From the NCBI GenBank assembly GCA_012730105.1, contig JAAYBJ010000030.1:1-36500 (forward strand): a stretch of DNA of 36,500 nucleotides. The letters are read 5' to 3'. Shown piece by piece: positions 1 through 36,500 of the stretch. Both the position numbers and the translations under genes were made by a program. How positions within the stretch are numbered: position 1 is the stretch's first letter; each line of letters starts with the position of its first letter. Origin of the DNA: Candidatus Hydrogenedentota bacterium (GTDB lineage Bacteria; Hydrogenedentota; Hydrogenedentia; Hydrogenedentales; CAITNO01). The notes under the pieces are model-generated. The model worked only from the letters and a program-made list of their open reading frames with translations, did not search any database and was not told the DNA's origin.

Positions 1-60
1 GTGGCGACGCAATAAGGCCACCTTCTCCTCGGCGGTAAAATGTCTGCGGTTTTTGTTCAT
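1..60 (-). CDS. Transposase, N-terminal fragment (cut by window edge)
   Basis: Only the first 20 codons are visible, starting MNKNRRHFTAEEKVALL. The ATG at 60-58 has a strong ribosome-binding site (AAAGGAG) about 5 bases upstream. The phrase RRHFTAEEKVALLRRH resembles the start of the helix-turn-helix DNA-binding part of IS3-type orfA proteins and related transposases, which bind the terminal inverted repeats. The catalytic part is outside the window, so the family assignment is tentative. Confidence 0.55.
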   Translation of the reverse strand, partial: MNKNRRHFTAEEKVALLRRH

Positions 61-126
61 GACTTCTCCTTTCTAGCCTACACATTTTGGCTGGTTGAGA
101 AGTCCTATTTCTACTGAGGCGGGACA
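1..126 (-). mobile_element. Edge of an insertion sequence (partial)
   Basis: The left edge of the window holds the start of a transposase gene on the minus strand. It is preceded, at about 100-126, by a stretch that reads TGTCCCGCCTCAGTAG on the minus strand and looks like an IS terminus, because IS3-like ends often begin with TG. Beyond about 126 the base composition changes to AT-rich DNA. The rest of the element lies outside the window, so neither the family nor the target duplication can be established. The exact boundary at 126 is inferred from the TGTCCC start. Confidence 0.5.
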
Positions 127-801
127 ATATTAACTTGTGAGTACCGTATTGTGACCTATGTGGGATTGTTATTTCATCATGCAGCCAGCCCTTTTTGCGT
201 AATCAATCAGAATTGCGCAATAAGAAAACAACACCATCACCACAAGATTTTTCATGACAAATCTTCCTCGATTTCAGCAGCCATAACTTCACCCAGCATA
301 CCGCCCTGTACATACATAATCTTCATTCATTGTACTACTTTTTTTTCCATATAGCCACAACCTCGTTAGATGATCCACCCCTCAGTAGGCCTTATCTTCC
401 TCGTTCTCCGCTTTACCATCTGCCCGAATCCTACAATATCGGCTTCAGCCCGATTTTTCTATCACCATCCAAATCACACCCCGCCAGAATTCCCCCTGTT
501 TTACAGTCGCCCTATAGCATCGTACCCAAACTTGACCCTCCCGTGAAAAATGACTTTTTTAATTTCCAGAATAAGGAAAATTACACCGATACCATAAGAA
601 TAATGGATCGTTTCCTGTCCTCATTGGGATACATGGAAAGCCAGTTCGCGACAGAGTAAGCTTTATGTGTTAAGGAATAATGATCGAGGATAACCAAGTT
701 GTAAATGAATGCGGGGAAACTGGTGTTGTTATTCATTCGGGTCGGACTCTTACGTTTGTTCAGCGCGTAGACTCGTCAATCGGCATTTTTTCTGCCTGCA
801 G
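127..801. other. AT-rich intergenic region, no credible gene
   Basis: This stretch separates the IS edge from the 3' end of the beta-mannosidase. Its base composition is clearly more AT-rich than the flanking genes. The open frames here (for example 330-659 on the plus strand) are rich in Pro, Ser and Tyr, lack a good ribosome-binding site and match no fold I recognise. No clear terminator, tRNA or repeat array was seen. It may be debris from past insertions. Confidence 0.5.
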
Positions 802-2790
802 TCACTCCCCTTTGAACACCTGCTGCAACGCGTAATAGGCGGGTTTTGGCGCGCACAGGAAGTCGATGACGGCGTTATTCGCCGGGCAGGGGAAGCAGTC
901 GTGCCCCATCCAGATGATGAAGCCGCCGCAGCGGGGGAAGCGTCTTTTGCAGGTCCGGGCGGCGATAGCATAGGCTTCCGCCTGCACGGCCTGGGTTTCG
1001 GCAATGTACGCGGCGAGGTCGGTTTCAGTGTTTTCGGATAGGGGTGTCCCTGATTTAAACAATTCCCATTGGGTCCACCACGCGGCCGTGTGCATCCAGT
1101 AGCGGCCTTCGGGCGGCCAGACCAGGCCGGGCTCCGCGAAACGGACCAGACAGTCCTGGGTGGCGGCGCCGGGCATACCGACTTCCGAGCGGAACAGGGC
1201 GTCGTCGCCTTCCCAGTAGGCGCGCCAGGCGGCGAGGCGTTCGGAAAAGGTGTTGCCTTCAAAACTGCTCAGGCCCCAAGGGCCATGAACATCATGGTGA
1301 AGACCCTGCCCGTATTCCTTTGCTTCCGCGTAAAAGCGCGGTCCCGTGGGCGACGTGGCGATAAAACGATGGTCGGGATCGTGTGTTTCGAGAAGGGTCT
1401 TCAGTGCCGCGAGGCAGGGATGGGAATCATCCAGGGGAAGGATGCCCGTCTTCTCGTTCGGGCCGCCCCAGGTCAGCTCATTGCCTCCACTCCACAGTAA
1501 CAAGGATACATGATGGGCGCGCCGTTGCACATAGGACATGGTGATCCGCTCCAGCGCGGCGATGGCTTCGGGCGTGTCGGGCGGGCAGTTTTCGATGCCT
1601 GACGAGGACAGGGGCAATTCCTGCCACACCAGGATTCCCGCTTCATCGCACAGTTCATAAAACTCCGGCTTTTCCAGGATGCCGCCGCCCCATACGCGCA
1701 GCACGTTGACACCCATGTCCCTGTAAAGGTGTATAAGACGGGCATAGTCCTCCCGGGTCGCGTCGTGATATACCGCCTTGGGGGGCACCCAATTAACGCC
1801 CTGCAGAAAAACGGGGGTATCATTCACCACGCACAGCCAGGGCGCGGCGTCCGCCGGTGCGCCCTCGCAGGGCCGCCATTCCACTCGCTTGAAGCCGACC
1901 CTTCGCGAAACGGTCCAGCATGGGATCCCCTGCCCATCCTGAGCGGCAACGCGCAAGGTATAGCATTTTTGCGATCCGGCGCCGTTGGGATACCAAGGCT
2001 CCACGGGATATGCCGTCAGGATCAACTCCGCCTGCCCCGAACCATCGGCGGCTTGTGTTACCGAGGCCAGTTCCGCGTCCCCGTCATATACGCCGAGCGA
2101 CAAGGTCTGGACATCTTCGCCAGGGCCATATTTCAGGGACATGGCCAGCGTTCCTGTCTTGTTGTCTTTGGACAAGCGGGCGGTGATGCCGGTGACAGCA
2201 CAAAAGGCGTCGGACCCACTGAGCAGGGCGGGCGGTTCCCAGACCCCTATGGGCACAATCCTCGGGCACCAGTCCCAGCTGTAATTGTAGCGGGGTTTGA
2301 AGTAACGCGACAGGGAGGTGTATCCGTATTGCGCCTGCTCGCGGGGCGGTTCTTCGAAAATAATACTGAGAAGATGCGGTTGGCCATCGGTCAGGCGCTT
2401 GCCCAGCGCGATACGGTGCGGTACCAGGGCCCCTTCAAAGCGTGCGGCCTCCGTGCCATCCACGAGTATCCAGCCGGAATAATCGAGTCCGGGCGCGTCC
2501 AGGAAAATTTCTTCGCCTTCCGGTAGCAGCCCCGGTTCCAGCTGTGCGCTGAAATCCCAGTGGCGGTGTTCCACCCACTCACAGGTCAGGGAATTCATCC
2601 CCACATTCCAGTCCGGAATGAGCCCCGCCTCCAGCAGCAGTTGCTGCACCGAAGCCGGGATGCGGGCGGGCAAAGGCCCGATGTCCGGAGGCAGGGCAGC
2701 CGCGTGTTCTATTCTTTTGGCAAGCCGCCAGGTGAAGGGACGCCAGCCGGTCAATTGCCAGTCCAAGGCGGATAAATCGAGACGCGCCAT
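802..2790 (-). CDS. Beta-mannosidase-like glycoside hydrolase, family GH2
   Basis: This probably hydrolyses terminal beta-D-mannosides by a retaining mechanism. The frame is open from 2880, but the ATG at 2790 has AAGGAG at the right distance and gives 662 residues starting MARLDLSALDW. Domains in order: a sugar-binding jelly-roll-like part (about 1-185) ending in the beta-mannosidase-like YNYSWDWCPRIVPIGVW; an immunoglobulin-like linker (about 190-305); and a TIM barrel (about 320-660). WGGG near 367 matches the family. The likely acid/base is Glu438 in WSGGNE and the nucleophile Glu536 in FRSEVG. The protein is shorter than the usual 800-900 residues, because the extra C-terminal Ig-like domains of classical beta-mannosidases are missing. 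No signal peptide follows the chosen start, so it is probably cytoplasmic. The YfhO-type gene lies upstream on the same strand, about 106 bases away. The exact substrate is inferred. Confidence 0.85.
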   Translation of the reverse strand: MARLDLSALDWQLTGWRPFTWRLAKRIEHAAALPPDIGPLPARIPASVQQLLLEAGLIPDWNVGMNSLTCEWVEHRHWDFSAQLEPGLLPEGEEIFLDAPGLDYSGWILVDGTEAARFEGALVPHRIALGKRLTDGQPHLLSIIFEEPPREQAQYGYTSLSRYFKPRYNYSWDWCPRIVPIGVWEPPALLSGSDAFCAVTGITARLSKDNKTGTLAMSLKYGPGEDVQTLSLGVYDGDAELASVTQAADGSGQAELILTAYPVEPWYPNGAGSQKCYTLRVAAQDGQGIPCWTVSRRVGFKRVEWRPCEGAPADAAPWLCVVNDTPVFLQGVNWVPPKAVYHDATREDYARLIHLYRDMGVNVLRVWGGGILEKPEFYELCDEAGILVWQELPLSSSGIENCPPDTPEAIAALERITMSYVQRRAHHVSLLLWSGGNELTWGGPNEKTGILPLDDSHPCLAALKTLLETHDPDHRFIATSPTGPRFYAEAKEYGQGLHHDVHGPWGLSSFEGNTFSERLAAWRAYWEGDDALFRSEVGMPGAATQDCLVRFAEPGLVWPPEGRYWMHTAAWWTQWELFKSGTPLSENTETDLAAYIAETQAVQAEAYAIAARTCKRRFPRCGGFIIWMGHDCFPCPANNAVIDFLCAPKPAYYALQQVFKGE

Positions 2791-2896
2791 ACTGTAAATC
2801 TCCTTTTCGGGAAGTGTAGCGAAAACACGCGGCACAAGGGAACTCACGAAGTGGTGAACGAGTGAAATGGAAAGCTTCACATTGCGGAAAGGCAGG

Positions 2897-5299
2897 TCAC
2901 GCGCGCCGCGTCAGAAGCCGGATGCCACGCACCAGCAGGGCCACCAGGGTGAGCAGGGTGATCAACACACCGGCATAAAAGGATACGGGCCGGTACCGGA
3001 AGGTGACGGTGTGTTTCCCGTTCGGCAGGGCAACGCCCCGGAACAGTCCGTTTACCCGTAGAATCGGGGCGGTTTTACCATCGACATAGGCACGCCACCC
3101 GGGCGCATAAGAATCGCTCAACACCAGGATGCCCGATTCCGGAGCATCCACGGCCACCGCCACCTGTTCCGGTCGGTCCAGGATAAGCCTGAGGCCGGCC
3201 TGCACCGTCTGGGCGACGGAGGCGCCGTCGGGCGCGGGGGCCCTTTCCGGCATGACCTGCACCAGGTGGCTGAGCGCGGTATCCACAGGCACGATGATGC
3301 ACTTCTGCCGGCTGTTGAAGTCGGGCGCGCTAATGGCCTCCATGGCGGCGCGGGTCTCGAGGGCAAGTTGCCAGGACTGGGCCCAGCTTACGCGCGGGAG
3401 CACATCCTCATTCGCATAGACGCGGATGTCCGCATGGGCGCCCCGCGGCCGTAACCGCGATAGGGGCAGCCCGGCCTCTTCAAGGGCATTTTCGTGCGTT
3501 GCCGCGACGGCCCGCACGGCCATGACATTCAAAAGGCCCGCCGGGGAGCGGCCCGTGTCCGCGGTCTGTGTCTCGTCGGGGATGTTTTCAAACGCATCCC
3601 ACCAGACCCGCTGTTCCGGGGTCAAGGGGAATTCCCGGGCGCCTGCCATGCGGATGCCCGCAGGCATTCCCATGTTGGGGTGAAGCCGTTCATTTCCCGC
3701 TGGGGGGCTAATCAAAACACGGTCGTCCAGGGCCGTGTCCCGCAGGAGGGCGGCGAGTGGAGCTTCCAGGGAAATGCCCGGCCCCTGCGCGAAGAAGGGA
3801 TGCGCCTGTCGATTGATAATGGACGTGTTTAAATCAATGAACTGGAAAGCCAGCAGAATAATGCCGCTTAATACGCCAGCCCAGCCGGTCCGGAACACGG
3901 CAAAAAGCAACAGCGCGACCGCGCAGGGTATCATGCGTCCGCGTACCGTGTCCGGCGCGATCATAAACACCCCCACGAAAAGCAGCGCAATGAGAAGGAG
4001 CGGTCCCCATAACCTGGGCGTGAGCGGATCACGACGCACTGCGAACAATCGATCCACGCCCAGGGCGGCCAGTACGCAGGCCGCGAAGGCCGCCGGGTAG
4101 ACCAGGACAGCGACCACGCCCGGTGCGGGTGTTTCCCGCGTGCCCCAGAGAATAACGAGCCCCCACGATCCCAAAACGATCCCGAACAGTAAAGCCCGTT
4201 CCCAGCGCGGTGCGCGATGGAACAGCGCTGCGGGCAGGAGAAGCAGCGCGGACACACCCAGATAGGTCACGGGCGGCCGCTGCGCGGCATGGGCCTCCAA
4301 CAATTGCGCCAATAGCCCTTTTAGGGTATGGGGCACCTCGGCGGATGCTTCAAAGCGGGTGAGAAAGGCGAGGGGCGCGTCCAGTCCGCGCAGCCACGCC
4401 AGTGCCGGCGCCCATTGGACGCAGGACAGCAGCAGGCCGACTATAAGCATAAATATCAGGCCCCGCAGACGTTCCCAACGGCTGTATTCCACCGCTTGCC
4501 CCACCACATCGCCGCCGGGCTGTCCCTGAATAAGCGCCAAAAACCCGTATCCGAACGCCAGCGCCAGCGCGGCCGTCATCAACAGGAACGACCCGGAAAA
4601 CATCAGGAAGGCCGTGACCAGGCCGCCCAGCACGGCAAGGGCCGGCCGCGGCCGACGCAGCGTATATTCCCGGATGATGAGGCACAACAGCGGCAGCCAG
4701 ACCAGTGCCGAAACATATCCGGGGTTCGACATGACGGCGGCCGTCGCCCCGCAGCACATGTACATCAGGCCGCCCAGCACGGAAGGCAGGTAACGCAGAT
4801 TCATGGACCGCATATACAGGACGAAAAAGAAACCCATCAGGGACAGGGCGATAAACGCATGGAGCGCCATGGCGCGGGTCGTTTCCATAAACAGAAATAT
4901 GATGTTCAGCGGCTGGAATAGCGCGTTTCGCGGGTCCGCAAAGAAGGGCGCCCCGCACAACTGCTGGTTGTTCCAGAGCGGTATATCCCCCTGGGCAAGG
5001 CGATGGTACCCATAGTGCATCGCGGGATAGACCTGTTGAAACAACAGGCTGTTTTCGGTGCTCCGGGCTGGACGCGTGTCATCCGGCGATTCAATGCTGA
5101 TCCAGAAAACGGGGCTGCACAGGATAAATACCGCCGCTGCCAGGAAGAGCGGCAGGGGTGAAAAACGATTGAGGCTTGATGTCGTTCCCGGTTTCACAGC
5201 ATCTCCCGCGTTTCCTGCATTGTCGTGGACGGCAGTCGGCATACGGTGCCGACGCATAGTGAAGGTATTCCGTACAGACGGTTCAAGTTTCCGCCTCAT
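2897..5299 (-). CDS. YfhO family polytopic membrane protein
   Basis: About 800 residues. After a polar N-terminus the first membrane segment is LFLAAAVFILCSPVFW, followed by roughly a dozen hydrophobic helices (GT-C-like topology). A soluble C-terminal beta domain carries the YfhO-type phrases YAPGWRAYVDGK and NGLFRGVALPNGKHTV, and a last membrane helix (about YAGVLITLLTLVALLV) precedes the basic end. In Gram-positive bacteria YfhO-type proteins take part in lipid-linked glycosylation of cell-wall polymers; here the substrate is unknown. The start is uncertain: the frame is open to a GTG at 5380, with ATGs at 5359, 5299, 5257 and 5242. I chose 5299 because the residues before it look untranslated. 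GGAA lies 9 bases before the ATG at 5257, which is an equally good choice. Confidence 0.8.
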   Translation of the reverse strand: MRRKLEPSVRNTFTMRRHRMPTAVHDNAGNAGDAVKPGTTSSLNRFSPLPLFLAAAVFILCSPVFWISIESPDDTRPARSTENSLLFQQVYPAMHYGYHRLAQGDIPLWNNQQLCGAPFFADPRNALFQPLNIIFLFMETTRAMALHAFIALSLMGFFFVLYMRSMNLRYLPSVLGGLMYMCCGATAAVMSNPGYVSALVWLPLLCLIIREYTLRRPRPALAVLGGLVTAFLMFSGSFLLMTAALALAFGYGFLALIQGQPGGDVVGQAVEYSRWERLRGLIFMLIVGLLLSCVQWAPALAWLRGLDAPLAFLTRFEASAEVPHTLKGLLAQLLEAHAAQRPPVTYLGVSALLLLPAALFHRAPRWERALLFGIVLGSWGLVILWGTRETPAPGVVAVLVYPAAFAACVLAALGVDRLFAVRRDPLTPRLWGPLLLIALLFVGVFMIAPDTVRGRMIPCAVALLLFAVFRTGWAGVLSGIILLAFQFIDLNTSIINRQAHPFFAQGPGISLEAPLAALLRDTALDDRVLISPPAGNERLHPNMGMPAGIRMAGAREFPLTPEQRVWWDAFENIPDETQTADTGRSPAGLLNVMAVRAVAATHENALEEAGLPLSRLRPRGAHADIRVYANEDVLPRVSWAQSWQLALETRAAMEAISAPDFNSRQKCIIVPVDTALSHLVQVMPERAPAPDGASVAQTVQAGLRLILDRPEQVAVAVDAPESGILVLSDSYAPGWRAYVDGKTAPILRVNGLFRGVALPNGKHTVTFRYRPVSFYAGVLITLLTLVALLVRGIRLLTRRA

Positions 5300-5422
5300 G
5301 CCGGACGGGTACCCGTTCCTAGCGCGTTGACGCGCTGCGGCATCTGCAGATCCTACCATGGGGCTGTAAAGACAGTCCACCTGAAAGGGGGGAGAAGATA
5401 AAAAATGAGCGGGACCGCAACA

Positions 5423-5454
5423 GGGGAAGGGGAGGGGAGGAAGTGGGGGAGGGG
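5423..5454 (+). other. G-quadruplex-like G-tract
   Basis: Five runs of four or five guanines (5423-5426, 5429-5432, 5434-5437, 5445-5449, 5451-5454) are separated by loops of 1-7 bases on the plus strand. This meets the usual pattern for an intramolecular G-quadruplex. It lies upstream of the YfhO-type gene, so the G-rich strand is its template strand. A regulatory role is only inferred. Confidence 0.5.
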
Positions 5455-5479
5455 AAACCTGCTGCGGCCCCGCGTTTGC

Positions 5480-5505
5480 CTGATTCAGTATTACTACTGA
5501 CTCAG
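5480..5505. repeat. Imperfect hairpin (11-bp arms)
   Basis: CTGATTCAGTA at 5480-5490 pairs with TACTGACTCAG at 5495-5505 with one mismatch, around a TTAC loop. There is no T-tract on either side, so it is not an obvious terminator. It could be an operator or part of a leader structure. Confidence 0.4.
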
Positions 5506-6293
5506 GACCTCTTAATCCTGCACTAGTGTACAGGGCGAGTCAAAAGGCCATATTATATTTGATTTAACTGTCCAACCATTTAAGGAAACGTTTTTCTCAG
5601 CCCAAACATTCCCTTACGTTTGTCATAGATTTTATTGAATTCAACTTTCATCTAAGAAACGCGTCTGCTCTCAGTCTTGGTTGACAACCTGTCACTCTCA
5701 ACTTTTAACAGCCCGCATCGCTACTTAAAGTATACCATGTCTGATGCAAACAGAGTAAAGTTTTTTTGAAAGAATGATTATACTGTTAATACACAGTAAT
5801 TATCTGCCACATATTCAACTTTTTTAGTCAATTTTCTGTAATCAACCATTGCCTACTTACTATACAACGGAACCGGCGGATTGTTTCACGGTTATTTACG
5901 CGCGATGGGTTCAGTTAACATGCCCGAAATTGGAGGGGTTATTATTACGCGGATGTATGCGGCGTCAAAGCCTGTATGGGCAAACGCGACGATTTTCAGT
6001 AACAGCGGAAAATCCCAGAGCAAAGACTTTTGGAGAATAAATAACGTTGACACCAGCGGGATGGGACAATTATCTCGTGGAATATGGCATGCCCAATCCG
6101 GCATTCCTCTTGACCAATCCCTGCAAAATCCGGTAGGATGCGACTTTGTGTGCAAGCCGGTATTTCCGGTAAAAGCCACGTATTAAACACAATGGCGGCA
6201 TAACAATGTTGCCTTAAGTCCGAAGACGCTTGAAATGCGCCCTCAAGTCGGGGCGGACACCGGGTAGACACCCACCGGGAAAGGATAGTGTAC
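5506..6293. other. AT-rich divergent intergenic region
   Basis: This region lies between the divergent YfhO-type gene and the metallophosphoesterase. It is markedly AT-rich, especially 5540-5860, with many A/T tracts. Short open frames (for example 5881-6186 plus and 5892-6179 minus) overlap each other, have no convincing ribosome-binding site and match no family I know. It probably holds promoters for both flanking genes, but I could not choose a convincing -35/-10 pair. Confidence 0.4.
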
Positions 6294-8111
6294 ATGATGA
6301 ATTCCTTTTGTTTTTCAAAATCCGGCACATGGCGTTATGCCATGCCTGTTGTCCTGCTGGCGGCCTGTGTTATCAGTTTCGCCGGCTATGCGGAAGTGCC
6401 CGCTATTGCGGCGGTTATGGATGAGTTGATGGCCTCCCTGTCGGCAGGGCGCGACCTGGATGCCATGGCATCCCTGGACACGGCGGCCATCTTGGAGACG
6501 CTCAATGAAGAGCAGCGGCGGATACTGGGCACGGCGTACTGGCACTTTGATGTGGATGTGCCGGTGGTGGTGTCGGTCGTGCGCGACACGGCGCAGCAAG
6601 AAGCGCCTTTCTGGCTGGAGGAACAGGGCTTCAAAAGAACGGATATGACCGTCCGCAATGAGAATTACACCTACGAGGTGTGGCAGAAGTCCTTTCCGGC
6701 AGGACATGTCGGCCTGGGAATCAATGGGTTCGACAGGCATCGTCCCCACTATTTTGTCGGCGTCGGGGCGCAGTCACCCGGCCAGACGGTCACCATTTCC
6801 AACGCGGTTCCCGCTCCCCAGGAGGTTTATGTTTTTAAGAAAGGCGCCACGGTGTATCTGGATTGGACCGATCTGGTGCTGGAGGAGGTGCCGGCGGCCC
6901 TGGAGGGACACCTCCTGCTGCCCACCATACGCGGGCGTGCCCGGGAGGCCGAATTTATCGGCGCGTTTCGGGAAACCCTGTATCCGGCATCAAACCGCCC
7001 CGATATGGCGTTGCTTACTTGGAGCGACGATCCTAAAACTACACAAACGATACAGTGGCGAACAGCCACAAATGCTACGGCGCCCTCGCGGTTGCAGTTC
7101 CGGGTAAAGGGCGCATCCGATGCGCCGTGGACTCCTGTGGATGGCGCTTCGGTGGAATTGTATGACCGTAACATCGTGAATGATCCACGCGTGCTCTGGC
7201 ATACCGTGACTTTGGAAGGGCTTCGGCCCGGCACGGTATATGAATATGCTGTCGGCGACGGTAACCCCGATGAAGGCGACATGTTGATTTCCGAATTCCG
7301 GACCGCGCCGGAAGCGCCGGAATCGTTTACGTTTCTGTGGATGAGCGACACCCATAATCGTCCGGACAGCGCGGCGGTGTTGTCCGCAGCCTGGCAGAAA
7401 CACCCCGACACGGCCTTCCTCACCATTTCCGGTGACCTTGTGGGCACCGGGCAGGAGCGCGAAGATTGGGACCTGATGTTCCGTAATTTTGCGCCCTTCC
7501 TGCGGGAACGTCCCCTGATGCCTTCCATTGGCAATCATGACGCCATCGACGGGCTGGGCTCGGGTCTGTACCGCGCCCTGCTCCGCTTGCCGGACAACGG
7601 GCCGGAAGGATTGCACCAGGGACAGACCTACAGTCTGCGCTACGGCGACCTGCTCCTGATCTCACTCGATGTCACCGAAGAGATTGCCGTGCAGCGGCCC
7701 TGGCTGGAAGCGACGTTGCGTGATGCGGACGCCCCCTGGAAGGTCGCGGTGCTGCATTTCCCGCCGTATGCGCTGGAACGGGAGTACCCCGAAATTGAAC
7801 AGGAATGGGGAACCCTGTTCGACCAGTACCACGTGGACGTGGCGCTCAGCGGCCATGTGCATCATTATCTGCGCACGTTTCCGCTTAAGGCCGGGAAGCG
7901 CGTAGCCAGCCCGGCGGAAGGCACCATCTACCTGATCTCCGTGTCCATTGACGGTCCGCCCGAAGGGGGTGAAGCACCGGAATACGCCGAAATCGTACGT
8001 CGTGACGGGTTCGCCACCTGCACGGCCTTCACCGTTTCCAAAGACCGGTTTGTCATGAACGTCTACAAGGCGGACGGCACGATTTACGATACCTTTACCC
8101 TGACCAAATAG
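6294..8111 (+). CDS. Secreted metallophosphoesterase, purple acid phosphatase-like
   Basis: This is probably a dinuclear-metal phosphoesterase acting outside the cytoplasm. I chose the ATG at 6294 because AAGGA lies 8 bases upstream; a second ATG follows directly and a GTG lies at 6288. Residues about 15-33 form a signal peptide core (MPVVLLAACVISFAGYA). A poorly characterised beta-rich N-terminal part (about 35-235) is followed by a fibronectin-III-like domain typical of purple acid phosphatases (starting near TWSDDPKTTQTIQWRT, ending near 337). The catalytic domain has all five metal-binding blocks: D352-x-H354 (WMSDTHNR), GD (380-381), GNHD (413-416), H488 (LHFPP) and GHVH (520-523). The substrate is unknown. 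The gene stands alone; the next gene on the same strand begins about 250 bases downstream. Confidence 0.85.
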   Translation: MMNSFCFSKSGTWRYAMPVVLLAACVISFAGYAEVPAIAAVMDELMASLSAGRDLDAMASLDTAAILETLNEEQRRILGTAYWHFDVDVPVVVSVVRDTAQQEAPFWLEEQGFKRTDMTVRNENYTYEVWQKSFPAGHVGLGINGFDRHRPHYFVGVGAQSPGQTVTISNAVPAPQEVYVFKKGATVYLDWTDLVLEEVPAALEGHLLLPTIRGRAREAEFIGAFRETLYPASNRPDMALLTWSDDPKTTQTIQWRTATNATAPSRLQFRVKGASDAPWTPVDGASVELYDRNIVNDPRVLWHTVTLEGLRPGTVYEYAVGDGNPDEGDMLISEFRTAPEAPESFTFLWMSDTHNRPDSAAVLSAAWQKHPDTAFLTISGDLVGTGQEREDWDLMFRNFAPFLRERPLMPSIGNHDAIDGLGSGLYRALLRLPDNGPEGLHQGQTYSLRYGDLLLISLDVTEEIAVQRPWLEATLRDADAPWKVAVLHFPPYALEREYPEIEQEWGTLFDQYHVDVALSGHVHHYLRTFPLKAGKRVASPAEGTIYLISVSIDGPPEGGEAPEYAEIVRRDGFATCTAFTVSKDRFVMNVYKADGTIYDTFTLTK

Positions 8112-8364
8112 CCGGTGGCGGGCGAGGCGCCTGTACTATTATCAGAAGAATAATACCGGTTCCGAGACGGTCATTTCCCGGCCAACAGGGCTTCTCCGCC
8201 GTTCCAGAACAGGGTTACAAGCCGGGTTCTGATGATACTACGGCATGATTGAACGATTTCCCCGGTGTTTATTTTTCCCCGGCACAGGGTAATGTGTATA
8301 CTTTCCGGGGGCAATAAGCGTTAAGGATATGCTGGTGTATTTCTTTAACCTCAGGAATTTGTGA

Positions 8365-11271
8365 ATGGCACCCAGAAGACGTTCTATATCATCCGTATCC
8401 ATTGTACAAGTTATTGCCATGGTGGTGCTTGTGCTGATTGCCCTGATCGGTCTTGCGTTCATGCTCGCGCCCCGTAAACCGGCCCCGCCCCCCACCTCGC
8501 GTATCAGTTATGAAGCTCCCCCGGAAGAAAAAGAAGCGCATACGCCCGAGCCCTTTGTTGAAATCGCGGCTCCGGCGCCCGCGGCGCCACCGGTTGCGGC
8601 CACACCGGAAGCGGTCCCGGCCGCTGTGGTGGAAGAGCCCAAACTGGCGCTTAAAATCACCGGTTCCGTATTGAACGCGGCGAACCAGGCGCCCATTCCC
8701 AATGCCAAGATCACCGTGGTGCGCAAAAGAACGGCGGAAGACCGGGTGGCGCTGGCTTCCATGGACCGCCGCGAGCGCCGCCGGATGCGCGGCCAACTGC
8801 TTGACAAAGAAGAGGCTTCCTCGGACGAGCAGGGCGCTTTTGCCATCGATGTGACCCAGGCGGGTGTCTATGAGGTAACCGTAAACGCTCCGGGTTATAT
8901 CGCCTTCACGGCGGAAACTGATCTCTTAAACGAAGCCCTGCTCGAGTATCGCCTGGAAGCGCGCCTGTCTTCAGGCGCCAGCATTTCAGGCCGCGTTACC
9001 GAGGTCGGAACAGGCAAAGGCGCGGGCGGGGTTACCGTGCGGGTGGAATCCGTCGGCGGTCCCTCGGGCGTTACCGACACCGAGGGCAACTACATCGTAG
9101 AAGGCCTGCCGGTGGGTGAATTCGGCGTTGCCGTGGATCTGCGCGATTCGCCTTACATGGCGGGCCAGACGCTGCCCTTCCAGAAAGTGGCCATCAAATC
9201 CGCGGACCAGAAACTTAAAAACATCAATTTCGAGGTGGAAGCGGCGGGCGTCGTATGGGGATACGTGCTGTCCCCCGACCAGACGCCCATTACCGAAGCC
9301 AATGTCATTCTCAGTTCCGACCAAAGCATGCTTGCCCAGGCCCTGAGCACCATCGCCAAGAAATCCGCCCCCATTACGGACATGACCGGGGAAGATGGAT
9401 ATTATGAACTGACGGGCGTGCCCTTCAACCAGGAATGGCGCATTCACGCGCTGTCAGGCGTTTACGCGCCCCAGCTCAGCGAGCCTTTCCTGCTGACCGC
9501 GGCGCAGCGTAATGTGCGCATAGACGTGTACATGTTTGCCGGGACCAATGTCTACGGCCAGGTGGTCACCGACAGCGGCCAGGCCGTGCCCGGCGCGGAG
9601 GTCATCTGCATTCCCGCGTACAGCCGTTTCTTCAGCAGCATGACGGCGCCCCAGGCTTTCCGGAACGCCAATTCCGACGCGGACGGCGTATTCGCCATTG
9701 AGGAACTGCCCGCGGGCGAATACCAGTTGTTCGCGCAGAAACAGGGGTACAAGATTACGCCGGTGGGCATGCCCATCTATCCCGACGGCTACAGCGACAT
9801 GAAGGGCGTGAAACTGGTCCTGAACAGTGTTGAAGAAGGCTCCTACGCGGTTTACGGGAAGGCGGTGGACGACCGCGGCCTCGGTATTGACGGCGTGAAC
9901 ATACGCCTTACTGGCGTGAGCATGGGCGGGCTGCAGGGTTCCGAACGCAGCACCACGACCGCCGGCGGGGGCCAGTTCCGTCTCGACGGCGTGGCCACGG
10001 GCCAATACACGATTATCGCGGAGAAGGACGGTTACTCGCCGACCACGGTGCGCCGGGTGAGGCTGAACGATGAGACCCGCGTACTGATGCGGCAAACCGC
10101 CGTGGTGCGCGGCCGCGTGCTGGTCAAGGGCCGCAGCGAACCCCTGGAAATGTATGAAGTGGCCGCGTATCCCCTGTCCGAAAGCACGGGCTCTGTCAAC
10201 GTGATGGGGATGATGGGCGACAACACGCGTTCCGAACAGTTTTACGCGCCGGATGGCAGTTATGAACTAAGCATCAATGCAGGCACCTACCGGCTGGAGG
10301 CCACGGCCGCGGGGTATACGCCGGCGCGCACCGAAATCAAGGTTGAGGCCGGGGAGGTGCTCACGGGCATCGATCTGACCCTGGACGAGGAAGGCGGGGT
10401 CATCGCGGGCGCGGTGTTCGCAGCCGACAGCGGCAGCGTGGCGGGCGCCACGGTGACGTTGCTGGAAGCGTCTTCGCCGGCGGAGGCCCTGATGATGCTT
10501 GCCTCAAACGCGGTGCCCGACGACCGCATTCAGCAGGTGGGCGGGGACGGCGCGTTTTCCTTTGACAGCCTGCCCGCCGGGGAGTTCGTGATCGTCGCGC
10601 AGCACCCCGGGTATCCCACGGCGCAAAGCGAGCTGATCGTGCTTGGTGAAGCGGACCGCCAGGACAATGTGCGCGTGCGTTTCGGCGCGGGTGGCGCCGT
10701 TGAGGGGTATGTGTACAGTGAAGGCCAGGCGGTGCCAGGCGCGGTAATTCTGGTGGTGGGCAACGGGGTGACCCAGAACGCCACCACCGATGAAAGCGGG
10801 TATTACTACCTGGACGGGCTTTCCTCCGGCGTGTATCAGGCCATGGTCACGGACATCAGTTCCGGCGACCTGTCCAGCATTTATGACGCCCGGGGCGTGC
10901 AGCTGACCGTGGAGGAAGGCGTGGCGACGCGCTACGACTTCGGCACCCAGGATGGGGCGCGCATCGAAGGCCAGTGCGTTCCCGGCCCGGTCAACATGCT
11001 TGGCGGTCGCGCCGTGCTGGTCCGTCCGGGCATGTCGCAGGCGCCGCTGGGCGAAACGGTGGACGTGACGCAGCTGCTCGGCCAGAGTGTCGGCATCAAC
11101 CCGGCCGGTGGTTTCATCATGGAAGACATCATGCCCGGCGAGTGGCAGCTGGACATCTATTATTTCGAGATGGGTGTCGGAAACCCGCTCGAGGTCCGTT
11201 ATGTGCATAGTGAATTCATTCAGGTGGAGCAGGGAGAAGTACTGCCGCTTGTATTAAATGTCAGTTATTGA
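8365..11271 (+). CDS. Membrane-anchored protein with about nine carboxypeptidase-regulatory-like repeats
   Basis: 968 residues. A basic N-terminus (MAPRRRS) precedes one transmembrane helix (about 13-34), then a Pro/Ala/Glu-rich linker (about 37-92) and about nine beta-sandwich repeats starting near residues 96, 206, 296, 394, 494, 579, 678, 777 and 865. Each opens with a phrase such as ISGRV, VWGYV, VYGQV or VEGYV, followed by PGA..V, and most continue with a GxY/F...LPxGxY turn. These are CarboxypepD_reg / starch-binding-like folds, usually found on exported adhesins, TonB-dependent receptors and surface proteins. No enzyme domain is visible. Topology predicts a large extracytoplasmic rod. 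AGGA lies 8 bases before the ATG. The gene is the first of five in an operon, 54 bases before an ABC ATPase, which suggests it is the partner or substrate of the exporters. Its function is unknown. Confidence 0.8.
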   Translation: MAPRRRSISSVSIVQVIAMVVLVLIALIGLAFMLAPRKPAPPPTSRISYEAPPEEKEAHTPEPFVEIAAPAPAAPPVAATPEAVPAAVVEEPKLALKITGSVLNAANQAPIPNAKITVVRKRTAEDRVALASMDRRERRRMRGQLLDKEEASSDEQGAFAIDVTQAGVYEVTVNAPGYIAFTAETDLLNEALLEYRLEARLSSGASISGRVTEVGTGKGAGGVTVRVESVGGPSGVTDTEGNYIVEGLPVGEFGVAVDLRDSPYMAGQTLPFQKVAIKSADQKLKNINFEVEAAGVVWGYVLSPDQTPITEANVILSSDQSMLAQALSTIAKKSAPITDMTGEDGYYELTGVPFNQEWRIHALSGVYAPQLSEPFLLTAAQRNVRIDVYMFAGTNVYGQVVTDSGQAVPGAEVICIPAYSRFFSSMTAPQAFRNANSDADGVFAIEELPAGEYQLFAQKQGYKITPVGMPIYPDGYSDMKGVKLVLNSVEEGSYAVYGKAVDDRGLGIDGVNIRLTGVSMGGLQGSERSTTTAGGGQFRLDGVATGQYTIIAEKDGYSPTTVRRVRLNDETRVLMRQTAVVRGRVLVKGRSEPLEMYEVAAYPLSESTGSVNVMGMMGDNTRSEQFYAPDGSYELSINAGTYRLEATAAGYTPARTEIKVEAGEVLTGIDLTLDEEGGVIAGAVFAADSGSVAGATVTLLEASSPAEALMMLASNAVPDDRIQQVGGDGAFSFDSLPAGEFVIVAQHPGYPTAQSELIVLGEADRQDNVRVRFGAGGAVEGYVYSEGQAVPGAVILVVGNGVTQNATTDESGYYYLDGLSSGVYQAMVTDISSGDLSSIYDARGVQLTVEEGVATRYDFGTQDGARIEGQCVPGPVNMLGGRAVLVRPGMSQAPLGETVDVTQLLGQSVGINPAGGFIMEDIMPGEWQLDIYYFEMGVGNPLEVRYVHSEFIQVEQGEVLPLVLNVSY

Positions 11272-11325
11272 GGCCTGTCCGGCGGTACGCGGGAAAGGTT
11301 TCGCAGCATTACCGGGAAAGCATCT

Positions 11326-12246
11326 TTGACAGCTGTAATAGAACTCACAGACTTATGTGTGTCCTATCGGGACATGCGCGCTTTGGACGGGGTCACCCTG
11401 AGCTTCGGCAAGGGCGCCACCGGACTACTCGGTCCGAACGGCGCGGGGAAAAGCACCCTCATCAAGACCTTGCTGGGCTTTGTGCGCGCGGAAAGCGGCG
11501 CCATCCGGGTGTTCGACCTGGAAATGCCTGCCCGGGCCATTGACGTACGCCATCGTCTGGGGTATATGCCCGAACGGGAAATATCCAGCCCGAAGGTCAG
11601 CGCGGTTTCGTTTTTGACCTACTGTGGGCGGATCTTCGGGATGAGCCGGGTGGATGCGCTGGAACGGGCCCACGAAGTGCTGAACTACGTCAAGCTTGGC
11701 GACAGCCGTTACCGCAACATGGAAACCTATTCCACGGGTATGCTGCAGCGGGTGAAACTGGCCCAGGCCATTCTTCACGACCCGAAACTGCTGCTGTTCG
11801 ACGAGCCCACCAACGGCCTGGATCCGGACGGCCGCATCGAAATTCTCAACCTGATACAGGACATCGCCGAGCGTCCGGGCGTGTCCGTGATCGTTTCCTC
11901 CCATCTGCTGCCGGACGTGCAGCACGTATGCAGCCAGGTGGTCATGATTGACAAGGGCAGGGTGGTGCAGTCCGGCGACATCCAGGCGCTTACCCCCCGC
12001 CACGACAACCATTTTGAAATCCGTTTCCGGGACAATGACGCCGCCTGCGTCGCTGCGTTGCGCGCCGCGGGCCACCGCTGCGAGCGGCTTCACCCGGGCA
12101 ATACCTGGCTGGTGCAGTGCGCCGGCGCCGACGGGGTCCGTACTATTTTTGAAACGGCCGCGCGCTGTTCCACACAGGTGCGGCATTTACAGCCGGCCAG
12201 ACACAGCCTCGAATCGGTGTTCCTGCAGGCGGTTGGAAAGGACTGA
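11326..12246 (+). CDS. ABC transporter ATP-binding protein (ABC-2 type exporter), first copy
   Basis: 306 residues. This ATPase powers a membrane transporter, most likely the permease encoded 3 bases downstream. Walker A is GPNGAGKST (36-44). The signature is the degenerate YSTGMLQR in place of LSGGQ, and Walker B is LLLFDEPTNGLD. This pattern is typical of the ABC-2/NatA/CcmA-like family, which exports drugs, ions or polysaccharides and contributes to gliding or Nos systems. About 85 residues after the ATPase core form a C-terminal accessory domain. The start is a TTG at 11326 with GGGAAAG upstream; no other in-frame start exists upstream back to about 11287, and the next is the ATG at 11374, which would remove the first beta-strand. 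It is the second gene of the five-gene operon. Confidence 0.88.
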   Translation: MTAVIELTDLCVSYRDMRALDGVTLSFGKGATGLLGPNGAGKSTLIKTLLGFVRAESGAIRVFDLEMPARAIDVRHRLGYMPEREISSPKVSAVSFLTYCGRIFGMSRVDALERAHEVLNYVKLGDSRYRNMETYSTGMLQRVKLAQAILHDPKLLLFDEPTNGLDPDGRIEILNLIQDIAERPGVSVIVSSHLLPDVQHVCSQVVMIDKGRVVQSGDIQALTPRHDNHFEIRFRDNDAACVAALRAAGHRCERLHPGNTWLVQCAGADGVRTIFETAARCSTQVRHLQPARHSLESVFLQAVGKD

Positions 12247-12249
12247 GCC

Positions 12250-13125
12250 GTGCCGATTTATACCAATACCTACCGGCAATATGACGGACAGCCCCGGCAC
12301 CGGTTCCGCTGGCTCGTGGTGGTGGAGCAGGAGCTGAAGACGCTGGCGAAGTTCCGCGTTTTCAAACTGCTGTGCCTGGCCGCTTTCCTTCATATCATTG
12401 TGCGCCTGCTGCAGATTGTCGCGTATGACGTGCTTGCCCAGGACCCGAACAACCCGCTGCAGCTGATCTTCGCGAACCTGGACGTGGTTGAAATCAAGGC
12501 AAGCACCTTTTTTGGTTTCCTGTACCTGCAAACCTCCGTCATGTTCATCATTCTTCTGTACAGCGGCGCAGGCATGATCTGCAATGATGTGCGCAACAAC
12601 CTTATGGAAATCTATTTCTCCAAGCCCCTGACCTGGGTGGATTACGCGCTGGGGAAGATCATGACGCTCGTGCTGCTGGGCCTGTCCATTACCGCGCTGC
12701 CCGGCGTGTTGCTTGTGGGGCTGCACAACCTGTTGCTGCCGGGCATGGAAACGCTTCAGGCCAGCTGGTGGTGGCCCCTCTCCATCATGGCGTATTCATT
12801 GCTGATCGTTATTCCCGCGGCCTTGTGCATCCTGGCCTGTTCGGCCCAGTTGCCCAGCCAGAACTACGCCACCATCACGATTATCATGGCGCTGGTGGCT
12901 GATTCCAGCCTGGCCGGCCTGCTTGCAGGCCTGTTGCGGCAGCGCAACTTTCTGGGCGTTTCCTTCCCCCTCGCCCTGCGGCGGATCGGCGAAGTTCTTT
13001 TTAAGGACACACGGGTGCTTTTCACCCTGTCCTGGCACTGGTGCCTGCTCTTCGTTGTCGCGGTGACCCTGTTCGCCCTGTTCATAGTGCTGCGCAAGGT
13101 GCGGCGTGAGGAGATTGCCCAATGA
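12250..13125 (+). CDS. ABC-2 type transporter permease, first copy
   Basis: 291 residues with about six hydrophobic segments: FKLLCLAAFLHIIVRLL, a long stretch around LYLQTSVMFIILLYSGAGM, the ALGKIMTLVLLGLSITALPG region, MAYSLLIVIPAALCILAC, ITIIMALVADSSLAGLLAG and LLFVVAVTLFALFIVL. The middle has the ABC-2 permease phrase NLMEIYFSKPLTWVDYALGKI, which resembles the coupling-helix region of Gld/Nos-type permeases. It should form the membrane channel for the ATPase encoded just upstream. The GTG start at 12250 has GGAAAGGA 8 bases upstream. The stop overlaps the next ATPase start by four bases (ATGA), showing translational coupling. The substrate cannot be read from the sequence. Confidence 0.82.
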   Translation: MPIYTNTYRQYDGQPRHRFRWLVVVEQELKTLAKFRVFKLLCLAAFLHIIVRLLQIVAYDVLAQDPNNPLQLIFANLDVVEIKASTFFGFLYLQTSVMFIILLYSGAGMICNDVRNNLMEIYFSKPLTWVDYALGKIMTLVLLGLSITALPGVLLVGLHNLLLPGMETLQASWWWPLSIMAYSLLIVIPAALCILACSAQLPSQNYATITIIMALVADSSLAGLLAGLLRQRNFLGVSFPLALRRIGEVLFKDTRVLFTLSWHWCLLFVVAVTLFALFIVLRKVRREEIAQ

Positions 13126-14039
13126 CCGCGATTATCGAAGCGCAGGGTGTGTCAAAATGGTTCGGGGAAGTGGTGGCGGTCAACAACCTCAACCTCTCCA
13201 TCGAATCCAGGATTACCGGGCTGCTCGGGCCCAACGGCGCGGGGAAGAGCACCCTCATCAAACTCGCCCTGGGCCTGTACGCGCCCAGCCGCGGCGAGAT
13301 ACGGGTGTTCGGCAGCAGGCCGCGCAACAATAACGCCGTGATGCGCCGGATCGGCTATTGCCCGGAGACGGATTACTTTTTTGAAAATACGACGGGATAC
13401 GAGTTTGTTTACTGGCTGAACCGCTACTGGGGCATGAGTCGCCGGGACGCTCGGAGGGCAGCGGAGGCCGCGTGCGAACTCACCCGCATGACCGAACGCA
13501 TGCATGACCCGATCACCGCCTACAGCAAGGGCATGCGCCAGCGCATCAAGATCGCCCAGGCGCTGGCCTCCTCGCCGGAGCTGCTCTTTCTTGATGAACC
13601 GATGAACGGGCTCGACCCGAGGGGCCGTGATGAAATGTACGCGCTGATCCAGGCCCTGGCCGACGCCGGCATGGCCGTGGTGGTGTCCAGCCATATTCTC
13701 TATGAAATCGAGCGTATTACGGACAACATCGTGCTGATGTACCGGGGCACGCTGCTCGCGCAGGGGCAGCTGCACGATATTCGCGGACTTATTGACCGGC
13801 ACCCGCACGCGATACGGGTGGAATCAAGGCAGTCCTGCGCCATTTCAAAGGATTTTCTGGATCTGCCCGATGTGACCCGGCTTGAATTTGAGGAAAACGC
13901 CCTGGTGATCCGCACCCGCGAACCGAACGCGTGCTATGCCCTGCTGAACGACATGGCGCGCAAGAATGAGGGCCTGATCGAAGGCATTACCTGTTCGGAC
14001 GACAATCTCCAGTCCGTGTTTGATTATTTGACCCGATAG
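13122..14039 (+). CDS. ABC transporter ATP-binding protein (ABC-2 type exporter), second copy
   Basis: 305 residues, a clear paralogue of the ATPase at 11326-12246. Walker A is GPNGAGKST, the signature is the degenerate YSKGMRQR, and Walker B is LLFLDEPMNGLDPRG followed by the switch histidine in SSHILYE. A C-terminal accessory region follows the core. The ATG overlaps the stop of the permease before it (ATGA), and its own likely permease starts 25 bases downstream. The layout ATPase-permease-ATPase-permease suggests either two separate exporters or one heteromeric complex of four subunits. The accessory domains of the two ATPases have diverged clearly, which argues against a recent duplication. 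Confidence 0.88.
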   Translation: MTAIIEAQGVSKWFGEVVAVNNLNLSIESRITGLLGPNGAGKSTLIKLALGLYAPSRGEIRVFGSRPRNNNAVMRRIGYCPETDYFFENTTGYEFVYWLNRYWGMSRRDARRAAEAACELTRMTERMHDPITAYSKGMRQRIKIAQALASSPELLFLDEPMNGLDPRGRDEMYALIQALADAGMAVVVSSHILYEIERITDNIVLMYRGTLLAQGQLHDIRGLIDRHPHAIRVESRQSCAISKDFLDLPDVTRLEFEENALVIRTREPNACYALLNDMARKNEGLIEGITCSDDNLQSVFDYLTR

Positions 14040-14064
14040 TCCAAATGAGGCGCCCAATATCATT

Positions 14065-15012
14065 ATGAATGCTAATGAAACCATGCTGGAAAAAGGGATG
14101 AGGACTGTCGACTTGGATTCGCCCCAAGACGGCAACCGCCACATGACCCTGCCCGACTGGCTGCTCCAGGGACGCCAGCCCGCGTACCGGGGGTACTTCG
14201 CCGTGCTGCAGGCTTCCTGCGGACACGCGCTGCAGACCCTGCTGCGCCGACGCCGCCTCGCCCTGGCCGCGTTGGTCGCGTTTCTGCCTGTGCTGATTCC
14301 AATCGCCCTCTCTTTCTTGTCCAGCTCCCGCTTCGCGGAATCGGGCAACGTGGTGTTTGTCCGGCTCGCGGAAGACCTGTACGTTAATGTGTTCACCCCG
14401 CTGATGGCGCTGTTTTTCGCGGGGATGCTGGTCGCGGAAGACATCGAGATGCGCACCATGACCTATATCCTTACCCGGCCAGCCTCCCGCTCCGCCTGGG
14501 TGTTTGGCCGCTTCCTGGCCTTTATGACGGTCGCGTCGCTCATCCTGATCTGTTCCTGCGCGCTGACCTTTGCCGCTTCCACGCTGCACGCCGACCTGTC
14601 CCTCACCCGGACCACGGATCTGACCCTGCTGATCCATTATTTCGGGGTCATCGTGCTCGCCCTACTGGCCTACGGCGCCTTCTCCGTATTTCTCGGCGCG
14701 TTCACCAAGCGGCCGATAGTCTACGGGGTTATTCTGCTCTACGGCTGGCAATACGTCGCCACCCTGGTGCCGGGGCTGGTGGATTTCTTTACCATTAAGA
14801 AATATACGGACGCGCTGCTGCCGCTTATGGCCACGCAGCGCAACGTCACGGAGATACACACCGCCCTTGGCACCTTCACGCGCGAGGTGTTTCTGGTGAG
14901 CGCGGGCAAAGCCGTCGTCGCCCTGTTGCTCATTACCGCCGTTTCCCTGGGCGCCACCATCATCGCCGTCTTGCGCCGTGAGTATGCCGCCGACCGCGCC
15001 GCGGGCGGATGA
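14065..15012 (+). CDS. ABC-2 type transporter permease, second copy
   Basis: 315 residues. About 70 polar N-terminal residues precede the first helix (LAALVAFLPVLIPIALSFL). Further helices lie around VFTPLMALFFAGMLVAED, FLAFMTVASLILICSCALTF, YFGVIVLALLAYGAFSVFLG, VILLYGWQYVATLVPGLV and VVALLLITAVSLGATIIAVL. The phrase VAEDIEMRTMTYILTRPASRSAWVFGR (split here by the motif EDxEMRT...LTRP) is the usual ABC-2/NosY-type coupling region. It is the last gene of the operon. No hairpin with a T-tract follows directly. The substrate is unknown. Confidence 0.82.
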   Translation: MNANETMLEKGMRTVDLDSPQDGNRHMTLPDWLLQGRQPAYRGYFAVLQASCGHALQTLLRRRRLALAALVAFLPVLIPIALSFLSSSRFAESGNVVFVRLAEDLYVNVFTPLMALFFAGMLVAEDIEMRTMTYILTRPASRSAWVFGRFLAFMTVASLILICSCALTFAASTLHADLSLTRTTDLTLLIHYFGVIVLALLAYGAFSVFLGAFTKRPIVYGVILLYGWQYVATLVPGLVDFFTIKKYTDALLPLMATQRNVTEIHTALGTFTREVFLVSAGKAVVALLLITAVSLGATIIAVLRREYAADRAAGG

Positions 15013-15152
15013 CCGCCGTCAGGCGGCCGGCCCGTTGAGGATAATTTCGCTTACAGGTACAATAGGCGGTGGTCTGTGCTTTTGATGGTGAGGATGGTGA
15101 TGACAATCTGGTATCTTATGGAAAAATTTCTTTCGCCAAAAGAAGAAGTTCG

Positions 15153-15231
15153 GTATGTTGTTCACGCTTCAGCGTGCTAAGTTGTTCACGGTTTTTGTGT
15201 TAACACGCACACTAAAGTGTGAACAACATAC
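15153..15231. repeat. Nested palindromic repeat (REP/MITE-like)
   Basis: The outer arms 15153-15177 and 15207-15231 are inverted repeats of 25 bases with three mismatches. Each arm holds its own small hairpin, CACGCT-TC-AGCGTG on the left and CACACT-AA-AGTGTG on the right. Three arm differences are transitions, and two of them fall at paired positions, so each hairpin stays intact. Between the arms lie a second copy of GTTGTTCACG (15181-15190) and the palindrome GTGTTAACAC (15197-15206). The element sits in the 295-bp gap after the ABC operon. Such elements are typically spread by RAYT-type transposases, one of which is encoded 1.4 kb away; the link is inferred. Confidence 0.7.
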
Positions 15232-15319
15232 TCGGAATATTTTCTTTCTGGGTTGTGGGCAAAGCCCCTGTTAGAGAGATGATAAACAATATCCCGTACT
15301 ACAGGAAATGGAGAGCCAG

Positions 15320-16552
15320 ATGAGCGTAGAACTTCCCCGGCTGCAGTCGTACAAGCGCATGAAAGAAGTGATGACCATGTATTACATGGGCGCGAAGATG
15401 GGTGAGGGCAGCGGCCAGAAAATGGCCTGGATCACCAGCGGCGCGCCGGTGGAATTCCTCTACGCCGCGGACATCACCCCGCTGTATCCGGAGAACCACG
15501 CAGCCATGTGCGGCGCCACCAAGATGGCGGACATGCTCTGCGGCGCGGCGGAAGACGCCGGGTTTTCCCGCGACCTGTGTTCCTACGCTAGAACGGACAT
15601 TGGCGCCATTATCACGGGAACCAGCCCCATCGGCGGCATGCCCAAGCCGGACCTGCTCGTGTGTTGCAACAACATCTGCGGTACGGTCACCAAGTGGTAC
15701 CAGGAACTGCAGCGCCGCTTTGACGTACCGTTGGTATTTATTGATGCGCCCTATCAATACGAACCCGAGGACGCCAGCCACGCGGTGGCGTATATGAAGG
15801 AACAGTTGAAGGACTATACCGAAGTCATCGCGCAGGTGACGGGCAGGCCTTTTGACCACGACCGTTTCAATGAAGTGGTCGGCCTGTCGGAAAAAGCGGC
15901 GGATCTATGGCGCGATATCCAGGCCATGCTCGCCCACAAGCCCGCGCCCATGAACTCCTTCGACACCTTTATTCACCTGGCGCCCATCGTGACCCTGCGC
16001 GGCACGCAGATTTGCATCGATTATTACGAGGAACTCAAAGCGGAGGTGCAGGAACGCGTTGACAACGGCATCGCCGCCATTCCCGGAGAACGCTTCCGGC
16101 TGGGCTGGGACAATCTCGCCATCTGGCACCATATCAACCAGCTGTCCCAGAAATTCGCCGAGCGGCAGACCGCCCTGGTGGTCTCCACCTACCCGGAAAG
16201 CTTCTGTTACCGCGGCCCGATCAAGGATCCCAAGGACCATCTGCTTTCCTTCGCGTCCACCTATATCGGCGGCTACATCAACCACGGCCTGGATTACCGC
16301 GAAAAGGAGCTGGCCCACATGGCGGAAAAATTCAGCCTGGACGGCTTTGTCATGCATTCCAACCGCAGCTGCCGGGCGTATTCCTTCGGTCAGTATGAAT
16401 TGGCGCGGCGCCTGGAAGACACGTACGGCATTCCTTCCCTGATGCTCGAAGCGGACATGAACGATTCCCGCAGCTGGTCCGATGAACAGGTAAACACACG
16501 CATCGACGCCTTTATTGAAACGCTGGAGTCGCGCGCGGCACAGGCGGTATAG
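15320..16552 (+). CDS. 2-hydroxyacyl-CoA dehydratase / benzoyl-CoA reductase family subunit (HgdB/FldC/BcrC-like)
   Basis: 410 residues from the ATG at 15320, which has GGAGAG at a good distance; an ATG at 15308 also exists but its own AGGAA is too close. The family binds a [4Fe-4S] cluster and the CoA thioester and removes water from 2-hydroxyacyl-CoA, or reduces aromatic acyl-CoA, by a radical mechanism. Family features seen: an N-terminal WITSGAPVEFLYAADITPLYPENHAAMCGA segment (described by its PVEFLYAADI..PLYPEN core), CSYARTDIGA, LLVCCNNICGT, and late FVMHSNRSCRAYSFGQYEL and GIPSLMLEADMNDSR. Candidate cluster ligands are Cys residues in CSYAR, CCNNIC and RSCR. Such enzymes normally need a second, related subunit and an ATP-dependent activator; neither is encoded in this window. 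The substrate is therefore open. Confidence 0.83.
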   Translation: MSVELPRLQSYKRMKEVMTMYYMGAKMGEGSGQKMAWITSGAPVEFLYAADITPLYPENHAAMCGATKMADMLCGAAEDAGFSRDLCSYARTDIGAIITGTSPIGGMPKPDLLVCCNNICGTVTKWYQELQRRFDVPLVFIDAPYQYEPEDASHAVAYMKEQLKDYTEVIAQVTGRPFDHDRFNEVVGLSEKAADLWRDIQAMLAHKPAPMNSFDTFIHLAPIVTLRGTQICIDYYEELKAEVQERVDNGIAAIPGERFRLGWDNLAIWHHINQLSQKFAERQTALVVSTYPESFCYRGPIKDPKDHLLSFASTYIGGYINHGLDYREKELAHMAEKFSLDGFVMHSNRSCRAYSFGQYELARRLEDTYGIPSLMLEADMNDSRSWSDEQVNTRIDAFIETLESRAAQAV

Positions 16553-16586
16553 TCGTGCGTCTATGTCTGGGCAGTGTTCCGGGCGC

Positions 16587-17291
16587 TCAGACCATCCATG
16601 TCTCCAAACCGTAGGTGGCATCGGATTCGTGAACAGCATCGGTGCCCATGTCGGGATTCATTTTGTCCCAATACCATTTGGCCGGGTTTTCGAGGATGTA
16701 TTTTCGGATGCGGCATAGTTCCTGTTCATTGCGGATGATGTGTTCGTAATAATTGCGTTGCCATAATTTTCCGGGAAACGGCCGCCAATCAAATTGTTTT
16801 ACGCCGTCCATATATCGTTTCGTTGTCAGGGTTTTGAACCGTTGTACCACGTCCGGCAATGATAATTGCGTTGGGGCATTTTCCGTAGGGGCGCCCCCCT
16901 GTGGGCGCCCATTTTCATACGTTTGGGTTGGGCACCCACGGGGGGTTGGGCACCCACAGGGGGTTGGGCACCCACGGGGGGTTGGGCACCCACGGGGGGT
17001 TGGGCACCCACAGGGGGGTGCCCCTACGATGATGATAATTCCGTGGATATGGTTGGGCATAACCATGAATGCGTCTGTGTCGATGCCGGGATAATGGGTA
17101 CGAATCTCATTCCATGTCGTATGGATCATTTGGCCGGGGGCATTCAATTCCATTTCCGCATTCCTGATGTTCCCGAACAGGGGGATGCGTTTTTGGGTGC
17201 ACATGGTCACAAAATACGCGCCTGCGCGGGAATAATCGTACCCTTGTAATCGGATCGACCTGCGATGATGTTTCTCGGGGTCGTATGACAT
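16587..17291 (-). CDS. REP-associated tyrosine transposase (IS200/Y1-type HUH domain) with in-frame repeats
   Basis: 234 residues. Y1 HUH transposases nick single-stranded DNA through a tyrosine and process palindromic repeats. Seen here: an N-terminal RRSIRLQGYDYSRAGAYFVT motif typical of RAYTs, the metal-binding HUH motif H81-x-H83 in MPNHIHGI, and the likely catalytic tyrosine at 181 or 182 in LWQRNYYEHIIRNEQEL. Between these, residues about 90-137 consist of a low-complexity Cys-Pro-Thr-Pro-Arg-Gly repeat that is encoded by a palindromic DNA array. The repeat replaces a loop of normal RAYTs and keeps the frame because each unit is 18 bases. The ATG at 17291 has a modest AGGT upstream. No partner transposition gene is present. 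Confidence 0.85.
   Translation of the reverse strand: MSYDPEKHHRRSIRLQGYDYSRAGAYFVTMCTQKRIPLFGNIRNAEMELNAPGQMIHTTWNEIRTHYPGIDTDAFMVMPNHIHGIIIIVGAPPCGCPTPRGCPTPRGCPTPCGCPTPRGCPTQTYENGRPQGGAPTENAPTQLSLPDVVQRFKTLTTKRYMDGVKQFDWRPFPGKLWQRNYYEHIIRNEQELCRIRKYILENPAKWYWDKMNPDMGTDAVHESDATYGLETWMV
16885..17027. repeat. Palindromic array inside the RAYT gene: five 18-bp units within 26-bp inverted repeats
   Basis: The arms 16885-16910 (starting GTAGGGGCGCCCCCCTG) and 17002-17027 are inverted repeats of 26 bases with two mismatches. Inside lie five nearly identical tandem units of GGTTGGGCACCCACGGGG or its ACAGGG variant, at 16926-16943, 16944-16961, 16962-16979, 16980-16997 and 16998-17015. Each unit contains the mini-palindrome TGGG-CA-CCCA. 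The last unit overlaps the right arm. Similar GTAGGGGC...GCCCCTAC palindromes are, as far as I recall, dispersed repeats in several bacterial phyla. The array lies wholly within the coding frame. Confidence 0.85.
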
Positions 17292-17368
17292 GAAACCCTA
17301 CCTTTTATCGTCAACCGGCTTTTTCCGCGGGTTCACTATACCACGGTGTGTTATGTTCTCCGCCACAC

Positions 17369-17400
17369 AAAAAAACGGCGCGCCCTTTTGAGGCGCGCCG
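17369..17400 (-). terminator. Rho-independent terminator of the EF-G-like gene
   Basis: On the minus strand CGGCGCGCC (17400-17392) pairs perfectly with GGCGCGCCG (17384-17376) around the 7-base loop TCAAAAG, followed by seven Ts (17375-17369). It begins 21 bases after the stop codon of the EF-G-like gene. Confidence 0.9.
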
Positions 17401-17421
17401 TATGCGGTCTTGGGGTAAGAG

Positions 17422-19458
17422 TTATTCTTCTTCCACCCGTGATTTTTCGTAGGCGGCGATGATTTCCTTGGCGACGTGATCGGGTACTTCGTCGTAGTGG
17501 CTCAGTTTCAACTCGTAGCTGCCGCGGCCCTGGGTCATACTGCGCAGTTCCGTGGAATAACGCAGAATTTCCGCCTCGGGCACGTTGGCGCGGATGACCT
17601 GGCGGCCGCCGCCGACGGCGTCCATACCCAGGATGCGTCCGCGCCGGCTGTTCAGGTCGCCGTTGATGTCTCCCATGTATTCCTCGGGCACGGTCACGGC
17701 GATTTCCATGATGGGCTCGAGCAGGCAGGGCCTGGCTTCACGCACACCCTTCTGGATGGCCTTGGAAGCGGCCAGTTTGAAGGCCATTTCCGAAGAGTCC
17801 ACCGCGTGAAAAGAACCGAAGAACAGTTCCACGATGACGTCCACGACGGGATGGCCGCTGATGACGCCGCGTTCCAGCGCCTCGAACCCGCCCTTGTCCA
17901 CATGGGGAATATACTGCTTGGGCACAACGCCGCCGACGATGCTGTCGATGAACTGGTAGCCGGCGCCGCGTTCGTTGGGAGCGATGCGCAGGTGCACATC
18001 GCCGTACTGGCCGTGGCCGCCGCTCTGTTTCTTGTGCTTGCCCTGCACCTCCACCTTGGCCTTGATGGTTTCGCGGTAGGCCACCTTGGGAATGCCGGTT
18101 TCCGCTTCTACCTTGTATTTGCGCTGCATGCGGCTGAGCAGGATGTCCAGCTGCAGATCGCCCATGCCGCGGATGATGTGGTCGCCTGTGGCGGCATCGC
18201 GATAGTGCGAGAAGGTCGGGTCCTCTTCCGCCAGGCGGTTCAGGGCCTCGCCGATTTTGTCTTCATCAGAGCGGGACTTGGGCACGATGGCCAGTTTGAC
18301 CATGGCTTCCGGCAGTTCGATCATCGGCAGATGAAGAGTACAGCCGGGCGCGCCTATGGTGTCGCCGAAATGGGTGTTTTTGAGCTTGGTCATGGCAGCC
18401 AGGTCGCCCGGACCGACCGAGTCCACCTGTATTTGCTGTTTGCCGTTGACCAGGAAGAGTTTGCCGGTCCGCTCCTTTGTGTTAGTGGTAACGTTATAAA
18501 AATCAGTGTCCGACTTCAGGACGCCGCTTAACACGCGGAACAGGGTGAGATGGCCCACGAAGGGGTCGACCACCGAGCGAAACACCTGGCCGAGGAAAGG
18601 CCCGGCAGGATCAACGGCAACGGTAACTTCCGCACCGCTTTCATCCTTGGCGACGATCTTGCGTTCCAGCGGGCTGGGGAAGGACTCGGCGATGATATTG
18701 AGCAGCTCGTCAATACCTTTTTCCATGGAAACGCTTCCCGCGATTACGGGAATGATTTTGCCGCTGGTAATGCCTTTCTGCAGGCCCGACCGGAATTCCT
18801 CGGGAGAAAGTTCCAGGGTCTCCAAGAACTTTTCCATGAGGGCGTCGTCCGTTTCCGCCACGGCTTCAATGAGGGCTTCCTTGTAGGCGCCCGCTTCCGG
18901 CGGGAGGGAAGCCTCGTCGCCGGTGACGATATTCACCACGCCCGTAAGTCCGGCGCCTTCCCCGATGGGCACCACCATGGGCACGCAGTGGCGCCCGTAG
19001 GTATCCTGGAGCAGTTTAAGCGTTTCATCAAAATTGGTGTGTTCCCGGTCCAGCTTGTTGATAAAGAATGCGCGGGGCACATTGAAGCGTTCAGCATATT
19101 TCCAGGCGTTGTCCATGCCCACCTGCACGCCGGTGGACGCATCCACCACAATAATCACACCGTCCACGAGAGGCATGGAAGAGGCGACTTCGCCGAGGAA
19201 ATCCATGTAACCGGGGTGGTCGATGAGATGGATGCGGCCGCCTTTCCACTCGAGGTGGGCCAGCGCCATGGCGATACTGTGTTTACGTTCTATCTCTTCA
19301 TCGAGATAGTCGCACACGGTATTGCCGTCCTCAACCGCGCCCAGGCGGCCGGTCAGGCCCACCTTATGCAGGATATGTTCGACGAGCATCGTTTTGCCGA
19401 CGCCGCCGTGACCTACAATGCCGACATTGCGTACTTTCCCCGGTTCAATTGTTGCCAT
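17422..19458 (-). CDS. fusA: Elongation factor G-like GTPase (EF-G2 type)
   Basis: 678 residues, close to EF-G length. The order is: GTPase domain (G1 GHGGVGKT 16-23, G3 DHPGYMDF 80-87, G4 NKLD 134-137), a beta-barrel domain II, domains III-IV (YRETIKAKVEVQGKHKKQSGGHGQYGDVHL, seen through its QSGGHGQYGDV core) and a C-terminal domain V (GRGSYELKLSHYDEVP). In classical EF-G, G1 is GHIDAGKT and G3 is DTPGHVDF; here the catalytic histidine of G3 is Tyr84. That pattern matches the EF-G2 branch (as in Thermus TTHA1498), whose role in translocation is less certain. GGAGG lies 7 bases before the ATG. The gene has its own promoter and terminator, so it is probably monocistronic. The symbol reflects the family; it may be a paralogue of a canonical fusA elsewhere. 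Confidence 0.88.
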   Translation of the reverse strand: MATIEPGKVRNVGIVGHGGVGKTMLVEHILHKVGLTGRLGAVEDGNTVCDYLDEEIERKHSIAMALAHLEWKGGRIHLIDHPGYMDFLGEVASSMPLVDGVIIVVDASTGVQVGMDNAWKYAERFNVPRAFFINKLDREHTNFDETLKLLQDTYGRHCVPMVVPIGEGAGLTGVVNIVTGDEASLPPEAGAYKEALIEAVAETDDALMEKFLETLELSPEEFRSGLQKGITSGKIIPVIAGSVSMEKGIDELLNIIAESFPSPLERKIVAKDESGAEVTVAVDPAGPFLGQVFRSVVDPFVGHLTLFRVLSGVLKSDTDFYNVTTNTKERTGKLFLVNGKQQIQVDSVGPGDLAAMTKLKNTHFGDTIGAPGCTLHLPMIELPEAMVKLAIVPKSRSDEDKIGEALNRLAEEDPTFSHYRDAATGDHIIRGMGDLQLDILLSRMQRKYKVEAETGIPKVAYRETIKAKVEVQGKHKKQSGGHGQYGDVHLRIAPNERGAGYQFIDSIVGGVVPKQYIPHVDKGGFEALERGVISGHPVVDVIVELFFGSFHAVDSSEMAFKLAASKAIQKGVREARPCLLEPIMEIAVTVPEEYMGDINGDLNSRRGRILGMDAVGGGRQVIRANVPEAEILRYSTELRSMTQGRGSYELKLSHYDEVPDHVAKEIIAAYEKSRVEEE

Positions 19459-19563
19459 GAAAAAACCTCCGGCACAGGTTTTGTCCGGTATGCGGACAGG
19501 ATGGTGTTACTGTAATACCCAAATGAAAAAAGAGAAGCGCTGACAGGAGTGTCAGGACTCGCT

Positions 19564-19593
19564 AGTATACCCTTAATACGTTGGTATCCTCAA
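19564..19593 (-). promoter_or_regulatory. Candidate sigma-70 promoter for the EF-G-like gene
   Basis: On the minus strand TTGAGG (19593-19588) and TATACT (19569-19564) are separated by 18 bases. The start would fall near 19557, about 100 bases before the start codon. A small palindrome CTGACA-CTCC-TGTCAG follows at about 19550-19535 and could be an operator. It sits in the 167-bp gap after hydC. Confidence 0.4.
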
Positions 19594-19625
19594 ATTAACA
19601 CCGGGCGGGGCTGCGCGCTGGATGT

Positions 19626-20183
19626 TCAGTCCCCGTTCTGCCGGTCTTCCCGCTGCGCCTGCAACACATGCTTTTCGAGCAACGCGGGCACCTGGTCGGG
19701 GGTCATATCTCCGAAAATCCGGTCTTCTATCATGATGACCGGCGCCAGCCCACAGGTGCCGAGGCACCGGGTTCCTTCCAGGGAGAAGAGGCCGTCCCTG
19801 GTGGTCTCGCCGAAATGAATCCCTAATTCTTCACACAACCGATCGGCCACGCGTTCCGCCCCCTTTACATAGCAGGCGGTGCCGAGGCACACATTGATGA
19901 CAAAACGGCCGCGCGGCTCCAGCCGGAAGAAATGGTAGAAGGTGGCTACCCCGGTTACCTTGGACGCGGGCACCTGTAACAACTGGGCCACGGCATCCAT
20001 CTGCTCCCGGCCCAGGTATCCGAAATGGGCCTGCACCTTGTGCAGCACGCCGATCAGGTGGCTGGAAGCATGGGCATCTTGGGCGCATGTTTCAATATAG
20101 GCCACAATTTCAGGCGTCAGGGCCTCAATGCTGCGGCGACGCACTTCTTCCCGGTTGTTGGTGGCGGTGGTAACAGGCATCAT
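19626..20183 (-). CDS. hydC: [FeFe] hydrogenase subunit HydC, NuoE-like [2Fe-2S] protein
   Basis: 185 residues. This is the smallest subunit of the trimeric NAD-linked hydrogenase and carries electrons between the flavin subunit and the other clusters. A helical N-terminus (about 20-85, ending VTGVATFYHFF) is followed by a thioredoxin-like fold that binds [2Fe-2S] through C99 and C104 (VCLGTACY) and C140 and C144 (CLGTCGLAP), the NuoE/HndA pattern. The ATG-ATG start at 20183 overlaps the stop of hydA by three to four bases, and GAGAGGA lies 6 bases upstream, so translation is coupled. It is the last gene of the hydBAC operon. Either of the two ATGs may be used. Confidence 0.9.
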   Translation of the reverse strand: MMPVTTATNNREEVRRRSIEALTPEIVAYIETCAQDAHASSHLIGVLHKVQAHFGYLGREQMDAVAQLLQVPASKVTGVATFYHFFRLEPRGRFVINVCLGTACYVKGAERVADRLCEELGIHFGETTRDGLFSLEGTRCLGTCGLAPVIMIEDRIFGDMTPDQVPALLEKHVLQAQREDRQNGD

Positions 20184-21949
20184 CGTATTCCTCTCGGCAA
20201 TCTGGGCTGGTAGCGGGTGTGGAGCAGTTTGTGCGCCTTGTCCCCGCCGGGAGTGCCCAGGTAGTCTGTATACAATTTCTTGATGGCCGGATTATGATTG
20301 GAACTCCGCACGGTCTTGGCCCCGTCAATGCTGTAGAGGGCTTCTGCGCGTTTGGCGAGCAGCCGTTTGTCAAAGATACGGTAGCCTTCCGGGGGATAGG
20401 GCTGGCCGCCGCCGCCGATACACCCGCCGGGACAGGCCATCACCTCGATAATGTGAAACTCCTTCTCGCCGCTGAGTACGGCGTCCAGGAGTGTTTTCGC
20501 GTTGGTCAGTCCGTTGGCGACGCCCACGCGCAGGGTAAGTTGGTCGTTTACCTTCAGTTCCCGTTCGCGCAGCCCTTCCACGGCCCGCACGTCGGCAAAT
20601 TCCATGGTTTCAGGCGGCGCGCCGGTGATCTTTTCGACCGCCATGCGCAGGGCGGCTTCCATGACACCGCCGGTCGTGCCGAAAATGTCGGCTGCGCCGG
20701 AAGATTCACCCAGGGGCGAGTCGAAACTTCCGTCGGGAAGGGCGGCCAGGTTGATGCCGTAATTTTTGATCATCCAGGTGAGTTCCCGGGTGGTCAGCAC
20801 GGCATCCGTTTCGGGGAGTCCGTCCGCGGTGCGCAATTCGGGCCGGCGCGATTCGAATTTCTTAGCGGTGCAGGGCATGATGCCCACTACGAAGATATCC
20901 TTGGGGTCAATCCCCGTCTGTTCCGCGTAATAGCTTTTCAGCAACGAGGACATCATGGCCATGGGTGAGCGGCAGGTCGACGCGTAGGGAATGAGTTCCG
21001 GGTAAAATTTTTCAAGGAAATTGACCCAGCCGGGGGAGCAGCTGGTCAGCAGGGGTAGGCGCTCGCCCTTTTGAAAACGGTTCAGAAATTCCGTCGCCTC
21101 TTCCACGATGGTCAAATCCGCCGTGAAGTTGGTGTCGAAGACCCGGTCAAAGCCGAGGCGCCGCAGCGCCGTCACCAGTTTGCCCGTGGCGGGGGTGCCC
21201 AGGGCCATGCCGAAACCTTCGCCGATGGTGGCGCGGATGGCGGGGGCCGTCTGGGCCACCACATGTTTTTTAGGATCGGCCAGCGCTTTCCACACCGCTT
21301 CCGTGTTGTCGTGTTCCGTAAACGCCGCCGTCGGGCAGGCGGCGATGCACTGGCCGCACTGGATGCAGACGGAGCCGTCCATGTTGTCGTTGTGGGCCGG
21401 GCTGACCACGGTCGTGAAGCCGCGCCCCTGCTGGCTGAGGTTATGCACGCCCTGCACTTCCTCACAGGTGCGCACACAGCGGCCGCATAGGATGCATTTT
21501 TCCGGGTTCCGGTCTACTGCGCTGCCGTCCTCCTCGATGGGAAAGCGCTTGCGTTCCCCGGCAAAAAGGCGTTCCCGTACCCCGGTGGCGTAGGCCACGT
21601 TTTGCAGTTCGCAGTTGCCGTCCCGGTCACAGGTCAGACAGGCCCGGGGATGATTGTCCAGCAGGAGTTCGACGATGTCGCGCCGCGCCTGCCGGATTGC
21701 GGGGCTGTTGGTCTGCACTTCCATGCCTTCCCACACGTTGACGGAACAGGAAGCCATATAGAAGGGGACACCCTTGACTTCGACGATACATACCCTGCAC
21801 GAACCCTGCATGCTCAGGTCGGGGTGGTAACAGAGCCTGGGTATCTTGATGCCTAGCTGTGTTTCCGCAGCCGCCATAATGGTCGTGTCTTTCGGCACGG
21901 TGACCTTTACATCGTCTATGGTAAGGGTTACCATTTGTTCCTGGGTCAT
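20180..21949 (-). CDS. hydA: [FeFe] hydrogenase catalytic subunit HydA (NAD-linked, multimeric type)
   Basis: 589 residues. It produces or oxidises H2 at the H-cluster. Domains: plant-type [2Fe-2S] (C40, C51, C54, C68); His-ligated [4Fe-4S] (H100, C104, C107, C113); two-cluster ferredoxin domain (C152/155/158/162 and C195/198/201/205); and the H-domain from about 220 to 570. H-cluster motifs are L1 TSCSPGW (302-308), L2 MPCTAKKFE (358-366) and L3 EVMACPGGCIGGGGQP (502-517). L1 has Ser305 where the best-known enzymes have a second Cys (TSCCPGW). The C-terminus (LYTDYLGTPGGDKAHKLLHT) is canonical. Together with hydB and hydC this fits a bifurcating or NAD(P)-dependent hydrogenase. The maturases HydE, HydF and HydG are not in this window. 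Confidence 0.93.
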   Translation of the reverse strand: MTQEQMVTLTIDDVKVTVPKDTTIMAAAETQLGIKIPRLCYHPDLSMQGSCRVCIVEVKGVPFYMASCSVNVWEGMEVQTNSPAIRQARRDIVELLLDNHPRACLTCDRDGNCELQNVAYATGVRERLFAGERKRFPIEEDGSAVDRNPEKCILCGRCVRTCEEVQGVHNLSQQGRGFTTVVSPAHNDNMDGSVCIQCGQCIAACPTAAFTEHDNTEAVWKALADPKKHVVAQTAPAIRATIGEGFGMALGTPATGKLVTALRRLGFDRVFDTNFTADLTIVEEATEFLNRFQKGERLPLLTSCSPGWVNFLEKFYPELIPYASTCRSPMAMMSSLLKSYYAEQTGIDPKDIFVVGIMPCTAKKFESRRPELRTADGLPETDAVLTTRELTWMIKNYGINLAALPDGSFDSPLGESSGAADIFGTTGGVMEAALRMAVEKITGAPPETMEFADVRAVEGLRERELKVNDQLTLRVGVANGLTNAKTLLDAVLSGEKEFHIIEVMACPGGCIGGGGQPYPPEGYRIFDKRLLAKRAEALYSIDGAKTVRSSNHNPAIKKLYTDYLGTPGGDKAHKLLHTRYQPRLPRGIR

Positions 21950-21992
21950 TGTTTTACCTTTATCATCAGAACCCCGGGGGGCCCGTGTTCCG

Positions 21993-24173
21993 TTACTGTC
22001 TGGCTACCGCGTCAAAGCGGCACACTTCAAAGCATCGGCCGCACTTGATGCATCTGGACTGGTCGATGACATGATTTTCCTTGCGCGCGCCGGCAATGCA
22101 GCCGACCGGGCAATTGCGCGCGCACATGGTGCAGCCCACACATTTTTCCGGGATAATTTCGTAGTGAACAAGAGCCTTGCACTTGTGTGCCGGGCACTTC
22201 TTTTCCAGCACATGCGCCTCGTATTCATGACGGAAATATTTCAGGGTGCTCAATACCGGGTTGGGCGCGGCGCGTCCGAGACCGCACAGAGAACTTTTTT
22301 TCACCAGGTCGGCGAGCCGCTCCAGCTTCTCCAAGTCAGCCGGTTCACCTTTCCCTTCTGTGATACGCTCCAGAATTTCAAGCATGCGCTTGGTGCCTTC
22401 ACGGCAGGGGGTGCATTTGCCGCAGGACTCGTCCTGGCAGAAGGCCATGAAGAACTTGGCCACGTCCACCATACAATCGTCCTCGTCCAGCACGATCATG
22501 CCGCCGCTGCCCATGATGGAGCCCAGTTTGCCCAGTGTATCGAAATCGATGGGCGTGTCCAGGAACTCCTCGGGAATGACGCCTCCGGCGGGTCCGCCGG
22601 TCTGCACCGCTTTGAGGGTTTTCTTTTTCGGAACGCCGCCGCCGATGTTGTATACGACCTGCCGCAGTGAGGTGCCCATGGGCACCTCGACCAGGCCCGT
22701 ATGGTTGACCTTGCCCGCCAGGGCGAACACCTTGGTGCCGCCGCTGTTTTCCAGGCCCATGGTCCGGAACCAATCGCTGCCGTAGACCAGTATGGCCGGC
22801 ACATTCGCGAAGGTTTCCACATTATTAATTACTGTGGGCTTGCCCCACAGGCCGCTGTCCGTGGGATAGGGCGGCCGGATACGGGGCTGGCCGCGTTCGC
22901 CCTCGATGGAATGAATGAGCGCCGTTTCCTCACCGCATACAAAGGCGCCGGCGCCCAGCCGGATTTCCAGATCCATGCTGAAACCGCTGCCGAGAATATT
23001 GTCGCCCAGCAGTCCGTTTTCCCGGCACGCCGCAAGGGCGTTTTCGATGCGCCGGATGGCCAGCGGGTATTCGGCGCGCACATAGAAAAAGCCCCGGCTC
23101 GCGCCGATGGCGTAGCCACCGATCAACATGCCCTCGATAACGCTGAAGGGGTCCGATTCCAGCATGCTCCGGTCCATAAACGCGCCCGGATCGCCTTCAT
23201 CGGCATTGCAGATGAGGTAACGGGTGGTTTCCGTGTTTTCCCGGCCCGCCTTCCATTTAAGCCCGGTGGGATAGCCGCCGCCGCCGCGACCGCGCAGTTT
23301 AGACTTTGTGATTTCATCGATAACCCAGTCGGGGTCGCCCTTGGCCAGCGCCTGGGCCAGTGCGCTGAACCCGTGGTACCGGATATATTCATGAATGCTT
23401 TCCGGGTCGACTATGCCGGCGTTTCGCAGGGCGATGCGGTTTTGTTGATTGAAGAAAGCCACATCACCGTAGCGGTCGAAAAAACGGACGCTGATGGATT
23501 CCTCCTTGCAGCGCAGACTATCCACGATCCGGCCGCCGGCCAGGTGTTCCCGGGCGATCCGTTCCACGTCGGCCCGATCCTTGATGAAATAAATCACGTT
23601 TTCCGGGCGCACCAGTATGCAGTTCGTGCCGGTGTTCTTGCGCATTGTGCAGAAGCCCATACCGCCCGCCTGGGTGAGGGCCACGGCATCCTCGTCCACG
23701 CCGGCCTTCTCCATCTCCTCCCGGAACCAGTCGCCGAGATCACTGCAGGAGGTGTTGCCGCAATGGCGCGCTTCGCAGAGAATCACTTGCCGCTGCATGG
23801 GGGCCGCGCTCTTTTCGAGCGCCGCGCCAGCCACCACTTCTCCACCCTGAATATGACGGGTGAATATTTCATGGGCTATGTCCCGGGTAACCTTCTGGTA
23901 CAGGACCGGCATTTTGTCCGGCATCAGCACGCCTACAATCGGTTCCCGGCTGCAACGTCCCGTGCAGCCTACATGATGCAGCTGTATGTCTTCACGGCCG
24001 GAAGTGCGAATATTCCGTTCAAATTCCTTCCACACTTCCGTGGCGCCCGCCGCGTTTTCACAGGTGGCAGAACCCACCTGGATAATAATCTTGGAAGACA
24101 GGCCGAGCGTGTCGCAGGCGGCTTGGGCGGTTTCACATAGTGCCGCGTAACGGCTGGAAATATCTTTTCCCAT
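21993..24173 (-). CDS. hydB: [FeFe] hydrogenase subunit HydB, NuoF-like flavoprotein with tandem thioredoxin-like domains
   Basis: 726 residues. It exchanges electrons between NAD(H), via FMN, and the hydrogenase, probably with bifurcation to ferredoxin. Domains: first thioredoxin-like [2Fe-2S] domain (about 1-115; C38, C70, C74); a second such domain (about 127-215; C133, C138, C143, C175, C185); NuoF core with the FMN/NADH loop GRGGGGYPTGLKW (295-307) and ICNADEGDPGAF; the N3-type [4Fe-4S] site C584, C587, C590 and C630; and a C-terminal two-cluster ferredoxin (C678/681/684/688 and C708/711/714/718). It is longer than the usual 540-640 residues because of the second thioredoxin-like domain. 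It is first in the operon, with 43 bases to hydA. AAGGAG lies rather far (about 14 bases) before the ATG; no better in-frame start was seen. Confidence 0.92.
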   Translation of the reverse strand: MGKDISSRYAALCETAQAACDTLGLSSKIIIQVGSATCENAAGATEVWKEFERNIRTSGREDIQLHHVGCTGRCSREPIVGVLMPDKMPVLYQKVTRDIAHEIFTRHIQGGEVVAGAALEKSAAPMQRQVILCEARHCGNTSCSDLGDWFREEMEKAGVDEDAVALTQAGGMGFCTMRKNTGTNCILVRPENVIYFIKDRADVERIAREHLAGGRIVDSLRCKEESISVRFFDRYGDVAFFNQQNRIALRNAGIVDPESIHEYIRYHGFSALAQALAKGDPDWVIDEITKSKLRGRGGGGYPTGLKWKAGRENTETTRYLICNADEGDPGAFMDRSMLESDPFSVIEGMLIGGYAIGASRGFFYVRAEYPLAIRRIENALAACRENGLLGDNILGSGFSMDLEIRLGAGAFVCGEETALIHSIEGERGQPRIRPPYPTDSGLWGKPTVINNVETFANVPAILVYGSDWFRTMGLENSGGTKVFALAGKVNHTGLVEVPMGTSLRQVVYNIGGGVPKKKTLKAVQTGGPAGGVIPEEFLDTPIDFDTLGKLGSIMGSGGMIVLDEDDCMVDVAKFFMAFCQDESCGKCTPCREGTKRMLEILERITEGKGEPADLEKLERLADLVKKSSLCGLGRAAPNPVLSTLKYFRHEYEAHVLEKKCPAHKCKALVHYEIIPEKCVGCTMCARNCPVGCIAGARKENHVIDQSRCIKCGRCFEVCRFDAVARQ

Positions 24174-24313
24174 AGAGGTTTCAAGGGCTCCTTAGTCATA
24201 ATTCCCTGTTAGCTGCGGTTACATGGCAAGGTGGCAATAAAATCCTTTATCCTGCCGGTTTTTTCACTACCATGGAGACACGTATAACACGCATGCAGCG
24301 CGGGGAGAGATTT

Positions 24314-24341
24314 TGTATAGTATATCGGATATTCGAGGCAA
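24314..24341 (-). promoter_or_regulatory. Candidate promoter for the hyd operon
   Basis: On the minus strand TTGCCT (24341-24336) and TATACA (24319-24314) are 16 bases apart, about 140 bases before hydB. An overlapping TATACT six bases upstream is an alternative -10. The match is moderate. Confidence 0.35.
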
Positions 24342-24439
24342 AAAGAAAGCAGAAAAGCGAAAACGCAGGGTATTCATCCCGTTATTCTAATCCTGAGAAC
24401 TTGGCATATTCTTGCCGCTCACTCAAATCTGCCAATAAT

Positions 24440-24469
24440 TTGCATTTTTAATGTCTGCTCATGTATAAG
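24440..24469 (+). promoter_or_regulatory. Candidate promoter for the acyl-CoA-binding protein gene
   Basis: TTGCAT (24440-24445) and TATAAG (24464-24469) are 18 bases apart, in AT-rich DNA between the divergent hyd operon and this gene. The start would fall near 24476, leaving a leader of about 60 bases. Confidence 0.35.
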
Positions 24470-24534
24470 AACAAACAGTATTCTAAACTTATGTTAATTG
24501 TGGGTATTAAATGGTAAAGAAGAGGAGGTTCACC

Positions 24535-24807
24535 ATGTCAGAAGAACTCACGGCCAGATTCGAACTTGCGAGCAAAGAAGTGACGGAGTTGTCGGAGGTG
24601 CCGGACAGTGCAGCTCAGTTGAAGCTGTACGCGCTTTTCAAGCAGTCCTCTAGCGGCGACTGCGCGGGGCCCCGTCCCGGCATGATGGAATTCGTGAAGC
24701 GCGCCAAGTATGACGCGTGGAAGGAACTGGCGGGCCTGAGCCAGGACGAGGCCAAGGAAAAATATATCGCCTTCGTCGAGGAATTGAAAGCCGCTGACAA
24801 GAAATAA
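24535..24807 (+). CDS. Acyl-CoA-binding protein (ACBP family)
   Basis: 90 residues. The family binds medium- and long-chain acyl-CoA esters in the cytosol, protecting them and setting their free pool. The sequence has the four-helix pattern and signature residues: LKLYALFKQSSSGD, then GPRPGMMEFVKRAKYDAWKEL (seen through its RPGM, K.AK.DAW core) and SQDEAKEKYIAFVEELK. These match eukaryotic ACBPs closely (compare YKQATVGD, RPGM, AKWDAW, YI..VEEL). The frame is open from 24511, but the ATG at 24535 has a perfect AGGAGG 6 bases upstream. The gene is monocistronic and divergent from the hyd operon. A free-standing ACBP is uncommon in bacteria. Confidence 0.93.
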   Translation: MSEELTARFELASKEVTELSEVPDSAAQLKLYALFKQSSSGDCAGPRPGMMEFVKRAKYDAWKELAGLSQDEAKEKYIAFVEELKAADKK

Positions 24808-24883
24808 TCGCTCGCAAACAGCGTCAAACCGATTGATCGCCGGCTGTAATCCCGCTTAAGGGTAATTACGTGTCCGTACAGGG

Positions 24884-26104
24884 CTAGCCGGGGTAAACGC
24901 GCCGGTTTTCGCGGTCGTACTTCATTCGCTGTCCGGTATGCAGCGCTTCCGCCGCCATAATGGTGGCCACGGAATGCTGGTGTCCGAATGCTATGTCCGC
25001 GGCCGGACGTTCCCGGCTGCGCAGGCATTCGAACCAGTTGGCCATGTGGTTCCCATCCGGTTGCGCGGTAATGGCGCCCGCCTCAATTTCATGGCCTTTC
25101 TCGCCGCCATCGCCGGAATAGGTCAGCCGTTCCACGTCCATGGTGCCGTAGCGGCCGTGGGCATTGTATCGGTTGCCGGCGGCGTTGGTGATGCTCATGG
25201 ACCAGTCGAACAGGAAGCCCTCCGGGTAATCCAGCAGCGCGTGAAACACGTCCGTGTGTTCCCGGCCGTCTTTCCATTGGTAGATGCCGCCCAGGGCTAC
25301 GGCGCTGTCCGGGTAAGTGGCGCCGGTAATAATGTGTGCCACGTCCACCAGGTGGCACATCCACAGCCCCGCCAGACCATTGGTGCACATGCGGTAAAGA
25401 TGCCAGCGGCGGATCAGGTTGGGGTCAAAGGGCACTTTCTCCCGGTTGAACAGATATGCCTCCCAGTCCACGTCCTGCGCCTTGCAGTCGCTCACGTCGC
25501 GCGCCCAGCGCGGATGGTTAAAGCACACCGACGAAGAAACGCGGGTCAAGGTGCCTAGACCCTGCCCGGACAGGAATTCACGCGCCGCCCGCCACTTGCC
25601 CTCGCTGCGCTTCTGCGTGCCCACCTGGACCACCCGCCCGTTCGCGCGCGCCAGGTCCAATGCCTCGTTGGCCATGTCCATTTCCAGCGACATGGGTTTC
25701 TCCACGTAAACGTCCTTGCCGGCTTTCAGCGCTTCGAGCATGATGGGCGTGTGGCCGAAATCGGGGGTGGCGATCACCACGGCGTCCACATCGTCCCGGA
25801 CAAGCACCTCCCCGAACCGCGTCGTGGTGAACGGCGCCGCGCCGAACCACTTGGTGACGCGTTCCGCCGCTGTATCCAGATTGACCCGCCACACATCACA
25901 TACCGCCGTAATGGCAACGTTATGGCTGTCTTTGAGTTTGGCGATATCCGCGATATGGGAGGTGCCCCGGTCGCCCGCGCCGATAATGGCCAGGGAAATG
26001 CGGTCATTGGCGCCGAAGGCGCGCCGGTTCAGGGCGATGCCCGCGCCGAGGGCCATGCCGGAGGCGGCAAGAAAGGTTCTGCGTGACAGGGACTGGTTGG
26101 TCAT
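24884..26104 (-). CDS. Tat-exported Gfo/Idh/MocA family oxidoreductase
   Basis: 406 residues. The family oxidises or epimerises sugars or inositols with tightly bound NAD(P). The N-terminus is a twin-arginine signal (SRRTFLAASGMALGAGIAL, RR at 8-9), so it is probably exported folded with its cofactor. The Rossmann fold starts at RISLAIIGAGDRG (GxGxxG 42-47). The family's EKPMS is at 135-139 and supplies the catalytic lysine. The C-terminal alpha/beta domain includes GLAGLWMCHLVDVAH, where the HxxD-like histidine pair of this group sits. AAGGAG lies 7 bases before the ATG. Tat-exported members are very abundant in Planctomycetes and related glycan degraders. The substrate is unknown. No operon partner is close. 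Confidence 0.87.
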   Translation of the reverse strand: MTNQSLSRRTFLAASGMALGAGIALNRRAFGANDRISLAIIGAGDRGTSHIADIAKLKDSHNVAITAVCDVWRVNLDTAAERVTKWFGAAPFTTTRFGEVLVRDDVDAVVIATPDFGHTPIMLEALKAGKDVYVEKPMSLEMDMANEALDLARANGRVVQVGTQKRSEGKWRAAREFLSGQGLGTLTRVSSSVCFNHPRWARDVSDCKAQDVDWEAYLFNREKVPFDPNLIRRWHLYRMCTNGLAGLWMCHLVDVAHIITGATYPDSAVALGGIYQWKDGREHTDVFHALLDYPEGFLFDWSMSITNAAGNRYNAHGRYGTMDVERLTYSGDGGEKGHEIEAGAITAQPDGNHMANWFECLRSRERPAADIAFGHQHSVATIMAAEALHTGQRMKYDRENRRVYPG

Positions 26105-26864
26105 GACAAGCTCCTTATGACAGGTGTTGTCGCAAACCCGGCTTTCGCGCGGAAATACTCCGTCATGAGCCGGGTTTCCGGAACTGCGATTTGCCTACAG
26201 GGAAACGGCATTTACCACTGCCGTTCAGAATGTACCAGAACAACCGGCAGGGATACAACCATTGTTTTCAACCCGGATCGCCGGACGAAAATAGTCTATA
26301 TTCGGGAAACCTTGGCGACTAAGGCTTCTGTCTGCAAAGAGATCATACCGATGGCAAAGGGGAGAGTAACGTTCTGGTTCATTGGTGCCATCTTTGAAAC
26401 AACGCGTCATTCCGGTTTTTTGCGGTGAAGAAGGGACCAGTAGCGAAGGGTGCGACTGTGCCGCAAAAATACCGGAATCTATCTTCAGAAGCCGTCGGCA
26501 GGAACCGCGTGAGTTACTGTATGCGGGAATGAAGAGCCCTTTCTCGCTTGGCTATAATCTGGATTCCGGTCTTTTTCGCGTTATCTGAAAGTGCTCTTTG
26601 ATACAAAGCTTAAGTCGCGAAAAAACCGGAATGACATTTGGTGAAGTTGTTCCAAATGAAAAGCAAAGTTCTCTGATGCGGGCTTGTTCTAGCCCTTTCT
26701 TTATTTCATCCTATCAATACTATCCGGATATTCAGATGGATCTCTTTTCCTCCATCACATTGTGCCATTTGCCAACGAGGCCTGATCGTTGCATTTCTTA
26801 TCCGGCAATCCGCGTTCAATAGAACGGTGGATGCCTTTCGGAGCATAAACCACATTTCCCCTTT
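26105..26864. other. Intergenic region with no gene
   Basis: This 760-bp stretch lies between the oxidoreductase start and the alpha-galactosidase stop. It is more AT-rich than the genes. Short open frames here have no plausible product. Its main content is the paired hairpin element at 26406-26635. A smaller hairpin, CGGCATTTACCACTGCCG, lies near 26206-26224. Confidence 0.5.
26406..26635. repeat. Paired hairpin element with shared CCGGAAT arms
   Basis: Four related segments form two hairpins. Hairpin 1 pairs ATTCCGGTTTTTTGCGG (26409-26425) with CCGCAAAAATACCGGAAT (26461-26478), perfect apart from one inserted base. Hairpin 2 pairs ATTCCGGTCTTTTTCGCG (26563-26580) with CGCGAAAAAACCGGAAT (26616-26632). 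The outermost arms 26406-26425 and 26616-26635 are themselves inverted repeats over 20 bases, identical for the first 16 (GTCATTCCGGTTTTTT). The spacers inside the two hairpins (about 35 bases each) differ. The layout resembles a bipartite REP (BIME) or a small MITE. Confidence 0.7.
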
Positions 26865-29327
26865 TTACCCGGCCCGCTGGTAAAACAGCATGGCGGCACG
26901 TGGGCGTTCGGGCAGCGTAATCAACAGGCCTTCATTCATGAGGGCGGCACCCGTCATTTCCTGGTCGATTTCACCGTCGCGCCCGGTAACACGGTAGACC
27001 GCTGCGACATCCAGTCCGCGCAGTTTGCACCGCGCCGCCTCATAGACGCTGTCCTTTCTGCGAAAGGCCTGTATCGCGCCGCCGCCCATATCCGGCCGGT
27101 CGTACTGCCAGGCCATCCATTGGTCTTCGCTTCGTGTATAGGGCGAAAGCGGGTAAAAATCGCCGAAGAAGAAGGGGGCCAGCGCGCGCCAATCATCCAG
27201 GCATCGGCGCATCACCTCGAAGTCGATGACCTCCACGCCCGCCACGTCAGGGCCGAAGGTGAATTCCGGCGCCAGGGAGCTGCGCATCCAATACACATCT
27301 TTGCGGCTGATGACGCCCGTGCCGGTGAAGGGGAACCAGAGTGACAGCCCGTAGGTGTGGCACTGCTGCCCGGCGGGCCCCCAGTACCAGTCGCTGCGCA
27401 GGAGTGGCACGGCCCGGCGCAAGGTTTCCAGGTCGTTGCGCCTGCCGCCCGACGCGCAGGAATCAATGGGCATGCCGGGATGGCGGCGCAGCAGTTCATC
27501 CCAGTAGGCCAGATAGCCTTCCACATGGCGTATTTCCGCGATGCCCTGCCGGTTGCCCGCCGGGTCCTCCGCCGTATCGGCGGCACGCCAGTGCGGCAGG
27601 GGATCCATGTTGAAATCCTGGCGGTAAAAGTCAATGCGCTGTTCCGTGATCAGCCAGTCGACATGGTCGGTCAGCCAGGCGCGGCAGGCCGGGTCGCCCA
27701 GTTTAAGCAGGCCGCCTTCCGCACCGCCGTGAATCCACTCCGGGTGCTGCTCCGCCAGCCAGGTGCCGGCGTGCACGCGCTCCGGCTCAAACCAGACCAG
27801 CGTGCCCATGCCGTGGGTGCGCGCAAAATCACCGACTTCAATCAGTCCCTTCGGAAACCGGACCGGGTCCACCTTCCAAGTGCCGGTTTTCGGCCAGCCC
27901 GGGCCGTCGCAGGGGTACCAGCCCGCATCCTGCCACCAGTAATCGGCTTTAATACCCTCGTCCGTGTAACGCTGGATAAAGGCGATTTCCTGGGCGGCGT
28001 TGCTCATCAGGTTGGGGTAGTAGTTGCCTGTGCACAGGCATACCTGCGGCTTTAACGGCGCGCCGTCGCGTCGGGGCATGTTGTGCGCGATCATCCAGGC
28101 ACGCCACAGATTCTGGCCGCGGATCCATTCCCCGTCATAAAACAGCAGTGCGATGAGCGGCGTACGCACCGCTTCACCGGGATGGAGAATGAAATGGGTT
28201 CCTTCCTGGCCGCCGCGCAGGGTCAGGCCGTTCGCGTCCCGCGTGAAACGCGCATTCCACTGGCCCGCCCAGCCCACGACAAAAATCATGCCGTCCGTAG
28301 AACCCGCCACATTGAAATAAGGGAAGGCCTCTTGGGTGGGGCGGCCGCCCGTGTTAGCAAAGGCCAGGTCGGCGCCCGCTTCGAGCGCGTCCAGGCGCGG
28401 CTCGTAGCTGCTGTCCGTACAGTCATCCCCCTTATTGTGATGCAGCCGCCTGCCCGCTGCCGGGGAACACGGAAAGAGCGCGTCCATGGAAAGAATTTCG
28501 GACAACACAGGCGTGTCCGCCTGGCCGGTGTTCCTGAAATGGAGGGTCCACTCCACCACGGGAAAATCATGGTACTCGACGCCCTCGCAGCGCAGCTCCA
28601 GTCCTGTTTGCGGATCGGTATACGTGAGCGTGTGCCGTGTCCGGGTGTCGTCCAGTTTCTGCGCTTCCCGCGCTGACCCCCACGAAGAGAGCAGCGTATC
28701 CGACGCGGCGCCGTCATAATTAAAAGAAAAGAAGGGCTCCAGGGGTACCGGCGGTTTATATTCGGTTATGGGCAGATTGCCCAGCCATACCACCGTTCCG
28801 TCATCCAGGGTCACCCGGGCGTCCGCCCAGTCGGCCTGGTCGGAGCTGATGCCGTCGCCCCCGTCCGTCACTTCGAGGAGAAACTCCTGGACGCTGTTCA
28901 GCGACACGGAAACCTGCAGGCCGGGCGCGCCTCCCTTTAGCAATCCCGAATTCCACAATTCCGCATCGCCGGACTTTACCAGGAAAACGACACTGCCGCC
29001 GCCGGACCGGGCATCAATGCCCGCCACCGATTCGAACAGGCGCGCCGGTTTGGAAAGGCGCACCACCAGCCGGCTTGGGGCATGACAATACAGCCCGCTG
29101 ATAAAGGGTTCCGCACCGATGAGCAGTGGCTCGCCCGAGCGGGCGTTGGGCTGCACCGGCCCGTGGTTGCTCATAACCTCGATGGTGTCCTGCGCGGGCT
29201 GTGCCGCCAGCGCCACACCTTCGAATTTCGCGGATACCCAGCGTTGTGCGTCGGCCATCTCGGTATCCGTTGGTGAGAGGCCGCATAAGGCGGGGATTAT
29301 GCCCAAGGATAGGAAAACAGAAATCAT
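26865..29327 (-). CDS. Secreted alpha-galactosidase-like glycoside hydrolase, family GH36, with NPCBM-like domain
   Basis: 820 residues from the ATG at 29327, which has AGGAGG 7 bases upstream; the frame is open to 29360. A signal peptide (MISVFLSLGIIPALCGL) is followed by an NPCBM-like carbohydrate-binding module (about 30-185), the GH36 beta-supersandwich (about 195-415) and the TIM barrel (about 425-740). Barrel features are KADYWWQDAGWYP near 460-472, LVWFEPERV, the likely nucleophile Asp571 in FYRQDFNMDP (usually KWDMN in other GH36 enzymes), CASGGRRNDLET and the likely acid/base Asp646 in LLRSDW. The family removes terminal alpha-galactosides, and related members act on other alpha-linked sugars. 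RQDFN and RSDW deviate from the classic KWDxN and SDN, so the substrate may differ. The gene is monocistronic. Confidence 0.85.
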   Translation of the reverse strand: MISVFLSLGIIPALCGLSPTDTEMADAQRWVSAKFEGVALAAQPAQDTIEVMSNHGPVQPNARSGEPLLIGAEPFISGLYCHAPSRLVVRLSKPARLFESVAGIDARSGGGSVVFLVKSGDAELWNSGLLKGGAPGLQVSVSLNSVQEFLLEVTDGGDGISSDQADWADARVTLDDGTVVWLGNLPITEYKPPVPLEPFFSFNYDGAASDTLLSSWGSAREAQKLDDTRTRHTLTYTDPQTGLELRCEGVEYHDFPVVEWTLHFRNTGQADTPVLSEILSMDALFPCSPAAGRRLHHNKGDDCTDSSYEPRLDALEAGADLAFANTGGRPTQEAFPYFNVAGSTDGMIFVVGWAGQWNARFTRDANGLTLRGGQEGTHFILHPGEAVRTPLIALLFYDGEWIRGQNLWRAWMIAHNMPRRDGAPLKPQVCLCTGNYYPNLMSNAAQEIAFIQRYTDEGIKADYWWQDAGWYPCDGPGWPKTGTWKVDPVRFPKGLIEVGDFARTHGMGTLVWFEPERVHAGTWLAEQHPEWIHGGAEGGLLKLGDPACRAWLTDHVDWLITEQRIDFYRQDFNMDPLPHWRAADTAEDPAGNRQGIAEIRHVEGYLAYWDELLRRHPGMPIDSCASGGRRNDLETLRRAVPLLRSDWYWGPAGQQCHTYGLSLWFPFTGTGVISRKDVYWMRSSLAPEFTFGPDVAGVEVIDFEVMRRCLDDWRALAPFFFGDFYPLSPYTRSEDQWMAWQYDRPDMGGGAIQAFRRKDSVYEAARCKLRGLDVAAVYRVTGRDGEIDQEMTGAALMNEGLLITLPERPRAAMLFYQRAG

Positions 29328-29487
29328 GGGACCCTCCTGTCCAGTTGCCCACATATTCACTATACCGGATTGAGTTGTACACGTCCAATTTCTAGAACGG
29401 GTTTGGGGATTAAGGGTGCGCCAGGCCGGTTAAACACGATTCCTTGCCTTATAAAAATCCTGCCCTGATTATAAGCTTACTTTATTC

Positions 29488-29496
29488 TGATATAAT
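29488..29496 (+). promoter_or_regulatory. Extended -10 promoter of the nucleotidyltransferase gene
   Basis: TGATATAAT (29488-29496) is a perfect extended -10 element (TGnTATAAT). No good -35 is seen at the expected place, as is normal for this type. The start would fall near 29503, giving a leader of about 24 bases before the ATG at 29527. Confidence 0.5.
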
Positions 29497-29526
29497 GTCA
29501 ACACTATTCACTACAGGCAAAACGCT

Positions 29527-30057
29527 ATGACACCCAAACAATTTTTTGAATGGCAAACATCCGGCGGGACCAATGATGTGATGCTGCTCGTAGATACGCT
29601 TGAGCGCGCGGATATCCCCTGGTGCGCAATAGGCGGTATAGCGGTCAATCATTGGGCCGCGCACGCCATGGTAACGCAGGATGTGGACATCGTCGTGGCT
29701 TTTGCCGAACAGGACCGGGCAATAGGGTTGTTTGAAGCGGCGGGTTTTCGTGTAGAGCGTTTTGACTGGTCCGTCAATATCCAGGGCGGTTCCTCAGTCA
29801 GTATACAGATCAGTACGGAAGAATTTTATCGTGGCTTTCCGACACGCGCGGTGCCGGCGGATGTGCATGGTATTTTGTTGCGCGTCGCTTCTCTTGAAGA
29901 TACGCTTGCGGGCAAAATGCGCGACTGGTCCGATCCCGCACGGCGGCAGAGCAAACGCATAAAAGATCTTGCGGATATTGCCCGGTTGCTGGAGACACAT
30001 CCCCATTTATGGGAACGTTTGAGCGGAGAACTGAAGGAACAACTCCGGCATCCGTAG
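29527..30057 (+). CDS. Small nucleotidyltransferase-fold protein (AbiEii/MNT-like)
   Basis: 176 residues. The fold signature is a GG at 36-37 in CAIGGIAVNHWAAH, followed by T50 and DVD (52-54) in MVTQDVDIVV, the minimal nucleotidyltransferase pattern GG...T.DxD. A helical C-terminal part (KRIKDLADIARLLETHP) is typical of the AbiEii-like and DUF6036-like families. These proteins may transfer nucleotides to RNA or proteins; some are toxins of abortive-infection or toxin-antitoxin pairs. No antitoxin gene lies beside it, because the next gene (minus strand, 11 bases away) is a sugar kinase-like gene. Its role is unknown. It has its own extended -10 promoter. Confidence 0.75.
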   Translation: MTPKQFFEWQTSGGTNDVMLLVDTLERADIPWCAIGGIAVNHWAAHAMVTQDVDIVVAFAEQDRAIGLFEAAGFRVERFDWSVNIQGGSSVSIQISTEEFYRGFPTRAVPADVHGILLRVASLEDTLAGKMRDWSDPARRQSKRIKDLADIARLLETHPHLWERLSGELKEQLRHP

Positions 30058-30068
30058 CGTCGCCAGTG

Positions 30069-31175
30069 TCACACCTTTTCGAGCAAGCCCCGTATTTTGG
30101 ATTCCCGCGCCTCAATGCTTTCGGTGAGTTTGAACTGCACCCGTGCACGGTTCAGGTTTTGTTCATCATAGCGGGTGTTGAAATAGACGTTTCCGGCGAT
30201 ATAGTCGGCAAAGAAGCGCAGCCCCAGTTCAAAGGCGATGAGACGGATACTGTCATACAGGTAGTGTCGGTCGGCCTCGGTAAGAAACGAACCGGCATAG
30301 GCCATGTATCCTTTCACGATGGCCTCACACAGATCCGTATCGAAGAAAACGCTTTTCAGGTCCAGGGTTTCTTCCCCTGCCGGGTTGCAGCTGGACCGCA
30401 GACAATCGCCGAAATCGTAGTGGATCAGCCCCGGTTTGACGGTGTCCAGGTCGATGATGCACGTGCCTTTGCCGGTGGCGTCATCAATCATGATGTTGGA
30501 GATTTTGGGGTCGCCGTGAATGGGTCTCAGGTGCAGTTCTCCCCGCGCCTTGGCGTCTTCCAGCACGGAACACCAGTCGCGCCGTGCGTCCACGAAGAGG
30601 TTGCAGCGTTCCGCCTCGAGCGAGGCGTGGAGACGCGCCTGGCCTTCCGGCGTTTGCAGCGCGGCGTCCAGCGTCTTCAGGTATTGCGGAGTAATATGAA
30701 ACCCGACCAGGGTATCATGCAGCGTGTTTGCGTCCATATCGCTGATGAGCCGCTGGAACTGGCCGAGCACAAACCCTGCCTCGTAGGCATGTTCCACACT
30801 CTGGATTTTGGGGTAGGCATGGGCCGAAGCGATCAGCGTGATGGCGCGCCAGAATTCTCCGTCCTCGTCTATGACATAGTCTTTGCCGTCCTGCGCGGGA
30901 ATAACCCGCGGCAATTGCCAGAAGCGGTCAGACTGGTCTATCTCCTCCTCAATACGCCGGTGAACGTGCTCCGTCAGCACGCGCATGTTTTCCATGATGT
31001 GTTCCGGTTGGGCGAATACGCGCTTATTGATCCGCTGCAGGATAATGCGTTCCTCGGAGAAGGTGGTGCGGAAAATAGCGAGATAGGTGTCGTTGACGTT
31101 TCCTTCCTCCTGGCGCACCACGGTGACAACCCGCCCGGCCACCTCAAATTTCTGCGCGATCAGCGCTGCTTTCAC
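30069..31175 (-). CDS. Phosphotransferase of the N-acetylhexosamine 1-kinase (NahK) type
   Basis: 368 residues with an APH/choline-kinase fold. The N-lobe contains the GNVNDTYL nucleotide loop (25-32). The C-lobe has the catalytic HGDPKISN (220-227) and the metal-binding IDLDTVKPGLIHYDFGD (241-257). The family's NahK members phosphorylate the anomeric carbon of GlcNAc or GalNAc in mucin and human-milk-glycan breakdown, and show HxDxKxxN plus CVIDLDTVMPGLVGYDFGD, very close to what is seen. The start is a GTG at 31175 with AAAGGA 8 bases upstream. The alpha-L-fucosidase gene lies 72 bases upstream on the same strand, so the two probably form one unit for fucosylated aminosugar glycans. Other annotators may call it aminoglycoside phosphotransferase. 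Confidence 0.82.
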   Translation of the reverse strand: MKAALIAQKFEVAGRVVTVVRQEEGNVNDTYLAIFRTTFSEERIILQRINKRVFAQPEHIMENMRVLTEHVHRRIEEEIDQSDRFWQLPRVIPAQDGKDYVIDEDGEFWRAITLIASAHAYPKIQSVEHAYEAGFVLGQFQRLISDMDANTLHDTLVGFHITPQYLKTLDAALQTPEGQARLHASLEAERCNLFVDARRDWCSVLEDAKARGELHLRPIHGDPKISNIMIDDATGKGTCIIDLDTVKPGLIHYDFGDCLRSSCNPAGEETLDLKSVFFDTDLCEAIVKGYMAYAGSFLTEADRHYLYDSIRLIAFELGLRFFADYIAGNVYFNTRYDEQNLNRARVQFKLTESIEARESKIRGLLEKV

Positions 31176-31247
31176 TGGCGTTTCCTTTCCTGTATGGATA
31201 AGTTATTCTTGTCGGTTCTTGTCAGACGCTGTCGGAGTTCCGACGCC

Positions 31248-32570
31248 TTACATCTCCAATTTGAACACATAGGCATGCCGGCAGGGCATCTGATCGGCGG
31301 GAATGCACGGCACCTGCACGCGTACGGTATCCACATCGGCGGAAGCCGTCAACGGCTGCCCATATCCCAGCAGGGAGGCTTTTATCGTTTTTGCTCCGGC
31401 CGTGTTCGGGATCAGAAGCTCCGATCCCGGCCACTTCAGGCAGATGGCATATACCACGCTATCCTTGCGGGTGAAGCGCACGTCTTCCATTTCGGGCGCC
31501 TTGTCCCAGGGGATTGTGCCGTAGATAGCTTCGCCGTTCACCGCCAGCCACTCGCCCATTTCCAATAAGCGCTGTTCCATGATGGCGGGGATGCGCCCGT
31601 CCGCGGTGGGACCGATGTCGAGCAGCACGTTGCCGCCGCGGCTCACCGTGTCTATCAGCAACCGCAACAGTTCCGTCGTGCTACGGTAGTTTTCCGCCGT
31701 CTCGTTCCGGTTATACCCGAAGGACTTGCCCATGCCCTGGCATTCCTCGAAGCGGCCGGCGTTCATGAGCGGCCCCTCCTGGCGGTGCTGGTATTCGGGT
31801 GTGGCGAAACCGCCGTGGATGCTGCGACAGTCCTTGCCCCAGCGATCATTAATCGCCACATCCTTGGGCGCGTCGGATTCATTGAAAAGCCACGCGAGAA
31901 ATTCCGGGCTGCGCCATGTCGCGCTCGGATGCTCCCATTCGCCGTCAGGCCAGACCAGGTCCGGTTTGTACCGCTGCACCAGGTCTTTCAACTGGGGCAG
32001 CATATACTGGTCCACGTAACGGTTCACATCCGCGCGATACAGCGGGTTAAACCACTCATAGAGTGAGTAATAAAACCCCATCCGCAGTCCCTTGGCGCGC
32101 ACGGCCGTTACCAGGTCGCCTGCCAGGTCCCGGTGCGGTCCGATATCCATGGCGTTCCAGTTCCAGTTGGTGGGATCCGGCCATAGGCTGAAACCCTCAT
32201 GGTGCTTGGAGGTCAACACCACATACTTCGCGCCGGAGCGTGTGAAAACATCCGCCCAATGATCCGGGTCGTACATTTCCGCCTTGAAGAGGGGCGCGAA
32301 ATCCTGGTACTGAAAGTCCTCGCCGTAGGTTTCCGCGTGGAACTTCCAGGTTTCACCGTTCTTGTCCTGCATGTCATGCCAATACCATTCCGAATAGCGG
32401 TCTTTCGGTCCCCAGGCCGGCACGGAATACACGCCCCAATGAATAAAGATGCCGAACTTGGCATCTTCAAACCATTGCGGGCTGGGTCGGCTGTCGATGC
32501 TTTCCCAGGTCGGTTCGTATACAGTTTGTCCCAGGGCGGCAATCAGGGTGAGCGCGGCTGTCGTATACAT
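31248..32570 (-). CDS. Alpha-L-fucosidase, family GH29
   Basis: 440 residues. It removes terminal alpha-L-fucose by a retaining mechanism. A short hydrophobic N-terminus (MYTTAALTLIAALGQTVY) is a likely signal peptide. GH29 landmarks: WFEDAKFGIFIHWGVYSVPAW (by its FGIFIHWG core, about 39-46), YVVLTSKHHEGFSLWPD (117-132) and KPDLVWPDGEW (202-212), where Asp209 is the likely nucleophile. Downstream, GNVLLDIGPTADGRIP is a further family motif. The C-terminal beta domain (about 345-440) closes the protein. AGGAG precedes the ATG at 32570. It is followed by the NahK-like gene and is divergent from the P-type ATPase gene. Linkage specificity is not determinable here. Confidence 0.92.
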   Translation of the reverse strand: MYTTAALTLIAALGQTVYEPTWESIDSRPSPQWFEDAKFGIFIHWGVYSVPAWGPKDRYSEWYWHDMQDKNGETWKFHAETYGEDFQYQDFAPLFKAEMYDPDHWADVFTRSGAKYVVLTSKHHEGFSLWPDPTNWNWNAMDIGPHRDLAGDLVTAVRAKGLRMGFYYSLYEWFNPLYRADVNRYVDQYMLPQLKDLVQRYKPDLVWPDGEWEHPSATWRSPEFLAWLFNESDAPKDVAINDRWGKDCRSIHGGFATPEYQHRQEGPLMNAGRFEECQGMGKSFGYNRNETAENYRSTTELLRLLIDTVSRGGNVLLDIGPTADGRIPAIMEQRLLEMGEWLAVNGEAIYGTIPWDKAPEMEDVRFTRKDSVVYAICLKWPGSELLIPNTAGAKTIKASLLGYGQPLTASADVDTVRVQVPCIPADQMPCRHAYVFKLEM

Positions 32571-32665
32571 GTGTTCTTCTCCTTTGGGTTGCTCCCAGTT
32601 TTCTATACTCGTATTTTATACAATGAACGCACTCAAGTACACGCCCGGGTGTCCCGCGTGCGCTA

Positions 32666-32674
32666 TGGTATACT
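32666..32674 (+). promoter_or_regulatory. Extended -10 promoter of the P-type ATPase gene
   Basis: TGGTATACT (32666-32674) matches the extended -10 pattern TGnTATACT. No clear -35 is present upstream. The start would fall about 40 bases before the ATG at 32720, in the short region shared with the divergent fucosidase gene. Confidence 0.4.
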
Positions 32675-32719
32675 ATCAGTTTATCAAGCAGGGAAAATTT
32701 TACCGGAAGCGGAGCGGCT

Positions 32720-35311
32720 ATGCCTTGGACCTTTGACGAGAAAACAGAAACGGGCCTGAGTGAAGCGGAAGCGCAGCGTCGTTTCACGGAAGAAGGCGCC
32801 AATGAATTGCCCTCATCTGCGCGACGTGGCGTTTTCAGCATTGCCCTGGAGGTAATCCGGGAACCGATGTTCCTGATGCTGGTGGCCTGTGGCATGTTGT
32901 ACCTGTTCCTGGGCGAGCCGGTTGACGCCGCCATGCTGCTGGGCTTTGTCTTTGTGGTTATGGGCATAACCATCGTGCAGGAACGGCGCACGGAACACGC
33001 CCTGGACGCGCTGCGCGATCTTTCCAGCCCGCGCGCGCTGGTCATCCGTGACGGACGCCAGCGCCGTATTCCGGGACGCGAAGTGGTGCGTGGTGACTGG
33101 ATGATTCTGTCTGAAGGCGACCGGGTGCCGGCCGATGCCGTGTTACGGCATGTCATCAATCTCAGCGCCGATGAATCGCTGTTGACCGGGGAATCCGTTG
33201 CGGTCCGCAAGGCGGCGGAGTCGGGCGTTCCCGAGGCGGTGCGGCCCGGGGGCGACGACCTGCCCTTTGTCTATTCCGGCACCCTGGTCACCAGCGGGCA
33301 GGGTGTGGCCGAGGTGCAGGCTACGGGCATGCACACAGAACTCGGTAAGATCGGCAAGTCCCTCCAGGATGTCAGCCAGGAAAGTACCTTGTTGCAGCGG
33401 GAAACCCGGCGACTCGTGGGAAATCTTGCGCTGTTCGGACTGGCGCTCTGCGTCCTGGTGGTGGTGGTCTACGGCGTTACGCGGGGCAACACTACTGACT
33501 CCTGGGTACAGGGGATTCTGGCAGGACTGACCTTGGCCATGGCGACGCTGCCGGAGGAATTCCCCGTGGTGCTGACCGTGTTTCTCGCGCTCGGGGCCTG
33601 GCGCATTTCCCATAACCGCGTACTGACGCGCCGCATGCCCGCCGTCGAGACCCTGGGCGCGGCCACCGTTCTGTGTACCGACAAGACGGGCACTCTCACC
33701 CTCAACCAGATGTCAGTGCGCCGCCTGTACGCGGACGGTCTGCATTTTGTCGCTGATGAGGCCGCCGAAGGCGTGTTACCCGAGGCTTTCCACACCCTGT
33801 TGGAGTTCGGCATCCTGGCGAGCAAGCGCGACCCCTTCGATCCGATGGATAAAGCCTTGAAACAGCTGGGCGAACGGTATCTGGCGCATACCGAACATTT
33901 GCACGCGAATTGGACCCTGGTCCGCGAGTATCCGCTGTCGCCGGAATTGTTGGCCTTATCCCACGTTTGGCGCTCCCCCGGCGGTTCTGATTATGAAATT
34001 TCGGCCAAAGGCGCGCCCGAGGCCATTGCGGACCTGTGCCATCTTTCCCCCGGGGAAACCGAAGCCATCAACACCCAGGTCGCAGCGATGGCGGAGGACG
34101 GCCTGCGCGTGCTGGGCGTGGCCATGTCCCGCTTTACGGAAACCGATCTGCCCGAGGTACAGCACGATTTCAATTTTAAATTTATCGGCCTGATCGGACT
34201 TGCCGACCCGGTGCGCCCCACGGTGCCCGGGGCCGTTGCCGAATGCGCCACGGCGGGTGTGCGGGTCATCATGATTACGGGGGATAATCCGGGCACGGCC
34301 CAAAGCATCGCGCGGCAGATCGGATTGGGCGGACCGGACCATTGCATTACAGGTCCGGAACTGGATGCCATGAGCGATGCGGAACTGGCGGAGCGCATCC
34401 GGGATGTCCGTGTTTTCGCCCGCGCCGTGCCCGAGCAAAAACTGCGAATTGTTAACGCCCTTAAGGCCAACGGCGAAATTGTGGCCATGACGGGCGACGG
34501 GGTCAACGACGCGCCCGCGCTGAAGGCGGCGCACATCGGCATTGCCATGGGCGGGCGGGGCACGGATGTCGCCCGCGAATCGGCGGGGCTGGTGCTGCTG
34601 GATGATGATTTTTCCTCCATTGTAAAGGCCATCCGGATGGGCCGCCGGATTTATGACAACATACGCAAGGCCGTCGCCTATATTCTCGCCGTGCACGTGC
34701 CCATCGCCGGCCTCTCCATCCTGCCCGTGTTCATGACGGATTGGCCGCTGCTATTGCTTCCCGTGCATGTGGTGTTCCTGGAACTGATCATTGACCCCGC
34801 CTGCTCCCTGATTTTCGAAGCGGAGGACGCTGAACCCGGTATCATGGGCCGTCCCCCGCGCAAACCGGATGAACGCCTGTTCAATGCAAATACGGTCGTC
34901 CTCAGTGTGCTCCAGGGAGCGGTGGTGCTTGCTGTCATCCTGGGGGTAATCCTGTTTTCCTCGCTGCTTGGCCATCCGGACGAGAATACCCGGCGCATGC
35001 TGGCTTTCGTGACCCTCGTTGTTTCAAATGTGGCCTTGATCTTGACGAACCGTTCCTGGAACCGCACCATCCTGTCCATGCTGAAACAGCCTAACCGCGC
35101 GCTCTGGTGGGTGGTCGGCGGCGCGGTTGCCGGGCTTGGCCTGATTTTGAGCGTGCCCTTTCTGCGCGATCTGTTCCATTTCAGCGTCCCCCACGTTCTG
35201 GACCTGTTGGTGTGTTTTATTGCCGGCATCCTTGGTATCATCTGGTTTGAGGCGCTGAAGGTCATCCGGCAGTGGCGGCGCCAGCGAAAAGAGTTCGCCG
35301 GCGGCGTATGA
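32720..35311 (+). CDS. P-type cation-transporting ATPase (P2-like, calcium-type family)
   Basis: 863 residues. It pumps a cation across the inner membrane through a phospho-aspartate cycle. An N-terminal cation-ATPase domain (FDEKTETGLSEAEAQRRF...NELP) is followed by M1-M2, the actuator domain with TGE (156-158), M3-M4 with PEEFP (278-282), the phosphorylation site Asp321 in DKTGTLT, the nucleotide domain with KGAPE (430-434), TGDN (520-523), GDGVND (592-597), and M5-M10. In M6 the ion-site region reads LELIIDPACSLIFEAE. Classical Ca2+ pumps have PEGLP in M4 and NLVTDGLPA in M6, so PEEFP and IIDPA mark a distinct bacterial branch with unsettled ion preference. GGAG lies 5 bases before the ATG. 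The beta-propeller gene follows after 35 bases. Confidence 0.9.
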   Translation: MPWTFDEKTETGLSEAEAQRRFTEEGANELPSSARRGVFSIALEVIREPMFLMLVACGMLYLFLGEPVDAAMLLGFVFVVMGITIVQERRTEHALDALRDLSSPRALVIRDGRQRRIPGREVVRGDWMILSEGDRVPADAVLRHVINLSADESLLTGESVAVRKAAESGVPEAVRPGGDDLPFVYSGTLVTSGQGVAEVQATGMHTELGKIGKSLQDVSQESTLLQRETRRLVGNLALFGLALCVLVVVVYGVTRGNTTDSWVQGILAGLTLAMATLPEEFPVVLTVFLALGAWRISHNRVLTRRMPAVETLGAATVLCTDKTGTLTLNQMSVRRLYADGLHFVADEAAEGVLPEAFHTLLEFGILASKRDPFDPMDKALKQLGERYLAHTEHLHANWTLVREYPLSPELLALSHVWRSPGGSDYEISAKGAPEAIADLCHLSPGETEAINTQVAAMAEDGLRVLGVAMSRFTETDLPEVQHDFNFKFIGLIGLADPVRPTVPGAVAECATAGVRVIMITGDNPGTAQSIARQIGLGGPDHCITGPELDAMSDAELAERIRDVRVFARAVPEQKLRIVNALKANGEIVAMTGDGVNDAPALKAAHIGIAMGGRGTDVARESAGLVLLDDDFSSIVKAIRMGRRIYDNIRKAVAYILAVHVPIAGLSILPVFMTDWPLLLLPVHVVFLELIIDPACSLIFEAEDAEPGIMGRPPRKPDERLFNANTVVLSVLQGAVVLAVILGVILFSSLLGHPDENTRRMLAFVTLVVSNVALILTNRSWNRTILSMLKQPNRALWWVVGGAVAGLGLILSVPFLRDLFHFSVPHVLDLLVCFIAGILGIIWFEALKVIRQWRRQRKEFAGGV

Positions 35312-35346
35312 AGGCGGCAATACGAAAACATCAAGAGGAGCAACGC

Positions 35347-36500
35347 ATGAACTATTGTTTCAAGAAGGCCAACGTAACCTTGCTGTGCGGGTTTGCCGTG
35401 CTTGTACTGGCGGCTGTGGCCGTGGCCGATTGGCCCCAGATGGCCGGCCCGGACAGAAACAATATTTCAGCGGAGACTGGGCTGGCCCGTGCCTGGCCGG
35501 AAAGTGGTCCGCGCGTGCTTTGGACCGTTCCCCTCGGCGGCGGGTTCGCCTCCCCCTCCATTCTGGACGGCAAGGTGTACCTGCTGGACCGGATCGGGGA
35601 GGCACAGGACAACCTGCGCTGTTTCGACTTGGAAACCGGCAAGGAACTGTGGCATTACGCCTATGACGCGCCGGGCAGCGTCAGCCATGACGGTTCGCGG
35701 ACCGCGCCCACTTTGGAAGGCAACCGGCTTTACTGTGTGGGATTGTTCGGCCATTTCACCTGCCTGGACCTGGCTACCCGCCAGCCTGTATGGAGCAAGA
35801 ACATCCGCAGCGATTTTGGCGTGGACACCCCTAAATGGGGGGTGGCCCAGGCGCCTTCCCTATACAAAAACCTGGTCATTGTGGCGCCCCAGGCGCCCGA
35901 CGCCTTTGTGGCCGCCTACGACAAGGACAGCGGCGAGATCATCTGGAAAACGAAAGAACTGGGAAGCGTCGGGTATTCGACCCCGGTTATTGTCACCTTG
36001 TGCGGTGTGGACCAGGCGGTCATGATCAATGCGCCGCCCCGGGAGGACGCGGGCACGGGTAGCGTTAACGGTATTTCTTTGGAAGACGGGTCGCTCCTGT
36101 GGTCGTATCATAACTGGCAATGCAAAATTCCCATTCCCTATGCCACGGCGCTGCCGGAAGACCGCCTGTTCATTACGGGCGGCTACCGGGCAGGTTCCGC
36201 CATGATACAACTGCGCCGGGAAGGGGAGCGCTTTACCGTGCGGGAATTGTTTAGAACGGACGCGTGCGGCAGCCAGATCCAGCAACCCGTGTTTTACCAG
36301 GGCCATCTTTATGTGAACAGCAATTCCAATGAGCGCGAAGACGGCATGATGTGCCTGACCCTGGACGGCAAGATCCTGTGGCAGACACGTGATAAAAGCC
36401 AGGCCTTTTTTTCAACGACCTTTGAACGGGGCCCGCTGATGCTCGCCGACAATCTCATCCTCAACCTGGATGGGAAACGGGGTGACCTGTACCTCATCGA
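35347..36500 (+). CDS. Exported PQQ-type beta-propeller repeat protein (runs off the window)
   Basis: 384 complete codons are visible, with no stop before the window edge. The ATG at 35347 has AAGAGGAG 6 bases upstream. Residues about 10-28 form a signal peptide (VTLLCGFAVLVLAAVAVA). The mature start DWPQMAGPDRNNIS is the hallmark of PQQ-like propeller proteins of Planctomycetes-type bacteria (compare DWPQWRGP.RDG). Repeated blades show W-docking phrases: VLWTVPLGGGFASPSILDGKVYLLD (by its ILDGKVYLLD core), CFDLETGKELWHY, CLDLATRQPVWSK, AYDKDSGEIIWKT and CLTLDGKILWQT. Such folds resemble BamB or quinoprotein dehydrogenases; no PQQ-binding residues can be confirmed. It follows the P-type ATPase by 35 bases and may be co-transcribed with it. 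Confidence 0.83.
   Translation, partial: MNYCFKKANVTLLCGFAVLVLAAVAVADWPQMAGPDRNNISAETGLARAWPESGPRVLWTVPLGGGFASPSILDGKVYLLDRIGEAQDNLRCFDLETGKELWHYAYDAPGSVSHDGSRTAPTLEGNRLYCVGLFGHFTCLDLATRQPVWSKNIRSDFGVDTPKWGVAQAPSLYKNLVIVAPQAPDAFVAAYDKDSGEIIWKTKELGSVGYSTPVIVTLCGVDQAVMINAPPREDAGTGSVNGISLEDGSLLWSYHNWQCKIPIPYATALPEDRLFITGGYRAGSAMIQLRREGERFTVRELFRTDACGSQIQQPVFYQGHLYVNSNSNEREDGMMCLTLDGKILWQTRDKSQAFFSTTFERGPLMLADNLILNLDGKRGDLYLI

Follow-up and report, generated by a model that had tools for sequence, protein, structure and literature searches.

The described system that most resembles the gene analysed here is subclass 2.4 of the TnpA_REP transposases (REP-associated tyrosine transposases, RAYTs), in which REPs lie inside the tnpA_REP genes themselves, in frame and generally between the HUH motif and the catalytic tyrosine (Quentin et al., 2018; PMC6006769). 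The accessible part of that paper lists NH[IFV]H, WQ and YIxNNP as subclass motifs, describes double-foot REPs for the subclass, and states that the in-gene REPs perhaps have little effect on activity. In-frame GTAG REPs have also been reported in unrelated genes (Di Nocera et al., 2013; PMC3733652). GTAG recognition as well as binding and cleavage of single-stranded REPs are established experimentally for group 2 and group 3 RAYTs (PMC8266576).

Because in-frame REPs between HUH and tyrosine were published in 2018, the basic finding described below, and with it the central idea of a first-pass annotation of this DNA, is not new. Codon-level tests and an 18-bp array of truncated REPs were not found in the accessible text of PMC6006769. 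Near-fixed outer REP edges with a variable spacer, and genomes with class REPs only in RAYT genes, were likewise not found in the accessible text of PMC6006769 and PMC3733652.

Results

A REP pair within the variable loop of a RAYT gene

The gene lies on the minus strand of the 36,500-nucleotide stretch of Candidatus Hydrogenedentota DNA analysed here (the window), with the following features:

16587..17291, minus strand: RAYT/TnpA_REP gene, 234 aa; HUH residues H81/H83, catalytic Y198; Y1_Tnp (PF01797)
16860..17027, minus strand: variable loop, residues about 89-144, between the HUH strand and the helix starting at residue 145
17002..17027, minus strand (sense): left REP, GTAG GGGCACCC CCCTGT GGGTGCCC; translation VGAPPCGCP
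16925..17019, minus strand: 18-bp tandem array, unit AACCCCCCGTGGGTGCCC, six codons each; 5.2 copies including the 3' part of the left REP
16885..16910, plus strand (antisense): right REP, GTAG GGGCGCCC CCCTGT GGGCGCCC; its complement is translated GRPQGGAPT in the gene

The encoded protein scored above the Pfam cut-off for PF01797, and Foldseek matched it to 4er8 (E. coli TnpA_REP) and to ISDra2 and IS608, i.e. IS200/IS605 transposases. The match to the NCBIfam model NF047646 (REP-associated tyrosine transposase) is split into two stretches by the loop insert and reached 62.3 bits, against a curated cut-off of 80. The protein combines NHIH with Y---NP in a Y1 transposase fold, as do TnpA_REP/RAYT class 2 proteins; the DH[VI]H and Y---Q motifs of class 1 IS200/IS605 TnpA are absent from it. 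In an alignment of 47 sequences, H81, H83, W177, Q178, Y198 and N202 are invariant and P203 is at least 90% conserved. The catalytic tyrosine is Y198, in the motif KYILENP. Since H81, H83 and Y198 are invariant, the loop insert can be placed between HUH and the catalytic tyrosine, where the first-pass annotation had put the repeats of what it had correctly called a RAYT. NHIH and WQ agree with subclass 2.4, and YILENP is one residue off the published tyrosine motif; the variable HUH-strand-to-helix insertion with in-frame REPs that marks the subclass is also present, with two REPs in the loop. The window gene is a RAYT resembling TnpA_REP subclass 2.4, which is reportedly the same as RAYT group 4 of Bertels et al. 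2017. An AlphaFold2 model gave high confidence for the core and pLDDT of 43-51 for most of residues 90-140, located between strand 81-88 and helix 145-167; the HUH-to-helix loop is predicted from this model to be disordered.

Two inverted arms were identified within the gene at 16884-16911 and 17001-17028 (28 nt, 93% complementary). Each comprises a complete 26-nt REP with a GTAG foot, an 8-bp stem and a 6-nt loop, and the pair of inverted REPs thus constitutes a REPIN; left and right REP are set apart by a single compensated pair in the stem. In gene orientation, the left REP (GTAGGGGCACCCCCCTGTGGGTGCCC) precedes four copies of AACCCCC[C/T]GTGGGTGCCC, each equal to AA plus the final 16 nt of the REP. 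TRF reported the array at 16925-17019 with a period of 18, 5.2 copies and 96% match, as the sole tandem array in the whole window. The 18-bp units are REP copies from which the GTAG foot and the bulk of the 5' arm are missing, and the array therefore adds no further complete REP. The translation holds ...MPNHIHGIIIIVGAPPCGCPTPRGCPTPRGCPTPCGCPTPRGCPTQTYENGRPQGGAPTE..., the Cys-Pro-Thr-Pro-Arg-Gly repeat.

The inverted arms, the TRF array and the translation of 16587-17291 bear out the earlier claims of palindromic repeats inside the reading frame and of a hexapeptide repeat arising from 18-base units. The annotation had counted five 18-bp units flanked by 26-bp arms; array and arms stand, with the refinement that the arms are full REPs and that one of the five units is the left REP's own 3' part. 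The palindrome folds as single-stranded DNA with z = -5.1, and the loop RNA folds at -99.9 kcal/mol with z = -7.3. No shuffle was equally stable in either case, which argues that the palindrome did not arise by chance.

Loop REPs in homologous RAYT genes

A scan of GTDB genomes yielded 80 homologues. The scorable set of 78 genes comprises the window gene, its paralogue and 76 of these homologues, and covers many phyla. A strict GTAG hairpin is present in the loop of 59 of the 78 genes, and 45 carry two or more. The palindromes are GTAG-type REPs, which bears out the proposal that they are repeats of the kind RAYTs act on, and many homologues are alike in this respect. Strict REPs number 113 in 17.8 kb of loop, compared with 5 in 30.3 kb of other coding sequence and 94 in 142.6 kb of flanks. 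The outer positions of the REPs are largely fixed and the spacer is variable: 18 of 45 genes have a left REP starting 15 nt past HUH, 13 of the 14 genes in one class have exactly 17 nt from the end of the right REP to the helix motif, and the inner spacer ranges from 9 to 183 nt. Arrays with an 18-bp period recur in many of the homologous loops; apart from one weak 13-bp case, every period found is divisible by three. REP class tracks the RAYT tree (31 changes versus 45.7 when shuffled; 0/200 shuffles). A conserved cleavage dinucleotide was sought beside the loop REPs; no fixed CT or CA site was found there, and a pyrimidine bias was seen at -1.

These data bear on the view, held in the accessible text of Quentin et al. 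(2018; PMC6006769), that the REPs are simply tolerated: mobilised by the enzyme, they would land in its own gene as they do elsewhere, and a flexible surface loop would accommodate them without any role. The predicted disorder of the loop and its peripheral location in the model published in the same source agree with tolerance, as do the in-frame GTAG REPs that PMC3733652 reports in unrelated genes of several species. Moreover, 19 of the 78 genes have no strict loop REP and are scattered on the RAYT tree, indicating that loop REPs are dispensable. Against tolerance speak the near absence of REPs from the remaining RAYT coding sequence and the largely fixed outer positions.

Several loops deviate in organisation. 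Those at L095:3001-3714 and L127:3001-3714 contain tandem whole REPs, with a 51-bp period and four left REPs in the former and a 78-bp period spanning left and right REPs in the latter; whole REPs are thus also able to multiply in frame. Four further loops (L107, L113, L122 and L134) carry double-foot REPs in the reading frame (GTAG...CTAC, a foot at each end of one palindrome). The RAYTs at L124 and L100 have empty loops, yet their genomes, G049 and G047, contain 19 and 38 dispersed matches to the REP pattern GTAGGGGC.

The window RAYT itself was absent from three congeners. Other matches in its GTDB family are at most 47% identical, and homologues in other phyla reach 53-55%, a patchy distribution consistent with horizontal transfer.

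Conservation at the DNA level

When synonymous codons were permuted within each gene, 1.96 of the 113 REPs remained. Between genes, the same residue is encoded by the same codon in 87-99% of cases in REPs versus 43-46% in the core, and this high identity also holds in a subset of genes whose genomes contain few other copies or none. A test that made no use of the hairpin criterion gave the same picture: VGA in the loops is coded GTA GGG GC[AG] in 67 of 90 cases, and APT and SPL are coded GCC CCT AC and TCG CCC CTA in 40 of 47 and 15 of 18 cases, respectively. Right REPs are translated in phases 0, 1 and 2 across homologues. All 40 distinct loop REPs pair over the full 8-bp stem, with compensatory changes at six of the eight pairs; since a REP had to form a hairpin to be detected, the pairing figure is partly circular, and this requirement inflates both the pairing and the codon-identity figures.

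On these comparisons of coding sequence, the loop REPs are conserved as DNA, not as protein. The opposite possibility, that selection acts on the loop peptide, with the palindrome as a by-product of composition, could draw on residues such as VGA and APT/SPL that recur at the loop edges. The codon data contradict it, given the near-complete loss of REPs upon synonymous permutation, the extreme codon choice and the translation of the right REP in three frames, and we find it barely credible. The first-pass annotation had named homologues with the loop peptide but no DNA palindrome as evidence against its reading; the pattern found is the reverse.

The folding and covariation data also bear on autoregulation, in which the REP pair would fold in the mRNA, or be bound by the enzyme, and thereby limit translation of the transposase. 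The stability of the loop RNA fits such a mechanism, and IS200-type transposase expression is under hairpin control according to work cited in the accessible part of PMC3733652. However, the hairpin lies mid-gene and not at the gene start, and each REP keeps its own GTAG hairpin with internal covariation, neither of them required for a left-right mRNA stem. In none of 30 pairs of 26-nt REPs is the left stem identical to the right one (4.4 expected, P 0.008), and such systematic differences weaken a long stem. We regard autoregulation as improbable.

REPs elsewhere in this and other genomes

Four exact matches to the REP pattern are present in the draft genome (5.6 Mb, 343 contigs). Two of them are those in the window gene, a third is in the loop of the genome's single other RAYT (contig C209), and the fourth is in a terminal 18-bp array of contig C231 that matches the array beside the C209 RAYT. 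Matches with one mismatch that still form a hairpin were likewise found only at these sites. A search of the genome with the array DNA gave no further copies, and no strict REP lies within 1 kb on either side of the window gene, where a REPtron has flanking REPs. Counts of CGTAGGGGCG in the genome (12 matches versus 23 for the reversed control) were uninformative. A dispersed REP population was therefore not seen in this draft genome, all four exact copies being in or beside the two RAYTs. The absence of matching palindromes elsewhere had been put forward in advance as grounds for rejecting the own-substrate idea, and the result comes close to that case; further copies confined to the second RAYT speak against a dispersed population here, yet fit a target kept in cis.

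The second RAYT has a setting of its own. Its start overlaps the stop of an N6 methylase (hsdM-like) gene on contig C209 (L004:1-2159), and an 18-bp array lies 3' of it at the contig end. Contig C231 (L006:1-1709) opens with a C209-type array, followed by a full REP and a type I specificity (hsdS-like) gene. The RAYT and its REP-derived array may thus sit inside a type I restriction-modification operon, the C209-C231 join being putative. Elsewhere in the genome, contig C168 (L003:1500-1620) carries degenerate fragments of GTAGGG..CCCTAC palindromes between genes, which may be relics of a different REP family.

REP totals in other genomes range from 2 to about 250. For L055, L065, L067, L077, L080, L081 and L118, genome searches found every hairpin REP that matched the pattern to be inside the RAYT gene, the confinement at L067 resting on a total of two REPs. 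The same holds for L079 apart from one double-foot palindrome elsewhere. L057 was dropped as a confined genome, its flank holding further REP-like hairpins of another length. Recognisable class REPs thus lie only in or beside RAYT genes in the window's genome and about eight others, a confinement that is provisional because the pattern captures one REP length at a time and most of the genomes are drafts, in which repeats are under-assembled.

Simple tolerance is hard to reconcile with genomes that show class hairpin REPs in RAYT genes and no dispersed population, or with the conservation of synonymous REP positions in genes whose core is about 55% identical. We judge it somewhat unlikely. The first-pass annotation had offered tolerated insertion in a surface loop as one option; the predicted disorder agrees with it, and the conservation at the DNA level favours a retained target.

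Discussion

The reading we lean towards, with reserve, is that the REP pair represents the enzyme's own target and has been kept in cis, in a predicted disordered loop encoded by the REPIN. Two observations favour it over mere tolerance: the rest of the coding sequence is almost free of REPs, and the REPs are conserved where no other copies were seen. The pair occupies a largely fixed site in homologues, conserved both as sequence and as hairpin. Beyond the anatomy of one gene, this arrangement is general among homologues, and confinement to RAYT loci recurs in several draft genomes. There is a counterpoint: high DNA identity could also result if RAYT specificity conserved a REP pool whose members re-insert at a hot spot, and in genomes with tens to hundreds of copies the in-gene ones are possibly ordinary insertions.

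The HUH-to-helix loop, predicted to be disordered, is coded by a REPIN, an inverted pair of GTAG hairpins of the kind RAYTs bind and cut as single strands. By analogy with the characterised enzymes, the loop REPs would serve as substrate of the window enzyme while its gene is single-stranded. The earlier suggestion that the gene carries its own substrate holds as far as GTAG REPs in the RAYT gene and their frequency in homologues are concerned; cutting by this particular enzyme is presumed from the same analogy. Selection for recognition in cis would maintain the loop REPs, and the pair would move with the gene in horizontal transfer and could seed a REP pool in a new host. Slippage of the REP 3' part probably gave rise to the 18-bp units; only whole-codon lengths would survive, letting the spacer grow or shrink and the ends stay.

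A bolder version, which we consider possible but doubtful, is that in this RAYT lineage the gene carries its target as a self-contained unit: cognate REPs would occur only within its reading frame, maintained as DNA by selection for recognition in cis, and the gene would take them between phyla, each transfer being able to found a REP population. The locus bears on what makes bacteria retain RAYTs and on how an enzyme and its REP remain matched. If the target is coded in the enzyme's gene, co-inheritance of the two becomes automatic and a single gene transfer could found a REP population. The system also provides a clean genetic handle, as the target can be removed synonymously, leaving the protein unchanged.

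Among known systems, IS200/IS605 elements (IS608, ISDra2) share with the window system a related HUH/Y1 fold and the logic of a hairpin with a tetranucleotide guide. Their hairpins, however, are at the element ends outside tnpA, and their DHxH and Y---Q motifs are both absent from the window RAYT. The E. coli TnpA_REP REPtron and REPIN/BIME have in common with the window gene the HUH/Y1 fold (4er8), the GTAG foot and inverted REP pairs. E. coli REPs flank the gene and are dispersed, whereas those of the window's genome are in the reading frame and confined to RAYT loci. As far as the accessible description of subclass 2.4 goes, its members resemble the window gene in NHIH, WQ and Y---NP and in a variable insertion that separates the HUH strand from the following helix, and resemble both it and its homologues in long canonical GTAG REPs in frame between HUH and Y and in a wide phylum spread. 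Unlike subclass 2.4 as published there, the window gene has no flanking REPs within 1 kb and its draft genome no dispersed REP family. Rickettsia palindromic elements (RPE) and the intragenic GTAG REPs covered in the accessible part of PMC3733652 are likewise in-frame, translated palindromes. They occur in unrelated genes at varied sites, whereas the REPs described here lie in the cognate transposase, at a mostly fixed outer position.
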